Both the position numbers and the translations under genes were made by a program. Positions 1-64,000 of a DNA stretch of 64,000 bases are shown in pieces. The notes beneath the pieces were generated by a model. That model was given only the letters and a program-made list of their open reading frames with translations, searched no databases and had not been told where the DNA came from. How positions within the stretch are numbered: position 1 is the stretch's first letter; each line of letters opens with the position of its first letter. The stretch is from Apostichopus japonicus (Eukaryota; Echinodermata; Holothuroidea; Aspidochirotida; Stichopodidae): the NCBI RefSeq assembly GCF_037975245.1, contig NC_092573.1, forward strand, positions 11,750,001-11,814,000, read 5' to 3'.

Positions 1-158
1 TCAGCGATCTGGGAGGCATTTTCGGCCAAACTTTTCTGGTACGCTTCGCGCCAACCCAGTGGTGCTACGCTTAGATAGTTTCCAATGCCGAATCTACGGC
101 TCTGATAATTTGCCTACAGGTTCGCCCCTCCCTTGGCAAATTCCTCGCTACGCTCCTG
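1..158 (-). mobile_element. Terminal part of a hAT-like non-autonomous DNA element, cut by the window edge
   Basis: The segment ends at 158 with CTCGCTACGCTCCTG. Its reverse complement closely resembles the left terminus of the element at 41432 (CAGCGACGTAGCCAGGAATTT). Positions 20-95 hold the module shared with the elements at 35181, 41432 and 63640: TACGCTTCGCGCCAAC followed by CTTAGATAG. The candidate 8-bp target duplication on this side would be 159-166, but the partner lies off the window. No coding capacity is seen. It sits just downstream of the last visible CCDC171 exon, presumably in an intron. Confidence 0.6.
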
Positions 159-264
159 CATTTGAACAACATTTGGAAGGCTAGAACTTTCAAGAAAGTG
201 CTTTTTTTGAGAATGTTCACAAATTTATGCGCAATGATGTTGACCTTAAGAAGACGTGACTTAC

Positions 265-17879
<17,615 letters not shown>

Positions 17880-17991
17880 CTGGAATAAAATAAAAGTACT
17901 AATTTATAATTCTTCAGTTTATTTTATGTTTCATTTCTCTTGCGAAATGTAAAACAAAAGGGCAAAATCATAAGAAAACCAACTTAACTTT

Positions 17992-18200
17992 TCAATCAAT
18001 CAATCAGAAGACATTTATATAGCGCCAAAGTCAACAGAAATTGTTCAAAGGTGCTATTAGCCTTGGTCATTGGTAACTTGTCACACAGATCTACACACCA
18101 AAGTGTGCACAATTCAATCAATCTCTCCTGGGGCACCACAACCACGTGTCCCCGGGGACTTCCCATAGGGTGCAGCCACAAACCGGCGCACACAACTACT
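17992..18200. repeat. Dispersed repeat with TTTATATAGCGC motif
   Basis: Starts with a (TCAA)n tract and carries ACATTTATATAGCGCC and later TTCAAAGGTGCTATT. A related motif pair is present at 56243-56310. Such tails are typical of SINE or non-LTR element 3' ends in marine invertebrates; that class assignment is from general knowledge. It lies just upstream of CCDC171 exon 1 in the presumed leader intron. Confidence 0.4.
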
Positions 18201-21200
18201 GTATATTGACAAGTTAAATCGCAAGTCCCCATTTATACACTTATAACTTTTGCTGTGTTGAGAGTCTATTACCTTAGAATCAACAGGTAACAGATTAGGA
18301 AGAATATATGTATCATGTAGTTTGAAGGATAGGCTACATATACCTTCTGTTGTTGCTAAGTAGAATGGGAGTAGAAATGGGAGTCCTTGTTTTCAGTTTA
18401 AGGGCTATGACAACTTCACCATCTTACGTTTGTAAAATTGTGAAGAGAAGTCCATCTTGTTTAATATTGCTTGTTGTAAGTCTAACATTACAATAGCAGA
18501 TTCTACAGACAAAGAGACACATTACTGTATATGATATATTTATAGGTAGGCTGACTGAAGGTACATGATGTCATAGAAGCTTTTTGATGCTAACTGATGT
18601 GTAGATGTTTTTTTTTTATAGATTAATTGTAAGAACTGTCTACTGCTGGACTCGATAAAACCAATGCCATGGAAGGGTTTTGGTTAGTGTGTAGTGACCA
18701 TATTATACTGGTCAACTTTGTTTGTTTACTTACCCCCTCTAATACAGTAAGTTTCTGGCTAGAGTAATCCAGATTGCATTGATGGAATTTTCCATCAGTA
18801 GCACTTTATTTCTATACACATGCTAATTAGGTTACCATTGAAAGTACCTAGGCTGGTACCTGTTTATAAGGGACACACATGTGGTCACTCACTCTCTTCT
18901 CTACATGGTCTGCAGACAGTTAAGTTACTGATAACAGTTATAACTTATACATATCTTTTACCTTAGACATTGCAGTTACTCAGGACATGTTCAACCTGTG
19001 TTTATCTCATTAAGAGAGTGGTTATAGGACAGGGTGGATCATATTACATTCATATTTGTATTGCCTTACTTATTAGGAGTAATTGCTTGTCTAGTCTGCA
19101 TCATATTTTAACTGGTAGATCTACCTCGCACTAGCGCTATAGTTGCAAAGCTTATAATTTGGCCATATACTGTATACATAGCTACCTTGACTTACTTAGG
19201 TGGCGCCTTTCGTCACCATTTTTAGCCCATTTAGTACAATATTACATTTCCTTAGTACATATTTGTACCTTGCATAAGGACCTGGCCAGCTTTCATGTGC
19301 GCTGTCTGCATAACTATTTTGTACCCTAAACATCTATGTTGCATAACGTTTGATTGTCACACTACGTAAAATCTCTGGTAGGCAGTAGTATACAGCCAAC
19401 CACTGGTGTCATTGCAGAGTGACTTTCGCTCGTACATGCTGTATACAGGCTAACTAATATACAGCTAACACGTCTGGGCCTCACATGTCTAGGCCAATTA
19501 CTGGAGAGTTGAGTTTGTCAATTGAAATAGTCAGAGAGGCGACTGGGTCATCAGAGGATCATTGAGAACATAGTTGTCCAGAGTAAGTATAACCAAAAAC
19601 TAATTTAACCTGAGCTTCAAGTGTACATAAACTTCATATTGTAACATATTATGCACATCTTTATGGTTATAAGATCATTACAATAGCGCAGACTGACATA
19701 GCTCCTTCATTATGGGACTCTATGCTACTCATACATAGGCTACAGTAGCTATTTAATTCCGCAGTCTCAGACTGAGGTCTGACTGTATGATATACAGTAC
19801 ACTTGGCACAGCCATACGCCTAACTTAGGACTGAAATCGGATTGGCTAGGTCTACTGGCAATCACTTTGTGTAATTATTCATGAAAGATCCTTGCAAAAA
19901 CTTCCTGAAATTACGATACAAAAGTGCCGATAGGAAAAGTAATACAGTTTGGTGATGCTTCTAAAACACTTAAACAGTAAGGCCAAACGTTATTTCTTGG
20001 CAACTTCCAGTCAGGAACTGTCGGGGAACCTGTTTTGCTTGAAGTTGTAGTAGTGTTACTGTTAGGCTACTGACTTGTAGGCTTAGGCTATACTTGAACA
20101 CATGCGCTACCAACGTATGTCGCTCAGTATTTACAATTTAGGCTAGGACTACAGGTAGTGTAGGCATCTAAACGAATATTTATAATATACAATACTGTAC
20201 TAAAAATTAGGACCCTAGTATCGATCACTAGGCTAGGCTGTGTGTGCTATACAGTGTACAATGCAGTGGGAGCGCCTGTGGTTTTGACGACAGTTAAATT
20301 GAATTTACGATTATGATTCTCAAATAATAGGAGTCCTACTTACTGTTGAGAGAAAAACACCTGGAACACATGTGAGAGGGCATGATCATTGTGCATTTCA
20401 TCTGAAGGTACAGTTGAACTGTTAGCCGTGTGTTATTGTTATTGTTCAACGATTTACTGAAATCAAATATATCGCGTTACAATTAAGAAGGGCTAATTCA
20501 ACTAATATACTTCCCCACAACATTACCAAGAAAACAAACAATTCGCCAGTAGGGTACATTATCTGCATGTTCAAGTGGGGTAATGTTAATGACACGTCTA
20601 CGTTCAATTCAACCAACCAAGATGAAGGCTGGTATCTTCTTATACTTGCAATATTTTTAAGTCCTCAGTAATTTTATTGCATTTGGTTAAACTTACGCAG
20701 CCTAAGATTTGTCAGTTAGAGGCTAGAGAGCGCCATGTGAATTTCGTGAATCTAATACCAATGCATAGCTTACTTTCCTTTTCAATTGAACACCCTTTCT
20801 GTATATATGTCAATGTCTTTGAAAGTTCTTCTTTTGTAGTGAGGTAATTGCTCAGTCCTGTGGAGATGAGTTAAGAACAATTTATGCAGTTCAATTGAAC
20901 CTCACCAGCCTACAGTTACCTTGGCCTAACTTAAGAATCCGTACCATATGAATGGGAAAGCTTACTTCGAATCGTGGGGTTAGGGGTTAGGAAGTAGGGA
21001 ATGGGGTTAGGAATTAGGGTTAGGAAGTAGGGAATAGGGTTAGGGGTTAGGAATTAGGGCTAGCCAGGGGCAGGGAATAGCGTTATAGTACGGATTCTAA
21101 ATTAGTACCATTACCTTACTGTATAGTGACATGAATGTAAAGGGTTAAACTAATTACCACCCCAATTGAAAACTAGTTTTCTGGAAGCAAGACTAAGTGA

Positions 21201-21538
21201 AGAAAGAGCAGGATCATGTCTTCATACCAATTACTAATTTTAGTTCTAGCATAAATTATTTAATATTACTACAACTAAAGGCCTACATATATATTGTGCG
21301 GCAATAGAAACTCACATGAATTCTCCACAGTCTGTTTATTTGTATAAAACTGTGATTTATTGTATAGATTGCCTATACATGAAATTGTTAAAACATACTA
21401 GAATTTTTTCTTTTCCTTACTCCATAGCTGCCGGATATGTTCATAGAAATTGACCTGCACAAAGTGCCAGTTTGATCTCATTTCTCAAGCGACACATCAG
21501 CAGGCTTGCATCAGCACCTAGAAACAAAACTTGTACAA
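18201..21538. other. Divergent CCDC171/TMEM186 upstream region
   Basis: About 3.3 kb between the first visible CCDC171 exon (minus) and the TMEM186 ATG (plus). No coding exon is recognised. Candidate leader-exon signals are weak: a minus-strand donor GTAAGT at about 20337-20342 for CCDC171, a plus-strand donor GTAAGT at about 19582 for TMEM186, and a clear acceptor CTTACTCCATAG ending at 21426. The latter makes 21427-21538 TMEM186 5' UTR. A telomere-like degenerate array sits at 20934-21101. Confidence 0.4.
20934..21101. repeat. Degenerate telomere-like GGGTTAG array inside an inverted repeat
   Basis: Between 20978 and 21062 the sequence is built from GGGTTAGG, GTTAGGAATTAGGG and TTAGGAAGTAGGG words. 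This is a diverged array containing TTAGGG, the deuterostome telomere unit. It is bracketed by AGAATCCGTAC at the left and GTACGGATTCT at the right, so the whole block may be a small mobile unit. Confidence 0.55.
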
Positions 21539-22237
21539 ATGGCTGGCATGTATTTAAGGCACCTTTGGTTGGCATCCCACATAGTGAAATCACATAGTGT
21601 TTCAAGATGTTACCATTCATCAAAACTATTACCCGTCATCTCAGGCAGTAGATCCAGTCACAGAAGGCAAAGCAACCAGATGTGTACCTCATCTCGACCC
21701 TTCTCTCTTCAAACCTTTACACCACGACAATGTAAATATTCAGAAACTTCCACAGGCGAAAAAGAATTTTCTCCATTTTATCACTTTCCGTACATTGTGC
21801 CAATGAGAATTTTTTCTCGATTAAAACTTGGGCAGACGGTTCTGACAGTGAGCCTTGTGCCAGCTTTGTATTTAGCGGAATATTGTGAGGTTATTCAACA
21901 TGTAGATAAATCATTGACCGTTATGCTCGCTACACTCGCATTATCAATGCTCTATGCTCTTGGAGAATTCTTCAGGCGGTTGATTGGAATGATGTACCTC
22001 AGCAGAGATGAAACACGTGTTAAAGTTTCTCATTTGACATTTTGGGGGCAGAGAAAGGACTTGACATTTCCAGTTTCTGATGTCATTCCATTAAGAGATT
22101 GTGGAGAAGATAAAGATACAATAAACAAACTAAGGAGATACAGCACTAACAGGTACCTCTTGTTCTCTGCTCGCTTTGGAAGGATTTTAAACAGAGAGAA
22201 GTTTGAAATTGTGTTCGGTAGTATCTATCGAGAGTAA
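21539..22237 (+). CDS. TMEM186: TMEM186-like mitochondrial membrane protein
   Basis: A single 232-codon exon; the human protein is 213 residues. Family members sit in the inner mitochondrial membrane and have been tied to complex I assembly (MCIA complex). The first 50 residues are rich in R, K, S and H with almost no acids, as in a presequence. After a conserved F-S-R-L-K-L-G-Q-T motif (about residues 98-106) come two hydrophobic spans near 105-124 and 132-152. A soluble matrix-like tail follows, ending EIVFGSIYRE. I chose the ATG at 21539; the open frame extends upstream only through a TTG codon. An acceptor at 21426 implies a spliced 5' UTR. The tail motif supports the family, but identity with TMEM186 was judged by eye. 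Confidence 0.78.
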   Translation: MAGMYLRHLWLASHIVKSHSVSRCYHSSKLLPVISGSRSSHRRQSNQMCTSSRPFSLQTFTPRQCKYSETSTGEKEFSPFYHFPYIVPMRIFSRLKLGQTVLTVSLVPALYLAEYCEVIQHVDKSLTVMLATLALSMLYALGEFFRRLIGMMYLSRDETRVKVSHLTFWGQRKDLTFPVSDVIPLRDCGEDKDTINKLRRYSTNRYLLFSARFGRILNREKFEIVFGSIYRE

Positions 22238-25200
22238 CAATATTAAATGCTTTAAAGGTCATCAGTAGTACACCAAAATATTAGCAAATAACTGTTTGAG
22301 GAATACTCTCCTGATGGATTTGATCCTTCTGACTTTGCAGGATGGTATTGTAAAGTGTGAAACGTAGCATGCATGATTCAGAGAGGTATAAATATCTTGA
22401 TGGAAAGTTTAAACGCTGGTCAATGTCGGAATGTGAATGGCCATCATTTAACTTGCTACCTTATTTTATGGCAATGTTTGTTATTTTTGAGTTCATATCC
22501 AGGATTTTTTTTTATATCTTTATCTATCAATTCTTACAAAAGTTCCAAGATGATCTAGGTCTTGCATAAACAACATTTGTTTAGATATTCTCTATGACAT
22601 CATAATTTATAAATTTTCAAACTTTCAAAGCAAACTCAAAAAGTATTTCCTGATATCCCTTGAAGATCATTTAAGGGTCTTAGAAACTTAAAGTAGTGTT
22701 TCCAATTATTTTAGTCATGAATGATTTCTGTAACATTATTACTATTATAGAGTGAAAGTGGCTACTTGCATTCATTTTTGTTTAAGCTTGTATTTTCAAT
22801 ATTGTAGAATTGAATGCCTGAGTAACTACTCGCTTGCTAATGTTGAATTAGGTAAGAAAGGGCTAGTTCATGTCTTACCATACTGTAACGACTGATAAGC
22901 TTGATGAACAAATGCACAAGCTGCCTTAAGAGCCATTACTGATGGAACATTAATTACAGAGAGAATGTCCTTATAAATAATCGGTGTTGTTCTGGAGAGT
23001 TATTTAAAATACAGTATGACTGTAAAAGAAAACAACCATCCGGTATTTGTATGCTAGAACCCTGCTAACCCTGCTATTGAAATCATCGTGCTTGGTGACC
23101 CTAGTTTCATCCTCAATCTGGTACCTGTTCCTAGGACCCTGCTAATGAAACTGTTTTGCTTGGTGACCCTACTTTCATCCTCATCATATTGGCGACTCTT
23201 CAGCGAAGAGTTTTAGTCCGAGGAAGGGGGTCAAGCTGATTTAGGGTGCTAAGCTGCAATCATTGGGTTACATACAGTATTAAGTTTTAAGTTAACTGTT
23301 TTGCATGGTCCTGTATGTATCTGTTATATTCGATACACCAGATATATAGCAGTATATCATCTGAATACAAATAAATACAACAATGCAAACAAGAGCATCA
23401 ATGATGCAGTATCTCAATACTGGAAGTTTTAATTTTGATTCCTAATTTCAAATCTTTGCTCTGTCTCTACAATTATCAATATCAATCATGGTACAACAAA
23501 TATATAACTTGCATTTTTGCTACTTTGCCACGAATAGTCTCTGCAGGTTACACTTTATCCTGCTAGTCTTGCCTTTAGCGCTTATTGCCTGTTAGTCGAA
23601 AGAACGACGTTGCAAGGTTTAGTAATGTCATAGAATATTTAAGAACTTGTTTTTCATGTGGTATCCTTCATCTTGGGTCAGTCTCTGTTGGACTTTTTGG
23701 TCATATAGTTTGATGTCAATGACAACAGCCAAAGTAGAAGAGGCGAACAACTCGACCATATTCTTGATGCCTGCCTTGAGAGCTAGGCCTATTGACCTAC
23801 TGTATGTTAATGTAGACTGTAGTGGTGACTACCATCAAAACTGTGTCCACTTCTAGATATCAAAACAACCCACGTTTTTCCATCTCAATTTTTCGGATAT
23901 GAAGATTTCATGGATTTATGACTTGGAAAAAATAATGTAAAAGAAGATTACAAGTTTTTATATGCAAGTGATGGGTGGCCTCCTCTTCCCCTAATAGCCA
24001 CCTCAGTTCCTCTCCATTTTGTTATTTTATTTTAATTCTTTGTACATTTGATGTCAAACATTACAGGTTCAAAAGAAAGCTAAACATACTTCTTATAACC
24101 TTATACATCTTAGGCCTATATCCTTATAAATAAAACATAACCTTATACAATTTTTATTGTCTTATCAAAGTTGTGATGCTATGGCCGGCTCCTCTTTTAT
24201 ACGTACCCATCAAACAAACTTACCCTGGTCCTTCCTAGGAAAAGCTGTCTGAACACCAGTACAATGCTAATGTGGCTATCACTGAAAGCCTAATAGGCCT
24301 AGTGGCCTATATATATATATATTTTTTTTAAATTGCACTAGGCCTACAGTAAATAACCTTCAGAAATACAAGAATGTGTATACGTAATTATACAAAATAC
24401 ATGAAGGGCAATCAAACAAACTTATCATGGCCCTTGCTCTGAAAAGCTACCTGAACACCATTATAGTGTTCAACCGATTATGCATAACAGAAAATACCGA
24501 TTGCTGATTATTTTTTCATAATCGTACCGATTCCAATTATTTGAAAATGAGAAAATATCCCGTTTATACGAAATCGGCAATAAAGTTTGACAGAAACAAT
24601 TATTGTTGTGATTTTCCCCAGTTTCCTTTTGCTTCGTTGTTATACAAGGCTCTAAGGTACCATTTTGTATGTACCAAATTACCTCTGGAGTTTCTCGGAA
24701 AGAAATTTTTTTTTTTTAAATTTCCAAAATACGGAGATATGACATCCTACCTAGTCAGCACTGTGCTAAGCGAATGGCCTAACCACCTCGACGTAAATGT
24801 CACCTGTTAATGGCTTGATAGTTACTCAAAATATCCATCTCAAAAAGTATCTCAGACAAACCATCCATCTGCAATCTTTACCAAAGTGTAAATTTTAATG
24901 ACATATTGCCTTCATTCCGACAATATTTTGTACTTATTTTCAGTATTATACCGTTTATGAACAAATTGAAATGTTACGAACTTGAAGTTAAACATACCTA
25001 TTCGTTACCTATATAACTCCATTCAGGTTCAATTAGAATGTGTAAGCTTAGGCCAATCAAACTGAAAAGCAAATTGTACCATCGTAACTTGTTTAAAATT
25101 ACTCTAAAATGTAATACCAGATTGATGTAAAGAAATAATAACAACTAGAAACTACTCCAATATAAAATATAACATTCCCTCTATAAGACATATCACTTAC

Positions 25201-27641
25201 ATTACCTTCCAAACAAATGCCGATTTCCAGCAAATTGAAAGTTGTAAACTAAGCTACGCATTTTTTTTTTTTTTTTTTTGCAAACCGATGGTTAGGCTAC
25301 ATTTCCCATTGACTTAGTGTGGTTGTTAGGCTAACATGTGGTCGAAGATTGCAGTTTCCGTGGATATTTTTAGTTTTTATTTGCGACACAACTAGAGCGA
25401 ATAAACAGATGTCAAGTTTAGATTTCCATGCAGTTGATTTAGTGTGAAGTAAGGCTACTATGTGGTCGGAGATTTGTGAGGATTTTAGGTTATTTTCGCT
25501 GGTACTGCAGGCCGTAATTTACCACGGGAAGTTCCCGGTGATTGTGCGCGACCCTCTCGCACTGCTTCAAATTTTGATGCGGGGTGAGAAAACTGCGCGA
25601 TTCGCGATGCAACTGCAATTCCTAGCTAAAGCAAACGCATGTCACAATTAATTTTACACAGACACCTGATATAAAGAGGGCGATTTTTTTATATTTCATT
25701 TTTCTTTTTCGCACTCGTAATTGTGCTTTAGGAGGGCTTTTTAGCACTTGCGAGGGCGAATCGCCCGTTGCCCCCGCTTATTTCCTACCCTGTCCAGCAC
25801 ATTCCTGAATTCGCGAAATTGCTATTGTTGCTATGCTTACTGTGCCAAGAAATATGCAGCCAATAACCACGAAGGAAGCAAAATCGGCGTCCCTGGCAGC
25901 CTAATTTGATGAAAGTATACACTGTGAAAGACGTATAGGGGGTGCCTTTTTTTAATATTTCGTAGTAAAAGAACAAACCTAATTCATCAGTTGATATTTT
26001 CAACTTCCATATGTTTTTGAATAATGATATTTTCACCTTCCATATGTTTTTGAATAATCGGTATGACATAACTGGTATTCCACGTAATTTTTACCGATAC
26101 CGATTATGTACCGATTATGCAATATTCGTACCGATTCCGATTAGGTTAATCGGTTGAACACTACACCAGTACTATCCTTAAATGGATGTTACGTAGAATT
26201 CAGCAGTACAGAATGTAATTAGCATGCAATACACTAACACCTCGCGTACCTAACTACAGAACAGAAAATTGTTCGCGAGGGTAGCCATTTTCGTATATCT
26301 AACATGTAGCTGTTATGAGTCATAGCCAATCTGCTACAAAACAGACTTGGGGGCGGGGCTTAATCATCAAAAACGGACCTTTTTACTAAAAGTAGGGGCG
26401 GCAGCTCAGTGTTGTTTTAAGAAAGAAAAATCATTTAAACATCAAATAAAGCAAATAAAAGCCATTAAATGTCATATACATGTAGTAAAATTCTTATTAA
26501 TACCTACCTGTAAACAACAAATGGAAGTTTTAAATTTTAATAAAATATATAATACATAGGACCCTATCTTAGACGATACCACTGTTGAAAGACAGTTCTA
26601 TTCTATTCTCTTTCATAAAACATAAGTTTTGGAGCGTGTGCAAAACAGGTGTGACAAAGTGTGTTTTCAGTCCAAATTGGCCCGATTTGGACATAAATCG
26701 GTGAAAAAATCACAGAATGAGATACAATTCTGGAATAAAAAATAGTAACTTTTGTTGGTCTATATGATATATTCTTGCTCTGGAAATTCCAGAGAAAAAG
26801 AACTTTGTTTGAAGACGCTGAAAAATTTTTAAGAGAAGAGAAAGTCCCACTTACTGTTACAATATCTCTATACATGTAATGTATTGAGATAAAAATGTGC
26901 AATAAACTTGTAGGTCATTATTTTATTTACTGAGATTGTGTAGGTAATAATATTACTACTTGATGAACCACTTGAACAAGTGCCAGCATTATGAAACGAT
27001 CTATTGCTGAGGACTATGAAGGAGAGAAAATTACTGGTAAGAAAATGAACTAAACACTGCATGTCAATAATATTACTCACTCGTTTAAAAGCCAGATAAT
27101 GCCCAAACAAAACAGTAAATGATGAGTAACAACTTCATAGGTACAGTAATGGTGTTGTGTACATACTTTCAAACATATTCTACAACACTTTGACTCTCTG
27201 TTGACAAGCAAAAAAAGGAGGGTTACACATGACAATGAGCATGATATTTGCATAAACCTATCAAAAGGAATCTACCATCAAAATTTACAACAATCACAGT
27301 TAATTTACAATGTGACAGGATTAAGACTAGATGAAATATCTGAATGTCCGCCTCTTGTGATCTTTCTTGACGTGAAGCAAATTAATTTCACCAGTCAAAA
27401 GTCCTGCTTTCTTCCCAAAAATCAAAGCTTTCAGCAGATGGACATGAACTTCAAGTCTTGGCTTCAAGCAGGTCACAAACAGTGTAACATTTACAGTAGA
27501 TATGTACTGTAAACCCCTCTATAAAAAGCATACAAAATACCAGAAAATCGCCAGGTTCTTTTTAAAATGATGCCTCTAGCCATATCCATGGCAATGGTTC
27601 AAGCAGTTAATAAATTATATCCAGTGTTAAGTCTTTCTCCT
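22238..27641. other. Convergent intergenic region between TMEM186 and UBL7
   Basis: Contains the 3' UTRs of both genes. An AATAAA on the plus strand near 23365 is a possible TMEM186 polyadenylation signal. On the minus strand AATAAA near 26922 could serve UBL7. A diverged direct repeat (CAAACAAACTTA to CTGAACACCA) occurs at about 24209-24265 and 24410-24460. A tract similar to CTGCTAATGAAACTG occurs twice at 23059-23182. The hAT-like element at 24464 fills most of the middle. No further gene was seen. Confidence 0.4.
24464..26163. mobile_element. hAT-like element, 1.7 kb, TAGTGTTCAACCGATTA termini
   Basis: The ends TAGTGTTCAACCGATTA and TAATCGGTTGAACACTA are perfect inverted repeats of 17 bp. 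Flanks CACCATTA (24456-24463) and CACCAGTA (26164-26171) match at 7 of 8. Subterminal regions repeat ACCGATTATG-type words. Inside are two similar blocks with GGCTA(A/C)(C/T)ATGTGGTCG (about 25330 and 25450) and a 36-bp tandem duplication (CTTCCATATGTTTTTGAATAAT) at about 25990-26060. No transposase reading frame is intact, so it is non-autonomous or decayed. Confidence 0.75.
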
Positions 27642-30600
27642 TCATATATCTCCGTCAAAGAAAATATGTAAGACAGCATCGACATTTCCATCCGTGGCCT
27701 CAAGTGCTCGAATGCTCGCTGCTTCATCTGTGATTCCCATTTCTCTTAACTGTTGAAGTTGCACCTGTCATGAAAAGAAAAATGAGCTTTCAGATGGAAG
27801 GGCCATCACTACTGCAGCCCCTTGCAAATCCGGTTGCAGACCTTTAACAACTGCTATCTGTCTAAGTTTTACTTCTATAACACTTATTTGAGGAAGTGAA
27901 CTTTTAAACACTGAGGTTAAGTAATTAATGTCACTAAATAGTCTAATAGATAGGCCATTAAGTTGGTTCCTCAGATGCAACATGAAATTAGATGGGAAAA
28001 CACAAAGAATATTATAGCCTCGTGACACATGTATAAGCGTTACAAATTTGTCAAGGAGAAATGACATTGATAATTTATATCCTTGTTGTTTAATATGAAG
28101 TGAAAAGACTGGTTCGGTTGAGTTATCAGAGTTTATGAAACAATGGATTAACTTTAATGCCTGCACTGATGAGCCAATGCCATAATCCATCACTAAGCAT
28201 TTTCAAAGATTTTGCATATTTTAAAGCTTAATATATCTTGGAATGCCTATAGAAACATAATTAGCACTCAAATGTTTCTCCTTTCTTCTTAGACCATAAA
28301 CTATCAAGACTAAAATCCACAAAACTGTTAGCAAACTGCTTATCCACTAAAGTGTGTAAGAGAATGTGTAAAAGTAAGAGGGCATGACGTTTCGATTGTA
28401 GCAGGATCTTCTTCAGATGCTGAATGACAAGTTACGTTAACAGAAGGGACAAATACACACACAGAATACAGACAGGTTAATGAGCAGGGTGAACACAAAA
28501 AGAGAAAGATGTATGAGGATTAGTAGATGGAGAGAAGACAGAAACCAACAGGGGGAGGAGAGGTAGGAGATACACTGTCCTTCTGTTACTGTAACTTGTC
28601 ATTCAGCCTCTGAAGAAGATCCTGCTAGGATCGAAACGTCAGGCCCTCTTACTTTTTACACAAGACTAAAATAAAGTGTCTATATTCATCCATAAAGCCA
28701 TAAACTACAATCTTTCATTCTTACAGTGAAGTCCCTTGGTGTTGAACTGTCATTGCTTCCAGCAGTAGTAAGAGTATTGTTTATTTCTGGCTGAGCTGTT
28801 TGCATCGCTTGAGCTAATGCCTGTTGTAAGATGGAGCTGGTGATGCGACCAGCAGCAGCGGCAGCGTTGGTGGAGGAGGAACTCCCAGATGCAGAGTCGG
28901 AACTGGCAGAGGTCGATGGATCGCTGGGGTTTGTCATCGTGCTTTCAAAAGGTCTCAGAAAACCAGTCTATATAAAAAAAAAAATACAATAATGAAAAAG
29001 TTAACAGTAACAGACAAGATTGGTGCATACAAGCCAATTTGACCATTTAAGACATACTTTTCGAAAAGTAAGGAGTCTATTAAAGGGCAGTGTTGAATGA
29101 AACATTGTGCAGGATATTATATTAGATGCTTTTCCGTACTGATTACCACAGATATCCTTGTATTTTTAAACTAGAGCAGCAATGTCTCCAAAATCTCCAA
29201 AGTTTGTACAGTGAAAGGGATATTTTAGTGGGGGAAATATTAAGCTTAACAGGAATACTCCTTTAAGGACTGATGACATTAGTTGCAGTAGTTATATATG
29301 CAATGTGCTGATCAACTGTTAAGACAAGATACTGCTGATGGGTAAGATCATCACAACTGAGCAAATTATTAATGGTTTTATACCAAATATATGTGTATTG
29401 AATGAGTTACAACGACAGAACAAAAGACTTGTTCAAGCAAAAGGAGAGACCAAAGCTAGCCCTTGGAATTTTTCCCAGTCATCTAAAACTTCCTATGAAG
29501 GACCACAAAATTAGAAAATTTACATACATACTCACATATAACAATGTTCGAAGTTGCCAAGGTCAAGGAATAAACAATTGTTGCAAAGAGTCATCAAAAC
29601 AAGAAAATGGTGCCACTTGAACATATAACGGATGAAGGAATTACAGTTTCCTTCAGATACGTGGGACAAACAAATTCTAAACAGTTAAGCTATGAAACAA
29701 TGCTTACACCATATATCTATCTGAAACTTTCCACTGGGAGAAAACCTTTCACGTACACCTAGAGGAAACTACACTGCTACCATGTTGAAAATCCAGTTAC
29801 TAAACTAGGCAATTAAGAAACTACGCAGCGCTAAGTGCAAGGTATTTATTCCAAAACCCATCGCCACAAAACTGCTTTTTCTTATAAAGAGAAGCCATTA
29901 CAATGACAACTTACAAAGCACACTAGCACTTCGTCCGTTGTATCTCCACCACCATGAGGTTCACTTTTCAGTACATGTATGTATGTATGTATTTTAGATC
30001 CTCCTGCAAAGCAGGTACTCGCATAGAAGCCATCATTGGCAATATCAAAGCTGCAAGCAGACCGTAGTCAGTCTCTTAGATTCATATTTAACGTCCATGA
30101 TTATGAATTGTCAATTGTCAACAACTCTGTAACTAGACGACATACATTAATCTTGGAGTGACTCCAACTCGGGACCTTATGATTGAAAGGCACCGGCGTT
30201 AACCACTGAGCTAACACTCCTAACACTCCAACATACCTGTGGTAAGCTTGCACCTCTTGTCTCTGGACCCCTGCCCACTCCAGCAGCTGTCAGAGCTGCG
30301 GCCAACTGTGCAGCTGTGATGCCACCTTGGGACCTTTGACCGGAAGCAGTTGACGGTCCAGCCTATTTGGGAAGTGAGAAAACAATTTTGCATAGGTAAG
30401 GTGAACCTTTTGGCTCAAGAAAGAATAAAAACAAAAACAGAATAGTAGGCATATGGATCTAACAAAGGAATAAGAAAACTCAACAGAACGTTTCAGGAAA
30501 TTTGAATTACTTCTTGTGAATTATCCAATGTCTACATTCTCTCTATAACATTTGGGAAATAATTTATGCAAAATCACATCGCAAAGTGGTCAAATTGCTC

Positions 30601-33600
30601 AGTTCTACCTCTAGACCTTTACAAGAACCAAATCTATCTTCTTTTGGCATAATTGATCAAAGTTTGATGATATTGTATAGTTGGAGGATAATACTAAACC
30701 AGAAAGCTAAATCAGAGAGATTGCCATTACCGCTAACCTAAAAAAAAACAACCCCAAAACAGTTGTGCCTCTTAGCATTATGAAATTCCTGTACACCAGA
30801 TTAGATATAAACTTAAACCACTATTTTTGTAAATGCTATTCAATACTAAAAACCAAAACAGTTTATTTCATAAGCTTAACTATAGTCATTCCAAACAAGA
30901 AAATTTAAGTGAACAAAACTGAAACATATACTTGCATAATTCATACAAAATTGAATAAAATAAAAAAAATTGAATATTTTTAAAGCTGCTTAAAGGAATA
31001 CACTCCTAAATTATAACCACTATTAGGTTAAGTTTACCTCTGAGATATCCATGTCTTCATCTGCAGTAGCATCAGAAAATAAACCTGGAAGAAAATGAAA
31101 CAGTTACTTTTCAGAATTTTGAAAGACACCACATTTGAAGCTAGGATCATCAAAACAACATTTTATATGAAAATTATCAATCTTACTAAAAAAAAAAGGG
31201 GGGAAGAAAAATTACAATTCACCAAAACCTGAAATACCTGAGTGTAACATCTAAAATAAATTTATGTTTCAATAACATTAATCTTGTTGGTAATCTTGAT
31301 CCAGGGCAATCACTTAACACCACCCACCACCCTAATGGAAGCTGGGAGTGAACACCAAGCATCTGAACACTTTCACAGTACTGAAGGAGAAATGCATACC
31401 CTACAACAACATCCCATGGAGAATAAAATCATTTCAAGGAAAGTATCTGGGGACGGTCCATGAAATAAAGGGACTGTCCCGGGCAATGGGGGACATCTAG
31501 TCACCTTTGAGCATACAGTTGAGTGACAAAGATAATCCATGCCGATAGTTCTTTTACAGGTAGAAGCCACAACAAACTATAGTCTGATATGAAGAAATCT
31601 TACCAAAGTGTGGGTCTTGACCAAGCATACTGCCACTTCTAGAGCTGTGGGCAGCTTCCTCGTTCACAGAAGCTGCAATGTTCATGACAGCATGACCAAT
31701 GGCTGGGTGTTCTCTGACAATGCTACCATGACAACATAAAACAAAATGTGTGACCCAATAGACGAACATGATTAGACCACAAATTGGTAGGGGTTGCTTG
31801 TTATCAAATCAATTGCAACATGTATGGGGGCTCATATCAATCACTTATTCTTACTCTTTCTTATCTGATTTTGAACATTCATAGCCTTACGGATTACAGT
31901 ATGCAGGGAATGATTTAACATTGAAATTTTGTGTAGCAGTGTTGAAGGCAGTTACGACTTTCTCTTATAAAATAATATGGTTTCTGTGATTAACAAAAAT
32001 GCTATATAAATATGCACTTGTATAGTATTTTGCCAGGTTTGCATACTGTAGCAATTTATTCCCCAGCATGTACTCGACATAACTGTGTGACACAGTACGC
32101 ATGATGAGCAATCTGCGGTAACCCAAGTGAAACATTCCAACACTTTGTCTCAGCCACTCACCTCCTGACATTTTCGGGGTCAGCGACTTGAACAAGGAGT
32201 TGAGGATCTCGCAACATTGCTGCATAAAATTAAAAACAAATTAGGTAATCAAGTGATGTATATCTCCAGAAAAGTATATTGTTAATAATATTGTTGAACG
32301 CAGTTACAAAATGAAACTTAATGTTTTGGGTTATTGTGTGTTCAATCCCTATGAAAGGGCTAAAAGTGGGTTTGTCATCCATTTGTCATCTGAAATAATC
32401 TTCCAAATTAAAAAAAGAATATAAGCTAACTGTACACTGTTAACAACAACTGCCACCAGACATGAAGTGTAAGCTACATGCCATTCAACTTTCCTCAGAT
32501 ATGTGAGTGTAGGTTAATATATTAACATATATACATATATATACCGACCTCCATATCTAGTAGCTTTGCAATACTCCAGTCCATTGCGCAATTTATTTAA
32601 CTTTTGATTTGGCCCCCCCAAAACGGAATGTTCCTGACCATCTGATTCTCCAGATCACACAGAATACTGTAGCAAATTCTGGCACAGAATTTTACATATC
32701 TACAGTGTTTTGCTAAGAACTTAACCTTCCTAGGTGATTGTTTTCATCACAATAACTATTTATGAACTTTTTACAGTACTAATATATTTACAGTACATAC
32801 ATACTGTACTGTATATATACATCCACATCATATATGGGAATATGAAACAGAAACTACTTGAAAGCCTATCAAAATAGGAAACTGATCAATTAAAATAACA
32901 AATAAACATAAGAAATCAGACACACTAGGCTATGTAAGCATTACTAATAGAAAGTGATTTTGTAAAAAAGTGCATTTTCTCTCTATAAAGAACAACTAAT
33001 AGATTTGAAATACTCACATACAGCTACATGGTCAGCAGACATCCCAGGTGTAGCAGCAATGATATTATCAATAGTTTCTGCACTGGTTAAGATCTTGTGT
33101 ACCTTTTCATGAGTAAACAAAATGAGCATACTTGTACGGCTGATTTATGTGTTGATATGTTTAAGACAAAAAAGATACAATGTTTTGAACAATTGGCACT
33201 CTACAATAGATTAAGAACTTTCTACAGTTTACTTATCACGTAAGCAATCTGGGGTCATAAAATTGTGTGCAAATGAAGAAAGAATTTAGACATCAGCTGA
33301 GTAACTACTTTTAAAGTACTACACTGATCTCACAGATCAGTATGACTCAATTTGACTTCTTTTGTTGCTTACCCTATCCTCCACCCACCCCCACGCCCTC
33401 CAATTTTTCATCTCTTAGACAATTGACCAAGTCTTCTTGTATGACGAGGAACATTAAATCTGTGATACCTTCCAAATGAAAGCAGATATATATTCTTGGA
33501 TGTTTGGTAAATGTGATCATGACAGTTATCTCAGTCACATAATCCATTGTAGATCTCCTTTAAAAAACTAATGTCACCAGGTTGATTCATTAGATATGTG

Positions 33601-36215
33601 GCTTGCAACACGTTAGGAATGTCAAACCCGAAAACAAGAAACTTACAGCCTGTCTGTGACTGGGATTCAAAAGTGCGGCATGGAGGGCTGTCATTAGTTG
33701 GCGGATGTCAGTTTCATCCATCGGGTCTGTGGAATGTAAGCATATCATATACATTTTGTGTAAGATTATTTTTAAGAAAATTTAGTTATATCTTTCAGAG
33801 GCATTTCTAATTACTGAGCCTCGTAGCAATTTCATTGGCTATGTACCACATTTATAAAAAACAACATTGAAGAATTCATGTGGTTAGTTCTAAAGACACT
33901 TCCAACATCATTGAATCCTGGTAAGCTGATGAGAGAAATAAAAAGTTTGCCACCTTTGAGGTAAACATGATATTCAAACCATATCCATCTGTTTAGAATT
34001 CTATACATAAGATATTGTAAAAATACATTTTGAAAATGGTATCATTTCAAAATAGGACCTTTCTGGTCTTTGAGACATGTATGTATGTGCAACAGGAGTG
34101 AAGAAGACCAAAAAGTCATCCTTCTCCAATGTAGTGGTACCGTAGGTGTTGGTCACAGTGAGAAATGATTGATAGCAGATGATGGCAATGAATTACTAAA
34201 ACATACCAAGCTTTGGTTCTTCTTCGGCTAGTTTCAATTTAAGAATATGTATTGTACTTCCAGGCTTCACACCACTCTCTTCTAAGGTTGACTCATCCTT
34301 TAAGAGCTTCCCACAATATACTAGGTCTGTAGAGAAAATCACACATTAACAATTTGTATTAAAACCATGAAATTTCTTTCAAAGATTTAACTTACAGGTC
34401 CTATAGATGTACTTGGTAGTTGGGACATATTGGTAGATGTTTTTTTTTCTTTGGGGGGGGGGGGAGGGGGAGGGAGTATAGGGAGAGATGGTTGAAATGA
34501 AGGCAAGCATGCACAGGTCTAAGAACTTACTAAGGTTAGGCCTACTTAGGGCATAAATTTATCAGGTATTGCATTGCAATATGGTCAAGATGTCCCATAA
34601 GTGATGGAAAGCTTTCCTTGCTTCATGAATGCAGTATAACACCAAACCTTTACAAGTAAAATTCTTTTTATTTCTGATGGAATAGGATAGAACTAATCCA
34701 CAGAGCAAAATCAGCTGGATCTCCATTGGCATTAGGCATAGGCGTAGGAGGCGGGGGGGTGGGGGGCTGGGGGGCCGCAGCCCCCCCAACCAATATTTTT
34801 TTGTGAAAATTCGGGCAATATGCTGAGAATTTTCGGGCACCTACTGGAAGAATAATAATTTGCAGTGTGTTTTTCATTTTTTTTGGGTGAAAATTCTGCA
34901 ATATGCTGAGAATTTTTCGGGCATCTACTGAAAGAATAATAATTTGCAATGTGTTTTTCAATTTTGTGGTGAAAATTCAGGCAATATGCTGAGAATTTTT
35001 CGAGCACCTACTGAAAGAAGAATAATTTTCAATGTGTTTTTCAATTTTTTTGGTGAAAATTCGGGCAATATGCTGAGATTTTTTCGGGCACCTACTGAAA
35101 GAATAATAATTTGCAGTGTGTTTTTTAATTTTTGGGGTGAAAATTTGGGCAATATGCTGAGAATTTTTCTGGCACCTAGTCCAGTGGCGGAGCTTCCATG
35201 CAGTCAGAGGGGGCGGATGCCCCCCTGACGGACTCAAATGGACTGCTGGCGCTCTTTTCAGCTTTTTACCACTTTTTACTTATTCGCGATTATTTACTTT
35301 TTCATTGCGCTCTCAAATACCTATTGACATTTGTCACATTTTGTTGGTGCAATTTTCTGACAAATGACGATGACACCTATTTATTCTTCATTTATCTGCA
35401 AGTTAGCAAGGCCCTGGAAAGGGTCATTTTCGGCGATCTAGGGAGTATCTTACTCAAAAAATTTCTGTACGCTCCGCGCCAACCAATGGCGCTCCGCTTA
35501 GATAGTGTCAAAAGCGCCCCTACAGACCATTCTCTCCCCCTGACCAATACCCCTAGCTCCGCCACTGGCACCTACAGTACTGAAAGAAGAATAATTTGCA
35601 ATGTGTTTATCAATGGTTAAACTTATATTATTATTATTATCATTATTGTTGTAACGACTTCCCCAATAATTATAACCAACATGAAAGGGTAATAACACGG
35701 AAAATGATTTTATGTTATTGGCATGTGATGTTATAACTGATGAATGCCTATATGATATGCACATTAACGTGTGGAACGCGCGCGAAAAATTTTGGTTATA
35801 TTTTTCGGGCAAGTCGTTACAGCCCCCCAAATCAAATGAGGCTCCTACGCCTATGGCATTAGGCCTACCGATAACGTTACTGGCCTCTATATTGTGAATT
35901 TACCAATACTATATATTATTATACTGTTAGGCCTACTGGTATTAAGTTTAAGTTCTGTACAATATAAATGGGTTAGTACTGTATCTGTTAGTTACTACGT
36001 TAGTCTACGCCTAGGGTTGTTGTAGCTTATACAGTACGATCTATATTGTCTAACTCACTAAATTTGTCAGGTACATCCTGCTTCTCTGTTTGTGTTAGGA
36101 CAGAGTGAACCCTTTGCCTGAAATCGGATATTTTGCTTCCAAGGTTAGTCCCCTCAATGCGGATTCTTCCCACTTTACCAGCAAGCTTAACGGATATTGT
36201 ATGCGTCATTTTCAT
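27642..36215 (-). CDS. UBL7: Ubiquitin-like protein 7 (UBL-UBA adaptor), complete
   Basis: Ten coding exons, 5' to 3': 36215-36059 (ATG), 34326-34207, 33726-33647, 33102-33018, 32219-32162, 31722-31604, 31084-31038, 30362-30237, 28967-28725, 27764-27642 (TGA). The total is 385 residues; human UBL7 has 380. Residues about 5-92 form the ubiquitin-like domain, with VYCGKLLKDE and GVKPGSTIHIL. The middle has a conserved helical block (IIAATPGMS, then VADPEN and REHPAIGHAV) and an acidic DADEDMD-like stretch. A Ser/Ala-rich linker precedes the C-terminal UBA domain (346-385), with QLQQLREMGITDE and RALEATDGNVDAVL. UBL-UBA proteins typically bridge ubiquitinated cargo and the proteasome; the exact role of UBL7 is less clear. 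For exon 4 the GTGAGT donor was taken because it alone keeps the frame. Confidence 0.94.
28380..28422 (-). ncRNA. Hammerhead-like motif with compensatory stem I
   Basis: On the minus strand: stem I GCAT, core CTGAAGA, a degraded stem II (GATCC facing CAATC), GAAACGTC and stem I partner ATGC. Compared with the plus-strand motif at 28604, stem I reads GCAU/AUGC instead of GCCU/AGGC, so one pair has changed on both sides and pairing is kept. Stem II has two mismatches and may be too weak for activity. Confidence 0.4.
28604..28645 (+). ncRNA. Minimal hammerhead-ribozyme-like motif
   Basis: Stem I GCCT (28606-28609), core CTGAAGA (28610-28616), stem II GATCC/GGATC with loop TGCTA (28618-28632), GAAA (28633-28636), palindromic ACGT, GTC ending at 28640 and stem I partner AGGC (28641-28644). 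Every invariant position of the CUGANGA/GAAA core is present. As in the copy at 8352, stem III has no loop and would need dimerisation. It is antisense to UBL7 transcription. Confidence 0.55.
29976..30220 (-). mobile_element. tRNA-derived SINE, copy A
   Basis: On the minus strand a tRNA-like head begins GGAGTGTTAGCTCAGTGGTTAA (A box), with a B-box-like GAGTTGGAGTC and a closing CACTCC that pairs with GGAGTG. The body contains GACAATTGACAATTCATAATC and the tail is (ATAC)n. A second copy is at 57191-57426 with the same order and ends. The head stops 16 bp downstream (in transcription) of the UBL7 exon 8 boundary, so the insertion starts within the first bases of that intron. Confidence 0.75.
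34804..35618. repeat. 84-bp tandem array inside a hAT-like element, split by an insertion
   Basis: Units start with GAAAATTCGGGCAATATGCTGAG at 34804, 34889, 34971, 35055 and 35139 (spacing 82-85 bp). Each has CGGGCACCTACTGAAAGAATAATAATTTGC in the middle and a T-rich end. The fifth unit is broken at 35180 by the inner element and resumes at 35569 with CACCTAC. Because 84 is a multiple of three, long frames stay open across units on both strands; this is a by-product of periodicity. Confidence 0.85.
35181..35568. mobile_element. Inner hAT-like MITE nested in the array
   Basis: The ends CCAGTGGCGGAGCT and AGCTCCGCCACTGG are perfect inverted repeats. Flanks CACCTAGT and CACCTACA (6 of 8) fit a decayed 8-bp duplication of the array unit. 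Positions about 35400-35510 carry the shared module (TACGCTCCGCGCCAACCAAT, then CTTAGATAG) found in the elements at 1, 41432 and 63640. It is younger than the host array, because it splits a unit. Confidence 0.75.
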
Positions 36216-36424
36216 TCAAATCTCTCCTTCTTAGGTCCTAGGTGGCTCAAACCTACTGCTACGTTATTCAGTTCATACAGATACAGTGATTACAATTTGG
36301 TGTGTGTGTATTACTGTACATTTGTTGTGGCTGACTAGATACAGTAAAGACTAGGCCTAGGCTCAACATATACCGTACCTTTCTATACGCTATGTTATCA
36401 TCTGGTATTTGACAAAGAAAACAA

Positions 36425-37168
36425 ACCGGTGTGAAGTTAGTTACTCGTTCGACATTCGTAAATGAGTATCTGCTACCTATTCAGTTACTTATGCGACAAT
36501 GGTATCAACGTAACCGTTGTGACCTATGGCAAGACGAATGCTTTCTTACAAGATTTTCAAGATTCGGTCCAAAAGTAAAAGTGGTTTATCTATGGGTCAT
36601 ATGATGTAGAAATCTAGGCTCACAATTCGTTTTGCCCGGTCCAAAGAGTGCTTGACCAATTCAAATGACCACTAATTAAATCATCACTTCTTAAATGAAT
36701 GTAAAAGGGACCTGAAAAAACCCTTTTAGGCCCTAATAAAACACCAGCACGCCTTCTTCCACCCAACCAATGGGCCATATGAACTCTAATGACATTGTAG
36801 AAGCGTACCATAATGCGTCTTGCCCGGTCCAAAGTGTGCTTGACCTGATTAGGCCCTTTTGTCGTGCCTCCGTTACATCTATTTAATAAGTGATGGTGAA
36901 GTGGTCATGTGAATTGGTCAAGCACTGTTTGGACCGTGAAGACGCATTGTGGTAATTTTATACATCGTCTTGAGAGTTCAAATGATCCATCACTGAACCC
37001 TAATTATCTTTGGAAAATACACTAAAATGTACTTCTTCGACGATCAAATCTTGATCATCTCGCACGGAAGCATTCGGCTTTTTATAATTGTATATCATGT
37101 GTACAGCAGTTACTTATTCGTGAATGTCGAACGAGGAACGCGGAATGAGGAACTAACTTTACACCGGT
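36425..37168. mobile_element. Foldback element with two nested inverted repeats
   Basis: Outer arms 36425-36470 and 37113-37168 pair: ACCGGTGTGAAGTTAGTT with AACTAACTTTACACCGGT, and the shared GTCGAACGAG. The right arm has a 14-bp insertion. Inner arms 36622-36700 and 36884-36951 pair over about 70 bp (CGGTCCAAAGAGTGCTTGACC with GGTCAAGCACTGTTTGGACC). A third partial copy lies at 36810-36846. No coding capacity and no certain target duplication. Confidence 0.6.
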
Positions 37169-37208
37169 AAATAAAAACACTGTTGAGAATTTATGTACAT
37201 AACTGAAT

Positions 37209-37391
37209 ATGCTAGCAGCACTTTGGTTGTACGTGCCTTCTATTTGTATTATTTGTCTGTTCATTTTCATTGAGGGTTTTCCGCTTGTGTCTTTTATATC
37301 AGTCATGGTTAATTCAGTTTATTTACTTCTTCAAGCTTTTCGACGCGAACAAGATGCCCATGAAAAGAGGAAGGAAACCTATCAGTGGTAG
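37209..37391 (+). CDS. Possible 60-aa two-helix membrane microprotein
   Basis: An ATG-initiated single-exon frame of 60 codons. Residues about 2-21 and 24-44 are hydrophobic, and a sharply charged tail follows (RREQDAHEKRKETYQW). This helix-helix-charged-tail layout is common in small organelle membrane proteins and is unusual for a random frame in AT-rich DNA. I do not recognise a family. It begins 40 bp from the right arm of the foldback at 36425, with no visible promoter or polyadenylation signal close by. It may be spurious. Confidence 0.3.
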   Translation: MLAALWLYVPSICIICLFIFIEGFPLVSFISVMVNSVYLLLQAFRREQDAHEKRKETYQW

Positions 37392-38170
37392 GCCTCGTTA
37401 AATTTACAGTATTTCGCGCATTTAGTCCTCGTATGCACACTACATTAAATTAAGTAGGCTAAGAACATAGAAATTGATTTCTATGGCTAAGAATGAATGA
37501 CGTCACTACAATGAAGCCACTATTGAGTATTGGTAGGTAGTGTGTCAATTTTGCAATGTGACCGAACGTACTAGTACAGTTGGGTAGCTTTTAAACCTAC
37601 CCCAAGTTTTCAAAAACCACCTTCCTCATCGTGTGAATTTTCAAATACGAGACAAGAATCTTAAGTGCTACTGTATCTAACAACATCAAAACTGTGTACC
37701 CTTTTTTTTCTGATTGGTTAAGTTTAGTAGCATTACTGCGACTCACAGTGTGAGTGGTAACTATAATGAATGCACAGCTATTCACCACTGTCGTTATTAC
37801 TGCCACTATTCATGCACTGCATGTCTGTGACCACATTCAAATGATCTCCTCATGAAGGCAATGTGCATAGTTCAGTCAAGCAGGCTTTTACTTCCTTGCT
37901 GCTACTCACCAGAAAGTAGCCAGTTTATAATTGTTTCAAACTTGCCTACATGATGTGTCACAACATGCAAATTTAGTATTGACTTATGATATAGTTCAAA
38001 GCCTATCATTGTCCTGCCATCTCTTTCAACATGAATGTGAAAATCTTAAATGCAAACTATAGTCCTATAGAGATATAAGCAATGGTTTATAGCTCTGTCA
38101 ACTTGAACATTCTCATATTTCCATTCTTGGCATTAAGGAATGTACTTTAAATTAGTCTGTAACTACTCAC

Positions 38171-38471
38171 TTGATCCACTGTGCACATAAACTTTCTGAA
38201 TTTGTTTTGCATTCTTTATTCATTCTCAAGGTGGGTTTCTGGTCGTAGTAGAGATGGAAAGATGAAGCATTATCATCTTCGATTCGATGAGAGCTGAATG
38301 TTAAAAGATGTGCAGAAGTAATTGGTGATTGCAGTAACTGGTGCGCAAGAGAGCTTACAATTGCCATGCCTTCTAAAGAAGAAGGCATAACATTCCAGCT
38401 CCTTTCTACCACTCTCACTGGATGGGATGACCAAAATCAGACTCAGGGTAGAAAAGTTCTGTGGTTGAACT
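38171..38471 (-). pseudogene. Possible exon pair or gene remnant, unrecognised
   Basis: On the minus strand, two segments have splice-like borders. One is 38471-38419 (acceptor TTTTTTCTTTAG, donor GTGAGA). The other is 38372-38171 (acceptor CTTCTTCTTTAG, donor GTGAGT). They are separated by only 46 bp. Joined, the frame reads SLILVIPS then GMAIVSSLAHQLLQ. This faintly recalls the segment after the DE-box in MutS-family ATPases, but the DE-x-GRGT signature is absent. No neighbouring exons were found. A decayed fragment or chance similarity is more likely than a working gene. Confidence 0.18.
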
Positions 38472-39748
38472 CTAAAGAAAAAAGAAGATAATTTCCTTGG
38501 CCAGTTGGAGCACATGTAGCAAACACAACAAGATGTGTAGCCTACTCCTACAGTAGTACACTAAACATTCCCAATTCCTCAGAACTGGACAAAGATGCCT
38601 GACACTCTACATATATCACAAAATCAGGTTAACGATCAATCTTAGGAATATTTGCCACTTCTGATATTTAAAAATATCCTCAGACATTTATATCATCTTG
38701 TGTTAGGTTACAGTAAGCTGATTGGAGCCAGCAGTATTTTACTTCTTGACTTTCATGTAAATAAGAAGGTTCCTTTTTGTCTTAACATTTATTATCATTT
38801 GTTGCACTTTTTATGCTAGACTTTCTACTGTTAATTTCTCATATTGACATGTACAGCTTTTTTTGGAAAGTTTGTTTCAGTTTTGTAAGAGCATGTGAAG
38901 AAATAAAATGTCAACTTATTTTGTATACAATTCATATATTTTCTTGTGTGTGTTCTTTTCTGCATAGTTACAACAATGGTTCTTTGGTGACAAACAACCT
39001 AAAACTTACATTGAAGAGAAAAAAACATTCCACTCTGCTATATTTGAAAACTCTATCTCAATATTTTGCCCCTATCCCAAGATATGGTTAATTGAGTGTC
39101 CAACATAATTTGGTGGCTACTAGCTACTCCAGAAAGTTTGATCACCGTTAGTGGGCTGTGATGTCATATATGGGAATGCTATTCAAAATCTTTACTTAGG
39201 CCAATATAACCTAGATGTATTTATCCTTGAAACCTGATAGTCTGATACATTTGCAATGTTTACTTAGCTTTCAAAGTGTTTGTTGCTTAGAATGTCATCA
39301 AAATGTATCTATTTTGTAGAAATATTCTTTCCTCTGTAGATGTATGATTGGCAAACAAAAACAAAATATTTCCATGTCATCATCCACTCTGTCTTTGCCA
39401 TATGCATCTGCAAAATATCACAAAAATTAAAAGAAAATCATATGTTCATAATACAGAATGCTATGAGGGTATTGTTTAGCCTAAAGCTACAGAAAATTTG
39501 CAGCAGTTTTGCTGTTTCAACTTCGGCCTCTGGAAAATCCTTTATAAATATGATATCATAGTTTTTGAAAGGTTGCAGCAGAATTACCAAACCTGTCGGC
39601 ATTTCTGGTTATGATTTATTAAAAGAACACATCTAATACAGTAGCTCTTTAAAACTTACCTAGCGCCACCACCATCACGTGCGACAAAAAAATGTTAAAG
39701 GGATATTCCTGTGGCAGATAACGTCGCACTAACATGTAAGAGAAAATA

Positions 39749-39894
39749 TTACTGTTAGCTAGTTTGAAACCACCTCTCAAATATAAAAATTAATAAATTT
39801 TATTGTTAGCTAGTTGCAAACCCCAACTTAAACATAAAATTAATAACTATTACTGTTAGCTAGTTGAAAACCCCATCTCAAATAGATGCGTTTG
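39749..39894. repeat. Three-copy 51-bp tandem repeat
   Basis: Units starting TTACTGTTAGCTAGTT at 39749, 39800 and 39850 differ by small changes, each with CAAACCCC-like and AAATTAATAA-like parts. It is intergenic with no evident function. Confidence 0.8.
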
Positions 39895-41431
39895 TGTGGT
39901 GGTAAGCCATTTGAACAAAATAAACCCTCTCGTACTCCATGAGGCGAATCGTACTAGTTTGCCTGTGACGTCATCATGGAAGATGTCTTTGAAAAGCTTC
40001 GTTTTACTACTGTAATGTTATTGATGATTTATCCTTAAAGAAGTTGAAACGAATTTAATGTTTGTTTATTTTGCAATGTAGGCCCACAAACTGAGTAATT
40101 TAATTTCTAAAACGATTTTGCTATATTTGTTAATGCTATTCGATACTAAAATACCAAAGCAATATGTTGCATGGTCATTCCAAATAAGAAAATTGAAGAA
40201 AACAAACTGAAGTGTTTTGAAGGCTTTTGCACCTAATTCATGCAAAATATGACAAAAGGTGTCTTTGCCGCGGATGTTCAGAAGCGATATAGGGCCATTA
40301 CTTCTTGCACATTAAACATTTCGTGAAATCCAGAATTTTGTCTTATAGTTTAGTCAGAAGGTAGTAACAATTCCCTGGTTGGATTAATTTGCAATGTTAT
40401 TTTGAGTAATATCCAATTGTGTAAAATTTTCGAACAAACATACATTTTTTCCACAAAACGCGGAATGGCATCCGCTGATTATATAGAGGTAAGTGTTCCT
40501 AAATCTAATGACTAGTAGCATCTGGCAACGTCAGCTTTTCGTTTGTCCATTGCAAAACCTCCAACCAATTTGGGACAAAAAGTTAATGGGGATTACGGAA
40601 CCAGTGGGGGGGGGGGGGGTTGTGAGGGGGTTTCTTTTATAATTTCAAATAACTTAATTTCTATAAATTTATAGAGGTTTTTGCTGTCTCATGCAGGTCG
40701 TCAGGTACTATCGGCAGTAGTCAAATATTCATAAATTAAATTAAACCGCGCTTTAAAATGATACGTCTTTCCGTGTAAAGTAGTCAGTGTGTCATGTAGG
40801 CTTATACATTTTTTCCGAAATCTTAAGAGGTAGCGGTATGACTCCTACCTTCACCCACCGATTTCATCTTGCAGTATGTTGATATTAATTTTGTATATAG
40901 GCTATCGCTTTTTCAACATTTATGAAACCAGTTGCGTCTAAGCGTGCCTATATCTCCAAAACTAGCCCACCTTTATTTATTTAGAACTAGCGTGCATATT
41001 TTGTTCAAGACTAACGCTGGTCGATTTTCTTGCTTGTCTTCTTATGTATAATGCCAATGCTCTCTTTGCCAGGCTTTGGCATGCCCTTAAATTCCTTATG
41101 ATCATAGTTTTATACTAATTTTGGTTCAGTGGTTTTGTCACTCTGTTGGTTCAATGGGGACCAAATGCTGGAACGCGGCGTACGTAGGAAGTTATCAAAA
41201 AGAACGGGTCAGAAAACCGGTGCGAGTAGGCCTAAGTTAGGGCCAATTGCCCAGAAGAATTTGATAGGTTTGTGTACTACTGTTGCCCAAACGGACGTTA
41301 GAAATGTCTACTTCTCTAACTTTTGGTGCCCCGGCCCCAAGGAAATTTGCCATGTCCAGGAAAAAAAAAATGCAGAAAGATACACAACTCTTTGACTTCT
41401 GCTGACAAACTAGACATTACTTGCATCTTAC

Positions 41432-43660
41432 CAGCGACGTAGCCAGGAATTTGAACGGGGGGGGGGGGGGGGAGCACCTTTTGCGATTGATATGGATTTT
41501 GAAAGTTGTAGGCACGACTATCTGAGCGGAGCGCCACCATCGGTTGGAGCGGAGCGTACAAGAAAATTTTTGGTTTTACAAACCCCCCAGATGGCCGGAA
41601 ACGGCCCTTCCCTAGTGTTCATTCTGGTTCCCTGGCCTCTTGCTAACTTGAGACACCTCATTCAATATCACTTTTAAACCCCAAAAACAAACGATTTAAA
41701 ATAGTACGTAATTCAATAATACATAATGTATTAAAATTAGCAAGTTACACAAGGGCGGCGGAAGCACTTTTAATCTGGGGGGGGGGGGGGCACCGATGTC
41801 AAAGGGCACTTTGCAGAAATTCGATTGGACTGATGCAGCCTGATATTTAGTACCCTTTATAAATCTTATTGTATTATCTTATTTGCGTATACACATCACT
41901 CCATCAACGCCCCCCCCCCCCCCCCGTCTTAGTAGTCTTACTTTTCAACTTCTGATACTTGTAGATACAAAGATAGGCCAGAAATGTCTTTGATACAACC
42001 ATAGCCAGTATTTGTCTTTGATACAACTGTAGCTAGTAAATGTTTATCGAAAAGGCTGTTTTGGAACTTGGAACGCCGATTGTGACAACAACAGGCAACA
42101 AAGTGATGCAGCTCTATACATATAAAGTCTGTTAATCAACGATAGGCTTATTTGACTGTGGAATGTTCTCAACTGAAATTTAATCTGCGTAAACGGGTTC
42201 TTAAGTACATGTTAAAAAACTGACAAGATCGTATCCTAGTCTTTTTCGGCGGGTAGAGTATTGAATGAAACGGCACGCGATATGAATGACAGCCTAGATG
42301 ACAGAAGAATAGGTCACCTAATTTAGCCATAATCTTGCTACGTTCATTTCAATAGTTTTTCCTGTCTAGACTCTTAAACTCGTCCAGCAAGCTTATGGAT
42401 TTGAATTATGGGTGTTTTAATAAAAAAGATAACTTGGCCAAAAAAAGTGTAGGCCCGGGCCTACGTACAGTGCTACATACTGGCTACGCCCCTGATAGTT
42501 CTAAATTAGGATTAGATCTCTTACTGAAATATCGCTGACCTAATAAGGTGATCAAGAGTACAAGTTTTATGTAGAAAAAGGGCACATTTTTAACCTGAGG
42601 AAAAGTGGGGGGGGGGGGCACTTGCCCCCTGTGCCCCCCGGTTCCGCCGCCCTTGAAGGTACATGTACAGAGTAGTCTTACTTTTCAACTTCTGATACTT
42701 GTAGATACAAAGATAGTCCAGAAATGTCTTTGATACAACTGTAGCTAGTAAATGTTTAAGTTAGCCTAATAAGAGAAGGCGAGAGCTATCCGACGATTGC
42801 CATCTGATGCAAATTTCTCAATTGTTTTCTCAACTGAAATATTATCTGCGTATACGGGTTCTTAACCACCTGTTAAAAAACTGACAAGATCGGATCCTAT
42901 AGTCTTTTTCGGCGGGTAGAGTGTTGAATGAAACTATCGTGCTACATACTGGCTACGCCCTGATCATATGATATCAGTATCAGCAGATTTTGTTTCCTGT
43001 TTAAATTCTTTTACATGTTCTTTTACATAATATATCAGAAAGACAAACATAGTGCTCTTTTACAAGTTTTCCAGTAGGATGATTCTTGTTTATTGTCCAA
43101 TGTCTGGACTCTAATACATTTGACGAACTTAACTGATGGACATTATAAACTTTCATATTTTGTAATACAGCCAGATATGCAGTGGCCTAAAAACAAATAT
43201 CGTTATCGCAGTGTATTAGCAGTGTAATAATTATTTATAGGAAGTGCGTATCACGTACGATTGCTAGCTTAGCTTCATAACATGCTGTTCGTGCAACAAC
43301 TTAGGACGACTCATTGAACGAACGTTGTCGACGTTGTTGTGCATACAGTTCGTGACATTTCAAAGAGTGCCGTTAGGTAGGCAATATGTATTTTATAACG
43401 CAGTGGCCAACTGTAGGCTTGTAATTGGCTATAAGCTAAATTTAGCTAATTGCATCTGCCAAACTAAGTAAGTAGTTGAATCAGTAGGCGTGAATGTTAC
43501 TACGATTACAATCGAGTTAACGGAGCTGGCGAGTATTCAAGATCAAAAGAGCACTGACAAAATACCATGCTAAAAAAACGTCAGTTTAAAAAAAAAAAAA
43601 AAAATCGACACTGAAAGGGGGGAGCGGTCGCTCCCCCTGCCCCCCCTGGCTACGTCCCTG
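41432..43660. mobile_element. hAT-like element, 2.2 kb, with perfect 8-bp target duplication
   Basis: Termini CAGCGACGTAGCCAGG and CCTGGCTACGTCCCTG are inverted repeats, flanked by perfect CATCTTAC duplications (41424-41431 and 43661-43668). Subterminal poly-G and GAGC are mirrored by GGGGGGAGC and GCTCCCCC near 43618-43638. Positions about 41515-41610 carry the module shared with the elements at 1, 35181 and 63640. A second element (41750-42655) is inserted inside. No transposase frame is intact. Further right-end-like sequences (ACTGGCTACGCCC(C)TG) at about 42478-42494 and 42948-42964 suggest earlier nested or recombined copies. Confidence 0.85.
41750..42655. mobile_element. Inner hAT-like element, 0.9 kb
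   Basis: Ends CAAGGGCGGCGGAA and TTCCGCCGCCCTTG are perfect inverted repeats, with flanks AAGTTACA (41742-41749) and AAGGTACA (42656-42663) matching at 7 of 8. G-rich GGGGGGGCACC and its mirror lie just inside. Interior blocks at 41932-42009 and 42180-42284 recur in the outer element at 42672-42753 and 42846-42940. Confidence 0.8.
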
Positions 43661-44739
43661 CATCTTACGCCAAAATAATGCTGATTTCCGAACTGAATTC
43701 TGCATGAACTGACCGAGATTGCGATCTGTGTTTAGAAATGACATATTAACATCGATCACCTGTGAAGGCTTTCAGACAGTTGTGTCAGTAATATATCTGT
43801 GATGTTGACATCACACTCACAGGTCTTGAACTGCTAGCTGTACTGAGAATACCATTACTACACGTTCTGCATGCAATAACAGTGTCACGAAGGTGTTTTC
43901 CTTTTGAGAAGGTATTTCGTGCTCAATAATCAGAACTATTTAAGCCTCTTTGATCGAATTAACGTGTAATATTGCTTAAAAGGAGGTAATTTTCACGGAA
44001 TCGTATAAGGATATGTGCAGTATGAAGTAACTATATTACTCACGTTAACAGTTACACTATTATAAGCCGTATGTAGCCCGTGTTAGTATTGTAGGCCTAT
44101 GTATGTTTGTTTACTCGGACTAACTAAATTACTCGGACTAACTAACTAACTTACCGTTACTATTAGTCCTAAACTTACTGTATTGTTATGACTTACATTA
44201 CAAATATAGCCATAGCTGTGTATTTTATTGTTCTTCTTCCGTCTGTAGGGTTACGGTACGCACTGTGGCCGCACTGTTTCTGGGCGGGTGACACACAGGT
44301 GTCAAATAAAAGTAACCATACTTAATGGCTAATATTTAAGAAAATCTGTCATTCCCTGTGTCATTAACAGCAGAGTTGGTTTTTCATATGACAAAGAATG
44401 ATAAAACTAGAATTAGAAACTATAACATTTAAAAAGAACAGTTATCCCATGTATACGGTCAACAGTGTTCTTGGCCCAATATTTTACTTCTTAGTAACTT
44501 GGATCTCTGGAAACACCAGTAAGTTAGTCTTGAGAATATAGCTATGTACAATATGCTATGACTTGTTTCTTCTCTTGTAGGGTTGCTAAACAAATCTTCT
44601 ACCGTCTAACTCTTGCAATGAAGAACTTTTCAAGCTGAACACCAGAAAGACCGGAATCAGAGTGCCTTTCTGAGGACTTACTGTACAGTATAACTCTTTT
44701 CGTCCTGGCTAGATGTTGATATGACTGGAATAGCTTAAA

Positions 44740-47700
44740 ATGGCTTTTGGATCACACACATTTGGGAGATCCCACTCAGGTAAGCATCACTTCTAGCAGA
44801 ATTGAAGAAGACATCCATGAGTGGATTTGACAGGTATGTTTTGACAGATGCTAAGGAGGGGAACGGGGAGGGGGGTTGGGGAGAATCGGGATGGTAAATT
44901 TCTTCCTTGTCATATATCACAGTTACATCAAAATTATGCAATCTCTAAATTAGCACAATCAGCAAAATTCCCTGCAAATTGGAAAGATTTCCATCCATGG
45001 GCAACTTTGAATAAGCTTACAGATAGTATAATGGTAAAATGTTTTAAGAACATCTAGCTCACAGGTTTGGAATGTTGCTTCAATTCTATTTGTAATTCTG
45101 TCAAAGACAAGCTTGCCAAGTTTTCCTTCATGATTTATGCATGCAATTCTACACTTGTTCTATGCCAGACTAATCCACTACTGATTGGGAAACTTCCTTC
45201 ATGTCCCTTCATGCTGGATGTTCCCTCCATCTGTGTAAATGTGTGCCACACAGACTATGGAAAATTTCTCCTCGTTTCAAACTCACGATTCTTGCCAACA
45301 GGTCTTACACAAGGATTTCCCACTGCCAGAGACAGTGGTTGTGTGTGTAGCAGTACAATCCCAAAGTGACCATACACCCCCCCCCCCCCCCCAAAAAAAT
45401 GGCACTCTTGCATAAATTTGCGAGTTGTATTGTCAAATTTGGTTTTGTAAGCTACAAATTACAAAGATATTTTGCCAGTATTTGAACAAATATGACCTTA
45501 AGTAGCAGCAAGACAATTCTTCTCCCTACCAACTAACCATTTCTCTTCTGGAGTACTATAGTCAACAAGTAGTTTGAAATCTTGTTTACAATTTTCTCAT
45601 GCAATTTTTCTCTTACAGTTGGTGTGTCTAATGTTGAAGGACTGCAAATGAAATTAAGTGATAATGTAAAACCAACTCCTGAAGTGTATCTGCCGCACCA
45701 TTTCCAACTTGTTGAATCATCTGTCCTGAGGAATGGAGAGGTAGGAATCTTATTGAAGGAAATCTAGTATTTGGGGAAAGATATATAGCTGGGTTTAATC
45801 TGTATGGTCGTATTTTATCGTTTATCCTAATCCCGAATTCATTTGTCAATATTGGATACTTAATAATTCTTACTGTCCAATCTAAGTAACTATAATATTA
45901 TTGTATTTTGAGTGTACTATTACCTCTTCCTGTCTGTGGTGTCTCTTACAAAGTTTCACTGGTAGAAATTCCTTGTTTCCACGTAGTGACAATTCAAATT
46001 TTCACGGAAATTACGTCTCCATCTTTTCCTGTTTATTTTTATTGTTGCAAATTTTCACGTATAGAATAGTACAGAATGGCTTACTTTTTCAGTGTGACAT
46101 GCTGATAATGGCAAGATAAGAAATATTTTCACAAAAACGTGTTAAGTAGGTCATGAGAGAAGATTGATAATAACATAAATATGTTGAATACAATTGCTTG
46201 ATTTACACTTCTGAATGCAGTATCTATGTAGACAGAACCTTGCAGAAAGACTTTACATTTTTCTCTGTTCCCATCTTGTTTTCCTCTAAATAATTAAATC
46301 ATGCTCTTTACCAGTTTTTTGTACCTGACATGCAAACATAAAAATTGTTAACAAATTTTTAAATTTTCCTTGAGCTTTTTACTGATAATTCTCCTTTATG
46401 TATTTTAACATATACAGTATACCTTTGAAGCAGAGGAGGCATTCTTGAGTTGGACAAGGGATATCTTGGAGAGAGAGAAAAGCCGTCTCGAGTCTCTCGA
46501 GGAGTTGGAAAACGAAAGACGTGTGAAAGCAAACCATAAACACATCAGTCAGACTAATTCAGAGGAAGATCATGGTTTACCGAGGAAAAAACCAACTCCA
46601 ATCCCCGAGCCGGTGTTAACACCGGTTCAGGCCCAGTTAGGTACTGACATTTTAATGCCGACACCATCTGGTAGCACCAAAGAAATAGTAGACGACGGCA
46701 CAAAGATTGTCACTTCTGGTTCATCCAATCACTTATTCGATCTGGCGGACTTTGAAACCGTCTCGGACCCTTTTGAAGCGACCGAATTGCAGACTTTGAA
46801 TGACATGGAGGAACTGAAGAGTGTCTTGGCCAGCTCGTCGTCGTCCACGACGGCGCCTGCTGCACCGCCTCCGGGAGATGAAGATCGTGCAGACTCACCA
46901 GGGAGCTCTCCCGTCCCCGGGGAAGATCCCCCCAGTACTAGTAATGTTATAAGCAATTCTCAAACCGAAGAGACTGAAGAACGTCTGAAGATCACAGAAG
47001 AGGCACAGCTGGAAACCGAAACTAAATCTGTCTCTTTCGAAAGGAATGTGCCAGATAACGAGAGTCCCTTCAAGTCTCAATCTGTGCCAAAAGACTCGTC
47101 TTACCTGAGCCAGTCACAGGTAGACCATGAAGATCTCTCTCAAAGCCTGGACAATTTTATCTCACATTCTACCCCCACAAACAGGAGGCAAGTGTTGAAC
47201 AGCGCTCCCTTACCTCCCATTACCGGAAAGCCAGTAAGCCCATTCACAACGGAAAACAATAATTCGCACAAAGAAGCCAACGGCCAAAGACGGAGAAGCG
47301 ATTCTTCACCGCTTGATTCTAGTACCGCAGGGATCATTTCAAATCATTCTAAGACAACGAATCCACCCGGGTATCCCAATGTAAGTTACAACTCATCCCT
47401 TGAATGTAGTACTAGTGATTTACGTTCAGTCTATACATTTTTACATTAAATTGCATAATCTACACAAGGGCTGATCAGGGTTATCGCTAGGATGTTAAAA
47501 TTGGGGGCGGGGGGCATTTTTGCACAGACCCTCTAGATAAATTGCGGGATTCCCGCAATCGTGCATCCTAATGCGAACACTGGTGCTCATATAGTTATAT
47601 GGACTAAGATGAAAAGAAATGCAGCACAGAAGTACTTGTACAACTATGTACTGTAGCAGTGTTGTAGTCCAGTCAAGTCCAATTTTTTAAGGACTTGGAC

Positions 47701-50700
47701 TCAGTTGTGAAGGAGTCAGACTAGGAAGCCAGGGCTTGAGGACTTGGACTGAGACACAAAAGTCCTAGAAAATTCAGACTTTTGTATTACCTCAGGTCTG
47801 AATTAAATAATATGTCAAATCTTCACAAAATTTGATGATTTTTTTTTTTTTCATCTTTAAGTTGAGAGTACGGTAAATTAATCGGCCTTAAATATGTTTG
47901 TTGTTTACCCTTGTTAGGAAGCGTACTGTTATTTTGCCTCAAAGTATTACAAAATACATTTATTCAAAATTTCAAGTTAATATTCTTTAAGCTATGGTAA
48001 AGGAATATAGTGACCCTATGTAAACTGTTGGCATATCCAGCCTTCATTATGAAAAGGGGGGGGGAGAGGTGGGGAGAGGGGAGGGGCTAGGTAGTAAGCA
48101 CATTCATGGTAGCATATCACATTTCACAAGAATGTGTTTTGCAACCTACAGTACTGTATCGCTATTCTCCCTGTGCTGTACTAAGAAGACACATTGCAAT
48201 ACAAATTACAATTTTACCATGTAATTTCCAAATTTTTTATATAGAATTAATTAGAAGTTTGATCAGGTTGCTGATTTAAATTATTTCCTTTGCTAGCATA
48301 CTTTAGATTTTTTTTTTTTTTAGGGGTAGGCAGCAAGTGCCAGCGAGTTTTCTGACCATTCCCAATATTATTTTTTTTATAGCTGCCCAACAGGTGATTT
48401 AACGTTTTAACAGTCTTGTACCAGTGCTACAGTCAGGTTTGTGTTGTTTCCGGGATAGTTCAATGCTTCGGAGGTATTCTAAATCTAGTTATAATCTTAT
48501 TGCATTGCACCATTTATGCTAGTTCAAAAGATCAGATTGATTGGGGAGGGGTGGTGGGGGGCATTGATGACCTGCTGCCACCCCCACATTTGAAAGTGGG
48601 GGAAACTCTTCAGCAGTTTATAAAAACAAGTGCTCCATAATTCGGAAAAGATTTTATTTCACACTCTTTTTCACACTTTTATTTCACATTATTAATTGTT
48701 AATAATGTTCCATATTTTAGATACTGACTTGGTGAGAACGCAGGTTGTATACGATAGAATATATACTTGTTAAGATAACAATTACATTTTTCAAAATTCT
48801 GTGCTGGGTATCTGTCAGTTTTTGGATCATGAAATCATGTCCACATCTTCTTGAATAATTTGTTGTGGAAATAACACATTGAAAGTGGTTTCATAAGAAA
48901 CCTGGGTTAGCTGTTCTGATTCTTTTAGTATAAGTAATAAGAGCAAATTATGCTCTTTACCATATCATTGTTATGCCCTTGAGGGACTCTAAAATGAAGG
49001 CAGGGAACATTCCCAATCCAACATGCCCAATCCACTACAGAATGCTATCCTCTTTCAGAGGAAGGCAGCGTTAGTTCCATTTTTAGGTTCTATCACCATT
49101 CACCAGTATGACCCAGCAAGGATCTCAGTTGAGGTTCTATTTTAATTTGTTAAAGTTGGTATTTCAAGAACTTGTTTAGTGGTAACTTGGTATTCAAGAA
49201 CTAGGACTCTGGAATTAGTCTTGGACACCAAGGACTCGGACTTGAAAACCAAGGACTCAGACTTAAATAAAATAGTACAGGACTTTGCCTTAGAAACACT
49301 TCCGGAAATCACATGCCAAGGACTTGAACATGAATGAATTGGACTAAGTACAATATTGGTATGTAGGGACTTCCTCTAAGCAGTGATCTTAATAATATTC
49401 TGACTACCTGTAGAGGAGGGATTGGGTAGACCTCCACATCATTCAGCCTGATATGGACGGTTATCGTAACCCTAACTGCTCGATGGATGTTCATTTTGTG
49501 TTTGATCGTTTTGGACGTGTCATTTGAATGCTTCGTATCTAGTTATAAATTGTTTCCCTAAAATAGGGAACAGATTCAATTGGAAATAAAAACAGAGTCT
49601 CACAAAACTGACACATTGAATGTGGTTTCTGGGAAACACCAGGCTCTCAACAGCACTGAAAGTTGTATTTATGTTCTACATTGACTTGCTGCTTTTCTGG
49701 TCGGATTTTTAAACCTGTGTGAGATTCGTCAGCGATTAAAGCATCGAGTGACAATTTATTCTCACTTTTATCAACAGAATCTTAGCAGGTACGAACCACT
49801 TCCACCATCTCCTGCCCCGTCGTCGAGTGAAAGCATGAGGTCAGAGACCAAGCCGGAAGATCCGGACTTCACAGCCTTAGATTCAGAGAGTAAAAACTTT
49901 GCAAGGATGATCATCTCCATGGGTTTCCCGGAGGGTAGGACGGCTAGGGCGGTGAAGCGATTAGGGCATGACGACAGATTGGTGAGTATTTTGATGGTGC
50001 TTTAATTAACATTAATTATTTATGTCCTTAAGAAAAATGCCTGAATCCCTGCTAAACACAAAAAGAGAAACAGAGATCGAGATGGCTGTTTGGAGGTGAT
50101 TTCTTCACATTTATTTTTGTTGAGGTCTTTTGTTCTTTGATATGGGTATTGTAGTGGAATCCACATTGTCATAGTCAGACTTAACGTGTTGGCCTTGCAG
50201 ACTTTCAAAACAGACGGATCCATATCTTGGTCTAGTCGGCAGTATCCTGGTCTGCATTTTTGGCCTCCAGTTCTTACAGTCCATCGCCAAACCCTTACAG
50301 TCTTACTCTTTACAGTTTGAGTAAAATATCAAACCTGATACGAGTCCTTCAACACTGCTTTATACCCCACCAGTGAGTGTCAGTCATAAGCATATACTTT
50401 TCTTCTCCACAAAAGCAAACAAATTATGATCTTTGAAATTATACCTGAAGGTTAATATATTTATCTTTCTGCGCCTCTAAGGCTATTATGAAAGTGTATC
50501 CAGAATACCACACTATACAAAAGATTTGTCAGAAAAGATATACAAATTTGACTTCCCTTTTGTCTTTGGAATTCACCAATGCTATCCTCTCCTGGTATCA
50601 ATATCTGTCTGAGAACAATTCTTTTAGTATCCATGGAAACCATTTATTATCGCCATTGAAATATTGCCACAGCTTCAAAACAGTTGACTTTGCTTGTTTA

Positions 50701-53700
50701 ATTTCCTGTTTGCTGTAGAAGAATAGAATAATTAGTTGAAAATTTTGCAAACATTGAACAATGTTAATATCAGAGCAGCAGTCTCAAAATTTGAAGCACC
50801 TAATTACAGCAGGTACCCCTTTACTTACATAATGAAATCAGACACTTTTTGAATTCTTTGTAATGCTTGACCTTCCAAATTTATTGCTTAATTATGAAAA
50901 TTTAGAACTGAAGGTCATAGTCAAAGTGAAGTTATTTGCTCAGAAAACGTGGATGGTATGTTGTTGACAACCGTAAAAGCCACGTAGTGAAAGTTTTGAA
51001 AGGAAATCGAAAATGATTAGGTTCCCTATTTGTTTTGTTGAAATTGGTTGGAACTTGGAACATAGCAGAAGATTTCGTTACTATAGCCACAGGCTGTGAG
51101 TGACTGTGTAATTAATTACACACTAAAAGTTCACTTTACATAAAAAGCCATAAAGAGAAGGATATGACATTGATGTAGAGATATGAAAGTAAGACAATTT
51201 GTTATTTGAAGCTGAAGGTTTCTCCATTGAGCCGAGAAGTTAGCTTTTCATTATCTTGTGTCTACATGCAAATTTGTTACCTCATATTTTTATTCTGTAA
51301 ATGAATCAGCAGTCGCAAAATTAATTGCAGTCTTCCGTGTTGAAAAAGAAAGGCAAAGTCATCTGTGCAAAAGCAGTGAAACTCTTGTCAAACTTCTGCA
51401 CGGTAACTTTTTTAGTTTTCATTGGTATGAATGTTGTTAATGTTACTTGATGTTCAATCGTAGGTGAGAGAGTCGGTAAACAAGATAAGATGTCATCTCC
51501 TTAAACCATTTTGTTGAGGAAGAGGAGGAGCTCAAACATCCAATCATTCATTTAGAGCAGGGTTTCCCTAACTTTATCCCCCCATGAACCCCCTGTGGAT
51601 GTCAGACTCCATCTGAGTCATTATTATACTATAGTATGCATTACAGTGTTGCGTAAATGATCAAGTTCATAGTTTAATATTGTAGACTTTTGTACATTAC
51701 TAAATTATATGATATATCAGATTTTAGTTCAACAAAAAGTACTCTAGTTTTGACTTTCAGAAGAAATGTCTCACGAATCCCCTGGGATGGACTCACGCAC
51801 CTCCTGGGGGGTTCATGCACCCCAGTTAGGGAACCCCTGATTTAGAGTATCAATGGTGACATTTTATCTCAAGTACTGACGTTTACATCCAAGAACACCA
51901 TAATAGAGACTACTGTATAGCATTTCCCACCACTTAGACACTACAGTACCTTCTCCAATTAACAGTTTGGTATCTCAGTGTCGGCTTTAAGTTAACGAAA
52001 AGACTTCAAGTACAGTAGTTTTGAAGCAATTTCTAAAAGCAGTGCAAATTCTGAGAGACTCCTGCAGGGTTATATAATGTCAGTTATCAGTTCTTTTCGC
52101 CGTTGTTTATTGTTCAACTGACTGTGGGTGAGAGAGTTGGTACAGAAGATAATGTTTTTTACTCAAACCATTCTGCTACTAGAGAAGAGATATGAACATT
52201 GCGGTCATTTCAGATATTTGATACATATCGTACAGTATTAAAATTTGAAACTTTAAACAGCACCATCAGAGACTATCCAAATTATGCCAGTACTTAAGAG
52301 ATAAATTTCACACAGGTCTCTCGGACCCTACATCCTTCACTTTGCACATGTACTGTATCTTTGGAATCAATCTTTTGGTATTATTAATGCGCCAAAGCAG
52401 AAGTCAAATAGTCCTCATTGCAATTTCTACTCACACTTTGGGAATTCCCTCCCCACCCCCTCCCACCTGTGGTTGCAGACTGCAGTCTTGGTATTTACAA
52501 TTACTGTGATTAATTCTTAACTTATTTGTGTTATTTTAACTGCAGGTCATTGATGCGTTATGTGCAGTTGACAGACTCAGTAACCAAGGGTTCGGGGAGA
52601 GGAAAGTAGAGGAAGCTCTTCATCTCTTGGACAATAACGATGAAAAGGTAGGAAGTTCGACATCTCTCACCAATCAAAACAGACTTGCCCCCCCTGTCTG
52701 TCTTTACATACATGGAGAACAAAGAAAGGAAGAAAAAAGAAAGAAAATTTAAGGAGAAGCAACCCCAAACCAACCATGATAATTGACTTATTCAATCTTG
52801 ATGCTCGTGATATCTCAAACTGCTGAACAAATTCTTTCAATGGTTACAGGTTATTCTGTATTTGGTGCTATACATCAGTTAGAATATATGCACCTAGCTG
52901 TGTCTTATATGTACATAATTGGCTACACCACCCCAGTCTACTTAAAAGATCTATGTAAGCGGTGACAACCACTTTGGAACCTTCCACCTAGTGAGTTTGT
53001 AACTATGAAATAACAAAACTGAATACTTGGTGTCCAACATTGAAATGACCTATATGTAAGTGTCCCAGCGCACTCATACATCAAATTTATGTGTTTCGTT
53101 CTTAATTTGCAAACGTTTTGAACGTGTTTCATCTTTTCATTATTACTGATTCATTCTGGTGGACAAAAAAAACCTGTTTTTTTCAGGTACTTTATGGTCA
53201 TGTCAGATTGAACACTTGAAAGTAAAAAATGACAGCTATTAGTGATGTCATAGTTTAGATTCTTCTCTATTCACAAGGCTGAAAGTCAAAAAATCACCCC
53301 CAATGTTGGTAAAAAATACAGCAATTAGTGATGTCACAGTTTGGATCCTTCTCAATTCACATGGCTGAGTACTTCAGCAAGTCCAAACATCACCACCACC
53401 AGTTTGTGAACCTTTCATGCTTTTTCTTTGATGGTTCATTTAGTGGTGGTAACATCAAAGGTTGTTTTTTTTAAATATTGCTCGTAGAGTTTAAGTATTA
53501 TCTATCTAATTGTGGCATTGTTTTCAGTTACTGAATTATCTTTTGTTGACTTTTACTGGAAAACACAACAGTCCTACTGTAATAAATTGTGAATCATTGA
53601 TGACTTCTCTACTAGTGTATGACCCTTTTTCTACTTTGATCTACAATTCTTCCCCGACAGATACTGGCGTTCCTAAAGTTATTGAAACAATTTGAGGAGC

Positions 53701-53792
53701 TTGGATTTAAATCGGATGATATAAAGAGGGAACTTTTACTCCATGGTAGTGAAGAGGAGAAGGTTCTCGACGCCCTGACAGCTAAACCTTGA
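44740..53792 (+). CDS. UBAP1: Ubiquitin-associated protein 1, ESCRT-I subunit, complete
   Basis: Six coding exons: 44740-44779 (ATG; exon starts 44581), 45619-45740, 46418-47380, 49778-49981, 52546-52647, 53661-53792 (TGA). All phases agree and give 520 residues; human UBAP1 has 502. UBAP1 joins ESCRT-I (TSG101, VPS28, VPS37) and sorts ubiquitinated membrane cargo at endosomes. Residues about 14-75 resemble the UMA domain (VYLPHHFQLVESS, then YTFEAEEAFLSW). Residues about 160-191 hold the conserved DLADFE-x4-DPFE-x-ELQTL motif, followed by a long Ser/Pro-rich linker. Residues about 415-518 form the overlapping UBA solenoid (MIISMGFPEGR; FLKLLKQFEELGFKSDDIK; ELLLHGSEEEKVLDAL). The large third exon carries 321 codons. 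The short exon 1 coding part has only 13 codons and differs from vertebrate UBAP1. The gene is divergent from UBL7. Confidence 0.94.
47476..47582. mobile_element. 107-bp MITE with inverted termini, in a UBAP1 intron
   Basis: Left end CAGGGTTATCGCTAGGATG and right end CATCCTAATGCGAACACTG are imperfect inverted repeats. Flanks GGGCTGAT and GTGCTCAT match at 6 of 8. The centre has the hairpin ATTGCGGGATTCCCGCAAT. It follows UBAP1 exon 3 by about 95 bp. Confidence 0.5.
51558..51839. mobile_element. hAT-like MITE, 282 bp, with perfect 8-bp target duplication
   Basis: Termini CAGGGTTTCCCTAACT and AGTTAGGGAACCCCTG are inverted repeats, flanked by perfect ATTTAGAG duplications (51550-51557 and 51840-51847). 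CCCCATGAACCCC and its mirror GGGGTTCATGCACCCC lie inside. It is in the UBAP1 intron between exons 4 and 5. Confidence 0.85.
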
Positions 53793-53810
53793 TGAATTCA
53801 AGCAGAGATA

Positions 53811-53847
53811 CACACACACACATATATATATATATATATCTATATAT
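53811..53847. repeat. (CA)n-(TA)n microsatellite in UBAP1 3' UTR
   Basis: Perfect CA repeats run into TA repeats directly after the UBAP1 stop codon. Confidence 0.9.
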
Positions 53848-54086
53848 GGTGCTATATTCAGCATGATAACATAGACGAACACTGTGAGTGGAGATTATTG
53901 TCAACTGTAATAGGTCAAATAGGTTTTAATTCACTTGGACCATGACGAAAATGGACTGTTGCAGATGCTCTTGCTGTTAACTGTGACACAGTATCCTTTG
54001 AACCAGAATGTTCTATCGCTGTATAGAAGTAGTTCTATGAAATGTAACTTTGCTTGGAGAAATGCTGATATTTCAAAAATTTCTTA

Positions 54087-54097
54087 AATAAAATAAA
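54087..54097 (+). terminator. Polyadenylation signal of UBAP1
   Basis: Two overlapping AATAAA hexamers (54087-54092 and 54092-54097) lie about 300 bp after the UBAP1 stop. A/T-rich DNA follows and there is no earlier AATAAA in the 3' UTR. The cleavage site is probably near 54110-54125. Confidence 0.6.
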
Positions 54098-54281
54098 CTT
54101 GCGAAAAAAACACAAACAAAAGTTTAGACTTAAATATTTTCTGTGCATTGTTCTACTAGGTACTTCTCTAGAAATGGTATCTGCTATAAATGTTTCTTAC
54201 CACACAGACTTGACTTCCAACTACGGCAGAGTATTTTTTCTGTGTTTTCCTCTATCTAATGAATAATAAAATACAGCAATT

Positions 54282-54382
54282 AAAGCATAATTAGGCATAA
54301 TAATAAAGCATAATAATAAGCATAATAATAAAAAAGCATAATAATAAGCATAAGCATAATAATAAAGCATAATAAAGCATAA
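54282..54382. repeat. AATAAAGCAT-type short tandem repeat
   Basis: Repeated AGCATAATAATA words in irregular 10-16 bp units. Confidence 0.85.
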
Positions 54383-56242
54383 TCAAGCTTTTCAAAGTCA
54401 AAACTGTACTACTCTGTTTTCTCACAGGTCATGTGAATTTTCATAAAACACTTCATCTTGGGTAACTGTAGTTTTACTAGATGCCCTATAAACATTAGAT
54501 ACAGCTTCTGTGCATGTTACCAAAAACATTAAATGAAAAAACTATCAAATGAAAATATTTTGTAAAAACAATTCAAACTGAAGTGATGGAAGATTGACTA
54601 TTCCAGACTTTGAATAGTTTGAGAAATCAATCAGGAACCAAAAAAAAACAACATTAAAAACATCTATTTATGTTGACAGCTATACCTGTCCCTTCAGGCA
54701 AATCGATTTGTGCATAAAAATTGTATCGTTTGTGATTTGTTGGTTTGCATATTGATGCGTAGTCTCACAACAAATGTTTCAAATTTTTCACACTCTTTTA
54801 CAAATGAATATCAGGTATGAGCCCTCTTAAAGCCAAGACCTACCACACTGTCATAGTGATGTTCCATAAACCTAGCTTAATTTGCATATAAGCTTTGGGA
54901 CAGTTGACAATGCTTGTATCACGCAATGCTAGTTAGCGTCCAATGTAACATGTGTGGTTGAGATGACTGATGCTATAGTGTTGATATAACTGGTTGGATT
55001 AGTGATATCAGTTATATGTTTATGATTGATCTAATTTTAGTCCTGTAAGGGAATAAGATCATTTTAAACTGCTGCCCTCTGTCTTATGCTTCATACTCAT
55101 TGAATTACATTAAGTACAATGGACTTGTCTCTTAGAATGACAGCAATACATTTTTTTTTTCTTTAAGTACTCCATGTATTAAAAAAGAAAGTTGAGTAAG
55201 GCTTAGAATATCTTCATATTCCACCGTTTGTATGCCACCCTTGTTTTACTGATTAAATTTTCTTGATTAAACAGTTTCTATCTCGGTGTCTCGGTGCAGT
55301 TTGACACTTCAGTCTCGTTCATTCAATAGTTTTAGTTGACGAACAATTGGTACCTAAAGTTGCATGTGAAACCATTTACATGAAAACCAATTTTTTAATT
55401 TCACTGACATGTACATATTATCTTAAAACCACATATATCAGCAGTGGCAAACCTAGAATAGTTGGCACCCAGGGTGGAACCTTCCTTTGTCACCCCCTGC
55501 AGAATTGCCATTCTGGGGGAGGTTTGTAAAGGGATATAAATCCCTCCCCCTTAGAGAAATTTGTGATTATGTAAGGTCTCTTAGATGCAAAATGGTGCTA
55601 TCTTTGGCAAACCTTTGTATTCTTCTTCTGTCAGCAAACTTTCCTGATGATTACAGAAGTGACACAATGAAACCAAAGATATAAGAAGTTTGTTATTGAA
55701 AATATGATCGATAAATCTTGTGAAAAAAGTACATTTTGCTGGATTTTTCCGAATTGCAAGCATGGGAAATGCATGTCTACACAGTTATAAACATTGTAAA
55801 GTTTGCATTTTCTTTTTTAATTTTTTTTTAAGTCCATTTGGAATGAAACAGTCTGTGGAATGTTGTATTTGTGAAGCCCCCCCCCCCCTCCTCTCAGAAA
55901 CTGGGCTTATTAGGTGTATTATGAATTTACTTTTATGAGAGTCTTCCTATAAATAGTACAGTAGTTCAGCTTTGTGACATTATTTGGCGTTTCTGTTACA
56001 AACCATACAATACATGGGCTTTTGCCACGTTATTTGCTGTTTTTTTTAAAATGATTTTAATTTAAATTTTTCGCAAAGGGTGGGTAAGTACCTCTAAATT
56101 GAATTATCTGATATTTTGTAACACATTTGTATTTGTCATGGTCCTTTTCAATGAAGGAAAAAAAGGAAATTTTTGGTACGGATATTCAATCTTAATTGGG
56201 AGGCAGGACTCTCAAATTACATCCCTGAGTTTTTGTCAAGCG

Positions 56243-56310
56243 ATAATAATAATAAGTAAACTTTATATAGCGCATAATCAGCAAAGCTGCTCAAAGCGCT
56301 TTACAAATGT
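56243..56310. repeat. Short dispersed repeat with TATATAGCGC and CAAAGCGCTTTAC
   Basis: An (ATA)n tract is followed by AAACTTTATATAGCGCATAATC, then GCTGCTCAAAGCGCTTTACAA. The GCGC pair resembles the repeat at 17992. It is probably the 3' tail of a SINE or non-LTR element. Confidence 0.45.
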
Positions 56311-57190
56311 AAAACCTAAAAACAAATAGTAACAAAAACCAAAATATTAAATATATAGAAGCAATAAGGCAAATAAAAATGTAAAAGCCAAAAGCAACAA
56401 TATGAAAAACACACCCGTTCTAAACGATACTAAAAGCTAAAATGCATATAGTCCAAAACAATTTCAGAAGTATGTAAATAGTAAAATAGATTGTCATGAA
56501 CCACACACAATTTGGTATATATTATGTAAATTTGGTAGAATTATGGACGTTGTTATCTACATTCCTGCAAGTTAAAACGTGATAACATCAACATGATTGT
56601 TTTAAATAGGTTCTTCATTAATTTTAACTTTTGGTAGTTAAAGGATCATTCAGGGTCTCATTAAAGTTTTCAATAATGACAGTTATTAAACGTTTACAAC
56701 TTAAAGCATTCAGAATGTAATATACGGTGCAATTATAAAACAAATCCAGGAATTTTATCATGATTTATTTTAAAACGAAACCTCTGGGGCTATCACCAAG
56801 CAGATTTATCCTCTACTCTGTTCCAAGTGAGAAAGAAAAGTAAAAAATCAGACAACATGAGTTTTTTTTACTTTGAATAAAAGATTGAACAAAACCATAG
56901 CAAAACACCACGTCATTTCCAGAGATTGTAAATCCAGTCTAACTATAAGAATGTAACTTTACCCTTTCCCTTGATTAGGAAACAAAATGTTCACTCTGAG
57001 TGCATTTCTTGTGGGTGGGGGCGGGGGGGAGGCGTTTATTGGTTGACAACAATGATCCATTTTAATGTCTTATGTCATTCTTTAGCAACTCAGTCAATTG
57101 AACTACGGAAGACACATTTTTATTCAGTTGTGTAATTTTGCAAGAGTGACCGTTTTCATTGTGCTACTTACTGTTGACATCTCAATGAAT

Positions 57191-57426
57191 ATGTATGTAT
57201 TTTAGATCCTCCTGCAAGCAGGAACTCTCGAAGAAGACATCATTGGCTTATCAAAGCCGCAAGCCGACCGGAGTCAGTCTCTTAGATTCATATTTAACGT
57301 CCATGATTATAAATTGTCAATTGTCAACAACTCTGTAACTGGACGACATAAATTAATCTTGGAGTGACTCAAACTCCGGACCTTATGATTGAAAGGCACC
57401 GGCGTTAACCACTGAGCTAACACTCC
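57191..57426 (-). mobile_element. tRNA-derived SINE, copy B
   Basis: Same order as the copy at 29976: minus-strand tRNA-like head GGAGTGTTAGCTCAGTGGTTAA, body with GTTGACAATTGACAATT, and a tail of GATCTAAAATACATACAT. It differs from copy A by scattered substitutions and small indels, so the two are independent insertions of one family. Confidence 0.75.
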
Positions 57427-59334
57427 TTAATATTCATGAATATATTGAAGAATATTGATGAATATATTGATGAATATATTGATAATATTCATGAAACCAA
57501 GCCACATAACAGAAGCTTCTCTTGACCATGGTCATTTTCATATATAGTATGTTAATCTTGTAAATACATATAAGGTCAGTTACTGCTATTCAGTTTTGGT
57601 TAAAAGCATTGCTGAAAGAGATTTAGAGAGTTCGAACTCATATAGCACTAGTATTAGTCTCTCGAGTTATTTCATTTATCTGTGAAAGTGAGAGGCAGTC
57701 TCGATCCTTCTTCATCTTCATGCAGACCGAAACGAAATTTGAGAAAAACAAGTTGAAACCAAGCAAAACAAAATGTCACAGACAAGTTAACTGAAACATT
57801 CAACAATAAAAATATTGAAATTTAGTCTAAAACTTGAGTTTCAGAGTTTAACTCACCCAAATGATTTGATCTAATCTTTTATTACCAATTGCTTGAAACT
57901 TTTGCTCCTTTTTTGATATAAGTATATTGAATTCCATATTTACATTCGTTTAATAGTCAGTAAGAAGGAAATAAATGGAGAGGAAATGTGCAACATTTTT
58001 AAAACATGCAGTTAATTATGTAATGTGCCACTTTATGATATTATACAAAACATTGTTATTGCTTGTAAACATTTCTGAGTTGATTAATATCATTTTTATT
58101 ATGTTTTTTATTTTATTTAATCTGATTATCTTATGACCTGGTGGAGAGAGTAATACAGTTGTCAATTCTTCGTTTGTTATTCATGGTGTACAAGAGAACT
58201 GCTTATTGTCAGAAATTGTAAAAGAAAAACAAAACTATATAATAATACATTGTTTTTTCTCATTGAACAATGAAAACAAATGTTGTTCTTACTTCTTCTT
58301 TTTTTGCGTAGAATTGTTACCATCGATGGTGCATACTTGACTTTAGACACAACCATATTTTTTAAAATGTTTTAAACCGTAAAAAAAAAAACGCGTTGCT
58401 AGTCAGTCTAGGTTGGATTTCTATAACACTTTTGGAAAACAATTTTTAACAATTTATCAAAAATTATTACAATATCTGGTAAATGAGGTTCATTAATGAA
58501 TTAATTTGACTGGACGATTTAGTTAGTTTAATATACAACCGTTATGCCAATTCCTCTCATGCAACACAATACGGGTAGTTTGTGTGTACTGCAACATTTT
58601 CAACTACAAATGGTGGTGAATGACATTCCAAAGGTGCTGTGTTGTTGACTATTTATAATTTATACAACGATGGATTAATATTACGTCATCATCAATTTAG
58701 CCTTAAAGGAGCATTCAAGAGTTTGGGGTGGGGGGGAGGGGGGTTGACTTAAACGACGACAGTCCACGGCACCTCCTTTATGAAGCCACGGATCCACCCT
58801 GGGACCTACTATCCTAAATTTACTTTAAAAGTTATGAAAGATAGCACAATTCTGTAACTAAGCACCCTTCATACTACCAGGGGGTTTGGGGTAGGGGTGG
58901 GGAACACCTTAGACATCCCAGGACACACATCGGTGACGAATGATCAGCTGACACCTTCAAAACGATCTCCTTTGATCCACCGCAGTGAATTGCCCAAAAG
59001 AATATGTTCTTTGAAAGCATTGTTTATAGCTTAACATATAAACTTCACATAGGGAAGGAATGAATCGTTTTAGTCATCATTAAATGTTAAAGAAATATTC
59101 TATACTTTGTAACGTTGTAAAGGTGAATATTTAAAAAATTCAAAATACATATTAGACCAAGAATTCGAACAAAAATAATTCTTATTAATTATTTGAAAAG
59201 ACTATGACAATGTTCTGATTAAAGTCAGCTTAAAGTTTCCTCCCATAAAGCAAAGCTTGTGCTTTTCTGTAACAATAATAGTTAAAGACAGAACTAAAGG
59301 TATGGGGTGTTATGAATTATAAAATACACGAACA

Positions 59335-60316
59335 TAAACATGCGGAAACGCTCTGATTTCTTTTTATGTGCTGCACATCGCGCTAGATAATCCTGACTGT
59401 TGCATATTAAGTCTCTGCCAAGGAATATTTCGAGCAGAGCGTTAATAATGATCTTCTTTTTTTTCTTCAATATATTATAACAATGCCTACATTCAGCTAA
59501 ATCGATTCTGGTTTTCTTCGTTTTAGTTATCGTTTTTTGTTCTACTTCTTTCTAGAAAGGGGAGATGGAGGGATAGAAAGAAAGATTTCATAGTTGTAAA
59601 TAAATACGAGTTGGAATTGTTTGAACTTGTTGGGGAAAATCAAATAATTCGTTACACGGTGTACCAGGAACGACTGAGGCTATATTGATTATATAGTAGT
59701 ACCGTAAGTGACCAAATAGCTATTTAGACTGTACTAAATAGCTTGTGTTCCACACGAAGAGCAAATCATTATTATTATAGGAAGCCAGCTTTCTCATTAC
59801 AGATGAGACTTCCTGTCAATCAACGGTCAAAATGAGTTTTACAACTGGCAATGCCACCGTTTACATTAGTCATATCGATTTATGAATGCTAACCGAACAC
59901 AGGCTTATTTATTACAGTCTAAATACTTATTTAGTCACTTACTGTACTGCAATCAATATAGCCTCAGTCGTTCCTGGTACACCATGTAACGAATTATTTG
60001 ACTTTCCCAGCTACAAGGTCAAACCATTCCAACTCGTATTTAATTACAACTATGAAATCTTTCTTTCTATCCCTCCATCGTCCCTTTCCATAAAAAAAAA
60101 GAAGAAAAAAAAAGAAAGAAAAAAACTAAAAATCAGAAAACCAGAATCGATTACCTGAATGTAGGCATTGTTATAATATATTGAAGAAAAAAAGAAAGAA
60201 GTTCATTATTTACGCTCTGCTCGAAATTTACCTTGGCAGAGACTTATGCAACAGTCAGGATTATCAAGCGCGATGTGCAGTACTTAAAAGGAAATCACAA
60301 CGTTTCCGCATGTTTA
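59335..60316. repeat. Long inverted repeat, arms of about 420 bp
   Basis: Left arm 59335-59750 and right arm 59895-60316 are reverse complements over their whole length with scattered mismatches. Examples are TAAACATGCGGAAACG with CGTTTCCGCATGTTTA, CAATGCCTACATTCAG with CTGAATGTAGGCATTG, and ACCAGGAACGACTGAGGC with GCCTCAGTCGTTCCTGGT. The spacer is 144 bp. No coding frame and no clear target duplication. It ends about 430 bp before the DEG/ENaC start codon. Confidence 0.85.
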
Positions 60317-60742
60317 CACAATATACGGTACTTAGTCTAATGGAAAGTAGTTGTTTAACTTTCGGCTTTAATGATTTTCTCATTTATTGTTCTGGAAATT
60401 TATCTTCAGAATTGAATATTTAAACAAGCATCGCTGGTCTGCAAAATTATTTATGACTAGCAACACGATAAGCTATTCGAGGGTATATAGTTCAAATGTC
60501 TTGAATATTTAACGATTTTATGTAACTTGCAGAAAACACAACACGGTGTAGGGTAGTGACCAATGCGTTGTGAGATAGTATATATAGTAAAAGCTGTAAA
60601 GGCCTAAGCATAAAATTGTGATCTGTTCAATACGGAACTCATCTTTTGGATTTAACATTGAAGAAAATAAATTCTAGCCAAAAAGAAAGAAAGAAAAAAA
60701 AAAAAAACCCGAAAAAAGAAAGAAAAAGAAACCGTAATAAAG

Positions 60743-61165
60743 ATGGCAAAGAATACATTTTCTGAAGTTCTTGTTTCGCGAATGAAAGATTCATCCGCAC
60801 ACGGACTGCCAAACATTGCTCGAGCTAAAACTGTCATCGGTCGCGCCATTTGGACTATCCTTTTCTTGGCTGGATTAGCACTACTCACTTGGCAAGTATG
60901 TGAACGTTGCGCCCGATATTGGTCGAACGAATATGGCGTTAATCTAGACATCAGATTCGACAAAGAGATTTCGTTCCCTGCTGTTACATTTTGTAACATG
61001 AATCCTGTTCGTGCTTCGCAATTTCTCCACCTTTCGGCTGACTTTCAACAACTTTTCGCTGCAAATAGTCCACCATCTGAGGAAACTCGCAACGAGTTTA
61101 TTGCAAATGGAGATGTGACATCTGTTCTTACCGGAACTTCAAATTCGGGTGGGTCTACTACAGAG
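60743..61165 (+). CDS. DEG/ENaC-family sodium channel, first coding exon
   Basis: 141 codons from ATG to a GTAAGG donor (phase 0). Members are trimeric, amiloride-sensitive sodium channels with two membrane helices and a large cysteine-rich extracellular domain. Residues 17-20 (SSAHG) contain the His-Gly gating motif of the family. The first membrane helix spans about residues 33-53 (AIWTILFLAGLALLTWQV). It is followed by the hallmark FPAVTFCNMNPVR at about residues 80-92. The exon ends in a Ser/Thr/Gly-rich stretch early in the extracellular domain. The remaining exons, with the second helix and G-x-S filter, are not in the following 2.8 kb. It could be ASIC-, ENaC- or FMRFamide-gated-like; the N-terminus alone does not decide. 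Confidence 0.86.
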
Positions 61166-62170
61166 GTAAGGGCATGGCTTATTTTTGAAATAGTCATTTT
61201 TCGTCTGTTATCTGCAAGTAGAATTTGCACGATGGAAAGTAAAACTGTGACGTAAAGTAAATATCATTTGATTTAATCTTTACGCCCCCAAATCCTTCAT
61301 GTAGAAGATACATAGACAAATTGTGTCATGTTCTCGTAATGGTGTTAATACGCGTTGAGTATAATATGGTGAATTAGGGTGTGGTACACAGTTAACATTT
61401 AAAACTTCGTTATAGCTGATAGCTGTTTAGACAAGCAAAATGATTCGTGGGGTACAGGGGATGGGGGTGGGGGGGGGATGATCAGAAGCTAGGAGGGGGA
61501 GGACGTATGCCCACTTTTTGTGAGAAATTTCAAAGTGTTTCAATTCATGAAATAAAAGTGCCCTTATTGTTAATAAATGGTAAACTTTTTCTATGCTTGT
61601 AATGAAAAAATTGCCTTAGGTTATTTAAAAAATGTTATTTTGTTCATATATAAGAATGATGTAATTAGAATGTGGCCTTATTTGTTGCAATTTGTTGGGC
61701 TGTAAATTAGATCTATAAGTATGTATATAACACGCAATTTTGTGCTAAATATCTACTTTTTAAATATATATATATTTTTTTGTGGGGATGGGTGTGGGGG
61801 GGGGGAGGGATGAGAAATGTGTACCTCCTTGACATTGATAAAAATACTATATATTATAGTAAGGTAAGTTGAGGAACCCTGAAAGAATTCGAGTTGTAAG
61901 AAGATATCAAGTTTTATTATTGCATTTGTAGTCGTGTTCACTTTTTTTTTTGTCACACGTTTTGACAAAAGCCTGTGTCAATTTTACACTACATTGAATA
62001 CCACTGGATAAAAGAAATAAAGGTTAATGTATAATAACAATAATTCATTGTTTCTAATTATGTGCGAATTATTCACCAGTAGGGATGTAACATGCAAATT
62101 ATGTCCCACACAATGTCTTATATATGTTCTACTTAATTAGCAATCACGATGACTTTTTGTTTGGCCAACA

Positions 62171-62685
62171 TTTCAATTCAATTCATAAGACTTTATTTCA
62201 ATCTCTTGTATTAAAGTATGCAATTTTCACAATAGACGTGGGTAAATGTACGAGATAACAAGAGATTGAAGAGTGCCAACAAGAAGCTCTGTAGAGCCGT
62301 TTACGTTGACACCCCTTGACAAATAAAATATAGAATGAAAGCTTAAGTATACAGAGAAAACAGAACAAAGATGGCAATGAAAGGAAATACAAAATCAATG
62401 ATAGTTTGATATAAGATACTCTTTAACACGTTTTTTGAAAGTAGTCATAGTTTTACAACCAGTAATAGTAGTAGGGGGGAAATTCCAAAGTTTTACGCTA
62501 ACATAACGAATACCAAGTTGTGAAGACCTAAGTCTAAAGTAAGGAACAGTAAATTGATTTGGCGCACGGTTAGGATTTGTGATGCCATATTTCGTTGTAC
62601 TTATGTAAAGATCATTATTCCTGTATGTGAACATGTCTTTTAAGACATCATATATGGTTTCTCCAAAGCAAGAGAAAGATCCCAC
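62171..62685 (-). mobile_element. 3' fragment of a non-LTR retrotransposon
   Basis: The minus-strand frame 62685-62395 ends in a stop. It resembles the tail of CR1/L2/Jockey-type ORF2 proteins: YFRLRSSQLGIRYVSVKLWN, then a FKKRVKEYLI ending. About 220 bp of 3' UTR follows and finishes in repeated TTGAATTGAA, the kind of short terminal repeat seen at such 3' ends. The reverse transcriptase core is absent, as expected for 5' truncation. Confidence 0.65.
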
Positions 62686-63639
62686 CCAAAAGAAGGTTTA
62701 GTATTATAAAAGGAAATTTAAACTTATCATAAAAATATATTGCCAGTTCTTACTAATTATCATTTCATCAAATTAACCCTTTTTGCAAGTAACGTTACAT
62801 AACAAGTTCGTGGTCTCATCAAAATAAATATTTAAAGTTAATTTGATGATCTATTAACTGATTGTGAATGTTACAGACTTAATTTCAACCAAACTGTTGA
62901 TCGAATTTACTCAAAGTTACATAGAATTTGTTTTATCAAATTAAACTTGTTTGCATTTAATTTGATGACTTATTCACTTATTGTGTATTTTAAAGACTTA
63001 ATTTTAACAAAATGTTGACACGTACCGGTATTTAGTCAAGATTACATAGCATTAGGCCCTTCAAGTAGAATTTAGTAATCTCTTTGGACAAATTTTAACT
63101 GTGGAACTAATTTAAGGTAAAATTCTGGAACATTATATCTGTGGATGTAGGTTGAAAGTGATGGATAACAAAACGTTGAAAACAATCTATACTGCTGCCA
63201 GTGGCGGACTTGCCACATAGGCTATTTGCTCAAATCGTCGGGGATAAAATGAATGGCATCTTTCATCGATGAGGCATGTGTGTGTAAGGTATATATAAAC
63301 CCACTGCAAGTAATCAATAATAAAGACAGAGCGATTGTATTTGCCATCTGTATATAGCTAATGCACTTAACACAGTTGTTAGAGGTCGAAACTAAATGAG
63401 GAGAATGAACCAAAATGTGACGCAAGAATTATTCAGACAACATAAGCGTGTGGATCGTGAACCACGAAGGTTCAACATTACATAAAAACATAAAGTCCAT
63501 CACGAAAGCTCAAGCGTTCGAAGCCTTTCCGTTTTATATATAGTAATGACTTTGCAGCACACTTTTCTGCACAAGTTTGACCAATCCTATATAGCCTACT
63601 ACAATCGCGTGCCGGTTATTCACCTTCTATACATGAACC

Positions 63640-64000
63640 CAGGGGCGGCGATCTGTTTCAAATATTGGGGGGGGGGGGACATTTGCTTGGATGCAGGCGA
63701 ATTACTATCAAAGCGGAGCGCCACCATTGGTTGGCGCGCAGCGTACAAGAAAATTTCTGGTTTTGATAGCCCCCCAGATCACCGGAAATGGCACTTCTCG
63801 GGCTTGAAAATGACCAACCAGATGTAAACTTTTGCCTGAGAACCAAGTTTTTCCTAATATTTTTTTTTTCATTCATAACCTTTTTTCAAATTTGTCACCA
63901 ATCACACATCATGTTCGACCTCATCGCATCTCATGTGGGTCATTGCCTTTGTAGGATTCTACGTCGCGGCCCACAATACCCACCAGCCCCACTTTTCAAG
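63640..64000 (+). mobile_element. Left end of a hAT-like element running off the window
   Basis: Starts CAGGGGCGGCGATC, followed by a G tract. At about 63695-63790 it carries the shared module (AGCGGAGCGCCACCATTGG, GCGTACAAGAAAATTTCTGG, CCCCCCAGATC). The candidate target duplication on this side is CATGAACC (63632-63639). The right end was not found before 64000. Confidence 0.55.

What the first reader, a model, noticed from the sequence alone, without database searches (positions are those of the whole stretch)
28604..28645. Hammerhead-ribozyme topology in a short retroelement
All invariant core parts occur in the right order with paired stems: GCCU, CUGAAGA, stem II GAUCC/GGAUC, GAAA, ACGU, GUC and AGGC. 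The palindromic ACGU that replaces a closed stem III matches what is known for minimal hammerheads of Penelope-like elements, which work as dimers. That a family of only 160-340 bp carries it suggests a small non-autonomous, self-cleaving retroelement. Family links and activity are inferred.
Basis: partly seen in the sequence, partly recalled or inferred. Interest (0 to 1): 0.78.

Follow-up and report, generated by a model that had tools for sequence, protein, structure and literature searches.

The report
Hammerhead ribozyme in Penelope retrotransposon ends
The spot holds a real hammerhead-ribozyme sequence, but it sits in the end of a known kind of jumping gene (a Penelope-like element) and not in a tiny new self-cutting element; the surprise is that back-to-back copies of this end nearly always carry an extra tail on only one side, which hints at how the element inserts itself.

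Summary
The hammerhead topology at 28606-28644 is real: 2 descriptor hits in the window, 0 in 100 dinucleotide shuffles. No Rfam hammerhead model matches, even at E=10.

It is the minimal type I hammerhead of a Penelope-like element (PLE). The identical 39-mer lies in the pLTR of a full-length PLE of the same genome: tandem units of about 3.25 kb, 953-aa frame, RVT_1 E=6.9e-9, GIY-YIG E=3.3e-4 (just under Pfam's cut-off).

The 160-340 bp "short retroelement" is not a self-propagating family. Short copies are separate PLE insertions: 77 of 80 inner sequences are distinct, the repeats lie in duplicated loci. In this copy the hammerhead is predicted to be buried in a long hairpin.

Unexpected: PLE ends fall at two sites, A (untailed) and B (tailed). 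Of 80 inverted-arm insertions, 77 have a tail on exactly one end (about 40 expected), and in 69 of these the other end is at A. This fits one cDNA started at A and one at B on opposite target strands, as in vitro work on an Anolis PLE suggests (PMC11167929). A tail on one inverted pLTR was already described (PMC3846280).

Ribozyme activity is not shown.

The parts
28305..28316 (.). left target-site duplication, CAAGACTAAAAT
   Evidence: direct repeat
28317..28364 (-). tail (stretch between RT start sites A and B) of the left arm
   Evidence: tail score 72 against 15 on the right end; letters
28365..28447 (-). left arm in PLE sense on the minus strand, beginning at site A
   Evidence: 92% complementary to the right arm; outer limit
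28382..28420 (-). degraded hammerhead of the left arm (GCAT/ATGC stem I, 2 of 5 stem II pairs lost)
28448..28578 (-). rest of the longer cDNA: pLTR sequence upstream of the hammerhead, shared with other genome copies
   Evidence: copies match query 15-274
28579..28662 (+). right arm, ends at site A without tail; the last 2 bases overlap the right duplication
28606..28644 (+). intact minimal hammerhead; predicted cut after C28640
28661..28672 (.). right target-site duplication
8232..8421 (.). second inverted PLE insertion (element 1) with 14-bp duplications; intact-topology hammerhead at 8354-8392 (+), tail on the left only
9765..9929 (.). third inverted PLE insertion (element 2), candidate 11-bp duplications set about 20 nt of A/T-rich DNA away from the tail; join lies inside the hammerhead (9863-9901), tail on the left only

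Best explanation
The motif is the pLTR hammerhead of an endonuclease-bearing Penelope-like retrotransposon, and 28305-28672 is one dead-on-arrival insertion of it. Proposed mechanism: the PLE protein cuts both strands of the target and extends both 3' ends on PLE RNA. One cDNA starts at RNA site B (end of the tail, about 80 nt past the hammerhead cut), the other at site A (about 21 nt past the cut). Each stops at its own point, the two are joined, and gap filling leaves a target-site duplication. The product is an inverted repeat with outward-facing hammerheads and one tail. The hammerhead probably serves processing of tandem PLE transcripts, as a dimer or with protein help, and is a passenger in the short copies. 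Shown here: the family link, two discrete ends, the one-tail rule, the duplications, the independent junctions. Inferred: strand-by-strand priming, the order of steps, RNA cleavage.
For: PLE link: decayed GIY-YIG frame upstream of the pLTR in L003 and L008 (read by eye); tandem units of about 3.25 kb; L174 with 953-aa frame, RVT_1 6.9e-9, GIY-YIG 3.3e-4, hammerhead at 656-694 and frame opening at 734. Ends: 45 untailed and 35 tailed of 80 sampled copies, A and B 59 nt apart. One-tail rule: 77 of 80 inverted copies (45 left, 32 right), 73 of 76 after dropping 4 duplicated loci (p about 2e-18 against one half); in 69 of the 77 the other end is at A; 12 of 14 in the sample; 8 of 8 informative of 9 long arrays; 3 of 3 in the window. 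One event per pair: flank repeats of 8 nt or more in 44 of 80 against 5.3% of shuffled pairings. In vitro precedent: both strands cut and extended, two internal RT start sites, tail between them (PMC11167929, parts 1-3 of 4 read).
Against: Exceptions: L097 has tail score at threshold on one end and a tail on the other; L137 (same locus as L019) and L094 (scores 20 and 12) have none; L048 is ambiguous. In 8 of 77 the untailed end stops short of A. The array C10 shows tail letters on both sides, though its left side runs on into more element sequence. Many one-armed copies have a duplication right at the start of the arm, so a second cDNA is not always made. Direct strand priming is not seen in genome data. 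GIY-YIG is slightly under Pfam's cut-off. No Rfam hammerhead match. Covariation among copies is inconclusive.
Confidence: 0.75

Rival explanations
1. A short non-autonomous self-cleaving retroelement (retrozyme-like family of 160-340 bp) that spreads as a unit.
For: Many short copies exist: 259 inverted core pairs with a gap of 1-61 nt against 51 and 42 in the next two windows of the same width; hammerhead present; duplications present.
Against: 77 of 80 inner sequences are distinct, the 3 repeats lie in duplicated loci; the same ends occur on copies that run on into PLE coding sequence; units are inverted, not head-to-tail.
Confidence: 0.06
2. Inverted arms arise by snap-back or self-priming: one cDNA (or an antisense RNA) folds back and is copied, as proposed for bdelloid Penelope elements (PMC3846280, passages).
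For: Some junctions are near-perfect palindromes (e.g. C4:10175323, C4:13478979; C15:10090684); arms agree at two diagnostic sites more often than expected (62 and 60 of 76; permutation means 35.5 and 36.2).
Against: Copying one arm from the other should give the same tail status on both ends (my inference), yet 77 of 80 differ; arms stop at points at least 28 nt apart in 13 of the 14 copies (counted by hand from that listing).
Confidence: 0.13
3. A MITE-like DNA transposon or a chance motif, without relation to a ribozyme.
For: Inverted terminal arms and duplications look MITE-like; no Rfam hammerhead hit.
Against: 0 descriptor hits in 100 shuffles; unequal ends and unique joins; the sequence is the pLTR of a frame with RT and GIY-YIG; core letters CCTCTGANGA and GAAACGTCAGG are shared with the Anolis PLE hammerhead printed in PMC11167929 (compared by eye).
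Confidence: 0.03

Closest known systems
Minimal type I hammerheads of Penelope-like elements (Cervera and de la Pena 2014, Lunse et al. 2017: neither held here; seen through passages of PMC7761336 and PMC6155905)
   Same: Core, short stems I and II, no closed stem III, palindromic ACGU, position in the pLTR.
   Different: Stem II sequence and one extra A before it (the Anolis element also has an extra base there, read by eye); no activity data here.
Poseidon element of Anolis carolinensis, PAc (PMC11167929, parts 1-3 of 4 read)
   Same: Hammerhead letters CCTCTGANGA...GAAACGTCAGG; tail between two RT start sites; AT-rich targets by eye.
   Different: There the hammerhead overlaps the start codon and start sites lie about 111-118 bp into the frame; here the hammerhead ends 39 nt before the long frame opens. 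The Anolis paper maps start sites one end at a time; here both ends of single insertions are compared.
Penelope elements of the rotifer Adineta vaga (PMC3846280, passages)
   Same: Inverted pLTRs, short duplications, a tail optionally on one of the inverted pLTRs.
   Different: No count of tails per insertion seen in the passages; the term hammerhead does not occur in its text.
Metazoan non-LTR retrozymes (PMC7229834, passages)
   Same: Short hammerhead-bearing repeats in animals, type I architecture.
   Different: Those are tandem repeats, mostly with canonical hammerheads, seen as circular RNA; here the short copies are inverted, minimal and formed one by one.

Membership tests
Endonuclease-bearing Penelope-like element | One frame with reverse transcriptase and GIY-YIG endonuclease | tested here: met
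   L174, 953 aa: RVT_1 6.9e-9 over cut-off; GIY-YIG 3.3e-4, 21.3 bits against a cut-off of 22.6
Endonuclease-bearing Penelope-like element | Tandem or inverted units with pLTRs, 5' truncation, short duplications, optional tail | tested here: met
Endonuclease-bearing Penelope-like element | RT in the PLE branch of a phylogeny | not tested
   no tree was built
Minimal PLE hammerhead | CUGANGA and GAAA core, paired stems I and II, no closed stem III | tested here: met
Minimal PLE hammerhead | Match to an Rfam hammerhead model | tested here: not met
   this is a test of those models, which are not the definition of the minimal variants
Minimal PLE hammerhead | Compensatory changes among copies | tested here: inconclusive
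   of 237 sequences 3 double changes at one stem I pair against 0.47 expected (the window's left arm is one of the sequences), 1 at another (0.10 expected), none at the other stem pairs
Minimal PLE hammerhead | Self-cleavage as a dimer or with protein | not testable with these tools
   needs an in vitro assay
Metazoan retrozyme | Short unit that spreads as such, usually head-to-tail | tested here: not met
   77 of 80 inner sequences distinct; units inverted
Metazoan retrozyme | Abundant circular RNA | not testable with these tools
   no transcriptome data here

The most novel reading that the evidence does not exclude
Each complete PLE integration complex starts two cDNAs, one at RNA site A and one at site B, on opposite strands of the target. 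Inverted-repeat insertions with one tail would then be the standard product of a built-in asymmetric machine, one-armed copies would be cases where one cDNA failed, and the 'optional' tail of PLEs would mark which half of the complex made that end.
Probability: 0.5. Interest if true: 0.66.

Novelty: new member of a known kind. Interest (0 to 1): 0.5.

Why it matters
Hammerheads in PLE ends are known, so the motif adds a family and not a kind. What could matter is the near-fixed pairing of the two end types within single insertions. How PLEs finish integration is open (PMC11167929 speaks of steps yet to be validated). A rule of one A start and one B start per insertion would turn the old tail oddity into a readable trace of two-strand priming and gives a sharp bench prediction. 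A variant with U in place of C3, found in 23 of 80 sampled copies, also suggests that an unaltered core is not needed for spread, in line with the Anolis result that hammerhead mutants still insert in vitro.

Tried and rejected
Rfam cmscan: no hammerhead family. Loose pattern: 6 hits elsewhere, none at this site. Conservation among copies as proof of selection on the ribozyme: rejected, because loop II is as conserved (0.967) as stems (0.966 and 0.968 at non-CpG sites) and the anchors bias the sample. Covariation: inconclusive. Hammerhead-cut RNA as the RT template: 11 copies begin at the cut site against 5 at a control point 3 nt upstream, beside 2,547 exact 20-mers of the stretch past the cut; the pattern passes only some junctions (about 42% by chance, my estimate), and 4 of the 11 lie on contig 3 with the same letters, 3 of them close together, so some may be duplicates. 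Cut RNA seems at most a minor template. Hidden short opposite arms in one-armed copies (48 copies examined, of which L067 and L085 already counted as inverted; 20 of the 66 one-armed copies were left out because the arm was long or ran past the fetched stretch, or as duplicates): matches of 12 nt or more in L059, L067 and L085, each of the opposite end type; L080 (7 nt) and L066 (8 nt) are too weak to count. Other PLE hammerheads with a different stem II: 65 matches, by eye nearly all variants of this family. L013, a second PLE-like frame of 910 aa, has no hammerhead by a strict expression. The host species was not determined.

Limits. The anchors need ATTCA before the hammerhead, whereas L174 and the arrays have ATTTA; core counts and the C3U share describe the ATTCA copies only. 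I fetched 80 of the 100 listed of 263 places, the first 40 listed of about 259, 20 of 51 and 20 of 42. The 9 arrays were picked by me from the inverted pairs visible; several others visible there were not fetched. The reverse-transcription model rests on end structure, not on observed reactions. Inverted pieces of L033, L072 and L082 are not among the 14, which required adjacency. Part of the listing was cut from view; counts come. One search printed its rows and then stopped on a file-writing error.

Full report
Observation. A topology scan finds two such sites in the window (CTGA at +8358 and +28610) and none in 100 dinucleotide shuffles. Rfam gives no hammerhead match, even permissively.

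Anatomy. The hammerhead lies in the right arm of an inverted repeat (28370-28447 and 28579-28656, 92% complementary). The left arm carries a degraded hammerhead on the minus strand and a 48-nt tail (28317-28364) that the right arm lacks. A 12-bp direct repeat brackets the whole (28305, 28661). Two more inverted copies lie at 8232-8421 and 9765-9929, with candidate duplications of 14 and 11 bp and the tail on one end only. In the predicted RNA fold of the plus strand, 36 of 39 hammerhead bases pair with the opposite arm, so this copy is unlikely to cleave itself in cis.

The family. The genome has 671.6 Mb in 35 contigs. A DNA search scored 40 of 3,810 candidates; one anchored pattern gives 263 copies, and one 20-mer past the cut site occurs 2,547 times. 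L003 and L008 continue upstream into a decayed GIY-YIG-like frame (by eye; Pfam gave no GIY-YIG match to those fragments). A search with that fragment scored 150 of 1,717 candidates, several in head-to-tail units about 3.25 kb apart. One unit, L174, has a 953-aa open frame with RVT_1 (6.9e-9) and GIY-YIG (3.3e-4, slightly under cut-off); the identical 39-nt hammerhead ends 39 nt before that frame opens. This is the pLTR hammerhead of a Penelope-like element, a known kind (passages of PMC7761336 and PMC6155905).

Are the short copies a family of their own? Among 80 inverted copies the sequence between the two cores is distinct in 77. The three repeats lie in duplicated loci, and a fourth pair, L102/L106, also shares its flanks. 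So nearly every short copy is a separate event.

The ends. In 80 copies sampled by an anchor pattern the 3' ends fall at A, about 21 nt past the predicted cut (45), or at B, 59 nt further (35). In 80 inverted copies chosen without regard to tails, a tail is on exactly one end in 77 (45 left, 32 right); L097 scores on both (24 and 85), L137 and L094 on neither (shuffled maximum 21, threshold 24). In 69 of the 77 the other end lies at A; in 8 it stops short. Without four duplicated loci the count is 73 of 76, where about half is expected (p about 2e-18). The sample gives 12 of 14, one with two untailed ends (L019, the locus of L137) and one ambiguous (L048). Nine long inverted arrays give 8 of 8 informative; in the ninth (C10) both sides show tail letters, but the left side runs on into more element sequence. 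The three window copies follow the rule. Flank repeats of 8 nt or more occur in 44 of 80 against 5.3% of shuffled pairings, so the two arms belong to one insertion.

Mechanism. [quoted passage not shown] the stretch between them is the tail (PMC11167929, parts 1-3 of 4). The pattern here is what one expects if, within one insertion, one target strand primes at A and the other at B, the cDNAs stop at different points and are joined. Arms stop at points at least 28 nt apart in 13 of 14 (counted by hand). Arms agree at two diagnostic sites more than expected (62 and 60 of 76; permutation means 35.5 and 36.2, maxima 48 and 46 in 2,000), so templates are of one lineage. Whether one or two RNA molecules serve is open: within lineages arms differ little less within an insertion than between insertions (0.066 against 0.071, and 0.096 against 0.119). 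Self-priming, proposed for bdelloid elements (PMC3846280, passages), should give equal tail status and fits less well, though some junctions are near-perfect palindromes. That paper already says the tail is optionally on one of the inverted pLTRs; what is added here is the count and its link to two-strand priming. In the searches of the held library I saw no such count, but I read passages and parts only, and Craig 2021, Cervera 2014 and Lunse 2017 were not held.

The hammerhead's part. Of 80 sampled copies 27 keep the full core. 23 have T at C3, all with AA after GGCC; those 23 have diverged as little (0.106) as the 19 copies with C3 and AA (0.105). So a source with U3 spread. That U3 weakens the ribozyme is from recall; U3 and G8 can still wobble. 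The exact intact 39-mer is in 18 of 18 end stretches of the long arrays and in L174, so full-length copies seen here keep it. Few copies begin at the cut site (11 against 5 at a control, beside 2,547), so cut RNA does not look like the main template. This agrees with the Anolis finding that hammerhead mutants do not change insertion. Covariation among copies is inconclusive.

Verdict. The hammerhead is a new member of a known kind. The one-tail rule is the part worth following.

Noticed in passing
window 8582-8658 (-): A tRNA match (39.8 bits) about 160 bp from element 1; a tRNA gene or the head of a SINE.
   Followed up: no
window about 28720-28967 (-): A putative exon (by eye, MTNPSDPST...; no Pfam hit) whose splice donor lies roughly 60 bp from the insertion, so the PLE copy probably sits in an intron with its tailed arm in gene sense.
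   Followed up: partly
G000: Inverted core pairs are far more common at gaps of 1-61 nt (259) than at 62-122 (51) or 123-183 (42): cDNAs seem to stop often just upstream of the hammerhead. Unexplained.
   Followed up: no
L013 (G000:C13:25219001-25228500): Another PLE-like family with 910-aa and 686-aa frames (GIY-YIG hits), also in opposite orientations, without a hammerhead by a strict expression.
   Followed up: partly
G000: Hammerhead variants of the same family with the first stem II base changed (TATCC, AATCC) or 3 nt deleted (CTGAAGATCC) occur at several places.
   Followed up: no
window 60743-61255 (+): A 170-aa open frame that by eye resembles the N-terminus of an acid-sensing/ENaC-type sodium channel; name from recall, not tested.
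   Followed up: no
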